Shown here: one piece after another, positions 1-64,000 of the stretch
Layout: each line of letters starts with the position of its first letter
Position numbering within the stretch: position 1 is the first letter of the stretch
Assembly (NCBI RefSeq): GCF_900114645.1
Contig: NZ_FOTR01000004.1
Location: 186,001-250,000, forward strand
Source of the DNA: Gracilibacillus orientalis
GTDB lineage: Bacteria; Bacillota; Bacilli; Bacillales; Amphibacillaceae
DNA: 64,000 nucleotides
Reading direction: 5' to 3'
The notes under the pieces: model-generated
Databases searched by the model: none
Seen by the model: only the letters and a program-made list of their open reading frames with translations
Told to the model about the DNA's origin: nothing
Position numbers and translations under genes: made by a program

Positions 1-409
1 TAATGAGAAACTTAACTATAAACAGGAAGATATTACTTTTAATGGATGGGCAATGGAATGCCGTATTAATGCAGAAAACCCTGAAAAAGATTTTATGCCA
101 TCTGCAGGTAAGATAGAAATGTATTTACCCCCAGGTGGTTTAGGTGTAAGGGTCGATTCAGCGGTATATCCGGGCTATCAAATTCCACCTTATTATGATT
201 CGATGATTGCAAAATTAATTACTTATGGTAAGACACGAAAAGAAGCGGTTGATCGGATGAAACGTGCACTGGATGAATTTGTAGTAGAAGGTGTTCATAC
301 AACGATCCCATTCCATAGAAAAATGATGGTGCATCCTGTATTTGTTAATGGTGATTTTAATACAAGTTTTTTAGAGAACTATAGTATAATGGAAGAAGAG
401 CAAGACTAA
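1..409 (+). CDS. accC: Biotin carboxylase subunit of acetyl-CoA carboxylase, C-terminal part
   Basis: Only the last ~135 residues are present; the reading frame is open from base 2 and the gene begins before the window. The product carboxylates biotin on AccB with ATP and bicarbonate in the cytoplasm, the first step of fatty-acid synthesis. Visible signs are the ECRINAENP motif near residue 18 and the PPYYDSMIAKLI motif, both typical of the C-terminal biotin-carboxylase domain, followed by a short family-like tail. It is followed 24 bp later by the Asp23-family gene, as accC-yqhY is in B. subtilis, so the missing upstream neighbour is probably accB. No abnormality is seen in the part present. 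Confidence 0.95.
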   Translation, partial: NEKLNYKQEDITFNGWAMECRINAENPEKDFMPSAGKIEMYLPPGGLGVRVDSAVYPGYQIPPYYDSMIAKLITYGKTRKEAVDRMKRALDEFVVEGVHTTIPFHRKMMVHPVFVNGDFNTSFLENYSIMEEEQD

Positions 410-433
410 TCTTAGTTAAAAGGGGTGTTTATC

Positions 434-826
434 ATGGTTGAAAACCAATTACTTAATGTTAGTGAATCTACTCCTTTAGGAAAAGTCGAAATTGCACCAG
501 ATGTATTAGAGGTGATTGCAGGTATTGCAACTACTGAAGTACTAGGTGTATCAAGCATGAGAGGTAATTTTGCATCAGGAGTGGCAGAACGGTTAGGGAA
601 AAAAGCACATGGTAAAGGAATTAAAGTAGAACTGAAAGAAGATATTGTGTCCATTGACGTATATATAGTTGTGGATTATGGACATTCTGTTCCGACTGTC
701 GCTGAAAAAATACAAGTGAACGTAAGGCAAGGAATAGAAAATATGACTGCAATTCAAATTAAAGAAATTAATGTGCATGTTGTAGGCGTTCAAATGGAAC
801 AAGATATTGATGAAAAAGATGAGTAA
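434..826 (+). CDS. yqhY: Asp23/Gls24 family envelope stress protein (YqhY-like)
   Basis: A 130-residue protein of the Asp23/Gls24 family. The core TPLGKVEIAPDVLEVIAGIA and the later VDYGHSVPTVAEKIQ segment are family hallmarks. It is cytoplasmic with no signal peptide. In B. subtilis the yqhY gene sits beside accBC and genetic work links it to control of acetyl-CoA carboxylase; that role is inferred here from conserved position. A GTG nine bases upstream is in frame, but the ATG at 434 is preferred because AAAAGGGGTG sits at the right distance before it. A weak terminator-like hairpin follows near 848. Confidence 0.9.
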   Translation: MVENQLLNVSESTPLGKVEIAPDVLEVIAGIATTEVLGVSSMRGNFASGVAERLGKKAHGKGIKVELKEDIVSIDVYIVVDYGHSVPTVAEKIQVNVRQGIENMTAIQIKEINVHVVGVQMEQDIDEKDE

Positions 827-847
827 TGTTTGATACTGAAGTGAATG

Positions 848-880
848 AAGGTCCTACAGAAATATCTGATAGGACTTTTA
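848..880 (+). terminator. Weak terminator-like hairpin after yqhY
   Basis: A nine-pair stem (848-856 with 870-878, two G-U pairs) is followed by TTATTCATT. The U-run is short, so it may only attenuate transcription between yqhY and nusB. Confidence 0.45.
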
Positions 881-1035
881 TTCATTATTACATCTTTACA
901 TATAAGTAATTACCTTATCTTGCTGGTATCAATATTTTTTGTCGAGGGATGATAAGATTTAATGGCAATCGAAAAGATAACATGGTATCATTTGAAAGTG
1001 AAGAATATGACCGTGATAAGGAGAAGAAGAAGTAC

Positions 1036-1416
1036 ATGAAACGAAGAATTGCACGTGAGAAAGCATTACAAATTTTATTTTCATTGGATACTGAGGAATA
1101 TGATTTAGCAACTACCGTGGAACATACATTGGATGAGGATGAACATGACCCGTTTATATTAAATGTGGTTAATGGTGTTGCCACGAACAAACAAGAGATT
1201 GATGAAAAAATCAAAGGTCATTTAGAAAAATGGTCTTTGGAAAGAGTTGCCTTAGTGGAGAGAACATTACTTCGTATGGCTGTTTATGAATTATTTTATT
1301 TTAAAGATGCACCTGAAAGTGTGGTAATCAATGAAGCGATTGAGATTGCGCATGTTTTCGGTGATGATAAATCAGGTAAGTTTATCAATGGTGTATTATC
1401 AAAAATGATAAAATAA
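1036..1416 (+). CDS. nusB: Transcription antitermination factor NusB
   Basis: NusB binds boxA RNA with NusE (S10) and promotes antitermination in rRNA operons. The 126-residue product begins MKRRIAREKALQILFSLD, the usual NusB N-terminus, and contains LVERTLLRMAVYELFY and a C-terminal KFINGVLSKM segment of the all-helical fold. The open frame extends 29 codons upstream, but the ATG at 1036 follows AAGGAGAAG at good spacing and gives normal family length, so the longer form is rejected. folD begins 12 bp downstream, suggesting co-transcription. Confidence 0.95.
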   Translation: MKRRIAREKALQILFSLDTEEYDLATTVEHTLDEDEHDPFILNVVNGVATNKQEIDEKIKGHLEKWSLERVALVERTLLRMAVYELFYFKDAPESVVINEAIEIAHVFGDDKSGKFINGVLSKMIK

Positions 1417-1428
1417 GGGGGAGCTATT

Positions 1429-2286
1429 GTGTCTGCAGAAGTTATTTATGGTAGTGAGCTAGCACAATCTTTAAGAGACGAGATGAAGGAAGAAGTAAAC
1501 GGGCTTCGTAATAAAGGTATTATTCCGGGGTTGACAGTGGTATTAATAGGTGAAGATCCGGCCTCGAAATCTTACGTGAGAGGGAAGCAAAAAGCGTCTG
1601 ATTACGTTGGAGTTGATTCAGAATTAATTGAGTTACCAGAATCCACTACACAAGAGGAGTTATTATCTCTAATTGACACACTAAATAATAAAGATTCGGT
1701 CCATGGAATCTTAGTACAGTTGCCTTTACCAGCTCAAATTGATGAAGAAGTAATCATTGAAGCGATTTCGCCAGAGAAAGATGTCGACGGTTTTCACCCG
1801 ATAAGCATCGGTCGTATGATGACTGGAAAAGATACCTTCTATCCTTGTACACCTTATGGTATTATTCAAATGATGAAATCAAAAAACATTTCGTTAGAAG
1901 GAAAGCATGCTGTTGTACTTGGGAGAAGTAATATTGTCGGGAAACCTGTAGGGCAATTACTTTTAAGTGAAAATGCAACGGTTACCTATTGTCACTCTCG
2001 CACCAAAAATATGGAACAATACATAGCGTCTGCTGACATTTTGATAGTAGCAGTAGGGAAAGCACATTTTTTAAATGGTGATCATATAAAAGAAGGAGCC
2101 ATTGTTATTGATGTAGGTGTTAACCGCATTGAAGATGGTTCTCTTACTGGGGATGTTGACTTTGATTCTGCTAAAGAAAAAGCAAGCTATATCACACCAG
2201 TTCCAAAAGGTGTTGGTCCGATGACGATTACTATGTTAATGCATAACACAATTAAATCCGCTAAAAAAACGAACGGATTATTATAA
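1429..2286 (+). CDS. folD: Bifunctional methylenetetrahydrofolate dehydrogenase / cyclohydrolase
   Basis: FolD interconverts 5,10-methylene-THF, 5,10-methenyl-THF and 10-formyl-THF with NADP. The 285-residue length is standard. Visible motifs are SYVRGKQKASDYVGV carrying the catalytic lysine region, GRSNIVGKPVGQLL of the Rossmann cofactor site, and TPVPKGVGPMTITML near the C-terminus. The start is a GTG preceded by AAGGGGGAG. It lies 12 bp after nusB and ends at a strong hairpin that separates it from xseA. Confidence 0.97.
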   Translation: MSAEVIYGSELAQSLRDEMKEEVNGLRNKGIIPGLTVVLIGEDPASKSYVRGKQKASDYVGVDSELIELPESTTQEELLSLIDTLNNKDSVHGILVQLPLPAQIDEEVIIEAISPEKDVDGFHPISIGRMMTGKDTFYPCTPYGIIQMMKSKNISLEGKHAVVLGRSNIVGKPVGQLLLSENATVTYCHSRTKNMEQYIASADILIVAVGKAHFLNGDHIKEGAIVIDVGVNRIEDGSLTGDVDFDSAKEKASYITPVPKGVGPMTITMLMHNTIKSAKKTNGLL

Positions 2287-2327
2287 GAATTAACTTGTGA
2301 AACAGCTGCACTTATTTTAATATGGAA

Positions 2328-2366
2328 AGAAAAGGTCATTCTTATCATTAGAATGACCTTTTCTTG
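2328..2366 (+). terminator. Rho-independent terminator after folD
   Basis: Perfect 14-bp stem (2328-2341 with 2351-2364) and a 9-nt loop. The right arm ends in TTTTCT rather than a long U-run. The A-rich left side also allows function on the opposite strand. Confidence 0.7.
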
Positions 2367-2394
2367 CAAAGAATGCATTCAAAGGGATGATGTT

Positions 2395-3744
2395 GTGGAA
2401 GATAAATATTTATCAGTAACTGCGCTAACAAAATATATAAAAAAGAAGTTTGATGTAGACAGACATCTCAATCATATTTGGTTAAGAGGTGAAATATCGA
2501 ATTTTAAGCACCATTCAAGAGGTCATATGTATTTGACAATAAAAGATGATCATACCAGCATTCGGGCTGTCATGTTTCATAGACAGAATCAAGATCTCAC
2601 TTTTCAACCAGAGGACGGCATGAAGGTGTTAATCAGAGGTTATGTTAGTGTTTTTGAATCACAAGGCCAATATCAGTTATATATACAGGAGTTACAGCCA
2701 GATGGAATCGGTGCACTCCACTTAGCTTTTGAACAATTAAAAAAACAGCTATCAAAGGAAGGGCTTTTTGATACGATACATAAAAAGACATTACCGAAAT
2801 ACCCTCAGCAAATTGCAGTATTGACTTCACCAACTGGTGCTGCTATCCGTGATATATTAACTACAATGGAAAGACGTTATCCCATTGCTAATATTTTAAT
2901 TATTCCTGTTTTAGTACAAGGTAAACAGGCATCAACCTCTATCGTGAACGCTATTAAAAAAGCAAATGAAATCGATAGCCTTGATCTAATGATCATAGGG
3001 CGTGGCGGGGGATCATTAGAAGAATTATGGAGTTTTAATGAAGAGGAAGTAGCTAGGGCGATTTTTCAATCCCAACTTCCCGTTATATCTGCTGTTGGAC
3101 ATGAAACAGATGTAACTATTAGCGATATGGTGGCAGATTTACGTGCACCAACTCCTACAGCAGCTGCTGAAATAGCTGTACCATCTCAAATAGAATTAAT
3201 AGACAAGCTTAAAAAAATGGATCAATTTATCGAGAACAATATTCGGAATAAAATGGAGCGTTCTCGTGAAAAAGTGGATTCTATTGAAAATTCATATGTC
3301 TTCAAATATCCTGAACGATTAGTAGAAGAAAAAGAACAAAGGCTTGATCGAGCGGTGGACCAGCTGGGGAAACAATTACAACGTACAATTCAAGTGAAAA
3401 GAGACTATTTTAAATATTTGGATCAACGTTATCAGCGTCTCAGTCTTGATAAACAGTTGGAGAAACAAAACCAGTATGTACAAGATTTATTAAAGCGATT
3501 ATATCGTGCGAACAAACAACAGTTGGATCAGAAGAAAAATCTGTTTAGTAAGAACTTAGCCCAGCTAGATTTATTAAATCCAACTCGAATTATGAGTAGA
3601 GGATATTCGATTACATATTCGGAGGGAAATGAAATTATTCGAAGTGTTAACCAGGTTGAAAAGGATAATGAATTAATCATCCAACTTTCAGATGGTCTTG
3701 TAGAATGTAGAGCACAAGAAATTAGAAGGGGAGATAATACATGA
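2395..3744 (+). CDS. xseA: Exodeoxyribonuclease VII large subunit
   Basis: Large, catalytic subunit of ExoVII, which degrades single-stranded DNA to oligonucleotides. The 449-residue product has an N-terminal OB-fold (IWLRGEISNFKHHSRGH around residue 28), the core GRGGGSLEELWSFNEE, and SAVGHETDVTISDMVADLRA followed by PTPTAAAE, then a long coiled-coil region. The GTG at 2395 is chosen: it follows AAAGGGATGAT and gives family length, while the in-frame ATG at 2353 lies inside the folD terminator. The stop overlaps xseB by four bases, implying translational coupling. Confidence 0.95.
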   Translation: MEDKYLSVTALTKYIKKKFDVDRHLNHIWLRGEISNFKHHSRGHMYLTIKDDHTSIRAVMFHRQNQDLTFQPEDGMKVLIRGYVSVFESQGQYQLYIQELQPDGIGALHLAFEQLKKQLSKEGLFDTIHKKTLPKYPQQIAVLTSPTGAAIRDILTTMERRYPIANILIIPVLVQGKQASTSIVNAIKKANEIDSLDLMIIGRGGGSLEELWSFNEEEVARAIFQSQLPVISAVGHETDVTISDMVADLRAPTPTAAAEIAVPSQIELIDKLKKMDQFIENNIRNKMERSREKVDSIENSYVFKYPERLVEEKEQRLDRAVDQLGKQLQRTIQVKRDYFKYLDQRYQRLSLDKQLEKQNQYVQDLLKRLYRANKQQLDQKKNLFSKNLAQLDLLNPTRIMSRGYSITYSEGNEIIRSVNQVEKDNELIIQLSDGLVECRAQEIRRGDNT

Positions 3745-3977
3745 GTGAAACAAACAAGGAATTATCATTTGAAGACGCGTTAGAACAATTAGAATCGATT
3801 GTAAACAAAATGGAAGAAGGAGAAGTTCCATTAGAAAAAGCAATGGAGTATTATGCAGAAGGATCCAAATTGTCAAAAATATGCCACGATAAATTAGTCA
3901 ATGCTGAGAAACAAATGAAAGAAATATTACGTGAGGATAATAAACGCTCAAGCTTTGAAATTCAGGAGGAAAATTAA
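3741..3977 (+). CDS. xseB: Exodeoxyribonuclease VII small subunit
   Basis: A 78-residue partner of XseA. The sequence FEDALEQLESIVNKMEEGEVPLEKAM is the family signature, forming the helical hairpin that packs on the large-subunit coiled coil. Its ATG overlaps the xseA stop and its stop abuts the ispA start, so xseA-xseB-ispA form one tightly packed unit as in B. subtilis. Confidence 0.96.
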   Translation: MSETNKELSFEDALEQLESIVNKMEEGEVPLEKAMEYYAEGSKLSKICHDKLVNAEKQMKEILREDNKRSSFEIQEEN

Positions 3978-4862
3978 GTGGGGCATTCAATACAAAATAT
4001 GTTAGAGAGAGAACAACAACAATTAAATACCGCTTTAACATCTTACATTAAAGAATTAACTATACCTGATCGATTAAAAGAATCCGTTCTATATTCCATT
4101 GAAGCAGGCGGAAAAAGGTTACGACCGCTTTTAATGAAATTAACATGTACAGGACTAGGTGGAGATCCCGAGAAAGTATATCCTGCAGCGGTTGCGTTAG
4201 AAATGATCCATACATATTCCTTGATACATGATGATCTCCCGGCAATGGATGATGACACGTATCGCAGAGGACAACTAACTAATCATAAAAAGTATGACGA
4301 AGCAACGGCTATCTTAGCAGGAGATGGTTTACTTACGAATAGTTTTCATGTTATTACTACTTCAAATTTATATACCGACCAAGAAAAAGTTAACATTGTG
4401 ACCAAGTTATCGAAAGCAAGTGGATTAGAAGGAATGGTTGCCGGCCAATATTTGGATATGGAAGCAGAAAATCAGACTATCACCATTTCCAATTTAGAAA
4501 GAATTCATCACTTAAAAACAGGGAGACTCATTTCATTTGCTGTAGTAATTGGCGGGTTTTTAGCAGGTGCTTCACTTGGTACAATGGAAATATTAAAGAA
4601 ATATGGTGATTATCTTGGCATTATATTTCAAATTCAAGATGATATTTTAGACATAGAAGGCGATCAAGCAATAATAGGTAAACGTGTTGGTAGTGATATT
4701 GATAATGAGAAAAACACTTATCCAAGTATTCTAGGGTTGGACGGAGCTAAGCGATATAAAGCCAAATACGTAAATGAAGCTGTCCAATGCTTGCAAGAGG
4801 TAGGTTTAGAAAATACAGATCTGGCCTTGATAAGTAGTTATTTAAGTGAACGAAACCAGTAA
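3978..4862 (+). CDS. ispA: Farnesyl diphosphate synthase (polyprenyl synthetase family)
   Basis: Condenses IPP with DMAPP and GPP to give farnesyl diphosphate for undecaprenyl carriers and quinones. The 294-residue product shows the first aspartate-rich motif DDLPAMDDD, the basic GGKRLRP segment and the second motif DDILD, all in the usual order. The GTG start directly follows the xseB stop and is preceded by AGGAGGAAAA. In B. subtilis dxs follows immediately; here the OLE RNA and oapA are inserted between these two isoprenoid genes. Confidence 0.96.
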   Translation: MGHSIQNMLEREQQQLNTALTSYIKELTIPDRLKESVLYSIEAGGKRLRPLLMKLTCTGLGGDPEKVYPAAVALEMIHTYSLIHDDLPAMDDDTYRRGQLTNHKKYDEATAILAGDGLLTNSFHVITTSNLYTDQEKVNIVTKLSKASGLEGMVAGQYLDMEAENQTITISNLERIHHLKTGRLISFAVVIGGFLAGASLGTMEILKKYGDYLGIIFQIQDDILDIEGDQAIIGKRVGSDIDNEKNTYPSILGLDGAKRYKAKYVNEAVQCLQEVGLENTDLALISSYLSERNQ

Positions 4863-4910
4863 TAATATTGTGAAAAAACAAGAAACATGTTATATTTAAA
4901 GTAAGTAAAT

Positions 4911-5516
4911 GGGATGGTGCAGTATTCTAGTCAATTCTCTGTTTCTGAAGGCGGGCCTAAAAATCCGCCAAAGGGCACATCGATGAAGTTCCTTGTGTGG
5001 GCTTGAGGCGCCCAGCCTTGGGTCGATGCTGGGAGTTAAGGTTGAAGGGCGATCCACAAAGGCATGTGGGCGACGACCCTTCTTCCGCGGAGGCCTATCT
5101 CTGTATTTTATTCTTAGCCAAGCATAAAGTATGGAATGGGGTATGAACCTATGTAATAAGGATTGGGAAATTCTTATTCGTAGCGTAGCCTGCCTTGAGT
5201 GATACGAAGGGGATTACAGGTAACAAAGTGTTCTTAATTGGATGGCCACTAGTTTTGAACATGTTTTTCTGTATGAAATTCGCATTGCAAAAGAGGCTAG
5301 GAAACGGTTAAGGATTGTTGAGGAAATCTCCTAGACTGTTCCAAATGGACATTTAAAAGGGATTATAGTGCGGACTAAGTGGTAATCCAGTCTAGCATTG
5401 GGTGACTAAGCTAAGACAGGTTTAAAGGGGAACCGCCAGAGTGGCAACACTCGGTATCTGTCTGGGAAAACCTACTGGACCTAAGCCGCAGTTTTTACCT
5501 TTAAAATGACCATTCC
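4911..5516 (+). ncRNA. ole: OLE RNA (ornate, large, extremophilic RNA)
   Basis: This ~606-nt stretch has no plausible reading frame and is much richer in G and C than its neighbours. It lies between ispA and a gene for the OLE partner protein OapA, the position described for OLE RNA in Bacillus halodurans. The ends pair: GGGATGGT at 4911-4918 with ACCATTCC at 5509-5516, giving a closing stem with one G-U pair. Internal hairpins are obvious, such as GGCGGGCC with its nearby partner near 4950 and GCCTCC/GGAGGC-type pairs near 5090. Established work places OLE RNA with OapA at the membrane and links it to tolerance of alcohol, cold and magnesium stress. Exact ends are inferred from the terminal stem; identity rests on size, context and partner gene. 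Confidence 0.9.
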
Positions 5517-5558
5517 ATTCCTATATACATAAATGTCCCCAATTAACGAGGTTTTTAT

Positions 5559-6137
5559 ATGAATAAAAAACAATTGCAAAAGTCGATAAAATTCAGTTTG
5601 AGCATTGCCGTTATCACGTTTGTGTTAGCGGCTATTTTTTCAATAGTATCCTCAGCGATATTAAGTGGAGTAATGTCGATCATTGGGTTAGCGATAGTAT
5701 TTATTATTGTATTTATTGGTGTCTTTTTTGATATGCTAGGAATTGCAGCAACTGCTGCAGATGAAGTGCCATTTCACGCAATGGCAGCAGAGAAGGTAAG
5801 CGGTTCCAAACAGGCGATACAGATTGTCAGAAATGCTGATCGGTTTGCCAGTTTTTGTAATGATGTAATTGGAGATATTTCTGGTATAATAAGTGGAACG
5901 GCATCCGCTATCGTAGTATTGCAACTTTCGAATGGATTTGGTTATGGCGAAGGTACAACTTTTCATTTGTCCATTAACGTAATTCTTACCAGCCTTGTTG
6001 CTGCTTTAACTGTCGGTGGAAAGGCAATGGGTAAGTTCTTAGCCATTCATTCTTCAACCAAAATAATTTTTATTGTCGGTAAAATAATTGCTTTTTCAGA
6101 AGAAAAATTTAAAATAAAAGTATTGTCGAATAAATAA
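5559..6137 (+). CDS. oapA: OLE-associated protein OapA, integral membrane
   Basis: A 192-residue protein with about four hydrophobic segments (near residues 12-33, 38-58, 102-122 and 130-150), related to the N-terminal DUF21 domain of CorC-type transporters. The central ADRFASFCNDVIGDISG stretch separates the two membrane pairs. In B. halodurans OapA binds OLE RNA and brings it to the membrane. The gene starts 42 bp after the presumed OLE 3' end. Its RBS (AACGAGG) is only moderate. Function is inferred from family and adjacency. Confidence 0.9.
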   Translation: MNKKQLQKSIKFSLSIAVITFVLAAIFSIVSSAILSGVMSIIGLAIVFIIVFIGVFFDMLGIAATAADEVPFHAMAAEKVSGSKQAIQIVRNADRFASFCNDVIGDISGIISGTASAIVVLQLSNGFGYGEGTTFHLSINVILTSLVAALTVGGKAMGKFLAIHSSTKIIFIVGKIIAFSEEKFKIKVLSNK

Positions 6138-6173
6138 GACGAATCTTGAATAAATAGTAGGGAGGATTCCTTC

Positions 6174-8072
6174 ATGGATCTAACCAAGATAAAAAGTCCA
6201 ACATTTCTAAAACAATTAAATGCGGAAGAACTAGAAATCTTAGCCGGTGAAATTCGCCAGTTTTTGATTGAAAAGTTATCCGTAACAGGAGGCCATTTAG
6301 GGGCCAATCTAGGAGTAGTAGAACTGACGCTCGCATTACACAAGCAATTTAGCAGTCCTAAAGATAAATTAATTTTTGATGTCGGTCACCAATCCTACAT
6401 TCATAAAATGCTGACAGGACGTACGGAACAATTTGATACGCTTAGACAGTATAAAGGACTTTGCGGTTTTCCTAAAATGACGGAAAGCAAGCATGACGTT
6501 TGGGAAACAGGACATAGCTCAACATCACTTTCAGCGGCTATGGGTATGGCGATAGCTCGTGATATGAAAAAAGATACTAATTATGTTGTACCAATCATAG
6601 GTGATGGTGCTTTAACAGGTGGTATGGCTTTAGAAGCATTAAATCATATTGGGCATGAGAAGAAAAATATCACGGTTATTCTCAATGATAACGAAATGTC
6701 TATCGCAGGCAATGTCGGGGCATTACATAATGCTTTGGGAAGAATGAGAAGTGCCGGGAAGTATAATCGTGTCAAGGATGAGTTAGAAATCTTGTTAAAA
6801 AGAATTCCTGCGGTTGGTGGTATGATCGCTCAAACAGCAGAACGAGTGAAGGGTAGTATGAAATATTTTATGGTTCCGGGAATGTTGTTTGAGGAATTTG
6901 GTTTTACTTATTTTGGACCGGTTGACGGTCATGATTTTAAAGATTTAGAGGAAAATATTGAATATGCCAAGAAAACACAAGGTCCCGTACTTGTTCATGT
7001 TATTACGCAAAAAGGAAAAGGATACTACCCTGCTGAATCAGATAAAAAAGATAAATGGCACGGTGTAGGTCCTTATAAAATTGATTCAGGTGAAAAAATC
7101 AAGCCTGCAAATGCAGCACCAGCTTGGAGTCAGGTTGTTAGTGATACATTAGAAAATATTGCTGGAAAAGATGAGCGCCTTGCAGTGATCACACCTGCAA
7201 TGATACTTGGTTCAAAATTGGATAAATTTCAGGAAAAATATCCTGATCGGTTATTTGATGTAGGAATCGCAGAACAGCATGCTACTACGTTGTCAGCTGG
7301 TCTGGCAACGCAAGGCATGAAACCTTTTCTTGCGATCTATTCTACCTTCTTGCAAAGAGCGTATGATCAATTAGTACATGATGTCTGTCGTCAAAACTTG
7401 AACGTTACATTTGGTATTGACCGTTCAGGGCTAGTAGGAGCTGATGGTGAAACACATCAAGGAGTTTTTGATATTGCATTCTTACGCCATTTACCTAATA
7501 TGGTGATTATGATGCCTAAAGACGAAAATGAGTGTCAACATATGGTTAACACGGCTATTTCTTATGATGATGGCCCAATCGCCGTTCGTTTCCCAAGAGG
7601 AAATGGCTTAGGTGTTGACATGGATCAGCAATTAAAAACATTGCCTATCGGTAAATGGGAAGTGCTAAAACAAGGTGCGGATGCAGTTATTTTAACGTTT
7701 GGTACTACTATTGATATGTCACTTGCCGCCAGCGAATATTTGCAAAAGCAAGGTGTTCATGTTGAAGTAATTAACGCGAGATTTATTAAACCGTTAGATG
7801 AACAAATTTTACATGACAGAATGACTAAAAACATCCCGATCTTAACTGTAGAAGAAGCAGTACTTAAAGGTGGATTTGGTTCTGCAGTTCTTGAATTTGC
7901 AGGCGATAATAGTTATCATCCACACATTAAAAGAATGGGTATCCCTGATCGGTATATAGAACATGGTAATGTGAATGAACTACTTGAGGAAATTAATTTA
8001 ACAAAAGAGCAAATTGTTGGGGAATTAAAAAAATTATTAGCCGTAAGTAATGATGAGCAAAAAAGGGCATGA
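6174..8072 (+). CDS. dxs: 1-deoxy-D-xylulose-5-phosphate synthase
   Basis: A thiamine-diphosphate enzyme that joins pyruvate and glyceraldehyde-3-phosphate in the first step of the MEP isoprenoid pathway. The 632-residue protein shows the cofactor motif [15 protein letters not shown] and later [12 protein letters not shown], the transketolase-type [17 protein letters not shown] with the catalytic glutamate, and [15 protein letters not shown]. The start follows AGGGAGGATTCCTTC. It is seven bases before the tlyA-family gene and follows oapA by 36 bp. Confidence 0.97.
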
Positions 8073-8078
8073 TGAATA

Positions 8079-8900
8079 ATGAGTAAAAAAATTAGATTAG
8101 ATCAATTAATAGTTGATCGCGGCTTGAGTGAATCAAGAGAGAAGGCAAAAAGAACCGTCATGGCTGGTCTTGTCTTCTCTGAAGGGCAACGCATAGACAA
8201 GCCTGGTACAAAAGTGAATAATGATATCCCAATTGATATCAAAGGGAAGGCGATACCGTATGTAGGACGTGGTGGATTAAAATTAGCAAAAGCTATTGAA
8301 TATTTCCCTTTAGATTTAAACGGTAAAGTCATGGTTGATGTCGGTTCTTCTACTGGTGGATTTACCGATTGCGCATTACAAAATGGAGTTAGTTTAAGTT
8401 ATGCGATCGATGTCGGCTATAATCAATTAGATTGGAAATTACGAAATGATTCTAGAGTAGTTGTCATGGAAAGAACCAACTTCCGATACGTTACACCGGA
8501 CATGCTAAAAGAAGAGGCACCGAATTTTGCAACAGTAGATGTTTCTTTCATATCTCTGCGATTAATTTTACCACCACTTTTCCAGTTGTTATCTGCAGAC
8601 AGTAAGGCAGTTATTTTAATTAAGCCTCAATTTGAAGCTGGAAGAGAACAAGTAGGCAAAAAAGGAATTGTGAGAGATTCATCCGTACACTTACAAGTTT
8701 TACGAGATATATTGTCTTTTGCGGAAGAAACAGGATTTAAAATTTTGGATGTGACTTTTTCTCCAATAACTGGAGGAGATGGAAATATTGAGTATCTAGG
8801 GTTATTGGAAAAATCAGATTCCGATATAAATGTGAAAATGGACTTACTACCCTTAACGGAAAAGGTAGTAAAGGAATCCCATCAAGCATTAGAACGCTAA
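8079..8900 (+). CDS. TlyA family rRNA 2'-O-methyltransferase (YqxC-like)
   Basis: A 273-residue protein with an N-terminal S4 RNA-binding domain (IRLDQLIVDRGLSESREKAK) and a C-terminal FtsJ-like methyltransferase domain with the SAM-binding motif DVGSSTGGFTDCAL. Family members methylate ribose in 16S and/or 23S rRNA; hemolysin annotations of this family are historical. It sits between dxs and argR as in B. subtilis (yqxC), and has a weak RBS, so it may depend on coupling with dxs. A strong hairpin follows. Confidence 0.92.
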   Translation: MSKKIRLDQLIVDRGLSESREKAKRTVMAGLVFSEGQRIDKPGTKVNNDIPIDIKGKAIPYVGRGGLKLAKAIEYFPLDLNGKVMVDVGSSTGGFTDCALQNGVSLSYAIDVGYNQLDWKLRNDSRVVVMERTNFRYVTPDMLKEEAPNFATVDVSFISLRLILPPLFQLLSADSKAVILIKPQFEAGREQVGKKGIVRDSSVHLQVLRDILSFAEETGFKILDVTFSPITGGDGNIEYLGLLEKSDSDINVKMDLLPLTEKVVKESHQALER

Positions 8901-8905
8901 ATCCT

Positions 8906-8935
8906 AATGGACTACCCGTAAAGTAGTCCATTTTC
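8906..8935 (+). terminator. Terminator after tlyA-family gene
   Basis: Perfect 10-bp stem (8906-8915 with 8923-8932) with a 7-nt loop, followed by TTTTC. It separates the dxs unit from argR. Confidence 0.7.
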
Positions 8936-8963
8936 ATATGAACAAGAACCGGGAGGAAGAACC

Positions 8964-9413
8964 ATGAACAAAGCTCAACGACATATTAAAATTCGTGAGA
9001 TCATTACAGATAATGAAATTGAAACGCAAGATGATTTAGTTGAGGAACTTAGAAGTCAAGGGTATGGCATTACGCAAGCAACTATTTCACGAGATATTAA
9101 GGAATTACATTTGGTAAAGGTTCCTACTACAGATGACAGGTATAAATATAGTTTACCGGCTGACCAAAAATTTAATCCCTTAAACAAACTAAAGCGATTT
9201 ATTATGGATGCATTTATCAGTATAGATACAGCTACACATTTTATTGTCATGAAAACTTTACCAGGGAATGCCCAGGCAATGGGAGCATTAATTGATAATT
9301 TAGGTTGGGATGAAATTGTAGGTTGTATTTGTGGTGACGATACCATCCTTATCATAAGTAAAACGACGGAAGAAGCAGAAGCACTTAAAGAAAAATTTTT
9401 AGAGATGTTATAA
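8964..9413 (+). CDS. argR: Arginine repressor ArgR/AhrC
   Basis: A 149-residue arginine-responsive regulator. The N-terminal winged-helix domain contains [18 protein letters not shown], the recognition segment. The C-terminal domain holds [19 protein letters not shown] and CGDDTILII, which form the hexamer core and the arginine site. The start follows CGGGAGGAAGAACC. Placement before recN matches B. subtilis ahrC. It represses arginine synthesis and activates arginine catabolism. Confidence 0.97.
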
Positions 9414-9426
9414 AGGCGGTGAGCAT

Positions 9427-11142
9427 ATGTTAACCGAATTATCCATTAAAAATTTTGCTATTATTGATGAACTTCATATTCCATTTCAAAAAGGTTTAAC
9501 GGTATTAACTGGTGAAACAGGTGCTGGAAAATCGATCATAATCGATGCAGTAGGTTTATTGATTGGTGGAAGGGGATCGGTTGAATATGTTCGTCATGGT
9601 GAAAAAAAGGCTGAACTAGAAGGTTTGTTTATTATTGATGATACGGAACACCCTGTCTATCAGAAGGCAAGGGAGTTGGGAATTGACATAATGGAAGATC
9701 ATATGCTTGTTCTTCACCGAACTATTTCTCATTCAGGAAAAAGTATCTGCCGTATTAATGGTAAATTGACAACTTTAGCCTTATTAAAGGAAATTGGTCA
9801 ATCTGTCTTAGATATACATAGCCAACACGAAACACAAGCTTTATTGAATCAGGATAAACATATGGAATTATTGGATTATTTTTATCAGTCCAATCATTCT
9901 CGCTTTAAGAAGCACTATCAAAAATTATTTCAGCAGTGGAAAGAACTTAAATATAAATACGAAGCTAATAATAAAAATGAACAGGAATTGGCTCAACGAA
10001 TTGATTTGTTGGAATTTCAGTTAAATGAAATTCAAAATGCTGATTTACAACCAAATGAAGATGAAGACCTAACTGATGAACGAAATGAATTAAATCATTT
10101 CGAATTGATCCATAAAAACTTAAATGATGCATATGCTGCGTTACATGGTGAGCAAAAAGGGTTGGACTGGTTATCGCATGCTGCTAATAACCTTGAAGAA
10201 GCAGGAGAACATAATAAAGACATTCAAAAGTTGAATCAACAATATGTTGATCATTATTACTTAATTGAAGAAATATCTTATCAAATCAGACAACACCTTG
10301 AAAATATGGATTATGAACCAGGCCGTTTAGAATTAATTGAATCAAGGTTACATGAAATTGATCAATTGAAAAGAAAGTACGGCCAAAGTGTTGAAGAAAT
10401 CATGACGTATAGTGCCAAAATTGAGGAAGAATTAGATGAAATAAAAAATCGTGATCAGCATCTTGCAAATTTATCAGAAATGTTGCAAGAAGCATCAAAT
10501 GATTTGTTGTTAGAAGCAAAAGAGTTGCATAACATTAGAAAAAAAGCTGCTAAACAATTGGAAAAAGCAGTTATAACCGAATTAAAAGATCTTTATTTAG
10601 AAAAAACGAATTTCCAAGTAGATGTATTCATTCCTAATAAAGAGAAAGGTGGCATACCTTTTGAAGGGAAAAAAGTAGCTCTGCATCAAGGTGGAATTGA
10701 TCAAGTAAGATTTTTAATTTCAACAAATCCTGGAGAACCTGTAAAAGAACTGGACCGGATTGCTTCAGGTGGGGAAATGTCACGAATTATGTTAGCACTA
10801 AAAAATATTTTTTCAAAGCATCAAGGCATTACAAGTGTCATTTTTGACGAAGTAGATACAGGAGTTAGTGGACGTGTTGCACAATCGATGGCAGATAAAA
10901 TTTATAATATTTCAATTGGATCACAAGTTCTTTGTATAACACATTTGCCACAGGTGGCTTCCATAGCTGATACGCATTTGAAAATCGAAAAGGTGATTAA
11001 GGAAAACCGAACACATACAGCAATCCAAGAATTATCCTTTGAACAAAGGATTGATGAAATTGGAAAAATGATTACAGGTGCTGAATTAACAGAAACTTCC
11101 AGAACACATGCAAAAGAATTAATTGAGATGAATCATAAATAA
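9427..11142 (+). CDS. recN: DNA repair protein RecN
   Basis: An SMC-like ATPase recruited early to double-strand breaks. The 571-residue product has Walker A GETGAGKSIIIDA near residue 31, two long coiled-coil stretches (about 155-210 and 300-370), the ABC signature ASGGEMSRIMLALK and Walker B SVIFDEVDTGVSG. The start follows AAAGGCGGTGAGCAT, 13 bp after argR. Full family length, no defect. Confidence 0.97.
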   Translation: MLTELSIKNFAIIDELHIPFQKGLTVLTGETGAGKSIIIDAVGLLIGGRGSVEYVRHGEKKAELEGLFIIDDTEHPVYQKARELGIDIMEDHMLVLHRTISHSGKSICRINGKLTTLALLKEIGQSVLDIHSQHETQALLNQDKHMELLDYFYQSNHSRFKKHYQKLFQQWKELKYKYEANNKNEQELAQRIDLLEFQLNEIQNADLQPNEDEDLTDERNELNHFELIHKNLNDAYAALHGEQKGLDWLSHAANNLEEAGEHNKDIQKLNQQYVDHYYLIEEISYQIRQHLENMDYEPGRLELIESRLHEIDQLKRKYGQSVEEIMTYSAKIEEELDEIKNRDQHLANLSEMLQEASNDLLLEAKELHNIRKKAAKQLEKAVITELKDLYLEKTNFQVDVFIPNKEKGGIPFEGKKVALHQGGIDQVRFLISTNPGEPVKELDRIASGGEMSRIMLALKNIFSKHQGITSVIFDEVDTGVSGRVAQSMADKIYNISIGSQVLCITHLPQVASIADTHLKIEKVIKENRTHTAIQELSFEQRIDEIGKMITGAELTETSRTHAKELIEMNHK

Positions 11143-11208
11143 TAATAGTATCCCGGCAAATGATTTCTACAAGTGGAAATGTTCACCCGATTTTGTTATG
11201 TTTAACGG

Positions 11209-11238
11209 GTTTAAAAAGCCCTCCTTAAGGTCAAATTA
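11209..11238 (+). promoter_or_regulatory. Candidate sigma-F/sigma-G promoter of spoIVB
   Basis: GTTTA at 11209-11213, a 15-bp gap and GGTCAAATTA at 11229-11238 fit the sigma-F pattern (GYWTA-N15-GGnnAnAnTn). Read with an 18-bp gap to CAAATTA (11232-11238), it is also an imperfect sigma-G match. B. subtilis spoIVB is made in the forespore under these factors. Expected transcript start near 11244-11247. Confidence 0.45.
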
Positions 11239-11277
11239 ATGATACAGATCAAAAACAGTCTGTACTACAAGGAGGGC
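11218..11277 (+). promoter_or_regulatory. Anti-Shine-Dalgarno stem over the spoIVB ribosome-binding site
   Basis: GCCCTCCTT at 11218-11226 is the exact reverse complement of AAGGAGGGC at 11269-11277, the spoIVB Shine-Dalgarno. A smaller stem (ACAGA 11244-11248 with TCTGT 11259-11263) lies inside. A transcript reading through from recN would carry the nine-pair stem and hide the RBS. Confidence 0.55.
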
Positions 11278-11283
11278 GATGTT

Positions 11284-12570
11284 GTGAAGAATGATTATGT
11301 AAGAAAAAGTATAGGATTAATACTCCTTGTCATATTATTTGTACTCCCATGGTATTCACCATTTCAAATATACCTTTCCATCCCAAATCAAATTAAAACC
11401 TTTTCTCAGTCAGAATCGGTTCCATTACCGACATTAGGTGATGATGTTTCGGTATCCGCAATGAATGAAGGTTCCGTTCATTATGCTACAGATTTAATGA
11501 ATTATTCGATTGAGGAAAGTGGTAATGATGAAGTCACCTATACTTTAGGTCAAGTTCCAGTGAAAAAAGTCAATGTCGAAGTGTATGATGATTTCCAAAT
11601 CATCCCTGGTGGTCAATCGATAGGAATTAACCTGCAAACCCAGGGAGTTTTAGTGGTAGGACATCATTTGGTTACAACTGATGATGGAACAACATCTCCA
11701 GGTGAAGAAGCAAATATTCAAGTCGGAGACAGCATTATATCGATTAATGATAAATCCATTTCAAGCATGGAAGAAGTAGCACCGGTAGTAAAGGAAGCCG
11801 GAGAGAACGATAAACCATTAGATGTTGAAATTAAACGGGGACAGGAGACAATTGAAACAGATCTAACTCCTCAATATGATATTAAAGAAGAAGATTATCG
11901 GATTGGCTTATATATTCGTGATTCAGCAGCTGGAATTGGAACCATGACCTTTTATGATCCGAAATCAGAAAAATATGGTGCATTAGGACATATAATTTCG
12001 GACATGGACACAAGAAAACCGGTAGAAATTAATGATGGATCAATTGTCCGTTCCGAAATAACTGATATTAAAAAAGGAGAAAATGGGGTTCCAGGAGAAA
12101 AGAAAGCAGATTTTAAGTTCAACGATGTGCAGTTAGGTGATATAACTAAAAATTCACCTTTTGGTATTTTTGGGACATTAAAAGACCCACCTGACGAAGG
12201 AAAGTGGTCAAAACCAATGCCGATAGCATTACCAAATGAAGTAAAAGAAGGACCAGCTCAAATACTAACCGTAATCGATGGAGAAAAAGTGGAAGCATTT
12301 GATGTAGAGATTGTTAACAGCATTGAGCAATCAGCTCCTGCAACGAAAGGGTTAATATTAGAAATAACTGATAAGCGATTATTAGACGCAACTGGAGGCA
12401 TTGTTCAAGGAATGAGTGGTAGCCCAATAATCCAAAATGATAAGGTTATTGGTGCGGTTACACATGTTTTTGTTAATGATCCAACTAGTGGCTATGGAGT
12501 ACACATCGAATGGATGTTGAATGAAGCAGGAATTAATATATACAAACAAGAAAATAAGAAAGCAAGCTAA
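11284..12570 (+). CDS. spoIVB: SpoIVB serine peptidase (family S55)
   Basis: Forespore-made, secreted protease that triggers pro-sigma-K processing by cleaving SpoIVFA. The 428-residue form begins at a GTG seven bases after GGAGGG; an ATG 45 bases upstream has a poorer RBS. An N-terminal membrane anchor (about residues 8-28) is followed by a PDZ domain ([20 protein letters not shown] region) and the S55 peptidase domain with the catalytic histidine in [10 protein letters not shown] and the serine in GMSGSPII. It lies between recN and spo0A, as in all close relatives. Confidence 0.95.
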
Positions 12571-12642
12571 TTAAAGCAAGGTATGGGTCAGAAATTGATG
12601 CCCTCTCGAAGCCTCTTCGCTTTCTTAAAGATTAATTATTCC

Positions 12643-12676
12643 AAGCCCGTTTCACTTTATATGGAAACGGGTTTTT
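12643..12676 (+). terminator. Terminator after spoIVB
   Basis: Eleven-pair stem (12643-12653 with 12664-12674, one G-U pair) with a 10-nt loop and a U-rich tail (GGGTTTTTACTTTTTT). Confidence 0.85.
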
Positions 12677-12761
12677 ACTTTTTTACGGAAAGTAAATTTG
12701 AGCACGAGTAGAAATAAAAACATTGATGTAAGGGAGTAGTTTTGCTATGCTAAAATAAAGA

Positions 12762-12848
12762 TTTTTCGACATTTCCAATATTTAAAAGAAAAATTAATTT
12801 TTTTGAGAAGATAAGGAGGATTTTTCTTCCTTTTGTCGAAATTATTAC
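12762..12848 (+). promoter_or_regulatory. spo0A control region: two 0A boxes and a sigma-H-type promoter
   Basis: Two matches to the Spo0A box are seen: TTTTTCGACATTT at 12762-12774 (reverse orientation) and TTTTGTCGAAA at 12831-12841 (forward). AGGATTT at 12817-12823, 14 bases, then GAAAT at 12838-12842 resembles a sigma-H promoter, overlapping the second box. B. subtilis spo0A has a comparable sporulation promoter with 0A boxes. The 322-bp gap before spo0A otherwise holds only the spoIVB terminator. Confidence 0.6.
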
Positions 12849-12893
12849 GTGAGATCAAAATTGTTAACATAAGAATTGAAGGAGGAACTTTTT

Positions 12894-13676
12894 GTGGAAA
12901 AGACAAAGGTTATGTTAGTTGATGACAATCATGAGCTTGTAGACCTAATGGATGAATACTTACTAGATCAGAACGATATCGAAGTAGTAGGTAAGGCATA
13001 TAATGGGAAGGAATGTCTGGATAACCTAGAAGAATTCAAGCCAGATGTTGTCGTGTTAGATATTATTATGCCCCATATAGATGGCTTAGCGGTTCTTTCT
13101 AAATTAAAACAAAATGAAAATACAAAGCACATTAATGTTATTATGCTTACTGCATTTGGTCAGGAGGAAGTGACGAAGAAAGCGGTTGGTTTAGGAGCAT
13201 CCTATTTCATCTTAAAACCGTTTGATTTAGAACATTTAGCCGAACAAATAAAACAAGTTCATGGCATTCAATCTGCGGTACATAATGAGCAGAGATATGT
13301 TAACAGCAGTCAAAACAGAAAATTCGATTTAGAAGCAAATATCACACATATTATTCATGAAATAGGAGTCCCGGCGCATATTAAAGGTTATATGTATTTA
13401 CGCGAAGCAATTACGATGGTGTATAATGATATCGAGTTATTAGGATCGATAACGAAAGTTTTATATCCAGACATTGCAACCAAATTCAATACAACTGCAT
13501 CTCGAGTAGAAAGAGCTATTCGTCATGCGATTGAAGTGGCATGGAGCAGAGGTAATATGGACTCAATATCTTCTTTATTTGGCTATACTGTCAGTGTCTC
13601 GAAAGCAAAACCAACTAATTCTGAATTTATTGCAATGGTTGCTGATCGTTTAAGGTTGGAGCATCGGGCAAGCTAA
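12894..13676 (+). CDS. spo0A: Sporulation transcription factor Spo0A
   Basis: Master regulator of sporulation, activated by the phosphorelay. The 260-residue product begins at GTG, eight bases after AAGGAGGA; an upstream in-frame extension of six codons is rejected because it includes the RBS. The receiver has the acidic pair in LVDDNHELV, phospho-acceptor aspartate in [12 protein letters not shown], and LKPFD lysine. The effector domain has [17 protein letters not shown] and [19 protein letters not shown], the DNA-recognition helices. It is followed by three inverted repeats, the last a clear terminator. Confidence 0.98.
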
Positions 13677-13768
13677 AATAGCGAAACAAAACCTTGTCAC
13701 AAAATCCTTAGTGACAAATCCTTCATTGTTTAAACTTATGATTCAAACAATTCAATAAATATTAAAAA

Positions 13769-13812
13769 GAAGTATCACCCATTATATTCAACCGGGTGAT
13801 ACTTCTTTTTTT
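13769..13812. terminator. Bidirectional terminator between spo0A and mscS
   Basis: Perfect 12-bp stem (13769-13780 with 13794-13805) followed by TTTTTTT. It lies between convergent genes and serves at least the plus strand, with a shorter U-run on the minus side. Confidence 0.9.
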
Positions 13813-13820
13813 ATCGTATT

Positions 13821-14912
13821 TTATTCATTTGAATAATAATTTTGCTCATGGCTATCTTGCTCTAAATACAGTGAACGAGAAGGGAAAGCGACAGAAACAT
13901 TTGCTTCTTCTAGTATTCCCATAATTTTAAAATTGACATCTTCTCTTATTTTTAAGTATTCATCCCAATTGATCGTTTTTGTAAAGAAATAAAGCATGAT
14001 ATCTAAGCTGCTGTCATTGTAATCGGTAAAACGGACAAAGATCGTATCTGGATGGATATCTTCGTTATGTTCTAAATAGGTTCTCATTTGCTCTATTACT
14101 TTTTCAAGCTGAATTTTTGTTGTGCCGTATTCTACTCCTAAATGAAAGAATATCCGTCTTTTGCCCATTTGACTCCAATTTGTGATCGGTTCATTTGATA
14201 GTGTGGCGTTTGGAATAGTAATAACGGAATCAGCAAATGTACGAATGATGGTGCTACGAAAGTTAATATCTTCAACAACTCCCTCAATACTAGGTGTCTG
14301 AATCCATTCTCCGATAGAAAAAGGCTTTTCTGTAATAATTACCACGCCACCAAATAAGTTCTTGATCACTTCTTGCGCAGCTAGTGCAAAGGCAAGTCCA
14401 CCAAGTCCTAATCCGGCAACAAAACCGCTCACTTTATATCCGAATTCTTCCACGATAACACTAAAACTGATGGCAACGATTATTGCTCGTACTGCTTTAG
14501 ATAAAAAAGGGATTAAAATATGATCTATTTCAAAATTCAGGCTATCACTGATTTTCATAAAAAGTAGTGATGAACTAGATGATAAATTGTACAATCCCCA
14601 CGTAATCACGACAATAAAACTTACCCTAATTATTTGATCAAATAATTGATTTTGTTGGTTTATATATGGAAAATAATCGATAGCAATATACACGCCAATT
14701 ATAATAATTAACACACGTAATGGCTTTTCAAATGCTGTCAAAACATAATCTAAAAAATCAGTTTTACCTTTCCTTGCTAATTTGAGTAATAAATAGAATA
14801 TATATTTAATAAAGAGTTTTCTTAATATAAATGTAACGAGTATAATCCCTATACTTATGGCGATATTTACATAATCATCATATGAAATACTCTCCCAGAA
14901 TCTCCAATTCAA
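13821..14912 (-). CDS. MscS family mechanosensitive ion channel
   Basis: A 363-residue membrane protein. Three to four transmembrane segments occupy the first ~165 residues, then the glycine/alanine-rich pore helix (GLGLGGLAFALAAQEVIKNLFGG) and the beta domain (EWIQTPSIEGVVEDINFRSTIIR) of the MscS family. It should open under hypo-osmotic tension and release solutes. A TTG at 14912 is chosen: GGAGGG lies six bases before it; the TTG at 14918 touches the RBS directly. It is monocistronic, convergent with spo0A. Confidence 0.92.
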   Translation of the reverse strand: MNWRFWESISYDDYVNIAISIGIILVTFILRKLFIKYIFYLLLKLARKGKTDFLDYVLTAFEKPLRVLIIIIGVYIAIDYFPYINQQNQLFDQIIRVSFIVVITWGLYNLSSSSSLLFMKISDSLNFEIDHILIPFLSKAVRAIIVAISFSVIVEEFGYKVSGFVAGLGLGGLAFALAAQEVIKNLFGGVVIITEKPFSIGEWIQTPSIEGVVEDINFRSTIIRTFADSVITIPNATLSNEPITNWSQMGKRRIFFHLGVEYGTTKIQLEKVIEQMRTYLEHNEDIHPDTIFVRFTDYNDSSLDIMLYFFTKTINWDEYLKIREDVNFKIMGILEEANVSVAFPSRSLYLEQDSHEQNYYSNE

Positions 14913-15037
14913 GTCCAACCCTCCAACCTTTAACCTATAGATACTTTATCATGATCGATTTTGTATTTCCAATTATTTGAGTGAATAATGCCACAACCAT
15001 GTGAAAAAATATAACAAATAGTGAAGGAGTTGTTGAT

Positions 15038-15638
15038 ATGAAACAGCTGATGATGATATTGTTTGCTTTATTTTTGCTGCTTGTACCAATCCAATCTATA
15101 TTTGCTGCGACTCACATTGTTCAGCCTGGGGATAGTCTTTGGAAAATCTCATTACAATATAAAGTTGGTTTATCAGAAATTATTGAGGTAAATGAACAAA
15201 TAGAAAATCCGGATCTAATCTATCCCAATCCAAGAGGTAAGAATCCCTACTAAGGATGAAATAAAATCGATAGAGCACCAAGTTATCCAATATACTAATC
15301 AAGAACGAGAGAAGAATGGTTTAGCCACATTAAAACCAGATTGGCAATTGTCGCGTGTCGCTCGATTTAAATCGCAAGATATGAAACAAAATAATTATTT
15401 CAGTCATCAAAGTCCGACGTATGGATCTCCCTTTAATATGATGAGAGATTTTGGAATTAATTATCGTTCTGCAGCAGAAAATATAGCACAAGGACAAGAA
15501 ACATCATATCAAGTTGTACAAGTTTGGATGAATTCCAGTGGCCATAGAGAAAATATTTTAAGCGAAAACTATACGCATATTGGTGTAGGATATGTAAGAT
15601 CAGGTAATTATTGGACGCAAATGTTTATGACAAAATAA
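15038..15638 (+). pseudogene. LysM-CAP secreted protein, frameshifted
   Basis: Two frames together encode one secreted protein of about 200 residues. The first (15038-15253) has a signal peptide of ~24 residues and a LysM domain (HIVQPGDSLWKISLQYKVG to NPDLIYP). The second, entered at 15231, gives QEVRIPTKDEI, then a complete CAP/SCP domain (QEREKNGLATLKPDWQLSRV, YFSHQSP, AAENIAQGQ, WMNSSGHRENIL, THIGVGY). The usual LysM ending is restored by skipping one base at 15230, so a single extra C breaks the gene. LysM binds peptidoglycan; CAP proteins of this type occur in spore coats and walls. This could be a real mutation or a sequencing error, as both halves are otherwise conserved. Confidence 0.85.
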
Positions 15639-15767
15639 AATTTAAGAGGAAAATACCATTCTCTGCCTATATCGTTTGATTTAATCCAAAATTTTAAGAT
15701 GTCATTCATCTCATTCTCATAAGCGGTTAAATTCTCCAATATTTTTGCTTTTAGACACCACTTTTGT

Positions 15768-15795
15768 TTAACAATTCTGACAAAAGTGTGATAAT
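15768..15795 (+). promoter_or_regulatory. Candidate sigma-A promoter of the aspartokinase gene
   Basis: TTAACA (15768-15773), 16-bp spacer and GATAAT (15790-15795), 41 bp before the start codon. The preceding ~150 bp shows no riboswitch-like structure that I recognise. Confidence 0.45.
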
Positions 15796-15836
15796 ATTTT
15801 TATTGGCATAAAAATAATTATTGGAGAGGTTAAAAC

Positions 15837-17183
15837 ATGAAAGTAGCTAAATTTGGAGGAAGTTCGGTAGCTAATGCTGAACAATTGGAGAAAGTAGCAA
15901 GTATTATTCAAGACGATAAAGAACGTAAAGTAATTGTTGTATCCGCACCAGGAAAACGATTTTCTGATGATGTCAAAGTAACTGATCTGCTTATTGAATT
16001 AGGGGAAGCATACTTCAACAAGCAAGATTATGATGGAAAGTTACAAACTGTATTAGATCGTTTTCATGAGATTACGACGGAATTAAAAATATCAGATCAA
16101 ATTATTCAAGAAATAAAAGATGGAGTAAAAGGAATTCTTGCATCTGACGACAGTGACGAATTAAAAATGGACGCTTTAAAAGCAACAGGAGAAGACTCAC
16201 TGGCAAAAGTATTAAGTGCTTATCTTCAATCATTAGGATTAAAGGCAGCTTATTTAAATCCCGAGGAAGCTGGCATATTTGTAAGTGACAATCCTGGTAG
16301 TGCACAAATTTTGGACGAAAGTTATGATCAACTATATAAATTAAGAGAACGTGATGAGATAGTGGTTATCCCTGGTTTCTTTGGTTACACAAAAGATGGT
16401 AAATTAATCACATTCTCACGAGGTGGCTCTGATATAACAGGCTCTATCGTAGCTGCGGGTGTACAAGCAGACCTCTACGAAAACTTTACGGATGTTGATT
16501 CTGTGTATTGTGTAAACCCAACAATTGTTGATAATCCAAAAGAAATTACTTCATTAACGTACAAAGAAATGCGAGAACTATCTTATGCTGGATTCTCTGT
16601 TTTCCATGATGAGGCACTTATTCCAGCCTTTAAAGCTGATATTCCCGTTTGTATTAAAAATACGAACAACCCTCAAGGAATGGGTACGATTATCGTATCG
16701 AAAAAAGAGCCACAGCCGAATCCTGTTGTAGGGATTGCTAGTGATACTGGTTTTATTAGTATTTATGTAAGTAAATATTTAATGAATAGAGAGTTAGGTT
16801 TTGGCCGGAAATTATTAACGATCTTAGAAGATGAAGATATCTCATTTGAACACACTCCTTCAGGAATAGATGATATTTCGGTTATCATTCGTGAATCAAG
16901 CCTTACAAAAGATAAAGAAGAACGTGTGATTACTCGTATTAAAGAAGAGCTTGACCCTGATACTGTAAATGTAGATCGAGATTTAGCTTTAATTATGGTT
17001 GTTGGTGAAGGGATGGATAGTACGGTAGGTTTAGCTGATAAAGCAACACATGCCTTTACAAAAGCAAATGTCAATGTTGAAATGATGAACCAAGGTTCTT
17101 CAGAGGTATCAATGATGTTTGGGATAAAAGCAGATAAAGTTAACGGATCTGTCAAAGCATTATATGACACTTTCTTTGAATAA
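15837..17183 (+). CDS. Aspartate kinase (aspartokinase III-like)
   Basis: Phosphorylates aspartate, the first step toward lysine, threonine, methionine and diaminopimelate. The 448-residue single-chain form starts MKVAKFGGSSVAN, shows the FSRGGSDITGSIVA substrate-binding motif near residue 200 and ends with two ACT domains (about 300-448). Length and N-terminus match the B. subtilis YclM/ThrD class rather than the LysC alpha/beta type, so feedback by threonine and/or lysine is likely but cannot be read from sequence alone. The start follows TTGGAGAGGTTAAAAC. Confidence 0.93.
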   Translation: MKVAKFGGSSVANAEQLEKVASIIQDDKERKVIVVSAPGKRFSDDVKVTDLLIELGEAYFNKQDYDGKLQTVLDRFHEITTELKISDQIIQEIKDGVKGILASDDSDELKMDALKATGEDSLAKVLSAYLQSLGLKAAYLNPEEAGIFVSDNPGSAQILDESYDQLYKLRERDEIVVIPGFFGYTKDGKLITFSRGGSDITGSIVAAGVQADLYENFTDVDSVYCVNPTIVDNPKEITSLTYKEMRELSYAGFSVFHDEALIPAFKADIPVCIKNTNNPQGMGTIIVSKKEPQPNPVVGIASDTGFISIYVSKYLMNRELGFGRKLLTILEDEDISFEHTPSGIDDISVIIRESSLTKDKEERVITRIKEELDPDTVNVDRDLALIMVVGEGMDSTVGLADKATHAFTKANVNVEMMNQGSSEVSMMFGIKADKVNGSVKALYDTFFE

Positions 17184-17191
17184 ACATAACT

Positions 17192-17235
17192 AAAATAACA
17201 GGTATCCTTATTGGGGATACCTGTTATTTTTTCCA
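17192..17235. terminator. Bidirectional terminator between aspartokinase and DUF2627 genes
   Basis: Perfect 16-bp stem (17192-17207 with 17215-17230) with a 7-nt loop and U-runs on both sides. The stop codon of the minus-strand gene lies in the loop, so its last codons form part of the hairpin. Confidence 0.93.
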
Positions 17236-17450
17236 CCTTTTATTAAATGTCTTTTACGATCTCTGTGCAGGATAAATCCACCGATAAAATATAATCCTCC
17301 CACGAAAAGACCTAGTCCTACAATAAATTGGATATAAATGTGCATGAATATATCAGTCAATTCACCAAAAAATGCATCTCTCATTAATTTAATTCCGTAA
17401 GTCGCTAATACGGCAGGCAAGACTAATAAGAATAGCGCAATAATTCTCAA
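17208..17450 (-). CDS. yqzF: DUF2627 family membrane protein (YqzF-like)
   Basis: An 80-residue protein with two hydrophobic segments (about residues 3-22 and 38-61) and a basic tail. It matches the DUF2627 family, found beside bkdR in B. subtilis (yqzF), which is also its position here. No function is known. The start is TTG preceded by AGGAGGAAGTAG. Confidence 0.85.
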   Translation of the reverse strand: MRIIALFLLVLPAVLATYGIKLMRDAFFGELTDIFMHIYIQFIVGLGLFVGGLYFIGGFILHRDRKRHLIKGGKNNRYPQ

Positions 17451-17523
17451 ACTACTTCCTCCTACTACGTTGGAAATACTTAAATTATAGCAAAAAACGA
17501 CAATAAAAGAAAATAGCTATACC

Positions 17524-17552
17524 TTGCAAAAAATTGCAAGAGGTTTTATTAT
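17524..17552 (+). promoter_or_regulatory. Promoter with TTGCAA direct pair before the bkd operon
   Basis: TTGCAA (17524-17529), 17-bp spacer and TATTAT (17547-17552) form a plausible sigma-A promoter. A second palindromic TTGCAA at 17534-17539 begins exactly ten bases (one helical turn) after the first, suggesting a regulator site over the -35 region. Confidence 0.4.
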
Positions 17553-17580
17553 AAAAGTATGAAAAATTATGCAAGGTGTG

Positions 17581-19182
17581 ATGAAAATAACTGCAAATTT
17601 GTTGGATGGATATGATCATTTGTTTCATAATTTACCAGTGGGCGTATTGTTGATAGATAAAAACGATAAAATTAATTATTTAAACAAGGTTGCTCAAGAC
17701 ATGCTTGATGTTGATGGTAATATATTGAATACTTCTATGGATGTTCTATTTGACCATGCATCTACAACAGAGGTAAAGCAATTGCATCATCATAAAGAAA
17801 CACATGATACCATTAAAAAAAGCGGAAAACAAGTTATAACGCGTTATAGTCCTTGTTTAAGTGACCAAGGAGAATTGTTAGGGATTGTAGTTCTAGTGGA
17901 ATCATTAACTACATTTCATGAGCGTGTAAGTTATTTAACTAATATTGATTTAGTTCAAGGAGTTTTACAGGAATTATTAAATAGTCATGCGAAGTTTCGT
18001 GTGGTACTTGTAGATTATAGTGAATGGTTAATTAGCGATTATTGGTGGGATGAATTACGAAACATCAGTCCATATGTTGACGAATGGGTACATAAATTAG
18101 CCAAAAATGCTATGGAATCCAGACGAGAAATCAAGGATTCTTTTCAGGATAATAATATCATGTCCCATCACATGGAGATAATTAGTAAGCCAATCCAGAG
18201 AAACGGGAAGTTAATTGGTTGTGTACAGTTCTTAAATGCTGATAAGCTAAATGAGGGTGAGCAAGAACTTCAATTTGCCAAAAAAATGATTAGAAAATTA
18301 GAGAAAACCTATCAAATAGACGATATTATTGGAGAATCGCCGGCAATAAATATTGCACGCGAGCAAGCCAAGTTATACGCGAAAATGGAAACCCCTATAC
18401 TCATTCGTGGGGAAAAGGGTACCGGAAAATACATGTTGGCAAGAGTAATTCATGCTTTGAGTGATAGGTGTTCACATCCATTTCTTAGATGTAATTTTTC
18501 AGAATTAGCTGGTTTAAATAATCTCGACATGGAATTGGAATATTTACTGCGATCCGGAAGAAACGGGACCATTTACTTTTATATCAATGAAATGATTGCA
18601 AAAGATAAACAAAAACGATTACTTGAGTTTGTAAATAATAGTTCAGAAATACGGGTGGTTTTTGGAAGTTCAATGGCTTTAACATCTAAATATTGGTATG
18701 ATCCTTTTCATGAGATGATTCAACGATATCAAATTACATTACCAGCCTTAAAAGAAAGACAAGATGATATGTATTTGTTAGTAGATACAATATTAGCGAA
18801 ATATAACAGACAGTATCACACAAATATATCAAAAGTTGACAGTGAAGTTATCGAATATTGGAAATCATGCACATGGCATGGTAATATTGGTCAATTAGAA
18901 AAAACACTTGAAAATATAGTGCTGCAATCTGGTATGTTTATCAATGTTATTTCTCAAAAACAATTAATAAATGATGATGTAAAAGAAAATAATTATCAAC
19001 ACACAGCTAGTTCTAATATGACATTACAAACCGCAATCGACCAGTTTGAAAAAGATTATATCATGCTAGCTCTAGAACAGAATGATTATAATAAAACAAA
19101 AACGGCAAAATCTTTAGGTGTTTCTGTTCGTAGTTTATATTATAAGGTGGATAAATATAAGATTGATCGAGGTGCTCCATGA
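17581..19182 (+). CDS. PAS-AAA-Fis regulator of the bkd operon, lacking GAFTGA
   Basis: A ~533-residue regulator heading the branched-chain keto acid operon, where B. subtilis has BkdR. The order is a PAS domain (about 10-110), a middle linker/sensor region, an AAA+ domain (about 250-455) and a Fis-type helix-turn-helix (YNKTKTAKSLGVSVRSLYYK). The AAA+ part keeps a Walker A (GEKGTGKY) but has no GAFTGA loop. Its Walker B region reads TIYFYINEM instead of the usual LFLDE, so sigma-54 activation is unlikely. It may act with the main sigma factor, as TyrR does. The start is uncertain: ATG 17581 follows AAGGTGTG, and ATG 17569 is also in frame. Its end overlaps buk by four bases. Confidence 0.8.
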   Translation: MKITANLLDGYDHLFHNLPVGVLLIDKNDKINYLNKVAQDMLDVDGNILNTSMDVLFDHASTTEVKQLHHHKETHDTIKKSGKQVITRYSPCLSDQGELLGIVVLVESLTTFHERVSYLTNIDLVQGVLQELLNSHAKFRVVLVDYSEWLISDYWWDELRNISPYVDEWVHKLAKNAMESRREIKDSFQDNNIMSHHMEIISKPIQRNGKLIGCVQFLNADKLNEGEQELQFAKKMIRKLEKTYQIDDIIGESPAINIAREQAKLYAKMETPILIRGEKGTGKYMLARVIHALSDRCSHPFLRCNFSELAGLNNLDMELEYLLRSGRNGTIYFYINEMIAKDKQKRLLEFVNNSSEIRVVFGSSMALTSKYWYDPFHEMIQRYQITLPALKERQDDMYLLVDTILAKYNRQYHTNISKVDSEVIEYWKSCTWHGNIGQLEKTLENIVLQSGMFINVISQKQLINDDVKENNYQHTASSNMTLQTAIDQFEKDYIMLALEQNDYNKTKTAKSLGVSVRSLYYKVDKYKIDRGAP

Positions 19183-20252
19183 TAAAAAATATTTATCGTA
19201 TTTTGGTTATCAATCCTTTGGTGGAAAGTACCAGAGTTGCACTATATGAGAATAATGAGTGTTTATATGAACAGCTGGTAGTTTTAACCGATGTAAATTT
19301 GAATATGGATATAATGGCGCAACGAAATCAAAGAAAGCAAAATATTATCCAGAGGATTCAATCAATTGGTATCGACATTTCTACGATCGATGCAGTTTGT
19401 GGAAGAGGTGGTCTACTTCGTCCCATTGAAGGAGGTACCTATCTGGTAAACGAACAAATGGTAGAGGATTTAAGCAATAGTATTAATGGGACTCACGTCT
19501 CTAACCTAGGTGCATTGTTAGCTTATGATATTGCCACTGAATGGAATATACAAGCCTATATTGTCGACCCAGTTGTGGTAGATGAGATGTTGGATATTGC
19601 TAAAAAAACAGGATTACCTTCTATTGAACGGAAGAGTATTTTTCATGCGTTAAACCAGAAAGCTGTTGGTAGATCATTAGCTAATCATCTTCATGCTCAA
19701 TATGAGGATCTCTGCCTAGTGATTGCACATATGGGTGGTGGCATAACGGTCGGTGTTCATCAATATGGACAGGTGATTGATGTTAATAATGGTTTTGATG
19801 GAGATGGTCCATTTTCATTTGAACGTGCAGGTTCCATCCCTAATAAAGATCTGATACAACTAAGCTTTGATTCAGGTATGGCAAAAGAAGAGTTACAATA
19901 TCAATTAATTAACAGAAGTGGTATAAAAGCATACTTAGATATTGAAAGAGGAGCAGATTTAAACATATTATGGAAATCACAACCTGACAAAGTAAAAGAA
20001 GTTTTTGATATTCTAGCCTATCAGGTAGCGAAAGAAATAGGGAAGATGAGTACAGTTGTATCTGGGAACGTTAATGCAATTGCTCTAACAGGTGATCTGG
20101 CAAGATATGATTATCTTAATCAAAAAATATTAGAGCAAGTAAGCTGGATTGCTGATACCCATATATATCCCGGAGAAAATGTGATGCTTGCTCTTGCACA
20201 GGGTACATTAAGAGTTTTAAAGGAAATAGAAAAAGTGAAGCAATATAATTAG
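19179..20252 (+). CDS. buk: Butyrate kinase
   Basis: A 357-residue acetokinase-family enzyme that forms acyl phosphate from branched-chain or short-chain fatty acids, or makes ATP in reverse. Motifs include the N-terminal RILVINPLVESTRVALYE phosphate-binding strand, AHMGGGITVGVHQ and VNNGFDGDGPFSFERAG. The ATG overlaps the regulator stop. In B. subtilis buk lies with ptb and bcd; neither is present here, so the phosphotransbutyrylase partner must lie elsewhere or be missing. Confidence 0.94.
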   Translation: MIKNIYRILVINPLVESTRVALYENNECLYEQLVVLTDVNLNMDIMAQRNQRKQNIIQRIQSIGIDISTIDAVCGRGGLLRPIEGGTYLVNEQMVEDLSNSINGTHVSNLGALLAYDIATEWNIQAYIVDPVVVDEMLDIAKKTGLPSIERKSIFHALNQKAVGRSLANHLHAQYEDLCLVIAHMGGGITVGVHQYGQVIDVNNGFDGDGPFSFERAGSIPNKDLIQLSFDSGMAKEELQYQLINRSGIKAYLDIERGADLNILWKSQPDKVKEVFDILAYQVAKEIGKMSTVVSGNVNAIALTGDLARYDYLNQKILEQVSWIADTHIYPGENVMLALAQGTLRVLKEIEKVKQYN

Positions 20253-20269
20253 AGGAAGGAATGGCATAC

Positions 20270-21694
20270 ATGGCATTGAATTATGATCTCGTTATTCTTG
20301 GTGGAGGTACAGGTGGATATGTTACTGCAATTCGAGCAGCACAATTAGGTTTAAAAACAGCAATTGTTGAAAAACAAAAGCTTGGTGGAACCTGTTTACA
20401 CAAAGGTTGTATTCCCACCAAAGCATTACTGAAAAGTGCCGATGTTTATCAGCAAGTAAAAAACGCTGCTAATTTTGGAGTGGATACGTCAGTTCCAACA
20501 TTCAATATCGACCAAGCAATGGCGCGGATGGAAAATGTGGTTAGCTCTTTACATCAGGGTGTAGAACATTTAGTAAGTTCTAATAAAATTGATGTTTATG
20601 AGGGTTTTGGCCGTATATTAGGTCCATCTATCTTTTCACCAATTGCTGGATCGATCTCAGTAGAATATGAAGAGGAAAGAGAAAATGATATATTAGTGTC
20701 GAAAAACGTGATTATTGCGACTGGTTCATCACCAACTGTACTACCTGATATGGAAATAGATCATACTAAGACAATAACTTCAGATGACTTAGTAGAAATG
20801 ACTGAATTACCAAAATCGGTCATCATTGTAGGTGGTGGGGTGATTGGACTGGAATGGGCCTCTTTCCTACACGATGTAGGTGTAGAAGTAACGATCCTGG
20901 AAGCACAAGACCAAATACTTTCGGCTTTTGATCATGATATTGTAAAGAGATTAAAACAGATATTAAAAAAGAAAGGTATTACAATCCTAGAGCAAGCCAA
21001 GGTAGATCCTTCTTCTATTGAAAAAGGATCTGAGATACAGGTAACATATCAACAACGTAATGAAATGCATAATATCTCGGCCGAAAAGTTATTGATTGCA
21101 GTAGGAAGACATGCAAATACTAAAAAAATAGGGATAGAAAATACAGATATACAGCTTGATCAAAAAGGTTTCATTCAGGTGAATGAGCATTTTCAAACAA
21201 AGGAAAATCATATTTATGCGATTGGTGATGTGAATGGCGGTCTTCAACTTGCGCATGTTGCTACGTATGAAGGGAAGAAAGCAGTCGAACACATTGCCGG
21301 TTTAAGAAGTAGTCAAATAAGTGAACAAGAAATTCCATCGTGTATTTATGGAAATCCGGAGATTGCAATGATTGGTTTTACAGAACAAGAAGTAAAACTA
21401 AAAGGTTATGACTATCGTGTAGAGAAAGTATCTCTTCAAGCAATAGGAAAAGCACATGTAAATGGTCATACAGACGGTTTTACTAAAATAATTATTAATA
21501 AGCAAACAAATGATATTTTAGGTATTCACATGATAGGTGATCATGTGACAGAATTGATTGGACAAGCAAGTGTCGCTAAATATTTTGATGGCTCAGCATT
21601 AGAATTATCTGAGGTAATCTATCCACATCCATCACTAAGCGAAATTATTGGAGAGGCTGCTCTGGCAGCCGATGGGAGGAAAATACATGGTTAA
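20270..21694 (+). CDS. lpdV: Dihydrolipoyl dehydrogenase, E3 of branched-chain 2-oxo acid dehydrogenase
   Basis: Flavoprotein that reoxidises the lipoyl group of the E2 subunit with NAD. The ~474-residue product has FAD-binding YDLVILGGGTGGYV, the redox pair in GGTCLHKGCIPTKALL, NAD-binding VGGGVIGLEWASFL and the C-terminal YPHPSLSEIIGEA with the active-site histidine. The ATG at 20270 matches the LpdV N-terminus best; an ATG nine bases upstream touches the RBS. Its 3' end overlaps bkdAA by eight bases. Confidence 0.95.
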   Translation: MALNYDLVILGGGTGGYVTAIRAAQLGLKTAIVEKQKLGGTCLHKGCIPTKALLKSADVYQQVKNAANFGVDTSVPTFNIDQAMARMENVVSSLHQGVEHLVSSNKIDVYEGFGRILGPSIFSPIAGSISVEYEEERENDILVSKNVIIATGSSPTVLPDMEIDHTKTITSDDLVEMTELPKSVIIVGGGVIGLEWASFLHDVGVEVTILEAQDQILSAFDHDIVKRLKQILKKKGITILEQAKVDPSSIEKGSEIQVTYQQRNEMHNISAEKLLIAVGRHANTKKIGIENTDIQLDQKGFIQVNEHFQTKENHIYAIGDVNGGLQLAHVATYEGKKAVEHIAGLRSSQISEQEIPSCIYGNPEIAMIGFTEQEVKLKGYDYRVEKVSLQAIGKAHVNGHTDGFTKIIINKQTNDILGIHMIGDHVTELIGQASVAKYFDGSALELSEVIYPHPSLSEIIGEAALAADGRKIHG

Positions 21695-22688
21695 TCAAAC
21701 GTACGCATTAGAAACCGATAAAGAAACACTACTAGCAATGTATCGTGAAATGTTATTAGCAAGAAGAATTGATGAAAGAATGTGGTTATTAAATCGCTCG
21801 GGAAGTATTCCTTTCGTTGTGTCTTGCCAAGGTCAAGAAGCATTGCAGATTGCTGCATCTTTTGCCTTGAATAAAGAGCGGGATTACGTATTGCCATACT
21901 ACCGTGATCTAGGTGTTGTCATCCATTTTGGTATGACAACAAGAGAAATTTTCTTGCAAGCTTATGCTAAAGGGGAAGACCCAAACTCTGGTGGCCGACA
22001 AATGCCAAGTCACTTTGGTCAGAAGAAAAATCGAATTGTAACAGGATCTTCTCCGGTAACAACTCAAGTACCTCATGCTGCTGGAATTGCTTTAGCTGCA
22101 AAAATGGAAAAAAATCCTGCCGTTTCCTTTGTAACAATGGGGGAAGGCTCATCGAATCAAGGTGATTTTCATGAGGGATTGAATTTCGCTGGTGTTCACA
22201 AATTGCCTGTTATTTTCATGGTGGAAAATAACAAGTATGCCATTAGTGTGCCTTTAAATAAACAAGTAGCATGCGAAAACATTTCAGATCGAGCAATTGG
22301 CTATGGTATGAAAGGTATTAAAGTCGATGGAAATGAAGCGATCGAGGTGTATGAAGCAGTAAAAGAGGCTCATGAGCGAGCATTAAATGGGGAAGGGCCA
22401 ACATTAATTGAAACGGTATCCTATCGTCTCACTCCTCACTCCAGTGATGATGACGATTCGACCTACCGAACAAAAGATGAGGTAGCAAGTGAAAAATCCA
22501 AAGATGGTATAGAGCGTTTCAAGCAGTTTCTTATTGATAAAGGTTATTTAACTGACTCATTTAATGAGGAATTAGAAACAACAATCAAACAAGAAATTAA
22601 TGATGCAACAGAGTATGCTGAGAATGCACCATTTGCAGATGTTTCCACACTCAGTAATCATGTTTATGGTCAAAAGGAGGATCACTAA
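21687..22688 (+). CDS. bkdAA: Branched-chain 2-oxo acid dehydrogenase E1 alpha
   Basis: With BkdAB this thiamine-diphosphate enzyme decarboxylates the keto acids of valine, leucine and isoleucine, giving primers for branched fatty acids. The 333-residue product carries the TPP motif MGEGSSNQGDFHEGLN ending in NNKYAIS, and YRLTPHSSDDDD of the E1 alpha loop. The ATG at 21687 follows GGGAGGAAAATAC. The stop and the bkdAB start share one base (TAATG). Confidence 0.96.
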   Translation: MVNQTYALETDKETLLAMYREMLLARRIDERMWLLNRSGSIPFVVSCQGQEALQIAASFALNKERDYVLPYYRDLGVVIHFGMTTREIFLQAYAKGEDPNSGGRQMPSHFGQKKNRIVTGSSPVTTQVPHAAGIALAAKMEKNPAVSFVTMGEGSSNQGDFHEGLNFAGVHKLPVIFMVENNKYAISVPLNKQVACENISDRAIGYGMKGIKVDGNEAIEVYEAVKEAHERALNGEGPTLIETVSYRLTPHSSDDDDSTYRTKDEVASEKSKDGIERFKQFLIDKGYLTDSFNEELETTIKQEINDATEYAENAPFADVSTLSNHVYGQKEDH

Positions 22689-23671
22689 TGGCTATTTTGA
22701 CGTATATCCAGGCAGTTAAACAAGCTTTAAAAGAAGAAATGGAACAAAACGAGAAAGTGTTTGTACTAGGTGAAGATGTGGGGAAAAAAGGCGGTGTATT
22801 CCTTGCAACAGAAGGTCTGTACGATCAATTTGGAGAAGAACGAGTGATTGATACTCCCCTTGCTGAATCTGCTATTGCTGGTGTCGGAATTGGTGCAGCA
22901 ATGTATGGCATGCGCCCTGTTGCAGAAATGCAGTTTGCTGATTTTATCATGCCGGCTGTAAATCAAATCATTTCAGAAGCTGCTCGTATTAGATATCGTT
23001 CTAATAATGATTGGCATTGTCCTATAACTATTCGCGCTCCTTACGGTGCTGGAGTTCATGGTGGGTTGTATCACTCTCAATCAATTGAGGCTATTTTTGC
23101 TAATCAACCAGGATTAAAGATTGTAATGCCATCCAATCCCTACGATGTTAAAGGCTTATTGAAAGCAGCAATTAGGGATGATGATCCAGTGTTGTTCTTA
23201 GAGCACAAACGCGCTTATCGTTTGTTAAAAGAAGAAGTGCCTGAAACAGACTATACGCTACCCATTGGAAAAGCTGATGTCAAACGCGAGGGTGAAGATG
23301 TTACAGTAATTACTTATGGACTTTGTGTCCATTTTGCTAAACAAGCTGCCGAAAAATTAGAGTTAGAGGGAATTAGTACGGAAATATTGGATTTAAGAAC
23401 GGTATATCCGCTTGATCAACAAGCTATTATCGAAGCTGCTTCAAAAACTGGAAAGGTTCTTTTAGTAACGGAGGACAATAAAGAAGGTAGCATTATCGGA
23501 GAAGTTTCTGCTATTATTAGTGAAAATTGTTTGTTCGATTTAGATGCACCGGTAAAACGTTTAGCTGGCCCTGATGTACCGGCTACATCGTTTGCAGCGC
23601 CATTAGAAAAAGAATTTTTAGTTAGTGCTGAAAAAATAGAACAAGCGATTCGTGAGTTAGCGGAATTTTAA
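22688..23671 (+). CDS. bkdAB: Branched-chain 2-oxo acid dehydrogenase E1 beta
   Basis: A 327-residue transketolase-type beta subunit forming the alpha2beta2 E1 with BkdAA. Visible segments are VLGEDVGKKGGVFLATEGL, DTPLAESAIAGVGIGAAM with the conserved glutamate, and ADFIMPAVNQIISEAARIRY. The start codon overlaps the bkdAA stop, ensuring balanced synthesis. Confidence 0.96.
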   Translation: MAILTYIQAVKQALKEEMEQNEKVFVLGEDVGKKGGVFLATEGLYDQFGEERVIDTPLAESAIAGVGIGAAMYGMRPVAEMQFADFIMPAVNQIISEAARIRYRSNNDWHCPITIRAPYGAGVHGGLYHSQSIEAIFANQPGLKIVMPSNPYDVKGLLKAAIRDDDPVLFLEHKRAYRLLKEEVPETDYTLPIGKADVKREGEDVTVITYGLCVHFAKQAAEKLELEGISTEILDLRTVYPLDQQAIIEAASKTGKVLLVTEDNKEGSIIGEVSAIISENCLFDLDAPVKRLAGPDVPATSFAAPLEKEFLVSAEKIEQAIRELAEF

Positions 23672-23689
23672 GAAGGAGTGAGAATCTTG

Positions 23690-24949
23690 ATGGTCCAACG
23701 AATTAACATGCCACAGCTTGGCGAAAGTGTAACAGAAGGAACGGTTAGCAACTGGCTTGTGCAAGTAGGAGATTATGTAGAAAAATATGATGCAATAGCA
23801 GAAGTAATGACAGATAAAGTTAATGCAGAAGTTCCTTCCTCGTTTTCTGGTGTAATTAAAGAATTAATAGCAGAAGAAGGAGAAACGATTGAAGTCGGTC
23901 AACTGATGTGCTATATAGAGACAGAAGGCGAAGAGACTGAACAACCAACTTCATCTCCAGCACCAGAATCAAAAGATAAACCGTCTGTTGATCGAAGTAT
24001 GAAAACTCGCTATTCACCAGTAGTTATGCGGTTAGCTGGGGAGCATCAAATAGATTTAAGTACGGTAACCGGTTCAGGAAAGGGTGGCCGGATAACAAGA
24101 AAAGATATTGAAAAACTGGTTGCAAATGGACAAACAGGTACAGTAGAAAAAAACGAGCCAACACCTACTCAAGAGAGTGCAGTAGAAAGTGAAGAATTAG
24201 AGGAATTTACTCCACCCATTATTCGTCGTAAGTCTGTAGAAACAAAACCTGGTGATCGAGAAATACCTGTGACAGGTCTAAGAAGAACGATTGCTCAAAA
24301 TATGGTTCGATCGAAAACAGAAATTCCACATGCCTGGATGATGATTGAGGTCGATGTCACAAATCTTGTAGCATATCGGGATGCAGAGAAAAATAAATTT
24401 AAGGAAAATGAAGGATATAATTTATCATACTTTGCCTTTTTCTTAAATGCTGTAGCGAAAGCATTGAAAAAATTCCCTGAATTAAACAGCTGCTGGGCTG
24501 GCGATAAAATTATTCAGCGTAAGGATATTAACTTATCGATAGCAGTAGCGCATGGACATGAATTATATGTTCCAGTAATTAAAAATGTTGATGAAAAAAG
24601 TATTAAAGGTATTGCTAAAGAAATTGCCCAGCTTTCCAATAAAGCAAGGACAGGAACGTTAACGAAAGAAGATATGGAAGATGGTACGTTCACAGTGAAC
24701 AATACTGGATCATTTGGTTCTGTGGAATCTATGGGTGTAATCAATTATCCGCAGTCAGCGATTTTACAAGTCGAATCCATTGTAAAACGTCCAGTTATTA
24801 TTGAGGATATGTTCGCAGCACGTGATATGGTAAACCTTTGTCTGTCATTAGATCATCGTGTGTTGGATGGTGTTATCTGTGGAGCGTTTATGTCACATGT
24901 TAAATCAATATTAGAAAATATATCAAGCGAGACTACACCAATTTATTGA
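23690..24949 (+). CDS. bkdB: Dihydrolipoyllysine acyltransferase E2 of branched-chain complex
   Basis: Core subunit of the complex. The ~419-residue product has an N-terminal lipoyl domain with the lysine in EVMTDKVNAEVPS, a peripheral-subunit-binding domain (YSPVVMRLAGEHQIDL to GGRITRKDIE) between flexible acidic linkers, and a catalytic domain ending in LSLDHRVLDG. ATG 23690 lies 11 bases after AAGGAG; TTG 23687 is an alternative. A clear terminator ends the operon. Confidence 0.95.
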   Translation: MVQRINMPQLGESVTEGTVSNWLVQVGDYVEKYDAIAEVMTDKVNAEVPSSFSGVIKELIAEEGETIEVGQLMCYIETEGEETEQPTSSPAPESKDKPSVDRSMKTRYSPVVMRLAGEHQIDLSTVTGSGKGGRITRKDIEKLVANGQTGTVEKNEPTPTQESAVESEELEEFTPPIIRRKSVETKPGDREIPVTGLRRTIAQNMVRSKTEIPHAWMMIEVDVTNLVAYRDAEKNKFKENEGYNLSYFAFFLNAVAKALKKFPELNSCWAGDKIIQRKDINLSIAVAHGHELYVPVIKNVDEKSIKGIAKEIAQLSNKARTGTLTKEDMEDGTFTVNNTGSFGSVESMGVINYPQSAILQVESIVKRPVIIEDMFAARDMVNLCLSLDHRVLDGVICGAFMSHVKSILENISSETTPIY

Positions 24950-25003
24950 AAATTGTAAAAAACAGTTTCATTTTAATCCTATAAACAGTATACTAAATAA
25001 AGC

Positions 25004-25044
25004 AAGGGAAACCTGTAAAATATTGAAGAGGTTTCCCTTTATTT
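25004..25044 (+). terminator. Terminator of the bkd operon
   Basis: Perfect 11-bp stem (25004-25014 with 25029-25039) with a 14-nt A-rich loop and TATTTG tail. Confidence 0.75.
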
Positions 25045-25118
25045 GTCTCACAATAAACGAGTTTAAAGTAATGCTACGACGATAAGTAAGTTTTTCTAAA
25101 TGAATAATGGTGATAATT

Positions 25119-25748
25119 ATGCAGCAAAAAGCTAGATTGATATATGACATGACCATGATTCTGTTAGTAATGGTTACCATGCTGACTCTATGGGTTGATC
25201 ATACGGTAAATTCTACGATTAACTTTATTGTTTGGCTCGTATTCTTAATTGACTATATCATTCGAATAATAATGGCAGAAAAGAAATGGCAATTCATCAA
25301 GAAAAACCCATTTTTATTACTTGCTGTGATACCGTTAGATCAGTTCTTTCAAGTAGCAAGAATTGTACGACTGTTCTATTTGTTTCGAATAAAAACAATT
25401 ACGAAATATTACGTGACACCCTATATAAAACAATTAACCTATACCAAAAAGATGATTCTGTTACTATCTGTACCGGCCTTGTTACTAATAGAAACTATTT
25501 TTATCTGGCAAATGGGAAATAAATTAGAATTTTGGCACGATGCTTTTATTATTGTCTTCCAACATTTATTTATATTTGCGAATAGTCTAGAAAGCATTAA
25601 CCATTTCCCTAGTATTTTGTTATTAACGATCACATCGATATTCGGTGTTATCATACAAGGATTAGTGTTACAATGGGTATTTGATAAATTAGAAGGTATT
25701 TGGCATAAAAGAAAAGATATATATTCATCTACGAAAAGTGGGGGATAG
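25119..25748 (+). CDS. Voltage-sensor-like membrane protein of unknown function
   Basis: A ~209-residue integral membrane protein. The first four helices look like the S1-S4 unit of ion-channel proteins: FLIDYIIRIIM ends the second, and the fourth (QVARIVRLFYLFRI) has arginines at three-residue steps. Two more hydrophobic segments follow (about 115-135 and 165-190), but no TVGYG-type filter is present. It could be a channel-derived sensor or a transporter with an atypical pore. The ATG at 25119 follows GGTGAT; one at 25107 is in frame but lacks an RBS. It ends two bases before the TRIC-like gene, so the two may act together. Confidence 0.65.
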   Translation: MQQKARLIYDMTMILLVMVTMLTLWVDHTVNSTINFIVWLVFLIDYIIRIIMAEKKWQFIKKNPFLLLAVIPLDQFFQVARIVRLFYLFRIKTITKYYVTPYIKQLTYTKKMILLLSVPALLLIETIFIWQMGNKLEFWHDAFIIVFQHLFIFANSLESINHFPSILLLTITSIFGVIIQGLVLQWVFDKLEGIWHKRKDIYSSTKSGG

Positions 25749-25750
25749 CC

Positions 25751-26389
25751 ATGTTTTTAATAGAAGCATTTGTATATATTGGAACTATAGCATTCGCTAT
25801 TTCTGGATCACTAATTGCTATAAAAAAGAATTTAGATATATTTGGTGTCATTTTATTAGGTTTGACGACAGCTTTAGCTGGTGGTGTTATTAGGGACCTG
25901 ATGATAGGTAATATACCACCAACTAATCTAGCGGATCCGCAATACTTTTTAGTCAGTTTACTAGCAAGTTTAGCGACTATATTATTTTATGATAAATTTA
26001 ATAAATTTGAACATGGGATTACTTTCTCGGATGCAATCGGCTTAGGAGTTTTTACGGCTGTCGGTGCTAATGCTGCGATAAGTCTCGACTATTCTCAGCC
26101 ATTCCTTATTGTAGCAATGGGTTTAGTAACAGGAATTGGCGGTGGTGTCTTACGAGATGTATTTGTTCGTGAAATTCCGTTTGTATTTCGCAAAGAGATT
26201 TACGGGATTGCTTCCATTGCTGGTTCTATCGCCTTAATTAGCACGTATGAATTATTAACGCCAACGATCAGCTTATATATTTGTTTAACCGTAACCTTAA
26301 CAATTCGTATGTTGGCGGTCAAATGTAAATGGAATGTTCCAATTGTTCATAAAAAAGCATCAGTTAAGAAGAGAACGGTAAATTATTAA
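25751..26389 (+). CDS. TRIC-type cation channel family protein (UPF0126)
   Basis: A 212-residue protein with seven predicted membrane helices and two repeats, each holding a glycine-rich motif (ALAGGVIRDLMIGNIPP and GIGGGVLRDVFVREIPFVF). This pattern defines the prokaryotic TRIC/UPF0126 family, formerly annotated as glycine transporters; members form trimeric potassium-permeable channels. The start follows GTGGGGGATAGCC. Its last four bases overlap the convergent terC-family gene. Confidence 0.9.
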   Translation: MFLIEAFVYIGTIAFAISGSLIAIKKNLDIFGVILLGLTTALAGGVIRDLMIGNIPPTNLADPQYFLVSLLASLATILFYDKFNKFEHGITFSDAIGLGVFTAVGANAAISLDYSQPFLIVAMGLVTGIGGGVLRDVFVREIPFVFRKEIYGIASIAGSIALISTYELLTPTISLYICLTVTLTIRMLAVKCKWNVPIVHKKASVKKRTVNY

Positions 26390-27069
26390 GAGTTTTGCTC
26401 TGTTTGTTTATTGGTAATATAACCTGAAACTACTACACCGGTTGTGACAATTACACTTAATAAAACGGTAATCAATCCGGAATCCAGTTGAAAGAAACGA
26501 TATACGCTCGGCTCATGTAACATCATATCGACACCGGTGTAAACTAAAATAGCGGATCCGATATACATGAGATATGGATATCGTTTTAAAAGATGAACAA
26601 TAAATTTTGCTCCAAGTATCATTAATGGAATACTAACTATAACACCCAGGACTAGTAATGTGACACTACCTTTGGAAGCACCTGCAATTGCTACAACATT
26701 GTCTAAACTCATAATGACATCAGCAAGAACAATGGTCGTTACTGCTTTGTATAGAGAATGATGTGATGTGATTTCTTGTGCTTCCTCTTCTTTTATTAAA
26801 ATCTTGTAACCGATCCATATCAATAGAATTCCACCTATAAAGTAAATAAGTGGTAGTTTGAGCAGATAAATCATGCCGGTTGCAAAGATAATTCTTAGGA
26901 TGATAGCTCCAGCGACACCAATCAGAATGGCTTTGTTTTGATTTTTTTTGGGAAGATTCTTGGTTGCCATTGCTATAACTAAGGCATTGTCACCTGATAA
27001 AACTATATCAATTGAGATTATCTGTAATAAACTTATCCAATCCATTCCTTCAAACAGTGACATAATCAA
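26386..27069 (-). CDS. TerC family integral membrane protein
   Basis: A 227-residue protein with about seven membrane helices. It shows the paired acidic motifs of TerC proteins: IDIVLSGDNALVIAMAT near the N-terminus and ADVIMSLDNVVAIAGAS in the second half. Bacillus TerC proteins export manganese, often to load secreted metalloenzymes; metal specificity here is inferred. The TTG start lies nine bases after GGAG; an ATG two codons later is possible. No yybP-ykoY manganese riboswitch is seen upstream. Confidence 0.88.
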   Translation of the reverse strand: MIMSLFEGMDWISLLQIISIDIVLSGDNALVIAMATKNLPKKNQNKAILIGVAGAIILRIIFATGMIYLLKLPLIYFIGGILLIWIGYKILIKEEEAQEITSHHSLYKAVTTIVLADVIMSLDNVVAIAGASKGSVTLLVLGVIVSIPLMILGAKFIVHLLKRYPYLMYIGSAILVYTGVDMMLHEPSVYRFFQLDSGLITVLLSVIVTTGVVVSGYITNKQTEQNS

Positions 27070-27131
27070 TGATTTATTCTCCTTCCTGATTACTTTTAAA
27101 TACGGTATCGTTTAACTATATGCTCGTCTAC

Positions 27132-27223
27132 ATTGTCGATATGCCTATTTTTCATCAAAAAAATTGTCGAAAAAAAATGAAATTTGTAAAAGAGTGTTCA
27201 AAACTTGTCTTTTTATGTATAAT
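27132..27223 (+). promoter_or_regulatory. Candidate 0A boxes and promoter before the med-like/kinase pair
   Basis: TTGTCGAAAA (27164-27173) matches the Spo0A box core, and ATTGTCGAT (27132-27140) is a second partial match. A consensus -10 TATAAT lies at 27218-27223 with only a poor -35 (TGTTCA, 27195-27200), as expected for an activated promoter. This suggests feedback by Spo0A; it is inference. Confidence 0.4.
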
Positions 27224-27257
27224 AGTATTGTTACTATGGAACTAAGGGTGAAAATGT

Positions 27258-28241
27258 ATGGAGGCAAAAAAGCAGGTGAAATACATATTAGGAATTACAT
27301 TGATTGTGGTATCAATCTTTGTTATTTTTTTAGTGTTCAAATCTAGTCAGATTATGGATGATATGGATGCTTCTGAGGTAGCTCCTACTAAAGTATTAAT
27401 CTTAACTACCGATCGATTAAACGACCAAAGCTGGGGAAGTTTGGCTTATAAAGGAAAAATACTTATTGAAGAAGAGTATAATGTAACTGCTGAGGTTCTT
27501 GGAGAAGTGGATGAAGAGAAGGATACGTCTTCAATTGTGAAAGAATATGTTGACCAAGGTTATGAATTAATTATCGGCCACGGTAGAGAATTTTCAGAAC
27601 CATTTTATCGAATTAGCAACCAATATCAGGATGTTCAGTTTGTGACAGTGCATGGTGATAAAACTGCGAATAATCTTGCCATTTATACTTTTAATCAAAA
27701 TGAAATAGAAGTTATTGCAGGAATGGCTGCTGGATTAAAAACAAAGTCGAAAAAAATTGGACTAATTGATGCTGTTAATAATAAGCAAAAGGATTGGGGA
27801 TTTTCTCAAGGTATTGAATACATTGATGATAATATTGAATTAATTTATAAAGTAGTACCAGAAAGAACCAGCAAATCTGAAGCAAAATCAGTTGCTGCTG
27901 ATTTAATTGATCAGGGTGTAGATGTCATCTATACGAAAGGAAATAGCTACAATCAAGAGGTTATTAATTATGCAAAAGAAAACGGCATTTATACTATAGG
28001 GTATCTGGAAGACCAATCTTATATGGCTGAAGACAAGGTGCTTACTAGTGTTTTAAATGACGTGCCAATGGCCTATAATGCTATTTTGAAAGATTTTTTC
28101 AGTGAAGAAGGAATTCAGTTTGAGAAGCAATACTTAGATGATAATGATGGAGTTTATGGCATAGCACCATTTGGTCCAATGTTTTCAGAAGATGAAATTC
28201 GAACAATCGAAGAAGCAACAGAGCTCGATATACCGCATTAA
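27258..28241 (+). CDS. Med-like BMP-family extracytoplasmic protein
   Basis: A 327-residue protein with an N-terminal membrane segment (about residues 9-28) and an extracytoplasmic substrate-binding fold of the basic membrane protein family. Typical pieces are ILTTDRLNDQSWGSLAYKG, DQGYELIIGHGREF, QNEIEVIAGMAAGLKTKSKK and VAADLIDQGVDVIYTKG. This composition resembles B. subtilis Med, which KinD needs to phosphorylate Spo0A. Unlike Med it has no lipobox cysteine and seems anchored by its N-terminal helix. It is 30 bp upstream of a histidine kinase, supporting a sensor-partner role. Confidence 0.75.
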   Translation: MEAKKQVKYILGITLIVVSIFVIFLVFKSSQIMDDMDASEVAPTKVLILTTDRLNDQSWGSLAYKGKILIEEEYNVTAEVLGEVDEEKDTSSIVKEYVDQGYELIIGHGREFSEPFYRISNQYQDVQFVTVHGDKTANNLAIYTFNQNEIEVIAGMAAGLKTKSKKIGLIDAVNNKQKDWGFSQGIEYIDDNIELIYKVVPERTSKSEAKSVAADLIDQGVDVIYTKGNSYNQEVINYAKENGIYTIGYLEDQSYMAEDKVLTSVLNDVPMAYNAILKDFFSEEGIQFEKQYLDDNDGVYGIAPFGPMFSEDEIRTIEEATELDIPH

Positions 28242-28271
28242 TTTTAGTTGAGATGATAGGAGAAATGCCGG

Positions 28272-30092
28272 ATGATTTCCTTTTTTCGAAAATTTTCATT
28301 ACGTAATAAATTATTATGCATTCTCCTTACAGTTATGGTTGTTTTTAGTGGTTTTTCTCTTTTATTAATTCAATCTATTGAGGAAGTCAGTACCGTTACG
28401 AACTCTATCAAGGATGAAAATATACCTGAGATTGTATGGCTAAATCAGTGGGAAAAGGAATTGGAAATTAAAAAACAAATTGTTCTTAGTAACTCCCATA
28501 CAGATTTTGAGCATGATTTTCAACAGAAATTTGAAGAGAATGACATTAGAACCAGTAGTATGGAGCTAAGGGATGAAATTCCTATACCGGAAAGTATCGA
28601 AAATATACATAAGCAATTAATGCTATTAGATTTCACTGTAACAAATAAAGTATTTGGCTTACTTGAATATAATGAAGTAGAGGCAGCAAGAAAAGTGATT
28701 GAATCAGAATATCTACCTATACTAGAATCATTAAAAGACACTGTCGTTACACAACGTAATGATGAGTACAATTCTTTACAACAAAATACGAGTACATACC
28801 CAAAAATTATTGAAAAATCATTATATTTCTTACTTATTATCACAATAGTCGCAATATTAATTTCCATTTATTTTTCATTTAAAATGAGTAAGAGTATTAC
28901 AAAACCAATCGAATCGATGGTTACGAAGGTAAACAAAATCGCAAATGGTAATTATGGGGAAAAGGTATCTCATAATACTCAGCCGGAACTGCAAAGTTTA
29001 GCTAAATCAATTAATCAAATGTCGATCAGTTTACAGCAGTCTTTTCAGCAAATCATTTCTGATAAAATGAAACATGAACAGATTTTAAACTCCTTACCTG
29101 TTGGTATCATTACGTATGATAAAACGGAGAAAGAATTTTTGGCGAATTCATATGTTCGTAGTTTATTTGAATTAAGCAATGAAAGCATTACGGATAGTGA
29201 TATTATGGAAAAGCAAAATAAATATCCTATACTGAAAATGCTTATCTCGAACGAATCTTTTCAAAATAAAAAAATTAAAATTACTATTCATAATAAAGAA
29301 TATGTATTACTAGTTTCTCAGAGTAAATTAAAAGATTATCAGCAAGTGACCACTGGGAAAATCCTTTTCTTTATTGATGTTACCGAATCTACTAAGTTGG
29401 AAAATCGCATGATACAGTCAGAAAAGCTTGCTTTAGTTGGTGAAATGGCGGCTAGTTCAGCTCATGAAATAAGAAATCCATTAACCGTTATACATGGATT
29501 CTTAACGCTAATGAAAGAGTCTATGCCAACTGAGAAATTGGAAAAGTATAATTTCCATTTAATGATGAAAGAAATTGACCGTCTTTATTCGATTGTGGAA
29601 CAGATGTTATTAATGTCGAATCATAAAAAGCCGGAGAAAGATATGGTATTATTGAGAAATATGCTGGAAGATTTGTTACCTCTTATGTATAGTTCATTGG
29701 AAGCGAAAAATATTAATGTTGTCACAGATATTACAGATGAATACATACTTGCGGATCAAAAGCAGTTAAAACAAGTATTCCTAAATCTTTTACGTAATAG
29801 TAAAGACGCAATTGGCGATGATGGATCAATAAAGATAGAAGGTAGAGTCGAAAATAACAAATATAATATTTATTTTAGTGATACGGGATTAGGTATTCCA
29901 GATTCCATTAAAAATGTGTTGTTTGAGCCTTTCTCAACATCTAAATCTAATGGAACTGGTTTAGGATTGAATGTTGTCTGTAGGATTATTAAAAATCATC
30001 AAGGTGAAATTACTGTTGTTTCTAGTGATTCGTCAGGAACAACATTCAAAATAACACTGCCTATTATTAAAAATAAAAGCTCTGATAATTGA
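28272..30092 (+). CDS. Membrane histidine kinase, sporulation-kinase type
   Basis: A 606-residue sensor kinase. Order: membrane helix (about 13-33), ~145-residue extracellular helical domain, second helix (about 180-200), HAMP, a PAS-like domain (about 265-375), HisKA with the phospho-histidine in [17 protein letters not shown], and HATPase_c with [22 protein letters not shown] and [18 protein letters not shown]. The H-box HEIRNPLT and following GFL are characteristic of KinA-KinE. No response regulator is adjacent, as expected for a phosphorelay kinase. Pairing with a Med-like gene suggests a KinD-like job, though its extracellular domain differs from the Cache type. Confidence 0.85.
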
Positions 30093-30156
30093 AAAAATTG
30101 ATTTCAATTGTTACTATTTAAGGAAATACTTTAATATTAGAGAGGGTAGAATAAAA

Positions 30157-30588
30157 ATGGACTTTAACTTATTTATGGGAGATATAGCGGAGTCAGCTCG
30201 AAATGAAATTACACAAGCGGGATTTGAAGAACTTAGAACCACTGACGATGTGAAAGAAGCATTATCTGATGAGGGTACTACATTAGTGATGGTAAACTCT
30301 ACATGTGGCTGTGCAGGTGGTGTTGCAAGACCAGCAGCAGCTAGTGCGATTCATTATGATAAAAGACCTAATCAGCTCGTTACAGTTTTTGCTGGACAGG
30401 ATCGAGAAGCAACTGAATTAGCACGTCAATATTTTGAAGGATATGAGCCATCTTCTCCATCATTTGCTTTATTAAAAGATGGGCAAATCTTGAAAATGGT
30501 TGAAAGACATGAAATAGAAGGTCACAGCCCAGTAGAAGTAGTGAATAAACTTCAAGGCCTATTTGATCAATACTGTGAAGATATATAA
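30157..30588 (+). CDS. brxB: Bacilliredoxin BrxB (YqiW-like)
   Basis: A 143-residue thioredoxin-fold protein of the YphP/YqiW (DUF1094) family. The CGC motif in [14 protein letters not shown] is the redox centre that removes bacillithiol from S-bacillithiolated proteins. B. subtilis yqiW also lies downstream of bkd, supporting BrxB rather than BrxA. The start follows AGAGAGGGTAGAATAAAA. A strong terminator follows. Confidence 0.92.
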
Positions 30589-30608
30589 TAGTTGAGTTTA
30601 AGATGGTA

Positions 30609-30650
30609 TAAACCCGTTTCAATCATCCTTGAAACGGGTTTAAATTTGTA
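30609..30650 (+). terminator. Terminator after brxB
   Basis: Perfect 12-bp stem (30609-30620 with 30631-30642) with a 10-nt loop and an AT-rich tail (AATTTG). It lies between convergent brxB and the small minus-strand gene and may serve both. Confidence 0.75.
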
Positions 30651-30694
30651 ATTAGATCAATTTAAAGACCAAATTTAGTTGCTTACAAACAAAC

Positions 30695-30799
30695 TTAGTT
30701 TATAAAGGCCGCTAACCCTGCAGTAAATGTAGATAGTACCATAGCAACAATCATAATATATATAATAAGTTTCATTCGTTTCTCACGCTTAGATGCCAT
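30695..30799 (-). CDS. prli42: Stressosome-associated protein Prli42
   Basis: A 34-residue protein: a basic N-terminus (MASKREKRMK) followed by a single membrane helix with the VAMVLSTFTAGLAAF pattern typical of Prli42. In Listeria this miniprotein anchors the stressosome to the membrane through RsbR. The start is well supported by AAGGAGGATTTAAA. It is easily missed because of its size. Confidence 0.85.
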   Translation of the reverse strand: MASKREKRMKLIIYIMIVAMVLSTFTAGLAAFIN

Positions 30800-30890
30800 T
30801 TTAAATCCTCCTTTATTAGCAATACTAAAATATATTTTACAACTAATTAAAAGATAGGACAAGTAAATATCAAGAAAAGGGGTATAAACA

Positions 30891-32012
30891 ATGATTAATC
30901 AACAACGAATTATAAACCAATTTATTGAGTTGGTGAAAATTGATTCGGAAACAACGAAAGAAAGAAAAATAGCGGATTATTTAATCGATAAGTTTCAACA
31001 ATTGCAATTAGATGTGAAAGAAGATCAAACTAATCAAATAACTGGGCATGAAGCAGGAAATATCATTGCATGTCTAAAAGGAACAGATAATAGTATACCT
31101 GCTATCTATTTTACCGCACATATGGATACAGTTGTACCAGGTGCCGGTATTCAACCAGATATCCGTGATGGTGTAATATATTCTGATGGTACAACTATTC
31201 TAGGTGCCGATGATAAGGCTGGGATATCAGCTATATTAGAACTTATTCATATTTTAAACGAAAATCCGATTCCACATGGAGATATTTATTTTGTAATCAT
31301 GAGTGGGGAAGAATCTGGACTTGTGGGTTCTCAACAGTTTGACGTATCACAATTACCGGTAGAGTATGGTTACGCACTTGATAGTGATGGGGAAGTGGGT
31401 ACGATCATCACAGCAGCCCCTGCTCAAGCAAAACTATATGCCACCATAAAAGGAAAAGCGGCACATGCTGGAGTAAATCCTGAAAAAGGAATATCTGCGA
31501 TAAGTATGACTGCCAAAGCAATTACTAACATGCCATTGGGTCGAATCGATGAAGAAACAACTGCAAACGTTGGTAGCTTTGAAGGAAAAGGACCGACAAA
31601 TGTAGTTTGCGACCAAGTATTATTAATAGCAGAAGCAAGATCTTTATCAAAAGAAAAATTAGACCGACAAGTGAAATCGATGTGTGAGGCACTTGAAGAG
31701 ACTGCTTCACAAATGGGTGGAGCAGTAGATATTGAGGTTAAACCAATGTATCCTAATTATAAATTCACTGAGAACGATCAAGTTGTACAAGTAGCAATGA
31801 GTGCTGTTAATAAAGCATTTGGGAAATCGCCGTTGTTAAAAGTAAGTGGTGGCGGTAGTGACGCAAATCATCTTTCTGGAAATGGTATTCCAACAGTTAA
31901 TTTAGCTGTTGGTTACGAAAATATTCATACTAAAAATGAACGGATTGGTATTTCTGATTTAACCGAAGTACCCACTTTATTATTTGAAATAATTAAAGAA
32001 TCAGCTAATTGA
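30891..32012 (+). CDS. M20 family peptidase, PepT-like (YqjE-like)
   Basis: A 373-residue cytoplasmic zinc peptidase. Metal-ligand motifs are TAHMDTVVPG, GADDKAGISAILE and MSGEESGLVGS, in M20 order, with the dimerisation domain between (KAAHAGVNPEKGISAI). It resembles the tripeptidase-like YqjE that precedes yqjH in B. subtilis, as here. The substrate is not known. Start follows AAAAGGGGTATAAACA. Confidence 0.9.
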   Translation: MINQQRIINQFIELVKIDSETTKERKIADYLIDKFQQLQLDVKEDQTNQITGHEAGNIIACLKGTDNSIPAIYFTAHMDTVVPGAGIQPDIRDGVIYSDGTTILGADDKAGISAILELIHILNENPIPHGDIYFVIMSGEESGLVGSQQFDVSQLPVEYGYALDSDGEVGTIITAAPAQAKLYATIKGKAAHAGVNPEKGISAISMTAKAITNMPLGRIDEETTANVGSFEGKGPTNVVCDQVLLIAEARSLSKEKLDRQVKSMCEALEETASQMGGAVDIEVKPMYPNYKFTENDQVVQVAMSAVNKAFGKSPLLKVSGGGSDANHLSGNGIPTVNLAVGYENIHTKNERIGISDLTEVPTLLFEIIKESAN

Positions 32013-32022
32013 GTGTGATGAT

Positions 32023-33132
32023 ATGAAATCATGGTATCCCAAAAATGGGCGTGTTATATTGCATGTTGATATGAATAGTTTTTATGCATCGGTAGAAATT
32101 GCAGATAATTCGCAATTAAAAGGTAAGCCACTTGCTATTGCCGGTAATCCTGATGAACGTAAAGGAATTATTGTTACAAGTAGTTACGAAGCACGAAATA
32201 AAGGCGTAAAAACTACGATGTCACTTTGGGAAGCAAAAAAATATTGTCCTGAACTGATTGTAAAAAGACCGAATTTTGACCGTTATCGAGAGGTTTCCAA
32301 TCAAATTTTTCGAATCTTGGAAGACTATACGCCATATGTGGAGCCTGTCTCGATTGATGAAGCGTTTCTGGATATTACAGATAGCTATGATCTAGGCAAT
32401 CCACTCGAACTTGCCAATGCTATTCAACAACATCTAGCAAACGATTTAGACTTGCCGTGTAGTATAGGAGTAGCTCCTAATAAATTTTTAGCAAAAATGG
32501 CTTCTGATATGAAAAAACCAAACGGTATAACCATATTAAGAAAAAGGGATGTTTCCTCAAAGCTATGGCCATTAGCGATAGAAGAAATGTATGGAATCGG
32601 AAAAAAAACAGCAGAAAAATTAAAGAAATATCAGATAGTAACGATTGAAGATTTAGTAGAAACTGACACAGTATTGCTTAAAGGGTTATTAGGAGTAAAT
32701 GGGGAAAGATTAAAAACCAGGGCGCTGGGCGAAGATCCGCGTCCGGTTGATCCAGAAAGTGCGAGCAGTTTTAAAAGTATCGGAAGTTCACAGACGTTTC
32801 CGGCTGACGTATCTGATTATGATCCGCTACTAGCACAATTAAGAATTCTCTCGGAAAGTGTTGAAAAACGACTTCATCGAAAAGCAGCAGTCGGTGAAAC
32901 GATCCAATTAACCATTCGATACAGTGATAGAAAGACGATTACAAGAAGGATGAAATTGAATCAGTATATTGAAAAAGCCTCAGATATATATTTTTACAGT
33001 GAACAATTATTAGAAGAGCATTGGAATTCTGATCCGGTACGTCTATTAGGGATCACGGTTCAGAATGCGGTAAAAAAAGACGACATCACCTATCAATTGA
33101 ATTTATTTCATTATTTAGACCGATTGAAATAG
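32023..33132 (+). CDS. dinB: DNA polymerase IV, Y family (YqjH-like)
   Basis: A 369-residue translesion polymerase. Catalytic motifs are VDMNSFYASVE near the N-terminus and SIDEAFLDIT near residue 107; the thumb helix-hairpin-helix (EEMYGIGKKTAEKLKKY) and little-finger domain follow. The gene starts ten bases after the peptidase stop with a weak RBS. Position matches yqjH (polY1). It copies past damaged bases with low fidelity. Confidence 0.95.
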   Translation: MKSWYPKNGRVILHVDMNSFYASVEIADNSQLKGKPLAIAGNPDERKGIIVTSSYEARNKGVKTTMSLWEAKKYCPELIVKRPNFDRYREVSNQIFRILEDYTPYVEPVSIDEAFLDITDSYDLGNPLELANAIQQHLANDLDLPCSIGVAPNKFLAKMASDMKKPNGITILRKRDVSSKLWPLAIEEMYGIGKKTAEKLKKYQIVTIEDLVETDTVLLKGLLGVNGERLKTRALGEDPRPVDPESASSFKSIGSSQTFPADVSDYDPLLAQLRILSESVEKRLHRKAAVGETIQLTIRYSDRKTITRRMKLNQYIEKASDIYFYSEQLLEEHWNSDPVRLLGITVQNAVKKDDITYQLNLFHYLDRLK

Positions 33133-33250
33133 GAATGCAGACACGATGAACTCTTAGTGGTATAGTCACTTTAAAAATTTAAATAAGGTGTTTAAAGTAA
33201 AAGTGCCTATTTTACAAGTAAAGAAAGCATATAACCATTGGTATCACCAC

Positions 33251-33850
33251 TTTTATCACGGTGATAACCATCTGTAAGAATCCTACTGATCATAGTCTCA
33301 CTTTATAAGTAAGATAGGAAAGGGTTGATGCAAAACATGTCAAGAAAAAAAGCGAGGATAGATAGTCAGATGAAGGAAGATGTGTACTTCTCCTGTTTGT
33401 CATTCTGAAAGATAGCTTGTGCAGGCCGACCGCTGCGGCTGACCGTTTCGCTTTCCTAGGGGCATGTTCTTCAGCTAATCCCTCAGGAGTCGAAACGTCG
33501 GCCTCCGCTATAGCTTTTTCTACAACGAATATCAGAAAAAGCATGTTGGTTTTATAACCATTATTAGTGATTTTCAACGCCATAGCTTTGCACTTCCACA
33601 GGGATAATAACCCAAGATTCTAGGTCTGACACATGTTGTAGAGCATGATTCAGCGTAGGCCGCCCACTTCAACTCCTGTGGGACTCGTTTTTCCTGAAGA
33701 TCCACTTTTTCGAGCGGTTTTTGCGCGAAAAAGTTAGCTGAGGGAAAAACCCCACGGAAAGGGGAGTGGGCAGCCGAAGCGGGGGAGATTACTGTTAAAG
33801 TGAGACTATGATCAGTGGAGGTTTTACAGACGGTTAGTACCGTGATAAAC
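33251..33850. repeat. 600-bp non-coding element with 62-bp inverted arms
   Basis: Two arms of about 62 bp (33251-33312 and 33789-33850) are imperfect inverted repeats sharing an exact CTGATCATAGTCTCACTTTA core. Inside are two oppositely oriented copies of a hairpin repeat (about 33424-33512 forward and 33652-33790 reverse), with marks such as CGCTGCGG, CGCTTTCC, TTCAGCTAA and CAGGAGT. Open frames across it are short and lack RBSs. The rest of the 800-bp gap between dinB and rnz (33133-33250, 33851-33939) shows no gene. Confidence 0.75.
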
Positions 33851-33939
33851 ATGTCAAGATTACTACATGGAGTTAGCGCATACCATCTGAGTTAATGATA
33901 AGGACCGGGTGGGTTTTCCCCTAAACAAGCGCATTAAGC

Positions 33940-34857
33940 TTATTTTATGGTAGTTGAATAAAAATCATGTGCAATGACTGTATTATCAAAGTATTGCTTA
34001 GCTTCTGATAATAATTGAGCTACTTCGTCCGATTGAAAACGAGAAGAAATATGCGTCAAAACTAATCCCTTGATATGTGCGCGTTTAGCCAATTTTGCAA
34101 CTTCTGTTGTTGTAGAATGATAATAATCATATGCTAATTCTTCAAGTTCTTCGCTAAATGTAGCCTCATGAACTAATAAGTCGACATGAGTGATAAAAGA
34201 GATATATGCTTCATGTACCCGAGTATCTCCTAAAATGGCCACGCTTTTTCCTTTCTTAGGCTCTCCGATATAGTCTTTAGATTGAACTGTATTACCATTG
34301 GGTAGTTCGACTGTTTCTTCCGTTTTGAACTGGCGATAGATTGGACCAGGTGTAATACCTTCTTCTTTTAGTTTATCTACTAATAAAGGGCCAGGACTGT
34401 CTTTTTCATCAATACGGAAGCCAAAGCTGTCAATGGCATGATCTAATTTTTTGACAGCGACTGAAAATTGATCATCCTCGTAAATGACGCCTTCCTTTAG
34501 TTCCTTTATAATAATTGGGTATGATAATCTTGACTGGCTTACTGTTAATGATGTTTCTATAAATTGTTTAGTTCCTATTGGGCCATAAATGGTGACCGGA
34601 TCTTCTCCGCCTTGAAAAGACCGGCTGCTTAACATACCAGGTAATCCAAAAATATGATCTCCATGTAAATGGGTAATGAATATTTTTTCAATTTTTTTGG
34701 GCTTGATTGAAGTATGTAAAATTTGATGTTGCGTCGCTTCACCACAATCAAACATCCAAAGAGCATTACGTTCTTGTAATAGATCTAATACGATGGACGT
34801 GACGTTACGATCTTTACTAGGTAATCCAGCCCCTGTTCCTAAAAAATGTACTTGCAT
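33940..34857 (-). CDS. rnz: Ribonuclease Z
   Basis: Endonuclease that removes the 3' trailer of CCA-less tRNA precursors. The 305-residue metallo-beta-lactamase protein begins MQVHFLGTGAGLPSKDRNVTS, has the zinc motif THLHGDHIFGLPGML, and further ligands in LLVHEATF and LTHISSRF. Length is that of the short-form RNase Z. The start follows AAGGAATTAATCG; gdpD ends three bases upstream, so the two are probably co-transcribed. Confidence 0.95.
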   Translation of the reverse strand: MQVHFLGTGAGLPSKDRNVTSIVLDLLQERNALWMFDCGEATQHQILHTSIKPKKIEKIFITHLHGDHIFGLPGMLSSRSFQGGEDPVTIYGPIGTKQFIETSLTVSQSRLSYPIIIKELKEGVIYEDDQFSVAVKKLDHAIDSFGFRIDEKDSPGPLLVDKLKEEGITPGPIYRQFKTEETVELPNGNTVQSKDYIGEPKKGKSVAILGDTRVHEAYISFITHVDLLVHEATFSEELEELAYDYYHSTTTEVAKLAKRAHIKGLVLTHISSRFQSDEVAQLLSEAKQYFDNTVIAHDFYSTTIK

Positions 34858-34860
34858 CGA

Positions 34861-35604
34861 TTAATTCCTTTCTGCAAACCTTCTTTTTTTGATGTCAATC
34901 GCTAATTTAGGTACATCTGTAAAAAGTGCTTGACATCCTAAACGAATCGCTTTATTAATGGTAATTGGTGAATTTACTGTATATACTGCAACATATAATT
35001 TGTTTTCATTTGCCAGCGTGACTAATCTGTTCGATAGAAGGCGATAGCCGATATGGATACCTTTTGCTTTAATTTTTTTACTGTATGGGATCAATGTTCT
35101 ATTTCGTCTGCCTGTTAATAGAGCATAGTCGATGTTCACATTTTTATCATTAACTTTTGTAATACTAGCGTGGTTAAAACTGGAGATAACGGTTTGTTTT
35201 GCCATCTTGTATTCATTTAATTTTTGACAGACTATATCTTCTAATCCTTGATAAGAAATAATATTATTTTTAAGCTCTACATTCAATTTTAATTGTTTAC
35301 CCTGGTTCCATGCAAGTAAGTCATCTAACCTTGGTATTTTTGTGTCTGTAAAATGGGGAGATTTCCAACTTCCTGCATCTAGTTGTTTCAGTTCGTTATA
35401 AGTAAAATCCTTCACAAATCCTGTACCATTTGTTGTTCTGTTTAGCTGTTCATCATGGATTAAAACCGGGATGTTATCTTTGGTTAATTGTACATCTGTT
35501 TCAATACCATCCGCTCCGTGTTTATAAGCAAGCTCAAAAGCTGGCATTGTATTTTCGGGTGCATGTTTACTTGCACCACGATGTGCATAAATAATAGTAG
35601 ACAT
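34861..35604 (-). CDS. Glycerophosphodiester phosphodiesterase
   Basis: A 247-residue TIM-barrel enzyme that hydrolyses glycerophosphodiesters to glycerol-3-phosphate and an alcohol. Motifs are IYAHRGASKHAPENTMPAF, DGIETDVQLTKDNIPVLIHDE and NVELKN. No signal peptide is seen, so it is cytoplasmic, like B. subtilis YqiK. The ATG at 35604 follows AGAGGTGAAACG. The open frame continues upstream but would overlap the divergent gene and has no support. Confidence 0.92.
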   Translation of the reverse strand: MSTIIYAHRGASKHAPENTMPAFELAYKHGADGIETDVQLTKDNIPVLIHDEQLNRTTNGTGFVKDFTYNELKQLDAGSWKSPHFTDTKIPRLDDLLAWNQGKQLKLNVELKNNIISYQGLEDIVCQKLNEYKMAKQTVISSFNHASITKVNDKNVNIDYALLTGRRNRTLIPYSKKIKAKGIHIGYRLLSNRLVTLANENKLYVAVYTVNSPITINKAIRLGCQALFTDVPKLAIDIKKRRFAERN

Positions 35605-35782
35605 CGTTTCACCTCTAATATATAAGTTTAACTTCTTCATGATTGTCTTTAATTTAACAGGAAAAGTCAATGGTATAAGTAATATATTCGCTATTTCTAA
35701 CAAACATTTTACAAAACCTCCAAATTGAGATTTTGTTATATCCGTGTATTGAGTATGATATGATAGAAGTGGAGTTGATAGA

Positions 35783-36571
35783 ATGAACAGGTTACAAGGA
35801 AAACATGTACTGATAACTGGAGCTTCTAGCGGAATTGGCGAAGCGCTAGCATTTACGGTAGCAGAACAAAAAGCTATTCCTGTTTTGGTTGCCAGAACAG
35901 AAAGTAAATTATTACAGATTGCAAGGAAAATAGAAAATATGTACTCAATCAAACCAATCATTTATCCAATTGATATTACTGATCGTGAGGAGTGGCAGAA
36001 GGGAATAGATAATATTCTCAAGGAATGTGGTAAAATCGATGTGCTTATTAACAATGCTGGTGTAGGATATTTTGAGGAATTTGATCTAATAAATTGGGAC
36101 ACCATTGAAAATATGATTAGGCTCAATATCGATGCATTGTTTTTTACGACTTACTATTTACTTCCTACACTTATGAATCAACCTGCTGCACATATTATTA
36201 ATATCGGTTCTCAAGCAGGTAAAATTGCTACGCCTAAATCTGCTGTATATAGTGCTACTAAAGCAAGTGTTATCAGTTTCTCAAATGCATTGCGGATGGA
36301 ACTGAAAGGCAAGGTATCTGTTACGTCGGTAAATATTGGTCCGGTTGAAACTGCTTTTTTTGATATCGCTGATCCAAAAGGTGATTATCAAAAAAGTGTA
36401 TCAAAATATTTGTTAGATCCAAAGGATGTATCCAAGCATATAACCAAATCAATGTTTACAAATAAAAGGGAAATAAATTTACCGTTTTGGATGCATATAG
36501 GAAGTATGATGTATCAAAATTTTCCTCGCATAATGGAAAAAATTCTGAAGCCGGCCTTTAAGAAAAAATAA
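35783..36571 (+). CDS. Short-chain dehydrogenase/reductase (YqjQ-like)
   Basis: A 262-residue classical SDR. The cofactor motif is TGASSGIGEAL, the structural NNAG motif is present, and the catalytic tetrad includes Ser in NIGSQAG, Tyr and Lys in YSATKAS. The acidic/basic pattern after the second strand (ARTESKL) favours NADP. Substrate unknown. Position next to the YqkB-like gene matches yqjQ of B. subtilis. Start follows GTGGAGTTGATAGA. Confidence 0.9.
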   Translation: MNRLQGKHVLITGASSGIGEALAFTVAEQKAIPVLVARTESKLLQIARKIENMYSIKPIIYPIDITDREEWQKGIDNILKECGKIDVLINNAGVGYFEEFDLINWDTIENMIRLNIDALFFTTYYLLPTLMNQPAAHIINIGSQAGKIATPKSAVYSATKASVISFSNALRMELKGKVSVTSVNIGPVETAFFDIADPKGDYQKSVSKYLLDPKDVSKHITKSMFTNKREINLPFWMHIGSMMYQNFPRIMEKILKPAFKKK

Positions 36572-36584
36572 TGGAGGGGAAACT

Positions 36585-36908
36585 ATGCAATTGACGATAA
36601 CTAAAACTGCACTAGATAAATTGGAGTCATTAACGACAAAAAAATCAACTATATTAGCTTTAACGTATGACACAGAAGGCTGTGGTTGTGGTGTTAATGG
36701 TATGGCAACCATTGCGCTTATTGCAAAACAAGAAGCGAATCACAAAGAGGTAGACTGTGATCAATTTGATGTAGTCGTCCATAAACAAGAGGCAACATTT
36801 TTCAGTAAAGAAATGACATTAGATTATAATGGTACTACATTCCGTTTATCAAGTCCTAATGAAATGTTAAATCCGTTTATTCATACAAATTCAGTCATGG
36901 TCTCATAA
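36585..36908 (+). CDS. HesB-like iron-sulfur biosynthesis family protein (YqkB-like)
   Basis: A 107-residue protein with the A-type carrier fold. A single GCGCG-type cluster (DTEGCGCGVNG) is present rather than the three spaced cysteines of IscA/SufA, as in B. subtilis YqkB. A role in iron-sulfur metabolism is a family label, not proven. The start follows ATGGAGGGGAAACT, 13 bp after the SDR gene. A strong terminator follows. Confidence 0.85.
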   Translation: MQLTITKTALDKLESLTTKKSTILALTYDTEGCGCGVNGMATIALIAKQEANHKEVDCDQFDVVVHKQEATFFSKEMTLDYNGTTFRLSSPNEMLNPFIHTNSVMVS

Positions 36909-36912
36909 TGAG

Positions 36913-36940
36913 AAAGCTCGGGAAATCCCGAGCTTTTTTG
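36913..36940. terminator. Bidirectional terminator between yqkB-like and aldo/keto reductase genes
   Basis: Eleven-bp stem (36913-36923 with 36926-36936), with a tight A-rich loop and TTTTTT within the right side. It lies between convergent genes. Confidence 0.9.
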
Positions 36941-36969
36941 AGCAGATCAGAAAGTATAATAATTTCTTA

Positions 36970-37881
36970 TTATCGGTGTTGTTGATAGGTATTTGCTTTG
37001 GTTATTTCTTTTACTTTTGCAAATTGTTCAGGATCAAAGTGTTGATCTAATGCGTTGACATTATCCTTTAATTGCTTGATCGAGCTCGCACCAGCTACAA
37101 CAGAAGCGACAGCTTTTTCTTTTAATACGTATTGCATTGCTAAGCCATTCAATGTCTGATTATCATGTAACATATTTTGTAACTGCTCAACCGTACTTTT
37201 TAATGTGCTGGCATCATAATCTAAATAGCCTTTTTCACCTTTTTTAGTAGCGATTTCCGGACCATTGGAACTTAACATTCCTTTGGCAAGTGATCCTCTT
37301 GTTACCACACTGATATTTTGATTATTCAGCTGTGACAGAATTTCTTCCGGCCGACGATCGAGCATACTATATTGCATCATCACACTGCTAATATTAGCTT
37401 TTTTCGTATATTCCCGAATCACATTTGGTCTGATTGATGAAATGCCATAATAGCGAACGACACCTTCCTCGACTAATTCTTCAAACGCTTCAATAGTTTC
37501 ATCAATAGGATCTTCAATCGTACCACCATGTAGCTGATATAGATCAATATAATCAGTATGTAATTTTCTTAAGCTTTCTTTCACTTGTTCTTTAATATAT
37601 GCTTTTCTCGGATCCCAAAACCAGCTGCCATCGTCTTTTAAATGATTACCAACTTTTGTCGCTAAAATGATTTGATCGCGTTTATTTTTTATTGCTTGAC
37701 CGACGATCTCTTCATTCTGTCCTTGATCATATAAATCCGCTGTATCTAAATAATTTATACCAAGATCCAATGCTTCATCAATAATTTCACTAGCTTTTGT
37801 CGGTTCTGTTCCAAGAGACATACAACCGAGTGCAATTTGAGAAACTTCTAGCTCACTTTTCCCGAGTTTTGATTTTTCCAT
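36970..37881 (-). CDS. Aldo/keto reductase (YqkF-like)
   Basis: A 303-residue NADPH-dependent TIM-barrel oxidoreductase. Family motifs include LDTADLYDQGQNEEIVG with the catalytic Asp and Tyr, the lysine in ILATKVGNH, and YQLHGGTIEDPIDETIE. It matches the YqkF group located beside nudF in B. subtilis. ATG 37881 (MEKSKLGKSELEVS) is chosen since AAAGGATG lies at good distance; ATG 37890 has the AAAGG next to it. The region to nudF is divergent and holds a 9-bp inverted repeat. Confidence 0.9.
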   Translation of the reverse strand: MEKSKLGKSELEVSQIALGCMSLGTEPTKASEIIDEALDLGINYLDTADLYDQGQNEEIVGQAIKNKRDQIILATKVGNHLKDDGSWFWDPRKAYIKEQVKESLRKLHTDYIDLYQLHGGTIEDPIDETIEAFEELVEEGVVRYYGISSIRPNVIREYTKKANISSVMMQYSMLDRRPEEILSQLNNQNISVVTRGSLAKGMLSSNGPEIATKKGEKGYLDYDASTLKSTVEQLQNMLHDNQTLNGLAMQYVLKEKAVASVVAGASSIKQLKDNVNALDQHFDPEQFAKVKEITKANTYQQHR

Positions 37882-37912
37882 ATCGCTCATCCTTTCACCA
37901 TCGTCATATAAA

Positions 37913-37948
37913 TTCATTGTACAAATCGTAAGAAAGAAATACAATGAA
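37913..37948. promoter_or_regulatory. Inverted repeat in the divergent AKR-nudF spacer
   Basis: TTCATTGTA (37913-37921) and TACAATGAA (37940-37948) are perfect inverted copies 18 bp apart, in the ~100-bp divergent promoter region. A regulator site is possible; none is recognised. Confidence 0.35.
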
Positions 37949-37981
37949 AGAGATTGTTTGAATGAGAAAGGATGAAATAGC

Positions 37982-38527
37982 ATGACTAATTTTGAAGAGA
38001 AAACAGTTCATACAGAGCCAATTTATAAAGGCAAGGTGATTAACGTTCAAATAGATGATGTCACCTTACCAAATGGTAAAACATCAAAACGGGAAATTGT
38101 CAAACATCCAGGAGCTGTTGCAATAATTCCGGTAACTAAGGATAATAAAATTATTTTTGTCAAACAATATCGTAAACCTTTAGAAAAAACTTTAGTAGAA
38201 ATTCCAGCAGGAAAGCTGGAACATGGAGAGGCACCTGAAGTAACAGCAATAAGGGAATTAGAAGAAGAAACTGGGTATACAACAGATCAACTAACATATG
38301 TGACTTCATTTTACACCTCCCCAGGCTTTGCTGATGAAATCATGTATTTATATAAAACCAACTCACTAGAAAAAGTAGAGCAACCAAAAGCAATGGACGA
38401 AGATGAATTTGTCGAAATAATGGAACTTTCGTTAGAAGAGGCAGAAAGATTAGTTGTAGAGCAGGAAATACATGATGCCAAAACAGCTTATGCGATTCTT
38501 TATTTAAAACAAAAGGGTTTGAAATAA
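37982..38527 (+). CDS. nudF: ADP-ribose pyrophosphatase, NUDIX
   Basis: A 181-residue NUDIX hydrolase cutting ADP-ribose into AMP and ribose-5-phosphate. The Nudix box runs from GKLEHGEAPEVTAIRELEEE to TGY, with the SFYTSPGFADEIMYLY segment of the ADP-ribose subgroup. Same position as B. subtilis yqkG (nudF). The RBS is AAAGGATGAAATAGC. The stop abuts the next start without a gap. Confidence 0.95.
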   Translation: MTNFEEKTVHTEPIYKGKVINVQIDDVTLPNGKTSKREIVKHPGAVAIIPVTKDNKIIFVKQYRKPLEKTLVEIPAGKLEHGEAPEVTAIRELEEETGYTTDQLTYVTSFYTSPGFADEIMYLYKTNSLEKVEQPKAMDEDEFVEIMELSLEEAERLVVEQEIHDAKTAYAILYLKQKGLK

Positions 38528-39688
38528 ATGCTAAAGGAATTTTTTACGGATTTACATATTCATATTGGGCGTAATTCGATGGGGAAACCTGTGAAAATTA
38601 CTGGGTCCAAAAATTTAACTCTGATGAATATTATGCAAGAAGCAAGTGAACGAAAAGGAATAGATATCGTCGGCATTATAGATTGTCATGCCCCTACAGT
38701 TTTAAACGAGGTAGAATTAGCTGTCAATCAAGGCATTGCAACAGAAGTAGCGGATGGTGGTATTCAATTGGGAAATACCACCTTAATTTTAGGCAGCGAA
38801 ATTGAAGTATATGATCAACATTGTAAAGGTCCAATACATGTGTTATGTTTTTTCCCGTTTCTTAAAAATATGAAGGAATTCTCCCTTTGGCTTTCCTCAC
38901 ATATGAAAAACATTGAGCTCAGTTCACAGCGGTATTATGGAGATGCTGTTACATTACAAATGAAAACACATGAACTTGACGGCATATTCATTCCTGCCCA
39001 TGTGTTTACACCATTTAAAAGTCTGTTTGGAAAAGGAGTATCCTGTTCATTAACAGAGGTATTAGATCCTGATCAAATAGATGCAATTGAACTTGGGTTA
39101 AGTTCTGATACAAAAATGGCTGATCAAATTAAAGAATTACATCAATATACGTTCTTGACGAATTCCGATGCCCATTCATTGCCGAAAATAGCCAGAGAAT
39201 ATCAACAATTACTTTTGGCAGAACCAAGCTTTAAAGAATTAAAAATGGCATTAAAAAGTGAAGAGCAACGTAGCGTAAAACAAAACTTTGGGATGAATCC
39301 TAAGTTAGGAAAATATTATGCAACAGTATGTGCCAATTGTCTAGCTCCATTTAAAGGAGATAAATGTTCTAAGTGTGGTTCTACCAAATATGTAAAAGGT
39401 GTTTCAGACCGCATACGAGAATTAGCTTCCGAGCAAGTTACTGTCAGTGAGCGACCAGATTATGTTTATCAAGTACCACTAGAGTATCTACCTAAACTGG
39501 GGCCAAAAACAATGGAAAAGTTATTAGATCATTTTGGTAATGAAATGAATATTATTCATCATGTACCGAAAGATGACTTAACAAAAATTGTTGGGGATAA
39601 TCTTGCTTCTATGATTATAAAATTACGCAAAGGAAAGTTGATGGTTGATGAAGGTGGGGGAGGACGATATGGAAGAGTAAAAAGTTAA
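38528..39688 (+). CDS. Endonuclease Q family protein
   Basis: A 386-residue PHP-type nuclease. N-terminal metal motifs are FTDLHIHIGR, DCHAPTV, ILGSEIEV, IPAHVFTPF and TNSDAHS. A C4 zinc finger (VCANCLAP to DKCSKCG, about residues 274-292) and a helix-hairpin-helix (LPKLGPKTMEKLLDHFG) follow. This is the layout of EndoQ, which nicks DNA 5' to deaminated bases and abasic sites, known from Thermococcales and some Bacillus. It starts one base after nudF, a nucleotide-sanitation enzyme. Confidence 0.85.
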   Translation: MLKEFFTDLHIHIGRNSMGKPVKITGSKNLTLMNIMQEASERKGIDIVGIIDCHAPTVLNEVELAVNQGIATEVADGGIQLGNTTLILGSEIEVYDQHCKGPIHVLCFFPFLKNMKEFSLWLSSHMKNIELSSQRYYGDAVTLQMKTHELDGIFIPAHVFTPFKSLFGKGVSCSLTEVLDPDQIDAIELGLSSDTKMADQIKELHQYTFLTNSDAHSLPKIAREYQQLLLAEPSFKELKMALKSEEQRSVKQNFGMNPKLGKYYATVCANCLAPFKGDKCSKCGSTKYVKGVSDRIRELASEQVTVSERPDYVYQVPLEYLPKLGPKTMEKLLDHFGNEMNIIHHVPKDDLTKIVGDNLASMIIKLRKGKLMVDEGGGGRYGRVKS

Positions 39689-39694
39689 TCATAT

Positions 39695-39721
39695 TAATAT
39701 TATATAGAATCAAAATACACT
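39695..39721 (+). promoter_or_regulatory. Sigma-E-like promoter before spoIIM
   Basis: TAATATT (39695-39701) fits the sigma-E -35, and AATACACT (39714-39721) is one base off the -10. The 12-bp spacer is one short of normal, so confidence is low. B. subtilis spoIIM is a sigma-E gene. Confidence 0.3.
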
Positions 39722-39784
39722 CTAGTTGTGTTCTATTTCTATCAATTCATTCATAGATTGGAAACGAGAACATAATTAGAGGAT

Positions 39785-40438
39785 GTGAATGAATTGAAAT
39801 TACCTAAAACCAGAAAACCAATCTCCAATCATTTTGCCAAATATCATACCATCTATATATTTACCATTATCCTTTTTATTACTGGGATCATATTTGGTGC
39901 AATAATTGTTAACAGTATGACATTTGTACAGAAACAGGATTTATTTTTCTATTTAGAGCGTTTTTTCCTTGGTTATTTACAAGATGAAAATATATCGAAG
40001 CAAGCTTTATTTTCAAATGCAACATTTTATCATGTCCAATTTTTAGCATTACTTTTTTTTCTTGGATTAGCCGTAATAGGATTGCCTATTATTTGGGTGT
40101 TATTATTTGTGAAAGGAATAGCCATCGGATTTACTGTAGGTTTTTTTGTCAATCAGTTAGGTTTCAAGGGTTTATTGTTCTCCTTTTCTGCTATAGCGCC
40201 ACAAAACCTGATTATCATTCCGATATATATAATGGCAAGCAGCTTTGCGATGATATTCTCATTAACTTTATTGCAGAGTATGTTTTCTAAACGTTATAAA
40301 CAACCAATTTTACAAATTTTCTACCGTTATACCGTTGTCTTTATTGGCTTAATGATCGTGGTTGGCTTGGCCGCATTATTGGAATCAATTGTTTCCTTTG
40401 AAACGATGAGATTAATATCAGACAGATTTATTAATTAA
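39785..40438 (+). CDS. spoIIM: Stage II sporulation protein M
   Basis: A ~217-residue mother-cell membrane protein with five hydrophobic helices. With SpoIID and SpoIIP it forms the septal-thinning and engulfment machinery. Family marks are the helix start HTIYIFTIILFITGIIFGAI and the KGIAIGFTVGFFVNQLGFKG loop. Start is either GTG 39785 or TTG 39794, with GGATGTGA between; the TTG has the better spacing. Location before fur-yqzK-xerD is conserved. Confidence 0.93.
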   Translation: MNELKLPKTRKPISNHFAKYHTIYIFTIILFITGIIFGAIIVNSMTFVQKQDLFFYLERFFLGYLQDENISKQALFSNATFYHVQFLALLFFLGLAVIGLPIIWVLLFVKGIAIGFTVGFFVNQLGFKGLLFSFSAIAPQNLIIIPIYIMASSFAMIFSLTLLQSMFSKRYKQPILQIFYRYTVVFIGLMIVVGLAALLESIVSFETMRLISDRFIN

Positions 40439-40489
40439 TAATAATTATTAAAAGATAAAGAAATATTGGCTTTTTTATAATTATTTTAA

Positions 40490-40518
40490 TTGACACCTTA
40501 CATGGGACTATTTATAAT
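40490..40518 (+). promoter_or_regulatory. Consensus sigma-A promoter of fur
   Basis: Perfect TTGACA (40490-40495), 17-bp spacer, perfect TATAAT (40513-40518). One of the best vegetative promoters in the window. The predicted leader is only ~20 nt, with the AAGGAGGT RBS at 40529. Confidence 0.9.
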
Positions 40519-40543
40519 GAACTTATGTAAGGAGGTCTTCATT

Positions 40544-41023
40544 ATGGAACACCGTTTAGACCGTATTAAGAAGGAGCTGCACACGCAAAGTTACAAATTA
40601 ACACCACAGCGTGAAGCAACTGTTCGTGTATTATTAGAAAGAGAAGAAGACCATCTTAGTGCGGAAGATGTTTATTTATTAGTAAAAGATAAAGCACCAG
40701 AAATTGGTTTAGCAACTGTCTATAGAACATTAGAATTATTAACTGAAATAGAAGTTGTCGATAAAATTAACTTTGGTGATGGAGTTTCCCGCTACGATCT
40801 TCGGAAAGAAGGGGCAAAGCATTTCCATCATCATTTAGTTTGTACAGAATGTGGATCTGTTGAAGAAATAATGGATGACTTGTTAGAAGAGGTTGAACAA
40901 ACGGTTCAAACTGATTGGGGATTTATTGTCAAAGATCATCGATTAACATTTCATGGAATATGCCAAAAATGCCAAGACCGAATTTGTCGAAATTGTGAAG
41001 CAAAAAAATTATCCGCTAAATAG
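40544..41023 (+). CDS. fur: Ferric uptake regulator Fur
   Basis: A 159-residue iron-responsive repressor. The DNA-binding part has KLTPQREATVRVLLE and GLATVYRTLELL. The metal region has FHHHLVCTECG, and two cysteine pairs (CQKCQDRICRNC) form the structural zinc site. The ATG at 40544 follows AAGGAGGT by seven bases; the upstream in-frame codons lie in the promoter. Position between spoIIM and yqzK matches B. subtilis fur, not perR or zur. Confidence 0.96.
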   Translation: MEHRLDRIKKELHTQSYKLTPQREATVRVLLEREEDHLSAEDVYLLVKDKAPEIGLATVYRTLELLTEIEVVDKINFGDGVSRYDLRKEGAKHFHHHLVCTECGSVEEIMDDLLEEVEQTVQTDWGFIVKDHRLTFHGICQKCQDRICRNCEAKKLSAK

Positions 41024-41087
41024 GTATATTTTTATATAATATCGGTATAAATTCTAATAGAGTCTATTCTATTAGGAGAATGCCCAT

Positions 41088-41306
41088 ATGTCATCCATTA
41101 TAAAAGTTTTTTTTGAAATGATGAAGTTTTTTATTATTTTTGTGTTGTGTACCATTTTATTTTATTATGTGATTAAAGCATTACATCAAGAATATGAAAA
41201 ATTAGATCGCTACGAATATCCTCAAGGAAATGCAGTGAAAGTATTACAACAGGAAGAATCTGATGTTTGGGAGCGTTTAAGTATCTTTTTTCGATTGGGA
41301 GAATAA
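41088..41306 (+). CDS. yqzK: DUF4227 family small membrane protein (YqzK-like)
   Basis: A 72-residue protein with one membrane helix (about residues 9-29) and a charged tail ending ESDVWERLSIFFRLGE. It belongs to DUF4227, found between fur and xerD in Bacillus. No known function. The next gene starts directly at the following base, so yqzK and xerD are tightly linked. Confidence 0.88.
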   Translation: MSSIIKVFFEMMKFFIIFVLCTILFYYVIKALHQEYEKLDRYEYPQGNAVKVLQQEESDVWERLSIFFRLGE

Positions 41307-42206
41307 ATGATGGATGAAATGCAATATCCAGTAGAAGAGTTTTTTCATTTTTTGAAAATTGAAAGGGGATTATCTGATAATACATTGCAAGCATATAAAC
41401 GTGACTTGCTAAAGTATTTTCATTTCCTGAAGGAAGAAAGAGAATTAACTGAATGGAAACAGGCTGGTCGTCATGATATTATGCAATTTATGTATCATTT
41501 GAACGACCAGGGTAAATCTTCCGCAACTGTGGCAAGAATGCTGTCCACTTTAAGATTATTTCATCAATTTTTAATAAGAGAATATCAGCTAAAAGAGGAT
41601 CCAAGTTTACATATTGAAACACCAAAAGCTAACCGTAAATTACCCAAAGTATTATCTACAAAAGATATTGATAAATTATTAAATATCCCTGCTGAAGATA
41701 AATATTCAATCCGTAACAAAGCGATGTTAGAAACGCTTTATGCAACAGGATTGCGTGTGTCAGAATTGATTTCTTTAAAAATAAACGATTTACATTTAAC
41801 GATGGGCTTTGTTCGCTGTTTTGGAAAGGGGTCAAAAGAACGAATCGTGCCATTAGGTGATATTGCTAAGGATGCTGTCGAATTATACATACAATCTGCT
41901 AGAAATGAGTTTGTTAAGAAAAAACAAACCGAGACAGTATTTGTTAATCACCATGGTAATCCATTGTCGCGTCAAGGCTTTTGGAAAATTATGAAAGAGA
42001 TTGCCAATGATGCAGGAATTGAAAAGGAGCTATCTCCACATACATTACGCCATTCCTTTGCGACACACTTGCTTGAAAATGGTGCAGATTTAAGAGCAGT
42101 TCAGGAAATGCTTGGTCATGCTGATATATCTACTACTCAAATTTACACCCATGTCTCTAAGTCCAGGTTAAAAGATATTTATAAAACACATCATCCAAGA
42201 GCTTAA
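41307..42206 (+). CDS. xerD: Site-specific tyrosine recombinase XerD
   Basis: A 299-residue recombinase resolving chromosome dimers at dif with XerC. The N-terminal core-binding domain (about 1-90) is followed by the catalytic domain with the first Arg in ATGLRVSELI, the HxxR in SPHTLRHSFATHLLENG, His in MLGHADISTTQIYTH, and the nucleophile Tyr at QIYTHV. A strong hairpin follows the stop. It is chromosomal housekeeping, not an integrase of a mobile element. Confidence 0.96.
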   Translation: MMDEMQYPVEEFFHFLKIERGLSDNTLQAYKRDLLKYFHFLKEERELTEWKQAGRHDIMQFMYHLNDQGKSSATVARMLSTLRLFHQFLIREYQLKEDPSLHIETPKANRKLPKVLSTKDIDKLLNIPAEDKYSIRNKAMLETLYATGLRVSELISLKINDLHLTMGFVRCFGKGSKERIVPLGDIAKDAVELYIQSARNEFVKKKQTETVFVNHHGNPLSRQGFWKIMKEIANDAGIEKELSPHTLRHSFATHLLENGADLRAVQEMLGHADISTTQIYTHVSKSRLKDIYKTHHPRA

Positions 42207-42242
42207 AGCGTCACGATTATCATCGTGGCGTTTTGTTATTTT
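42205..42242 (+). terminator. Terminator after xerD
   Basis: Thirteen-pair stem (42205-42217 with 42222-42234, two G-U pairs), a 4-nt loop, and a TTTTGTTATTTTT tail; the last xerD codon overlaps it. Confidence 0.9.
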
Positions 42243-42364
42243 TGGACGATTATAATAATCACATTTTTAATAAGTACACTATAGTTAATATTGCACTAAT
42301 GAATATAGTTATTTGAGGCATACTACGTTGATAGAGAGGGTATGGATGAATAGGAGGGATTAGC

Positions 42365-43540
42365 ATGATAACTTTTAATCGAATATTTTTAGTTGTACTC
42401 GATTCTGTAGGTATCGGAGAAGCCCAGGATGCTGCAGATTTTAATGACGTTGGTGCAGACACACTTGGTCATATCGCGGAACATCGGAATGGATTGAATA
42501 TGCCTAATATAGCTCAACTTGGCTTAAGTAATATTAAAGAAATAAACGGAATAGAAAAGATGCTCAAGCCAAAAGCACATCATACGAAAATGCAAGAAGC
42601 TTCAAATGGCAAAGATACGATGACAGGGCATTGGGAAATGATGGGCCTTTATATTGACACTCCTTTTCGCACTTTTGAACAATTTCCTGAAGAATTAATA
42701 GAGGTAATCGAACAGAAAACAGGAAGAAAAGTAATTGGGAATAAACCAGCCTCAGGAACAGAAATTATTAAAGAATTAGGTCCACAACATATGGAATCAG
42801 GAGACCTAATTATTTATACTTCAGCTGACTCCGTACTGCAAATTGCCGCACATGAAGAGGTAATACCTGTTAAAGAACTATATGAAATTTGCGAGATTTG
42901 CCGTGAATTAACTTTAGATGAAAAATATATGATCGGTCGTGTAATTGCCAGACCATTTGTAGGTGAACCTGGTAATTTTGAACGGACTTCTAATCGTCAT
43001 GATTATGCATTAAAACCTTTTGGATATACTGTTATGAATGCATTGGAAGATGGTGGAAGTGATGTAGTTGCCTTAGGAAAAATTTCTGATATTTTTGATG
43101 GTGAAGGTGTCACTGAGTCAATTCGAACAAAAGATAATGACGATGGAATGGAAAAATTTATTCAATCAATGGATAAACCATTTCACGGACTTAATTTTTT
43201 GAATTTAGTTGATTTTGATGCAAAATATGGCCACCGGAGAAATCCAGATGGTTATGCAGAAGCTTTAGAGAAATTTGATCAACGGTTACCTGAAGTGTTA
43301 GGTAAATTAAAAGACGATGACTTACTCATTATAACAGCAGATCACGGTAATGATCCTACTCACCATGGAACAGATCATACAAGAGAATATGTACCCTTAC
43401 TTGTTTATCATAATGGGATTGAAGTTGGAACGGAATTGTCCATAAGAGAAACATTTGCAGACATTGGAGCAACTATTGCCGAGAATTTTAATGTGAAACA
43501 ACCTGAGTATGGTAAAAGTTTCCTTGAAGACATAAGATAA
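42365..43540 (+). CDS. deoB: Phosphopentomutase
   Basis: Interconverts ribose-1- and ribose-5-phosphate (and deoxy forms) in nucleoside salvage. The 391-residue alkaline-phosphatase-fold protein shows [28 protein letters not shown] with the phosphorylated threonine, and [19 protein letters not shown] with metal ligands. Start follows AGGAGGGATTAGC. In B. subtilis (drm) punA follows; here pdp is next. Confidence 0.97.
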
Positions 43541-43660
43541 GCGCAAAGCTGAAGGAATAGCATACGCAAATACGCTTGTCTTTCAAATAAAAAGGCTGTT
43601 TACTACTTTCCATTTGCTAGTTTGAGTTACACAAGTCCTATTAATAAAGAGGTGACTGTA

Positions 43661-44962
43661 ATGAGGATGGTTGACATTATCGCTAAAAAACGAAATGGCG
43701 AAGCTTTAACAGAACAAGAAATTACTTTTTTCATCGGTGGATATATGAAGGAAAATATTCCAGATTATCAAGTGTCTGCATTGATGATGGCTATTTATTA
43801 TCAAGGTATGACACAAGAGGAAACGGCTTATTTAACGAAAAATATAGTGGCATCTGGTGATATTATTGATTTAAGCCCTATCGAAGGTCATAAAGTAGAT
43901 AAACATTCTACTGGCGGTGTTGGTGATAAGACGACTTTTATCGTAGGTCCTTTAGTTGCTGCTGCCGGTATCCCTGTTGCAAAGATGTCAGGAAGAGGGT
44001 TAGGTCACACAGGCGGAACGATAGATAAATTAGAATCAATACCCGGTTTTAAAGTCGAATTAACAAACCAGCAGTTTATTGATAATGTTAACAAATACAA
44101 ATTATCAGTAGTTGGCCAAACCGGAAATTTAGCACCTGCCGATAAGAAATTGTATGCGTTACGAGATGTTACAGCAACGGTTGACTCTATTCCGTTAATT
44201 GCAAGTTCTATTATGAGTAAGAAGATTGCTTCAGGTGCTGACAGTATTGTGTTGGATGTCAAAACTGGTTCAGGAGCCTTTATGAAATCATTTGAAGATT
44301 CCAAACGATTGGCGAAAGAGATGGTGACAATTGGAAAACAATTAGATCGACAAACCATTGCCGTTATCAGTGATATGAATCAACCATTAGGCTATGAAAT
44401 CGGAAATGCTAATGAAGTAAAAGAAGCGGTTGAAGTATTACAAGGAAAACGAGTTGAGGATCTTCGTGAATTAGCAATTGAACTTGCGGCACATATGACA
44501 TTAGTAGCTGGTGTGTATCAGGATTATACAGAGGCAACACAATCATTGGAAAAGTTAATCGACAATGGTGAAGCCTTCCATTGCTTTAAGAATTTAATAA
44601 AAGCCCAGGGTGGTGATATAGCTGTCGTTGAAGATCTTTCTAAATTACCAGGATCGTCCTATAAAGTTGAAGTGAAATCTGTTCAAAAAGGTTATATACA
44701 CGAAATGGAAGCAGATGAAATAGGGGTAGCAGCTATGCATCTTGGTGCTGGAAGAGCAACCAAGGATGATGAAATTAATCATGGGGTTGGTATTACCTTA
44801 CAAAAGAAAATCGGTGATTATGTAGAGCAAGGAGATACTCTAGCTATATTAAATAGCGATGAAGAAAATGTTGAACACATCATTCATATTGTAAAGAATG
44901 CTTATGGCATTAAATCAGAAAAACCAAACAATCAAAAAATGATATATGAAGTCATTAAGTAA
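43661..44962 (+). CDS. pdp: Pyrimidine-nucleoside phosphorylase
   Basis: Cleaves uridine and thymidine with phosphate, feeding DeoB. The 433-residue product has the signature DKHSTGGVGDKTT, MSGRGLGHTGGT, and a C-terminal alpha/beta lobe. The ATG at 43661 follows AGAGGTGACTGTA; the longer frame from 43622 is rejected on length. The spacer from deoB (120 bp) has no gene, and the usual punA is absent. Confidence 0.96.
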   Translation: MRMVDIIAKKRNGEALTEQEITFFIGGYMKENIPDYQVSALMMAIYYQGMTQEETAYLTKNIVASGDIIDLSPIEGHKVDKHSTGGVGDKTTFIVGPLVAAAGIPVAKMSGRGLGHTGGTIDKLESIPGFKVELTNQQFIDNVNKYKLSVVGQTGNLAPADKKLYALRDVTATVDSIPLIASSIMSKKIASGADSIVLDVKTGSGAFMKSFEDSKRLAKEMVTIGKQLDRQTIAVISDMNQPLGYEIGNANEVKEAVEVLQGKRVEDLRELAIELAAHMTLVAGVYQDYTEATQSLEKLIDNGEAFHCFKNLIKAQGGDIAVVEDLSKLPGSSYKVEVKSVQKGYIHEMEADEIGVAAMHLGAGRATKDDEINHGVGITLQKKIGDYVEQGDTLAILNSDEENVEHIIHIVKNAYGIKSEKPNNQKMIYEVIK

Positions 44963-44973
44963 ATAATATATCG

Positions 44974-45008
44974 AAAAGATAGCGGGAACTTCTCGCTATC
45001 TTTTTTAT
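44974..45008 (+). terminator. Terminator after pdp
   Basis: Thirteen-pair stem (44974-44986 with 44992-45004, one G-U pair), a 5-nt loop and TTTTTTATT tail. Confidence 0.92.
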
Positions 45009-45092
45009 TGGAGAATATTAGAGCCAAAAGTTACTGGATTTTCACTTCCCACTAAAGAAAATGTGAAAAGAATAAAATAAATTACTTTACTA

Positions 45093-45123
45093 GTTATAGT
45101 TTTAGATTATTTTGGAAAAAATA
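45093..45123 (+). promoter_or_regulatory. Candidate sigma-F promoter of dacF
   Basis: GTTATA (45093-45098), 15-bp spacer and GGAAAAAATA (45114-45123) fit sigma-F. B. subtilis dacF is expressed in the forespore and reads into spoIIA. Confidence 0.45.
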
Positions 45124-45149
45124 GAAATGTTATAACTCGGAGGTGAACA

Positions 45150-46343
45150 ATGTTGAAAAGAATAAGCCTAATTTTACTCGTTGTAGTAAGTATGGTGGTG
45201 ATCGGTCAAGGAAGTGTATTTGCTCATCATGAAGAAAATCACGTATCAAGCGAAGTAAGTGAAAGTGAATCATTAGATTTAGCTACACATTCTAAATCAG
45301 CGATACTTATTGAGCGTGACACAGGAAATATATTATATGATAAAAATTCTAGCGAGAAATTACCACCAGCAAGTATGACTAAAATTATGACCATGTTACT
45401 TATTATGGAGGCCATTGAAAAAGGTGAATTATCCTTGGATGAACAAGTAAGAGTCAGTGAAAATGCTGCATCAATGGGGGGATCACAAATCTTTTTGGAA
45501 GCTGGCGAAGAAATGTCAGTTGATGACTTATTGAAGGGGATTGCCATCGCTTCAGGTAATGACGCGAGCGTTGCAATGGCAGAAAGAATTGCTGGTAGTG
45601 AGCAAGTTTTTGTGGAAATGATGAACAAAAAAGTAGAACAATTAGGACTTAAATCTACTAATTTCCAAAATTCAACAGGATTACCAGCAGATAATCACTA
45701 TAGTACTGCTCATGATATGGCCGTTATGGCTAAGGCATTACTAAAATATGAGGATATTACAAATTATACAAGTATTTACGAAGATTATTTGCGTAAAGGT
45801 TCAGAAGATGAGTTTTGGCTAGTTAATACTAATAAACTGGTTAGGTTCTATGAAGGCGTAGATGGTCTGAAAACTGGCTATACAAACGAAGCACAGTACT
45901 GTTTAACTGCTACTGCAGAGAAAAACGGTATGAGAACAATAGCAGTTGTTTTGGGAGCAGAAAGTACAAAAGAACGTAATAGTGATGTAAGTCAATTATT
46001 AGATTATGCTTATGCAAAATTTGATACGAAACCATTATACGAAAAAAATCAAGCTGTGACGTCGTTCGAATGGTTAAAGGCAAATAAACAGAAGGTAGAT
46101 GTAGTTACAAGCGACTCTGTTTCGATTCTTTTTCCAAAAGGAACAGACTTAAATAAAATCGATACGAAAATAACGATTAATCAAGATATAGAACTACCGC
46201 TAGAAAAAGGAACAATGGTCGGTAAGCTTCAAGTGGTAGAAGGTGAAGATACTATCAGTGAAACAGATTTAATCGTACTAGAAGATATTAACCATGCTAA
46301 TGTATTCCAACTGTTTAAAAGAACCTTTCAATCGTTCTTTTAA
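45150..46343 (+). CDS. dacF: D-alanyl-D-alanine carboxypeptidase DacF
   Basis: A 397-residue secreted penicillin-binding protein that trims pentapeptides of the forespore wall. Signal peptide ~25 residues; active-site SMTK in PPASMTKIM, the SGN motif in IASGNDAS, and KTG in GLKTGYTNEAQY. A C-terminal beta domain and an amphipathic anchor (NVFQLFKRTFQSFF) end the protein. The RBS is CGGAGGTGAACA. The position directly before spoIIAA is diagnostic for dacF. Confidence 0.94.
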   Translation: MLKRISLILLVVVSMVVIGQGSVFAHHEENHVSSEVSESESLDLATHSKSAILIERDTGNILYDKNSSEKLPPASMTKIMTMLLIMEAIEKGELSLDEQVRVSENAASMGGSQIFLEAGEEMSVDDLLKGIAIASGNDASVAMAERIAGSEQVFVEMMNKKVEQLGLKSTNFQNSTGLPADNHYSTAHDMAVMAKALLKYEDITNYTSIYEDYLRKGSEDEFWLVNTNKLVRFYEGVDGLKTGYTNEAQYCLTATAEKNGMRTIAVVLGAESTKERNSDVSQLLDYAYAKFDTKPLYEKNQAVTSFEWLKANKQKVDVVTSDSVSILFPKGTDLNKIDTKITINQDIELPLEKGTMVGKLQVVEGEDTISETDLIVLEDINHANVFQLFKRTFQSFF

Positions 46344-46395
46344 TGAATTGAAAGAAGAAGTCGAATATAAGCTTTTTTAGACGATTTCGTTCTAC

Positions 46396-46435
46396 TTTTG
46401 TCAATTAGCAGGATAACAGAAAGAAGATATAGAAA
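46396..46435 (+). promoter_or_regulatory. 0A box and sigma-H-like promoter of the spoIIA operon
   Basis: TTTTGTCAA (46396-46404) matches a Spo0A box. AGGATAA (46410-46416), 14 bases, then AGAAA (46431-46435) resembles a sigma-H promoter, about 34 bp before spoIIAA. The B. subtilis spoIIA promoter uses sigma-H and Spo0A~P. Confidence 0.5.
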
Positions 46436-46468
46436 AAGTAATTACAGAAAAAACTGGGAGGGAAAAAT

Positions 46469-46822
46469 ATGCAATTACAGTCACAATTTACTGTAGTCGA
46501 AGATGTATTAATCGTCCGATTGGATGGTGAATTAGATCATCATTCTGCAGGTCGATTAAAAATAGAATGGCAAGATCACCTGCATCAAGAGGGGATTAAA
46601 CATGTCATTTTAAATCTCGATGCCTTACATTTTATGGACAGTTCAGGGTTAGGGGTAGTATTGGGCCGATACAAGGAAGTTAAACAATTAGGTGGAGAAA
46701 TGATTGTCTGCTCTGTCACTCCAGCTGTAAAAAGGTTATTTAATATGTCAGGTTTATTCAAGATTGTTAGGCTAGAGTCAAATGAAGATTTTGCTCTTTC
46801 CAGTTTGGGGGTGGCTTCATGA
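46469..46822 (+). CDS. spoIIAA: Anti-sigma-F factor antagonist SpoIIAA
   Basis: A 117-residue STAS protein. Unphosphorylated SpoIIAA releases sigma-F from SpoIIAB. The phospho-serine lies in [13 protein letters not shown] at about residue 58, as in B. subtilis. RBS ACTGGGAGGGAAAAAT. Overlaps spoIIAB by four bases. Confidence 0.98.
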
Positions 46823-47259
46823 ATAATGCAATGGAATTAAAATTCAGAAGTGTTAGTGAAAATGAGGCGTTCGCCAGGGTTTCAGTTGCAGCATTTGTAT
46901 CTCAGATTGATCCAAATATGGATGAATTAACAGAAATTAAAACAGTTGTTTCTGAAGCAGTAACCAATGCTGTTATTCATGGTTATGAAGAGGATTCAAA
47001 TCAATACATCTATATCACTTGTAGCTTAACTGATCAAACATTATCAATTTTAATCGAGGATGATGGGATAGGCATCGATAATATTGATTTAGCAAAAGAA
47101 CCGCTTTATACATCTAAACCTGAACTGGAACGGTCAGGAATGGGATTTACCATTATGGAAAATTTCATGGATAAAGTCGAAATTAGTTCACATCCAGGAG
47201 AAGGCACTAAGGTTAAAATGACAAAAGATTTTCAAACTAGCAAAACCATGTGTAATTAG
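46819..47259 (+). CDS. spoIIAB: Anti-sigma-F factor / serine kinase SpoIIAB
   Basis: A 146-residue GHKL kinase that binds sigma-F with ATP and phosphorylates SpoIIAA. The N-box is [14 protein letters not shown]1 is EDDGIGI and G2 is [11 protein letters not shown]. Overlaps spoIIAA and abuts sigF, keeping the three products in balance. Confidence 0.98.
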
Positions 47260-47268
47260 GTGATGGCT

Positions 47269-48015
47269 ATGAAAACACAAATGTCTAATACGTCGCCTTT
47301 AGATGATAAAGATGTAAAGAGGTATATTCAGTTAAGTCAACAAGGAGATGAAGATGCAAGAGCAATATTGGTAGAAAAAAATATTCGTCTAGTCTGGTCT
47401 GTTGTACAACGTTTTCTCAATAGGGGCTATGATCAAGATGATTTATTTCAAATAGGTTGCATTGGGTTATTAAAGTCTATTGACAAGTTCGATTTGGAAT
47501 ACGACGTGAAATTTTCCACTTATGCTGTACCGATGATTATCGGTGAAATACAACGATTTATACGAGATGATGGTACAGTAAAGGTTAGTCGTTCCTTAAA
47601 GGAAATTGGTAATAAAATTAGAAGGATGACAGATGAATTAACAAAAGAACTAGCCCGAGCGCCGACAGTACAAGAGATTGCAGATAAGCTAGATCTTACG
47701 CCTGAAGATATCATCCATGCCCAGGAAGCGACGAAAAAACCACAGTCCATACATGAAACAGTGTATGAAAATGACGGTGATCCCATTACATTACTGGATC
47801 AGATTGCAGACGTCAATGATAATTGGTTTGATAAGTTATCAATGGAACAAGTTATTAAGGACTTGGATGAAAGAGAACGATTAATTGTTTACTTAAGGTA
47901 TTACAAAGATAAAACACAAACAGAGGTTGCTAACAGGCTAGGAATTTCACAAGTCCAGGTTTCTCGTATAGAAAAGAAAATATTAGAGAAAATAAAAGAA
48001 GAGATTGTTTATTAG
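47269..48015 (+). CDS. sigF: RNA polymerase sigma-F factor
   Basis: First forespore-specific sigma factor. The 248-residue product has region 2 (IRLVWSVVQRFLNRGYDQDD, DLFQIGCIGLLKSIDKFD), region 3 and region 4 (TQTEVANRLGISQVQVSRIE). ATG 47269 is favoured because AGGTGATGGCT precedes it; GTG 47260 and ATG 47263 are in frame but overlap the RBS. A terminator follows at once. Confidence 0.97.
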   Translation: MKTQMSNTSPLDDKDVKRYIQLSQQGDEDARAILVEKNIRLVWSVVQRFLNRGYDQDDLFQIGCIGLLKSIDKFDLEYDVKFSTYAVPMIIGEIQRFIRDDGTVKVSRSLKEIGNKIRRMTDELTKELARAPTVQEIADKLDLTPEDIIHAQEATKKPQSIHETVYENDGDPITLLDQIADVNDNWFDKLSMEQVIKDLDERERLIVYLRYYKDKTQTEVANRLGISQVQVSRIEKKILEKIKEEIVY

Positions 48016-48044
48016 GATTATCCAAAGGGATAGTCTTTTTTTTT
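48016..48044 (+). terminator. Terminator of the spoIIA operon
   Basis: Eight-pair stem (48016-48023 with 48028-48035, one T-G pair), AAAG loop and a nine-T tail. Confidence 0.85.
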
Positions 48045-48070
48045 ATGAAAAAAAAGTTCACGAAAACCAT

Positions 48071-48583
48071 GAACTGCGCAGTAACTCTATAAAGGATTTG
48101 CTTCCTTCCCTTCTTTCTTGTAAAGATTGTTATGCCACCGCTGCGGCAGAATACTTCGCTTTCCGTGGGCACGGCTTCAGCTAACTTGGTAAAGAAAATC
48201 ACTTTACCAAGTGGTTCTTCAGCCCCGCGTGAGTTCCCACAGGAGTCTACGTATTCTGCCTACGCTGGTAAGGATTTACTGATGATTGAAAGGATAACAT
48301 CCATGGAATATACACCTTTAGGATTTCTTCTGACTTCATTAAAAAACTACTCTAGGCTGCGGAAAAATGCGAGACTCCTGTGGGAAAGGAACAGTCTGAA
48401 GACCCCGCAAGAAAACGTACTAAGGCCGTGCCCAGTGGCATAGAAGACACTGTGAAAACTTGGTTGAACAGATGTCGCACTTGTGCCCTCGGGTGAAAGC
48501 GAAGTATTCTGCCGAAGCGATTCCCAGCACTCACCATCAAAAAGGTGGAAGAGCAAATCTACGCAATAAGTTACTGCACAGTT
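48071..48583. repeat. 513-bp non-coding element with inverted arms and two hairpin-repeat copies
   Basis: Arms at 48071-48103 and 48547-48583 are imperfect inverted repeats (shared core GCAGTAACT and GATTTGCT). Inside are two inverted copies of the same repeat found at 33.4-33.8 kb: forward about 48131-48266 and reverse about 48350-48525, each with CGGCAGAATACTTCGCTTTC and CCCACAGGAGTCT marks. Within a copy the two ends pair (GCAGAATAC with GTATTCTGC). No credible gene lies here. Confidence 0.75.
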
Positions 48584-48648
48584 TGTATCTACTACTTAAT
48601 AAGTGGAGTGGGTAGGGATAGGGTTCGTATGGTTTTCCATACCGATAT

Positions 48649-48677
48649 GAATACATATATAAAATCAACTTATACTA
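48649..48677 (+). promoter_or_regulatory. Candidate sigma-G promoter of spoVA
   Basis: GAATA (48649-48653), 17-bp spacer, TATACTA (48671-48677) matches sigma-G with one -10 mismatch. B. subtilis spoVA is sigma-G dependent. Expected transcript start near 48684. Confidence 0.5.
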
Positions 48678-48724
48678 AGCACACACTATTTCCTCACAAG
48701 CTAATATTAAAAGGATGATGTAAT

Positions 48725-49342
48725 GTGCAGGAAGAAAAGGTTTATATTCAACTTAAAAAGAAGATCGCAGTGGACAAACAACATTTATTAATATTAAAAG
48801 ACGTTGCTTTTGTCACTGGTAATATTGATTATTTGGAACAATTGGAAACATTAAAGATTTATCAAATTACTGAGAAAGATAATAATGTTTCTGTTATTGA
48901 CGGCTTCCAATTATTAGATACGCTAGTAGAGGCATATCCATTCCTTTCTGTCGAATTATTAGGAGCGAATCAGGTAATTGTGGAGATTAAGAAAAATGAT
49001 AAAAAAGCTAATTTCTTCTTAATTCTCTTCATTTGGATGCTTCTCTGCATCGGATCAGCAATGGCGATCATGAATTTCCATTATGATGTCAGTATGGAAG
49101 AGGTCCATCAAGGATTGTACTTCTTATTAACAGGTGAACAAAAGGATAAACCGCTTTGGATTCAAATCCCCTATTCAATCGGTTTAGGCTTAGGGATGAT
49201 TCTGTTTTTTAACCATATTTTCAAAAAGCGTTTTAATGAAGAACCAAGTCCGTTAGAAGTTGAAATGTTTAACTATCAGCAGGACCTTGATCACTATTTA
49301 ATTTATCATGAGAATGTACTAAATAAACGTGATGACTCGTGA
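48725..49342 (+). CDS. spoVAA: Stage V sporulation protein AA
   Basis: A 205-residue protein with a cytoplasmic N-terminal domain (VYIQLKKKIAVDKQHLLILKDVA) and two C-terminal membrane helices (about 96-116 and 145-165). It is part of the dipicolinate-channel operon. The GTG start follows AAAGGATGATGTAAT. Overlaps spoVAB by about 11 bases. Confidence 0.92.
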   Translation: MQEEKVYIQLKKKIAVDKQHLLILKDVAFVTGNIDYLEQLETLKIYQITEKDNNVSVIDGFQLLDTLVEAYPFLSVELLGANQVIVEIKKNDKKANFFLILFIWMLLCIGSAMAIMNFHYDVSMEEVHQGLYFLLTGEQKDKPLWIQIPYSIGLGLGMILFFNHIFKKRFNEEPSPLEVEMFNYQQDLDHYLIYHENVLNKRDDS

Positions 49343-49766
49343 AATAGTCTATATACTAGCGGAGATTGCAATAGGCTTTGGGTCAGGGTTAATGGTAGGA
49401 GCGGGCTTTGTAGCTTTTTTAACTGTATTAGGAATCATCCCGAGATTAGTTCAGTTAAGTAAATCCATTGGATGGATGAATAATTATCAGGCAAGCGTTA
49501 TTATAGGTGCCATGCTCGGAACATATCTAACTTTCACAGAATGGACACTAAACATTCCGGTTTTAATTTTAGGATTTTGGGGGTTATTTCACGGTATCTT
49601 TATTGGAATGTTAGCTGCTGCATTAACAGAAGTATTAAATGTTTTTCCAATTTTAATGAAAAGATTAGGAATTGATAAAGAACTACTTTGGTTATTAATG
49701 GCAATAGTGATTGGTAAAATTGCCGGGTCATTATTTCATTGGATCATCTTTGTAGATATTTTATAA
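49332..49766 (+). CDS. spoVAB: Stage V sporulation protein AB
   Basis: A ~144-residue membrane protein with four hydrophobic segments and glycine-rich stretches (IGFGSGLMVGAGFVAFLTVLG). It matches SpoVAB by order and composition. ATG 49332 or the preceding GTG 49329 can start it. In B. subtilis spoVAC, AD and AE follow; here they are missing and spoVAF comes next. Confidence 0.92.
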   Translation: MTREIVYILAEIAIGFGSGLMVGAGFVAFLTVLGIIPRLVQLSKSIGWMNNYQASVIIGAMLGTYLTFTEWTLNIPVLILGFWGLFHGIFIGMLAAALTEVLNVFPILMKRLGIDKELLWLLMAIVIGKIAGSLFHWIIFVDIL

Positions 49767-49790
49767 AGATTAAGTAATCAAAGAACAGTC

Positions 49791-49838
49791 AGAACAAAGA
49801 GCGCCTTTCACATTCAATAGTTTTCTCTCTTTGGTTCT
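49791..49838 (+). other. Hairpin without U-run in the spoVAB-spoVAF spacer
   Basis: AGAACAAAGAG (49791-49801) pairs with CTCTTTGGTTCT (49827-49838) with one bulged base. No T-run follows, so it is unlikely to terminate and may be a processing or stability element. Confidence 0.5.
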
Positions 49839-49855
49839 ACTTAAATGATACGATG

Positions 49856-49968
49856 AAAGGAGGAGCATTGGACTGTTTCTGATACTATAGAAATGAAATA
49901 TTTCACTTTCATTTATTTTTATATGGTATCAGACACATTTTGCTCACGGGCGTCCAATGCGATAATCA
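49856..49968 (+). promoter_or_regulatory. Split translation start of spoVAF: strong RBS, long hairpin, start codon
   Basis: AAAGGAGGAG (49856-49865) is the only strong RBS before spoVAF, but the conserved ATG is at 49968. The bases between fold into one long hairpin: 9 bp (49865-49873 with 49952-49960), 16 positions with a single mismatch (49874-49889 with 49922-49937), and an 8-bp apical stem (49891-49898 with 49907-49914). Folded, the RBS is seven bases from the ATG. Confidence 0.65.
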
Positions 49969-51437
49969 TGAAAAAAAAGAAAAATAAAATTCCCGTCAAT
50001 CGTTTAATCATGAAAAATCAAGAATATATGAAAACTAGGCTAGGTATCGATGTATCTTTTGATGTTGGATTCCGTGAATTAATAATTTTAAAGAAAAAAA
50101 TCCAATTATATTATGTGACTGGATTAGTCGATACAGATTTTGTGATTGAAGTTATGAAAAAAATAATTTCAATCAATGATGAAGAGAATAGGGATAGTGA
50201 CATATATGAAGTACTGAATAACCGCATAGTTCACCAACAGGTTGAAAAGGCAAAAACAATGGATGAAGCTGTTGATCAAATGTTATCTGGACTACTCATT
50301 ATTTTTGTAGATGGTCAAGAAGAATGCTTTATCATTGATGTTCGTAATTATCCAGGTAGAGCGCCTGAAGAACCTGATACAGAGAAAGTCATAAGGGGTT
50401 CAAGAGATGGTTATACGGAAAATATTATTGAGAATACGGCTCTGACAAGAAGACGTATAAGAGATGAACGGTTACGTCACGAAATGATTCAAGTTGGTGA
50501 ACGTTCTAAAACAGATATTTGTATTTCCTATTTACAGGATGTAGCAGATAAAGGACTTTTAGATTTAATTAAAGATGAATTAAATCAAATTGAAGTAGAT
50601 GGACTTTCTATGGCAGATAAAACGATTGAAGAATATTTAGTTCAACAGGGATTTAACCCTTACCCACTTGTAAGGTATACGGAGAGACCAGATGTTGCTT
50701 CGACACATTTACTGGAAGGTCACATATTAATTATGGTTGACACCTCCCCAAGTATGATTATTATGCCAACCACTTATTTTCACCATGTGCAACACGCAGA
50801 AGAATATCGTGAATCACCAGCGGTAGGTACGTTTGTCCGTTGGGTCAGGTTTGTCGGGATTTTTGCTTCCCTATTTTTATTGCCAATTTGGTTGTTACTG
50901 GTAATAGACCCATCCCTATTACCTGAAAATTTACAGTTTATTGGTCCTAATGAAACAGGGAATGTACCAATTGTTGTTCAAATCCTATTGGCAGATATCG
51001 GTATCGAATTTTTACGGATGGCTGCCATTCATACACCAACTCCTTTATCAACTGCGATGGGGTTGATTGCTGCAGTGTTAATCGGGGAAATAGCGATAGA
51101 GGTAGGGTTATTTAGTGCAGAAGTAATTTTATATGTCGCGATTAGTGCAGTTGGGACATTTGCAACACCAAGTTATGAATTAAGCGTAGCGAATAAAATG
51201 GCAAGAATTATTTTAATTATTTTGACCTTTGCTTTCCAGGTGAAAGGGCTCATCATCGGAATCACAATTATTCTCTTGATATTGATATCTACTAGGTCGA
51301 TGCAAACTCCATATTTGTGGCCATTGATACCATTTAACGACAAAGCTCTATGGCAAATTTTATTCCGCGTGTCGATGCCGTTGTCAAAGACAAGACCTAG
51401 TATTGTAAGACCTAAAAATAATCGTAGTCAGGCATAA
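49968..51437 (+). CDS. spoVAF: Stage V sporulation protein AF, GerA-A family
   Basis: A ~489-residue spore membrane protein related to germinant-receptor A subunits. The conserved N-terminal region has YMKTRLGIDVSFDVGFREL and QLYYVTGLVDTDFVIEVM, followed by a soluble domain and about five membrane helices after residue 290 (LLEGHILIMVDTSPSMIIMP, then RFVGIFASLFLLPIWLLL). In B. subtilis it works with SpoVAEa in germination. The start at 49968 gives MKKKKNKIPVNR, matching the family; upstream in-frame codons are inside a hairpin. Confidence 0.92.
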   Translation: MKKKKNKIPVNRLIMKNQEYMKTRLGIDVSFDVGFRELIILKKKIQLYYVTGLVDTDFVIEVMKKIISINDEENRDSDIYEVLNNRIVHQQVEKAKTMDEAVDQMLSGLLIIFVDGQEECFIIDVRNYPGRAPEEPDTEKVIRGSRDGYTENIIENTALTRRRIRDERLRHEMIQVGERSKTDICISYLQDVADKGLLDLIKDELNQIEVDGLSMADKTIEEYLVQQGFNPYPLVRYTERPDVASTHLLEGHILIMVDTSPSMIIMPTTYFHHVQHAEEYRESPAVGTFVRWVRFVGIFASLFLLPIWLLLVIDPSLLPENLQFIGPNETGNVPIVVQILLADIGIEFLRMAAIHTPTPLSTAMGLIAAVLIGEIAIEVGLFSAEVILYVAISAVGTFATPSYELSVANKMARIILIILTFAFQVKGLIIGITIILLILISTRSMQTPYLWPLIPFNDKALWQILFRVSMPLSKTRPSIVRPKNNRSQA

Positions 51438-51619
51438 ATTAGAGTAAACACTTGAACTGGGGATAAGCCTGTGATAAATTAACTTTATACTTTGTTAGAA
51501 TTTGTAGAAATGGGAATTCTTTTATCCCTTGTCTACCTGTCTATGTTAAAAAGATGGGGATAAGGGATTTTTATTTGAAGAATACAGGTAGTAGCAAGAG
51601 AAGGCGAGGGTTCAATAAG

Positions 51620-52918
51620 ATGTTACATCCGTTTGGAGTTAATGGGGAGGGTCATTTAACAATTGGTGGCTTGGATGCGCTTGATTTAACTAATAAATAT
51701 GGCACTCCATTATTCGTTTATGATGTCCATAAGATTCGTGAAAATGCGCAAGCGTTTGTTGATACATTTAAAGAACACGGTGTACCAGCACAGGTGGCTT
51801 ATGCGAGTAAAGCATTTTCTTCGATAGCAATGATACAAATTGCTAAACAAGAGAATTTAAGCTTAGATATTGTTTCACAAGGAGAGTTATATACAGCTTT
51901 ACAAGCTGATTTTCCTGTTGAGAAAATTCATATGCATGGAAACAATAAAAGCCTTGATGAAATTTCTATGGCCGTAGAACATAACATTGGTTGTATTGTC
52001 GTGGATAATTTTCATGAAATTGATTTATTAGCACAGGTATTAAAAGAACAAGAAAAAGAGATGGATGTTTTAATAAGAGTAACTCCAGGAATTGAAGCAC
52101 ATACACATGATTACATTTTAACAGGTAATGAAGATTCTAAATTCGGTTTTGATTTAACTAATGGGCAAGCTGAGGAAGCTTTACAGAAATTAATGAAATT
52201 CGATGAGATTCATGTAAAAGGGCTACATTGCCATATTGGTTCGCAAATATTTGAAACAGATGGTTTTACAATGGCGATTGAAAGAGTTTTTCAAGTATTG
52301 AAAGATTGGGCAGACCGCTATGAATACGAATCAGAAGTATTAAATGTTGGCGGTGGATTTGGTATTCGGTACACAGATGAAGATGAACCTTTACCACTTT
52401 CAACTTATGTTCAAGCTTTAATTGATAAAATCGACCAGCAAGTGAAAGAAAATGGGATGGTATTACCTGAAATTTGGATAGAACCTGGTCGTTCAATTGT
52501 GGGAGATGCAGGATTAACGTTGTATTCAATAGGTTCTGTGAAGGAAATACCAAATGTTAGAAAGTATGTGTCAGTTGACGGTGGAATGACGGATAATTTG
52601 CGTCCAGCACTTTATAATGCAAAATATGACGCTGTTATTGCAAATAATGTCAATGGAAAGGAAAAAGAAGAAATATCGCTTGCAGGTAAATGTTGTGAGT
52701 CTGGTGATATGCTGATTTGGGATATAGAATTACCAAAAGTCAACCAGGATGATATTGTAGCTGTATTCTCAACAGGCGCTTACGGGTACTCGATGTCTAA
52801 TCATTATAATCGTTTTCCTAAAGCAGCTGTAGTTTTTGTTGAAGATGGTCAAGATAAATTAGTTATTAAACGGGAGTCATTTAAAGATATGATCCAAAAT
52901 GACTTGTCATATGAATAG
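51620..52918 (+). CDS. lysA: Diaminopimelate decarboxylase
   Basis: Final lysine-biosynthesis enzyme, PLP dependent. The 432-residue product has the PLP lysine in [21 protein letters not shown]-type [10 protein letters not shown], the glycine loop [21 protein letters not shown] and the CCESGD motif with the active cysteine. ATG 51620 ([13 protein letters not shown]) follows GAGGGTTCAATAAG; 22 upstream in-frame codons are not family-like. No lysine riboswitch was recognised upstream. Confidence 0.96.
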
Positions 52919-52928
52919 GAGGATAAAC

Positions 52929-53363
52929 ATGAAACAAGCAGTAATAGAATTTGAAAATGGAGAACGAATCGTTATGGAGTTATTTGAAGAAGCGGCGCCA
53001 AATACGGTGGCGAATTTTGAGAAATTAGCAAATGATAAGTTTTATGATGGAGTTATATTTCATCGTGTGATTCCAGGATTTGTTGCCCAAGGCGGTGATC
53101 CGACAGGTACTGGAACTGGAGGACCTGGATATACAATAAAATGTGAAACAGAAGGTAACCCGCATAAGCACGTAGCAGGTTCATTATCGATGGCACATGC
53201 TGGTAAAGATACTGGTGGCAGTCAATTTTTCTTAGTGCATGAACCACAACCACACCTTGATGGTGTTCATACTGTATTTGGCCAAGTAACTGAAGGTATG
53301 GATACGGTGCTTCGTATCCGTCCAGGAGATGCCATGAAAAATGTACAAGTGTCAGAAGTGTAA
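52929..53363 (+). CDS. ppiB: Peptidyl-prolyl cis-trans isomerase, cyclophilin type
   Basis: A 144-residue cytoplasmic cyclophilin. Motifs are [22 protein letters not shown] with the catalytic arginine, and [16 protein letters not shown]. The ATG at 52929 follows AGGAGGATAAAC, ten bases after lysA. Same neighbours as in B. subtilis. Confidence 0.96.
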
Positions 53364-53472
53364 AATAGAATCTGCAGTTGCCATAATTAGATAAAGATTG
53401 ACATCCAAATAGGAATATAATATTGTAAGTGAAGGAAAGCTCATATTCTATGAACTCGAAGGAACGATAGAT

Positions 53473-53568
53473 ATGCGTAAAAAAAATGGTATACTTTTTC
53501 TAGTTTTATTAATTTTAAGTATTATATGGGGTTGTTATTATTGGTTTGGAATTGTATTTTCTTCCTAG
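53473..53568 (+). CDS. 31-residue putative membrane peptide
   Basis: MRKKNGILFLVLLILSIIW followed by GCYYWFGIVFSS and a stop: two or three basic residues, then one membrane helix. AAGGAACG lies about ten bases before the ATG. It sits between ppiB and ribT. I do not recognise a family; the RBS and composition support a real small protein, but there is no comparison to confirm it. Confidence 0.45.
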   Translation: MRKKNGILFLVLLILSIIWGCYYWFGIVFSS

Positions 53569-53655
53569 TAATTGGAAATGATTAATAGTAACGACTTTTG
53601 TATGAAAACATAACATATCCATATACGAATTGTTATGAATAATGAGGGGTTCAAT

Positions 53656-54021
53656 ATGTTAATTCGCTTTAAAAAAAGATTTGAAAAAATAGCAATGGGA
53701 TTACTTTCCTTTATGCCCGAAGAAAAAGAAGTATCAAAGCTTCAGGATACAATTAAAGAATACGAAACAAATGATGTTTGGCAATTGTTTCTTTGGAAAG
53801 AAGAAGAAGATGTCCTAGGGGCTATTGGAGTATATCTGGATAAGGAATCTGAAACTGCTGTTGTTCAGCATATAACTGTTAATCCGTCCCATCGTAACTT
53901 GGGAATAGGAAAGAAAATGGTCAATGCTTTAAAAAAACATTATGGTGCAACTTATGAAGTGCTTGCTAATAAACAGACTGAAAAATTTCTACAAAAATGC
54001 AATGCAAATACGGATGAATGA
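53656..54021 (+). CDS. ribT: GNAT family acetyltransferase RibT
   Basis: A 121-residue acetyltransferase-fold protein. The N-terminus MLIRFKKRFEKIAMGLLSFM and the acetyl-CoA segment VNPSHRNLGIGKKMVNALK match RibT, which in B. subtilis closes the riboflavin operon. Here no ribDEAH genes precede it, so it is separated from that operon. ATG 53656 follows GAGGGGTTCAAT; an ATG seven codons upstream lacks a good RBS. Substrate unknown. Confidence 0.88.
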   Translation: MLIRFKKRFEKIAMGLLSFMPEEKEVSKLQDTIKEYETNDVWQLFLWKEEEDVLGAIGVYLDKESETAVVQHITVNPSHRNLGIGKKMVNALKKHYGATYEVLANKQTEKFLQKCNANTDE

Positions 54022-54027
54022 AATCGT

Positions 54028-54069
54028 AAAGAACCTTTGCTAATCATGAAGTAGCAAAGGTTCTTTTAC
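54028..54069 (+). terminator. Terminator after ribT
   Basis: Perfect 15-bp stem (54028-54042 with 54052-54066), 9-nt loop, TTTTAC tail. Confidence 0.9.
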
Positions 54070-54097
54070 ATAATGAAAGTTATTCTTTTAACCTATG

Positions 54098-54129
54098 GAA
54101 AAGCTTATCGCCGAAAATGACGATAAGCT
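54098..54129 (-). terminator. Terminator of the YjcZ-family gene
   Basis: Perfect 9-bp stem (54102-54110 with 54121-54129), 10-nt loop; on the minus strand it is followed by a short T-run. It lies 16 bp after the small gene's stop. Confidence 0.6.
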
Positions 54130-54144
54130 ATGGTAAACTTTATA

Positions 54145-54228
54145 TTAGCACCAAGCTGCACCAACAATGATTAAAAGAATGAACAACACAACGATTAAAG
54201 CAAAACCGCCGCCGTAAGAGTATCCCAT
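54145..54228 (-). CDS. YjcZ family small sporulation protein
   Basis: A 27-residue peptide MGYSYGGGFALIVVLFILL then IIVGAAWC. The glycine/tyrosine start and single hydrophobic helix are characteristic of the YjcZ/YtxJ-like sporulation miniproteins of Bacillus. TTTAGGAGGTTTGAAA is an excellent RBS. It has its own terminator and is transcribed against its neighbours. Confidence 0.85.
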   Translation of the reverse strand: MGYSYGGGFALIVVLFILLIIVGAAWC

Positions 54229-54367
54229 TTTCAAACCTCCTAAAGATTTAATTAATCAATTATAAAATTGATCTCTCGAGATTAATGTATGCATTTTTAT
54301 TTATATGGTATAGGCGTTTATAATAAATAGCCTATAAATTTGTTATTTTAGTGTTGGAGGTATTCAT

Positions 54368-55096
54368 ATGCCCGACCATTATCACGTTAAATTAGAGACG
54401 TTTGAAGGTCCTTTAGATTTATTATTACACCTAATCAATAAATACGAAATTGATATTTATGATATTCCGGTCAAAGAGATAACTGTACAATATATGGCTT
54501 ATATTCATACGATGCAACAATTGGAACTTAATATTGCAAGTGAGTACTTAGTGATGGCAGCAACATTACTGGAAATCAAAAGTAAGCTATTATTACCAAA
54601 CCCCACTGTTGAAATTGAAGAAGAATATGAAGAGGATCCGCGTGAAGAGTTAATGCGCCGTCTTGTTGAATATCGAAAGTATAAAGAAGCTGCGGAACAT
54701 CTTAAAGAAAGAGAAGTGGAACAAAGCCAAGTGCATACAAGACCACCACTTCAACTGGGGAAAGAAGAATCATATCAATTACCAGAAGGTGCTGCTAATA
54801 TATATGACATGATGGAAGCAATTGGGAAAGTGCTAGAAAGGCAAAAATGGAATCGACCAATGGAGACTTCGGTTCAACGTCAAGAAATCCCGATTGATCA
54901 ACGGATGGATGAAATCATGGAAAAAGTAAATCAATTCGAACATCCCATTTCTTTTTATCAACTTTTCCCAAGCAAAACAAGAACGTATATTGTTTCAACT
55001 TTTATTGCGATATTGGAATTAATGAAACAAAAAAAGATAAATTGCAAACAGGAAAAACAGTTGGATGAATTGATCGTATATCGTTACCAGTCTTAA
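54368..55096 (+). CDS. scpA: Segregation and condensation protein A
   Basis: Kleisin subunit of the Smc-ScpAB condensin. The 242-residue product starts YHVKLETFEGPLDLLLHLI, the SMC-neck-binding part, has an acidic linker (NPTVEIEEEYEEDPREEL) and a C-terminal winged-helix (ISFYQLFPSKTRTYIVSTFIAILELM). RBS is TGGAGGTATTCAT. scpB follows. Confidence 0.97.
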   Translation: MPDHYHVKLETFEGPLDLLLHLINKYEIDIYDIPVKEITVQYMAYIHTMQQLELNIASEYLVMAATLLEIKSKLLLPNPTVEIEEEYEEDPREELMRRLVEYRKYKEAAEHLKEREVEQSQVHTRPPLQLGKEESYQLPEGAANIYDMMEAIGKVLERQKWNRPMETSVQRQEIPIDQRMDEIMEKVNQFEHPISFYQLFPSKTRTYIVSTFIAILELMKQKKINCKQEKQLDELIVYRYQS

Positions 55097-55117
55097 TGAT
55101 TGATGGAGGTTACCAAG

Positions 55118-55699
55118 TTGGATATAAATGATATTAAGGCGATTATGGAAGGTTTAATATTCGCTGCAGGAGACGAAGGCATACATAAGAAAGAAATGCG
55201 AAAAGTGTTAGACTTAGATAAAGACATGGCTGACCACTTAATCAATGAGTTAAAGTTTGAATATGAACATGCTAAACGAGGTATTATGTTGATGGAATCA
55301 CAACAAGTACTTTTTCTGACTACAAAGCCAGAGCATAGTGAATATTTTACAAAATTGAAAGAAACTAAAGTTCAAGCTAAGTTATCACAAGCAGCATTAG
55401 AAACACTAGCGATTATTGCCTATTTGCAACCGATCACTAGAACGGAAATTGAGCAGATCCGGGGAGTTAAAAGTGAACGTCCATTACAAACCCTTATCTC
55501 CAGAGCGTTAATTGAGGAAGTCGGTCGTAAAGAAGGAATAGGGAGGCCGATATTGTTTGGATCGACTATCGGATTTTTAACTTATTTCGGATTAAGTTCT
55601 ATTGACGATTTACCACCATTACCTGAAGATATTAATGAAATAGATATAGAACAAGAAGCAGACCTATTCTTCGATCGGCTGCAAAATATGAACGACTAA
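55118..55699 (+). CDS. scpB: Segregation and condensation protein B
   Basis: A 193-residue ScpB with two winged helices that dimerises on ScpA. Family marks are IMEGLIFAAGDEGIHKKEM, SQAALETLAIIAYLQPITRTEI and IRGVKSERPLQTL with GRPILFGST. The TTG at 55118 is chosen because GGAGGTTACCAAG directly precedes it at 7-base spacing; the TTG at 55100 comes before the RBS. Confidence 0.95.
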   Translation: MDINDIKAIMEGLIFAAGDEGIHKKEMRKVLDLDKDMADHLINELKFEYEHAKRGIMLMESQQVLFLTTKPEHSEYFTKLKETKVQAKLSQAALETLAIIAYLQPITRTEIEQIRGVKSERPLQTLISRALIEEVGRKEGIGRPILFGSTIGFLTYFGLSSIDDLPPLPEDINEIDIEQEADLFFDRLQNMND

Positions 55700-55732
55700 C
55701 CCTGTGCTTACCAAAGTTACAGGGTTTTGTTT
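55698..55732 (+). terminator. Terminator after scpB
   Basis: Perfect 8-bp stem (55698-55705 with 55719-55726), 13-nt loop and TTTTGTTTG tail. Confidence 0.75.
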
Positions 55733-55741
55733 GTTTTCTAG

Positions 55742-55769
55742 TCATATGCACTGCTTGTCTGCATAGAAT
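55742..55769 (+). promoter_or_regulatory. Candidate sigma-E promoter of dacB
   Basis: TCATATG (55742-55748), 13-bp spacer, CATAGAAT (55762-55769) resembles a sigma-E promoter (KMATATT, CATACAMT). In B. subtilis dacB-spmA-spmB is a sigma-E operon. Confidence 0.55.
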
Positions 55770-55806
55770 GGTACAAACGTATTTGCAAAGTGAGATGAGG
55801 TGTGTC

Positions 55807-56910
55807 ATGCGACCGATTATTTATAGTATTGCTTTTATATTAATATTTGTATTATTACCGCAACCGAATGTAAAAGCAACGGTAGAGGTTTCAGCAGAAA
55901 GTGCTATTTTGATGGATCAAGAGACTGGAAGAGTGCTATATGAAAAAAATGCGGATAATCCAACGCTCATTGCAAGTATAACCAAAATAATGACAGCGAT
56001 TATAGCGATTGAGTCGGATAAATTAGACGAAAATGTCACTATTTCTGATAATGCAGTATCAACAGAAGGTTCATCTATTTATTTAAAAAAGGATGATAAA
56101 ATCAGATTAGAGGACCTTGTCTATGGTCTCATGTTAAGGTCAGGTAATGACGCAGCAGTAGCTATTAGTGAGCATGTTGGTGGCAGTCAAGAAGGCTTTG
56201 CATACTTAATGAATGAAAAAGCCAGGTGGATCGGTATGACCAATAGCCATTTTGATAACCCTCATGGACTTGACTCTGAAAACCATTACTCAACAGCATA
56301 TGACATGGCACTTTTAACTAAATACGCTATGGATAATTCTATTTTTAGAGATATTTCAGGTACTTCATCTTATCAATCTTCTGCCCGAGATTATGCCTGG
56401 ATAAATAAAAATAAATTGCTCACTCAATTATATGAGTACAGTAATGGTGGAAAAACCGGTTATACAAGAGCTGCTGGAAGAACACTTGTATCTACAGCTG
56501 AAAAAAATGGACAAACTTTAATAGTGGTGACGTTAAACGCTCCAAGTGATTGGCAAGATCATATGCATTTATTTGAATGGGGATTTGAAAAGTTTCCCTT
56601 ACGAAAATTACAAGATAGATCCACCATGACATTACAAACAAATAAGAAAGATACAATTACAGCAGAAATACAAGAACCTATCTATTACCCTTTAGCAGAA
56701 AACGAAAAGAGCAATATTAGCTATAAAAATTATGTTAGTCGCACGCCTTCAGATTTTGACAAGATTGGAAAGAGAGTTTTCTATCTAAATGATGAGGCAA
56801 TTACGGCTACATCACTTTACCTCTCCTCTCCCGAAGAAGAGGAAGATAATACGTTCTGGGCTTCATTTCGAGAACAATTGAAACGATGGTTTGGTGATAA
56901 TAGTGATTAA
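55807..56910 (+). CDS. dacB: D-alanyl-D-alanine carboxypeptidase DacB (spore cortex)
   Basis: A ~367-residue secreted PBP5*-type enzyme controlling cortex cross-linking from the mother cell. A signal peptide ends near residue 24; SxxK is in IASITKIMTA, SGN in LRSGNDAAVA and KTG in NGGKTGYTRAAG. ATG 55807 follows GATGAGGTGTGTC. The 3' end overlaps spmA, the conserved partner, which separates it from dacF and dacA. Confidence 0.93.
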   Translation: MRPIIYSIAFILIFVLLPQPNVKATVEVSAESAILMDQETGRVLYEKNADNPTLIASITKIMTAIIAIESDKLDENVTISDNAVSTEGSSIYLKKDDKIRLEDLVYGLMLRSGNDAAVAISEHVGGSQEGFAYLMNEKARWIGMTNSHFDNPHGLDSENHYSTAYDMALLTKYAMDNSIFRDISGTSSYQSSARDYAWINKNKLLTQLYEYSNGGKTGYTRAAGRTLVSTAEKNGQTLIVVTLNAPSDWQDHMHLFEWGFEKFPLRKLQDRSTMTLQTNKKDTITAEIQEPIYYPLAENEKSNISYKNYVSRTPSDFDKIGKRVFYLNDEAITATSLYLSSPEEEEDNTFWASFREQLKRWFGDNSD

Positions 56911-57481
56911 TGTGATATGGGCATTAATGGCGATCATTGGTATTATTTATGCGATGTTTAATGGAACGATGGAACAAGTAAATGAGGCTTTGTTTGAAGG
57001 AGCAAGTGATGCTGTTACGTTGGTGATCAGCTTAGCAAGTGTATTAGTTTTTTGGCTGGGTATGATGAGAGTTGCTGAGCAGGCAGGTATACTGAGAGGA
57101 TTTGCGAAACTATGCAGACCGGTTGTGAGACGATTATTTCCCGGAATTCCAGATGGCCATCCTGCAATGGGATATATCCTCGCCAACTTTTCTGCTAATT
57201 TATTCGGATTAGGAAATGCAGCTACTCCAATGGGCATTAAAGCAATGGAAGAGATGAAAAAAATCAGTAAATCTGATCATGCAAGCAATTCCATGATTAC
57301 ATTTCTAGTCATTAATACTTCCAGTCTTACACTGGTACCAACAACAGTAATTGCCATTCGTATGGAGTATAGTTCAGCTGCGCCGACTGAAATAGTAGCG
57401 AGTACGATTTTGGCAACTTTTATTACAAGTGTTTCAGCGATAACGATAGATCGTATTATGCAAAAATCGCGACAAAATTGA
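56903..57481 (+). CDS. spmA: Spore maturation protein A
   Basis: A 192-residue membrane protein with a nucleoside-recognition (Gate) domain: PAMGYILANFSANLFGLGNAATPMG is the hallmark. It contributes to spore core dehydration with SpmB. GTG 56903 gives MINVIWALM, like other SpmA, and follows GGTGAT; the frame opens earlier at TTG 56891. It overlaps dacB by eight bases. Confidence 0.93.
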   Translation: MINVIWALMAIIGIIYAMFNGTMEQVNEALFEGASDAVTLVISLASVLVFWLGMMRVAEQAGILRGFAKLCRPVVRRLFPGIPDGHPAMGYILANFSANLFGLGNAATPMGIKAMEEMKKISKSDHASNSMITFLVINTSSLTLVPTTVIAIRMEYSSAAPTEIVASTILATFITSVSAITIDRIMQKSRQN

Positions 57482-57518
57482 ACGTCACGGTTGCGGTTTT
57501 AAGGAAGGGAGTCTAAAC

Positions 57519-58052
57519 ATGGTCGAATGGATGACGGTCATAAGTATCTGGTTAGTTCCAGTGACTATAATGATGATTTTAATTGTGGCCATTATTAAAA
57601 AAGTTCCAGCATACGAGGTGTTTGTGGAAGGTGGGAAAGAAGGCTTGAAAATGTCGATTTCTCTTCTTCCTTTTTTATTAGGAATGTTAGTTGCAATTGC
57701 TATACTTAGAAGTTCAGGAGCATTAGATGCTTTTATCAGCTTATTACAACCTATCTTATCAAAGGTTGGGATACCGGCGGAAATTGCACCATTAGCAATA
57801 TTACGTCCCATTTCTGGAACAGCCGCTTTAAGTGTAACAACTGAAATTATCAAAACCTATGGACCTGATTCATTTTTAGGTAGACTGGCATCTACTATGC
57901 AAGGAAGTACGGATACTACTCTCTATATATTAACGGTCTATTTTGGTGCAGTTGGTATTAAAAAAATGGGAAATGCTTTAAAAGTTGGACTGATTGCGGA
58001 TTTTATTGGTATAATAGTTTCAGTAATAATTGTTTCGTGGTTGTTCTTGTAG
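57519..58052 (+). CDS. spmB: Spore maturation protein B
   Basis: A 177-residue partner of SpmA with the same Gate-domain fold: LRPISGTAALSVTTEI and MQGSTDTTLYILTVYFGAVGIKK are family features. The start follows AAGGAAGGGAGTCTAAAC. The stop codon lies in the left arm of a terminator. Confidence 0.94.
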   Translation: MVEWMTVISIWLVPVTIMMILIVAIIKKVPAYEVFVEGGKEGLKMSISLLPFLLGMLVAIAILRSSGALDAFISLLQPILSKVGIPAEIAPLAILRPISGTAALSVTTEIIKTYGPDSFLGRLASTMQGSTDTTLYILTVYFGAVGIKKMGNALKVGLIADFIGIIVSVIIVSWLFL

Positions 58053-58083
58053 TAGCGCTCGGTTTAAAGCGCTACTGTTTTTC
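58051..58083 (+). terminator. Terminator after spmB
   Basis: Perfect 9-bp stem (58051-58059 with 58068-58076), 8-nt loop and GTTTTTC tail, overlapping the spmB stop. Confidence 0.85.
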
Positions 58084-58111
58084 ATGTAATGTAAGAAAGT
58101 ATAAACAGAGA

Positions 58112-58320
58112 TGTCTAGCTCCAAGCGCCAAAAACTAGGCGACTTCACGAATCAGCCTACGATAAAGAAGACTTGCCGATTGGTGAAACTAGAGGCTTAG
58201 TCGCCCTTATGCCTTTAGGTGAAAGTCATCATCGGTTCGTAAACTCACCGTGATTCCTTTATCTCAGTTGATTCGCTCCAGTCGCTCTTGTTTTAATCAA
58301 GCGCTTTGCGCTTTTCTTGT
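58112..58320. repeat. Bacillus-type intergenic repeat (CTAGCTCC ... GCGCTTTGCGCTTTTCTTG)
   Basis: The left edge TGTCTAGCTCCAAGCGCC and the right edge AAGCGCTTTGCGCTTTTCTTG resemble the ends of a widespread bcr-like intergenic repeat of Bacillaceae, with internal hairpins between. It fills the 332-bp gap before rluB. The repeat runs in frame into rluB, but no family N-terminus is encoded there. Confidence 0.55.
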
Positions 58321-58384
58321 ATACGAAATAAGTGACACGGTTAACAATGGTAACATAAATCCTGAAAGAAAGTGTGAGCATAAT

Positions 58385-59101
58385 ATGGAACGATTGCAGA
58401 AAGTAATTGCCAAAAGTGGCATCACTTCTAGAAGAAAAGCAGAGAAAATGATTGTTGATGGCCTTATAGAAGTAAACGGCAAAGTAGTAACAGAATTAGG
58501 ATCAAAAGTAACGGATCAAGATGAAGTGAAAGTAGAGGGAGTCCCAATTGAAAAGGAGAAATTATTATATTTTCTTTTCTATAAACCACGTGGTGTGATT
58601 ACTAGTGTATCCGACGATAAACATCGGAAGACGGTGACTGATTATTTTGAAGAATATGAAGAAAGGCTTTATCCTGTGGGTAGACTGGATTATGATACGT
58701 CAGGCATATTAATTATGACCAATGATGGCGATTTTACAAATTTATTATTACACCCGAGTCATCAGATTAATAAAGAATATATCGTAAAAACAGATGGTAT
58801 ACCTTCTAAAGAAAAATTACAATTATTTAAGAAGGGAATTCGTTCTGAAGGAGATATACTAAAAGCAAAACAAGTAAAGGTAATGTCAACTGAGCACAAG
58901 AAAAATACGGCGATCATTAAAATCGTTTTACATCAAGGTAAAAACCGACAAATAAGAAGAATGTTTGAAGCGATCGGAACTCCGGTTCGGAAACTAAAAC
59001 GAGAACAGTTTGGTTTCTTAACATTAGACAGTTTAAATGCTGGTGAACATCGAGAACTCACACCACAAGAAGTTGCCGAGTTAAAGAAATTGGCTAAGTA
59101 A
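58385..59101 (+). CDS. rluB: 23S rRNA pseudouridine synthase RluB family
   Basis: A 238-residue pseudouridine synthase modifying the peptidyl-transferase region of 23S rRNA. The S4 domain is MERLQKVIAKSGITSRRKAE; the catalytic motif is PVGRLDYDTSGILIMTNDG with its aspartate; HQGKNRQIRRMFEAIG follows. ATG 58385 is the family start; the RBS is weak (AAGTGTGAG). Confidence 0.95.
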   Translation: MERLQKVIAKSGITSRRKAEKMIVDGLIEVNGKVVTELGSKVTDQDEVKVEGVPIEKEKLLYFLFYKPRGVITSVSDDKHRKTVTDYFEEYEERLYPVGRLDYDTSGILIMTNDGDFTNLLLHPSHQINKEYIVKTDGIPSKEKLQLFKKGIRSEGDILKAKQVKVMSTEHKKNTAIIKIVLHQGKNRQIRRMFEAIGTPVRKLKREQFGFLTLDSLNAGEHRELTPQEVAELKKLAK

Positions 59102-59167
59102 TTGTTAAATAACTGTCACAATTTTTGATCATCGTAAATGGTACAATGATCGAAGGGAGTGGGATCA

Positions 59168-59758
59168 ATGAAAAAGATTGAACAAGCGAAACAAAAAAAA
59201 CAAATAAAGAAGAGAAATCGCTTTATTTTTCGATCTTCCATATTAGTAGTACTTTTCGGAGCTTTATTGTTTGCAGTTGTTTCGAATCTAATCGCTGAAG
59301 AAGAAGCAACGCTTGATATAGGCGATAAAGCAAAAGATTTTCAACTAAAACGCGTTGCAAACAATGAAGATGCGAAAAAATCAACATTACAGCTTTCTGA
59401 TCTTGAGGGTAAAGGTGTTATGTTAAATTTCTGGGCTACCTATTGTGAACCTTGTGAAAGAGAAATGCCTTATATGGAGAAATTATATCCGAAATATCAA
59501 GAGCAAGGAGTAGAAATTGTCGCTGTCAGTGTGGATGCTACAGAATTAGTAATCGATAAGTTTGTAGACCATTATGACTTGTCATTCCCAGTACTTCATG
59601 ATAAAGATAGTCAAGTGTTGGATGCTTATGGTATACGACCATTACCTACTACTTACTTCATTGACGAGAATGGTGTAGTGGTAGAACGAGTATTAGGTGA
59701 ACTTTCACTTGAACGATTAGAAGGTTATTTACAACAGATTGTACCAAAGGAAACGTGA
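59168..59758 (+). CDS. resA: Thiol-disulfide oxidoreductase ResA
   Basis: Membrane-anchored, outward-facing thioredoxin-fold protein that reduces apocytochrome c cysteines before heme attachment. The 196-residue product has a membrane anchor (about 17-39), the active site in NFWATYCEPCEREMPYM and the cis-proline in RPLPTTYFI. CEPC is the ResA-type motif. ATG 59168 follows AAGGGAGTGGG. It heads the res genes. Confidence 0.95.
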   Translation: MKKIEQAKQKKQIKKRNRFIFRSSILVVLFGALLFAVVSNLIAEEEATLDIGDKAKDFQLKRVANNEDAKKSTLQLSDLEGKGVMLNFWATYCEPCEREMPYMEKLYPKYQEQGVEIVAVSVDATELVIDKFVDHYDLSFPVLHDKDSQVLDAYGIRPLPTTYFIDENGVVVERVLGELSLERLEGYLQQIVPKET

Positions 59759-59767
59759 GGGGTTTCA

Positions 59768-61390
59768 ATGAGCATAATAAAATGTAGTACATGCGGTCAT
59801 CAGAATAAAGAAGGAACTACCATTTGCGAAAAATGTGGAAAGCCGTTAGATTATGACCAACAAGGTACATTATTAAATATGCGATATGATGGAAGTGCGA
59901 TTCGGTCGAAAACGAAAAATCGTTCGATAGTAGATAAAATATGGAATTTCTTTTCGTCAATTAAAGTAGGCGTATCATTAATTGCCATTGCTTTGATTGC
60001 CTCTGCTCTAGGAACGATATATCCTCAGAAAATGTATATTCCGCAAAATATTGATCCTGCTTTACATTATCGGGATCAATATGGATTATCAGGTCAAATT
60101 TTTTATCAATTAGGTTTTCATAACTTATACAACTCCTGGTGGTATATGGTATTGATAGCCTTGATCGGTATTTCTATTTTTATCGTAAGTATCGACAGAG
60201 GAGTGCCATTATATAAAGCATTAAAAAATCAAGCAATTAAACGACATCCTAATTTTCTAAAAAGGCAGAAATTGTTTGGAGAATATAAGGACTATAATGA
60301 AGAAGATAAAACTGATTTTATAAACAAATTAAAAAAGCATCGATATAAGATAACAGAAAACGACGGACACTTTCTTGCGGAAAAAGGTAGATTTTCTCGC
60401 TGGGGTCCATATGTGAATCATTTAGGACTTATTATCTTTTTATTAGGAACATTGTTTCGCTTCATACCTTTTATGTATGTTGATGACTTTGTGTGGGTAA
60501 GAGAAGGCGAGACAGCAGTTATACCAAGTACTAATCAACAGTATTACATAAAAAACGAAGAATTTATTTTTGAGACATATGGTAATGATGATGAAGATGC
60601 TATCTTTGAAGCAGCTTTACAAAATACAAGTGGACCTGTGCCGAAGCATTTTGAAACTAGCGCCATTATTTATGAGGATGTATCAAAAGATGTGATAGGA
60701 TCTGAGCCAGAATTAAAAGAAATCAATAGTGGAGAAATCATTGTAAACGAAGCATTAAAAATAAATGATTTAGCACTTTACCAAGATAGTTATCAATTAA
60801 ATGAGTTTCAGACGATGTCCTTTAAATTACATGAGGCAGATGATGAAGAGGAAGCAGCTATTGCGGAGTTTACAGTCGATTTAACTGATCCAGAGAGTGA
60901 ATATGAATTTGATAATGGCTACCGTGTTGAACTAAATAGATTTTATCCGGAATATGAGTTAGATAATGGCCAACCAAGGTCGATATCTAATTATCCCCGA
61001 AATCCAGGGTTTGTCTTTTTTGTACATGGTCCTGATATCGAAGAACGTGAAGCAAGCTTTTTGGCAATTGGTCAAAATATACCTTCAGGTGATAATCAGT
61101 ACAAGCTTAGCTTAACTGACTTTGGTGTTCGTGATGTCAGCGGGTTAACAGTTAGGAAAGATCTGACTCTTCCTATTATCGGATTAGGTGCATTTATTTT
61201 CATGATAGGAGTCATACAAGGGATGTATTGGCAGCATCGAAGGGTTTGGATTCATCAAGGGGAAGATAGAATATATATAGCTTGTCATACGAACAAAAAT
61301 TGGTATGGTTTAACAAAAGAATTGGAGAAAGTTATAGATGGGACATCTTTTACCATGGTGCAAGATCAGGAAAAGAATAATGATACGTAA
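59768..61390 (+). CDS. resB: Cytochrome c biogenesis protein ResB
   Basis: A 540-residue membrane subunit of the System II heme-ligation complex. The N-terminus has a zinc-ribbon-like CSTCGH/CEKCGK pair (residues 6-24), as B. subtilis ResB does; four membrane helices follow (near 62-82, 118-138, 222-242 and 468-488) with a large extracytoplasmic domain between the last two. Start follows GTGAGGGGTTTCA. Confidence 0.95.
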   Translation: MSIIKCSTCGHQNKEGTTICEKCGKPLDYDQQGTLLNMRYDGSAIRSKTKNRSIVDKIWNFFSSIKVGVSLIAIALIASALGTIYPQKMYIPQNIDPALHYRDQYGLSGQIFYQLGFHNLYNSWWYMVLIALIGISIFIVSIDRGVPLYKALKNQAIKRHPNFLKRQKLFGEYKDYNEEDKTDFINKLKKHRYKITENDGHFLAEKGRFSRWGPYVNHLGLIIFLLGTLFRFIPFMYVDDFVWVREGETAVIPSTNQQYYIKNEEFIFETYGNDDEDAIFEAALQNTSGPVPKHFETSAIIYEDVSKDVIGSEPELKEINSGEIIVNEALKINDLALYQDSYQLNEFQTMSFKLHEADDEEEAAIAEFTVDLTDPESEYEFDNGYRVELNRFYPEYELDNGQPRSISNYPRNPGFVFFVHGPDIEEREASFLAIGQNIPSGDNQYKLSLTDFGVRDVSGLTVRKDLTLPIIGLGAFIFMIGVIQGMYWQHRRVWIHQGEDRIYIACHTNKNWYGLTKELEKVIDGTSFTMVQDQEKNNDT

Positions 61391-61429
61391 CTCGTTACCG
61401 TTTGTGGTGATGCAAGGAGGAGAAAGTAT

Positions 61430-62617
61430 ATGGATTTATTATCTTTAAGTAGTGGCTTGTTGTATACTGCTTTTGTGATTTACTTAATCGCATTTGTCTT
61501 TTTTGCTGCTACAATTAAAGACAAACAGCAAGAGAAGCAGTTCACATTGATGAACAAAATAGCAATTTCCACCACTATATTAGGTTTTATTGCACAAGTC
61601 GGTTACTTTATTACTAGATGGATGGCAAGTGGACATGCACCAGTTAGTAACATGTTTGAGTTTGTTACATTTTTCGGCATGATGCTTGTATTGGCGTTTA
61701 CTATTCTATATTTTATATATCGTATTGAATTATTGGGTTTATTCGCCTTACCTGTAGCATTATTAATTATTGGTTATGCAAGTATGTATCCAAAGGAAGT
61801 CTCACCACTGGTCCCTTCATTGAAAAGTCATTGGTTGTACATTCATGTTACAACGGTTGCGTTAGGTGAGGCGATTCTAGCAGTTAGTTTTGTTGCTGGT
61901 ATTATCTATTTAATCCATCAAATTAACCAATCCAAGACTACTGTGAAAACTACTTGGCTGGAAATCATTATGTATGCTATTTGTGCAACATTAGGATTTG
62001 TGATTATTACGACGATTTTTTCATCAATGGATTATAATGCAACATTTTCTTATGCCGTTGATGAAGAAGAAATGACGTTGGAATATCAGTTGCCAGCATG
62101 GTTTGGGCCAGAGAACGGGGAACTGGTAACAGACGATAAGATGGATGCTGTTTTTACTACACCAGGATGGATGCATGGTGCAGAAGCGCCTCGTAAATTG
62201 AATACACTAGTATGGTCTTTAACTGCTGGTTTATTATTATATTTGATCTTGAGAATCAGTTTAAGAAAAAGAATAGCTGCGGCCATCCAACCTTTACTTA
62301 AAAAAGCAAACCCCGAATTATTGGATGAAGCTTGTTACCGAGCAGTTGCCATTGGATTTCCAGTATTCACCTTAGGCGGATTAATTTTTGCAGCGATTTG
62401 GGCACAAGAAGCATGGAACAGATACTGGGGTTGGGATCCAAAAGAAGTATGGGCACTTATTACTTTCTTTTTCTATGCTATTTTCTTACACCTTCGTTTA
62501 TCACGAGGGTGGCATGGTGAGAAATCAGCATGGTTAGCTGCGATTGGATTTGCTATCATTATGTTTAATCTGATAGTTGTTAACCTAGTATTAGCCGGTT
62601 TACATTCGTATGCATAA
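61430..62617 (+). CDS. resC: Cytochrome c biogenesis protein ResC (CcsA/CcsB type)
   Basis: A 395-residue membrane protein that handles heme and joins it to apocytochrome with ResB. It has about eight helices and the tryptophan-rich heme-binding motif [16 protein letters not shown], followed by [11 protein letters not shown] with a conserved histidine. RBS CAAGGAGGAGAAAGTAT. A hairpin precedes resD. Confidence 0.95.
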
Positions 62618-62629
62618 AAGTATTTGCTG

Positions 62630-62664
62630 AAAGTACAAGTGATATTTGTCTCTTGTGCTTTTTG
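62630..62664 (+). terminator. Hairpin between resC and resD
   Basis: Ten-pair stem (62630-62639 with 62652-62661, one T-G pair), 12-nt loop, then TTTTTGCC. It could attenuate read-through, letting resD be driven by its own promoter. Confidence 0.6.
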
Positions 62665-62697
62665 CCTATATACTATGAAGAGATAGGGGGGAGAATG

Positions 62698-63417
62698 ATG
62701 GAACAGGAAACGAAGAAAATTCTTGTTGTGGATGATGAAGATAGAATTCGCCGTCTATTAAAAATGTATCTTGAACGTGAAGGTTTTGAGATCGATGAAG
62801 CGGAAGACGGAGAACAAGCCCTAAAGTTAGCTTTGACTGAAGATTACGAAGTGATTTTACTGGATCTTATGATGCCTGGGAAAGATGGCTTAGAGGTATG
62901 TAAAGAACTGAGAACCAAAAAGACGACACCCGTTATTATGCTCACAGCTAAAGGTGAAGAGTTAAGTCGAATTCATGGCTTTGAAGCCGGGACTGATGAT
63001 TACATTGTGAAACCATTTAGTCCACGTGAAGTGGTGTTAAGGGTCAAAGCATTATTGAGAAGATCCACTAGTTCTAATGCTATAAATACATCAAACCGGT
63101 CGAAAGATTTGATTGAATTTCCACACCTCTTAATTGATAATGATGCACATCGTGTTCTAGCAGATAATAAGGAAGTTAATTTAACACCAAAAGAATACGA
63201 GCTGCTTTTATTTCTAACTAAAACACCTGATAAAGTTTTTGAAAGGGAAGAATTACTTAAAGAGGTATGGAAATATGAGTTTTTTGGTGATTTACGAACA
63301 GTGGATACGCATGTGAAACGGTTAAGAGAAAAACTAAGTAAGGTTTCAACAGATGCGGCGAAAATGATCGTAACGGTATGGGGTGTCGGATATAAATTTG
63401 AAGTAACACAAAACTAA
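62698..63417 (+). CDS. resD: Response regulator ResD
   Basis: OmpR-family regulator of respiration, cytochrome and anaerobic genes. The 239-residue product has the acidic pair in LVVDDEDRIRRLL, phospho-aspartate in ILLDLMMPGKDGLEV, TAKGEEL and VKPFSPREVVLRVKALLRR, and a C-terminal winged helix ending DTHVKRLREKLSKV to VWGVGYKFEV. ATG 62698 follows GGGGGGAG. The partner kinase gene resE is not present downstream within the window. Confidence 0.95.
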   Translation: MEQETKKILVVDDEDRIRRLLKMYLEREGFEIDEAEDGEQALKLALTEDYEVILLDLMMPGKDGLEVCKELRTKKTTPVIMLTAKGEELSRIHGFEAGTDDYIVKPFSPREVVLRVKALLRRSTSSNAINTSNRSKDLIEFPHLLIDNDAHRVLADNKEVNLTPKEYELLLFLTKTPDKVFEREELLKEVWKYEFFGDLRTVDTHVKRLREKLSKVSTDAAKMIVTVWGVGYKFEVTQN

Positions 63418-63429
63418 TAGAATATTGAT

Positions 63430-63594
63430 TGTTTAGTGGTGTAATGCTTAATAGGGAATTTGGTGTAAATCCAGAACTGTCCTCGCAACTGTAAGTGTAA
63501 CGAAATAGCTAATATGTCACTGTACGGTAAATTTATGTATGGGAAGACGCTAGAGTAGAACAATACACATAGTCAGGAGACCTGCCATTAAACA
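63430..63594 (+). ncRNA. Cobalamin (adenosylcobalamin-type) riboswitch
   Basis: The conserved B12 aptamer is clear: GGTGTAAATCCAGAACTGTCC, then CGCAACTGTAA, and the B12 box AGTCAGGAGACCTGCC at 63571-63586. The P1 stem closes perfectly, TGTTTAGTGG (63430-63439) with CCATTAAACA (63585-63594), one G-U pair. It lies 283 bp upstream of and on the same strand as a DUF4430 lipoprotein gene. When cobalamin is abundant it should lower expression. Confidence 0.95.
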
Positions 63595-63665
63595 TCTATT
63601 CATGCTTCGAGGAATTAAGCATGTGGAGTGTAGTATCATATACATACTTTAACATAGCTTTTATC

Positions 63666-63691
63666 CTCAACGATTATAAAATTGAGGAGAA
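63666..63691 (+). promoter_or_regulatory. RBS-masking stem, likely riboswitch expression platform
   Basis: TCCTCAA (63666-63672) pairs exactly with TTGAGGA (63684-63690), which holds the Shine-Dalgarno GAGGAG of the next gene. Another hairpin, CATGCTT (63601-63607) with AAGCATG (63617-63623), lies between it and the aptamer. This suggests control at translation. Confidence 0.6.
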
Positions 63692-63700
63692 TGAAAATAT

Positions 63701-64000
63701 GAAACATATGAAACAATTAATTATTATTACTATTTTAGCGATAGTAATGACTGCTTGTGGAAATTCAACTACATCGGATGAGGAAGTATCCATCTCATTA
63801 ACTATTACGGATCAAACATCCGATACAACGATCAGCGATGAAGATTTTACTGTACAATCGGGAACAACTTTACAAACTATCTTAGAAGACAATTATGAAG
63901 TGGAAGTATCTGATGATGGCTTTCTTACTGCCATAGAAGATTATCAACAGGACACTGAAGAGAACATCTTCTGGACATATGAAGCAAATGGTGAAATAGT
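63701..64000 (+). CDS. DUF4430 lipoprotein, partial (C-terminus beyond window)
   Basis: The first 100 residues are present. A lipoprotein signal (IVMTACGNSTT, lipobox cysteine near residue 20) is followed by a DUF4430-like domain: SISLTITDQTSDTTISDE, GTTLQTILEDN, DGFLTAIEDY and FWTYEANGE. DUF4430 resembles the C-terminal cobalamin-binding part of transcobalamin. With the B12 riboswitch upstream, an extracellular cobalamin- or corrinoid-capturing role for an uptake system is likely but inferred. ATG 63701 follows GAGGAG by nine bases. Confidence 0.85.

Follow-up and report, generated by a model that had tools for sequence, protein, structure and literature searches.

How does the ribosome reach the start codon of spoVAF in Gracilibacillus orientalis, where the strong Shine–Dalgarno (SD) sequence preceding the gene, AAAGGAGGAG (49856–49865), lies 102 nt before the conserved ATG (49968)? 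In the accessible text of a study of Bacillus subtilis, SpoVAF is described as belonging to an ion-channel complex by which the germination response is amplified (PMC11837508). An earlier note on the window (the whole 64,000-nt stretch of DNA analyzed here) had pointed to this distance, and both positions were confirmed in the sequence. It had suggested that the intervening DNA folds into a hairpin that acts as a structural bridge for initiation, possibly as a switch responding to temperature, ribosome or protein, or that an inserted hairpin is tolerated because it restores the spacing. Here we consider these proposals in the light of RNA folding, comparison with related genomes and selection on the gene.

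Results

The features of the junction are collected in Table 1. The name spoVAF is based on the GerA match and on the position behind spoVAB. A gene for a PLP-dependent decarboxylase, which we take to be lysA from the usual order of the operon, follows downstream. The interval between spoVAB and spoVAF (49766–49968) contains no further gene, and none was seen in the genus relatives with a readable spacer (13 of 16). The extra DNA described below begins immediately after the spoVAB stop codon (49766), and the spacer contains the strong SD, then the predicted 96-nt hairpin and a further 7 nt before the conserved ATG. An intrinsic terminator was ruled out, with 0 terminator-like sites (hairpin plus T run) on either strand of 49600–50100.

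Table 1. Features around the spoVAB–spoVAF junction, in window coordinates
Feature	Position	Strand	Remarks
spoVAA	48725–49342		Pfam PF12164
spoVAB, gene upstream of spoVAF	49329–49766	+	Pfam SpoVAB PF13782, 8.7e-35
spoVAB–spoVAF spacer, 201 nt	49767–49967	+	
Strong SD AAAGGAGGAG	49856–49865	+	
96-nt hairpin, predicted	49865–49960	+	
Four-codon dead-end frame TTG GAC TGT TTC TGA	49868–49882	+	directly behind the SD; start within the hairpin stem
Alternative in-frame ATG	49893–49895	+	within the apical stem; its use would lengthen SpoVAF by 25 residues
spoVAF, GerA family, 489 aa from the conserved ATG	49968–51437	+	Pfam GerA PF03323, 8.2e-159; relatives

The sigF–spoVAA spacer of the same operon carries a dispersed repeat block (48120–48570) with 91 matches in its own genome, itself included (E ≤ 1e-5); the spoVAF insert is a different sequence. 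Between this block and spoVAA, at 48648–48677, lies a sigma-G-like promoter, TGAATA-N17-TATACTA, with one mismatch to the consensus. The insert itself contains no sigma-G-like forespore promoter at up to one mismatch to the same consensus.

The sequence AAAGGAGG pairs with the 16S tail at −10.9 kcal/mol. It occurs three times over both strands of the window, and its other two occurrences lie 7 nt before an ATG. No SD is present near ATG 49968. Of the 60 ORFs in the window that reach 120 aa, 54 are preceded by a near SD with −5 kcal/mol or better, and the spoVAF ORF is one of the two (2/60) whose near SD is weaker than −3.5 kcal/mol. A 464-kb sample, made up of the window and 400 kb of contig C14, contains 370 ORFs of at least 120 aa, of which 338 are preceded by a near SD and 32 are not. 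Among these 32, only spoVAF combines a strong SD far upstream with a strong single hairpin that would close the gap; another ORF without a near SD (L179, 10520, minus strand) shows a 72–74-nt gap with a weak fold of −11.3 kcal/mol. Within this sample, the arrangement at spoVAF is a single case and not a habit of the genome. Without folding, the SD would lead to the TTG at 49868, only 4 nt from AGGAGG, and the frame read from there does consist of four codons and a stop, as had been noted.

The minimum free-energy fold of 49850–49975, which the earlier note had advised computing, contains the hairpin and reaches −35 kcal/mol (z −4.65; 0 of 200 shuffles as good). The hairpin alone (49865–49960) has −33.0 kcal/mol versus a shuffle mean of −13.4 (sd 2.7), and none of 2000 shuffles was as stable. 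With a longer flank (49760–50000) the fold is less exceptional (z −1.94; 8/200 shuffles as good). The description as a single long hairpin with a 14-nt bulge and an apical stem was borne out, except that the 25 near-perfect pairs named there are 24 in the computed fold. It comprises a 9 + 3 + 12-pair stem, an 8-pair apical stem and a 3-pair side helix in the 14-nt 3′ bulge, giving 35 pairs, and the last G of the proposed SD (49865) is its first paired base. Stretches of 96 nt that are as stable number 20 among 10,652 over both window strands and lie at five other places in the window.

Pair probabilities were calculated in four sequence contexts of 136 to 801 nt. At 37 °C they exceed 0.97 in the outer stem, are about 0.94 in the next 3-pair segment, and exceed 0.93 in the main stem in all contexts; the TTG at 49868 is almost always paired in this model. 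The outer stem is predicted to be mostly paired at 20, 37, 50 and 60 °C, with a minimum of 0.62 in one context at 60 °C, and the suggestion of a switch found no support. The 221- and 401-nt contexts leave the SD core only partly free, several positions being 0.01–0.4 unpaired at 37 °C. ATG 49968 is almost wholly paired in the 221-nt context (0.01–0.02 unpaired) and 0.70–0.96 unpaired in the 401- and 801-nt contexts. A second hairpin upstream (49767–49850) was rejected as not significant, since 320 of 1000 shuffles fold as well. A known Rfam leader or riboswitch was likewise rejected: no match in 47900–51600 reached the gathering score, and none of the four hits up to E 5 lies over 49856–49968.

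In the predicted fold, the distance between AGGAGG and ATG 49968 falls from 104 to 8 nt. The restored working spacing is a prediction, and by itself it is unremarkable: 572 of 5000 shuffles of the 104-nt spacer, about one in nine, also leave 5–11 nt behind one helix, and it is therefore weak evidence when taken alone. As for stability, 13 of 4916 plus-strand stretches of 104 nt are as stable, and two of these, which may overlap the hairpin itself, also leave 5–11 nt behind one helix. What is unusual is the combination of stability and position: the stem begins right at the SD. Spacing preferences vary among bacteria, and in the available text of one study Staphylococcus aureus prefers a spacing 2–3 nt longer than Escherichia coli does (PMC13009471). 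Because S. aureus belongs to the same phylum, 8 nt would be plausible here.

The closest SpoVAF relatives by name are those of G. lacisalsi and G. suaedae, 91% identical. All 16 other Gracilibacillus genomes searched lack the insert, and in all 16 an SD of −5.5 to −10.4 kcal/mol lies adjacent to the aligned spoVAF start. In 13 of the 16 the spoVAB–spoVAF spacer measures 14–32 nt, and six of these, the nearest relative G002 among them, have 14 nt; for the other three (L040, L045 and L046) the computed gap belonged to another ORF, and the sequences were inspected directly instead. Since the spacer measures 201 nt here versus 14 nt in G002, about 187 nt are extra. In a broader set, 80 loci kept of 137 named (13 Gracilibacillus by title), every locus offers a possible start whose SD reaches −4.9 kcal/mol or better. 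Both this figure and that for the 16 genomes are to be read knowing that the start was picked in frame by its best SD at each locus, which biases toward finding one and, in the comparison with the 16, gave ATG 49923 for the genome under study. Two side observations concern the loci compared: in several other genera the sequence that immediately precedes spoVAF is a different one, and in one relative (G001, locus L040) the spoVAB frame is seemingly shifted near a G run, possibly a sequencing error.

Searches for relatives of the extra DNA gave a consistent picture. Among 159 family genomes the insert was found in its own genome only (E ≤ 1e-4), and 397 order genomes yielded no credible relative; a 29-nt match there (E 3.3e-5) is AT-rich, lies near the end of an unrelated ORF and lacks the hairpin. 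Neither phages nor plasmids (searched with the hairpin only) contained a credible relative, and viral contigs gave nothing useful, with a single 17-mer match (L164). Further copies of the hairpin, which the earlier note had thought worth looking for, did not appear: the insert is single copy in its own genome, where BLAST and two arm patterns (up to 3 mismatches) returned weak or low-complexity further matches. A one-sequence covariance model gave only weak further hits as well. In 155 family genomes it matched five others with a best E of 0.0096 per genome, or about 1.5 expected over 155, and by eye these five matches are unrelated sequence (ORFs are listed for one). A dispersed hairpin repeat of the REP or MITE kind would occur in several copies, which the single copy does not match. 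Local duplication of the flanks was rejected as a source, its best case, an inverted spoVAB end, being equaled by 39 of 400 shuffles.

Because the hairpin is present in one genome alone, no covariation is to be had. By these comparisons, the extra DNA is lineage-specific among the genomes searched and no conserved RNA element. The earlier note had said that close relatives with a normal site and no hairpin, no covariation and a lack of initiation at 49968 would together count against its reading; initiation aside, this is what the relatives display. Relatives without the hairpin are therefore evidence against a conserved regulatory RNA. Their existence is still compatible with bridging that arose after an insertion.

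The spoVAF gene is intact, with a pairwise dN/dS of 0.069 versus G002. In a comparison of the four closest genomes, which left out lysA, 15.5 nonsynonymous and 51.5 synonymous changes are unique to this genome, and 12.5 and 28.5, respectively, to G002. The total on its own branch is thus higher than for G002, and the nonsynonymous share is not. Judged by these counts, spoVAF is under purifying selection with no sign of decay, which argues that the gene is probably still translated. The purifying selection is possibly older than the insertion, as much of the branch may predate it.

Discussion

We propose, at a probability of about one in two, that the native ribosome site was displaced by an insertion, which also brought in a new SD, and that this SD would be used with the hairpin looped out, as reported for genes 38 and 25 of phage T4 but with a much larger loop. 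About 187 bp would have been gained between spoVAB and spoVAF after the split from the nearest relative compared. The adjacent ribosome-binding site present in the relatives would have been lost; the difference is seen directly, and its direction follows from parsimony. The 30S subunit would then most likely bind the SD with the hairpin looped out, placing ATG 49968 at 8 nt, and the stem would hide the TTG that opens the four-codon dead end. With TTG 49868 paired and ATG 49893 located in the apical stem, ATG 49968 is therefore the best-placed start for this SD. The hairpin would be a spacing repair following the insertion and not a conserved switch. In favor of bridging are the stable hairpin, the strong SD at its foot, the lack of a near SD, the intact and selected spoVAF and the T4 precedent. 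Against it stand the missing covariation, a spacing attainable by chance, the partial pairing of SD and ATG in some contexts and a loop far beyond those of T4. Of the proposals in the earlier note, the structural bridge remains the best-supported reading, given the T4 precedent and purifying selection, with the bridging itself a matter of prediction. The idea of an inserted hairpin tolerated through restored spacing fits best, the insert being absent from all 16 relatives, which have an SD beside the start.

It is possible, although we consider it unlikely, that ATG 49968 is used by weak SD-independent initiation, the insertion being nearly neutral and both SD and hairpin incidental. Such a situation would not be foreign to the genome, where 32 of 370 sampled ORFs lack a near SD, and chance could plausibly produce the loop spacing. 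However, a strong SD lies exactly at the hairpin foot, and spoVAF bears no sign of decay. It is distinctly doubtful that ribosomes translate the minicistron from TTG 49868 to its stop (TGA, 49880–49882) and reinitiate at ATG 49893, producing a SpoVAF with 25 additional N-terminal residues. The frame from 49893 is open into spoVAF, this ATG lies 10 nt past the minicistron stop, and in 3 of 16 genus relatives the alignment to the extended protein reaches upstream of residue 23, in one case through a stop codon. In the other 13 the alignment starts no earlier than residue 23 (the conserved start is residue 26); moreover, the TTG is paired in the predicted structure and sits just 4 nt behind AGGAGG, and ATG 49893 lies within the apical stem.

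A hairpin acting chiefly as a regulator or processing site, whether as a target for a double-strand RNase, a protein site or a temperature-dependent bridge, seems to us very improbable. In favor of this reading the stem is long and stable, but it is not conserved, has no Rfam match over it, and its outer part is predicted to remain largely paired up to 60 °C. We give hardly any credence to the spacer being a small mobile hairpin element or an assembly artifact with no part in translation. The insert is missing from the relatives searched, and another spacer of the operon does carry a multi-copy repeat. Conversely, the insert is single copy, has no relative in 159 family genomes (E ≤ 1e-4) and no credible one in 397 order genomes, phages or plasmids (hairpin only for the last), and lies well inside a 397-kb contig.

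The closest parallels to the preferred reading, looping out of the hairpin after an insertion, come from phage T4. In the available text of a review, structure reduces the SD–AUG spacing from 22 to 5 nt in gene 38 and from 27 to 11 nt in gene 25, mutations and probing are reported, and destabilizing mutations lowered initiation (PMC3014915). As in spoVAF, an overlong SD–AUG spacing is brought to a working distance by intervening structure, and the gene 25 arrangement is also missing in more distant relatives, as far as that text goes (PMC3014915). The spoVAF leader resembles these genes in having an SD that is too distant (102 nt) with none nearer, and in a structure that leaves a working distance (8 nt), here by prediction only. 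Sharing by close relatives, a supporting trait seen for gene 25 among T-even phages in the same partial account, is found in 0 of the 16 genus relatives. Unlike in T4, the distance measured from AGGAGG would shrink from 104 to 8 nt; the spoVAF case lies in a sporulation operon of a cell, is confined to a single genome and is known by prediction only, and its gap is about four times the longest reported for T4 in the text available (PMC3014915). By this analogy, the spoVAF leader is a candidate variant of T4-type bridging and no proven member.

Two other systems share individual features. The bypassed segment of T4 gene 60 is also a noncoding insert with stem-loop features that is tolerated as the ribosome passes; according to the accessible description, it lies within the coding sequence and is bypassed in elongation, whereas the spoVAF insert precedes the start codon (PMC5009743). 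Small dispersed bacterial repeats likewise add palindromic intergenic DNA, to judge from the part of the source available (PMC2229807). Unlike them, the spoVAF insert is single copy with no detectable relatives. In the literature accessible to us, a scope outside which many subscription journals fall, we recognized no cellular bridged or looped-out SD spacer of this size.

Conclusions

We advance only tentatively, with somewhat more doubt than confidence, the wider view that the cellular ribosome starts translation of a sporulation gene across a looped-out hairpin of 96 nt, far larger than in the phage examples, and that folding alone can rescue an insertion between SD and start. As SpoVAF is placed in a germination-amplifying complex by the accessible text, a change in its dose could therefore measurably matter (PMC11837508). 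If the proposed explanation is true, hairpin-bridged initiation would be extended from phage T4 to a cellular operon, with a loop of nearly 100 nt. The sister species and this one would then form a natural before-and-after pair bearing on the maximal distance between an SD and its start.
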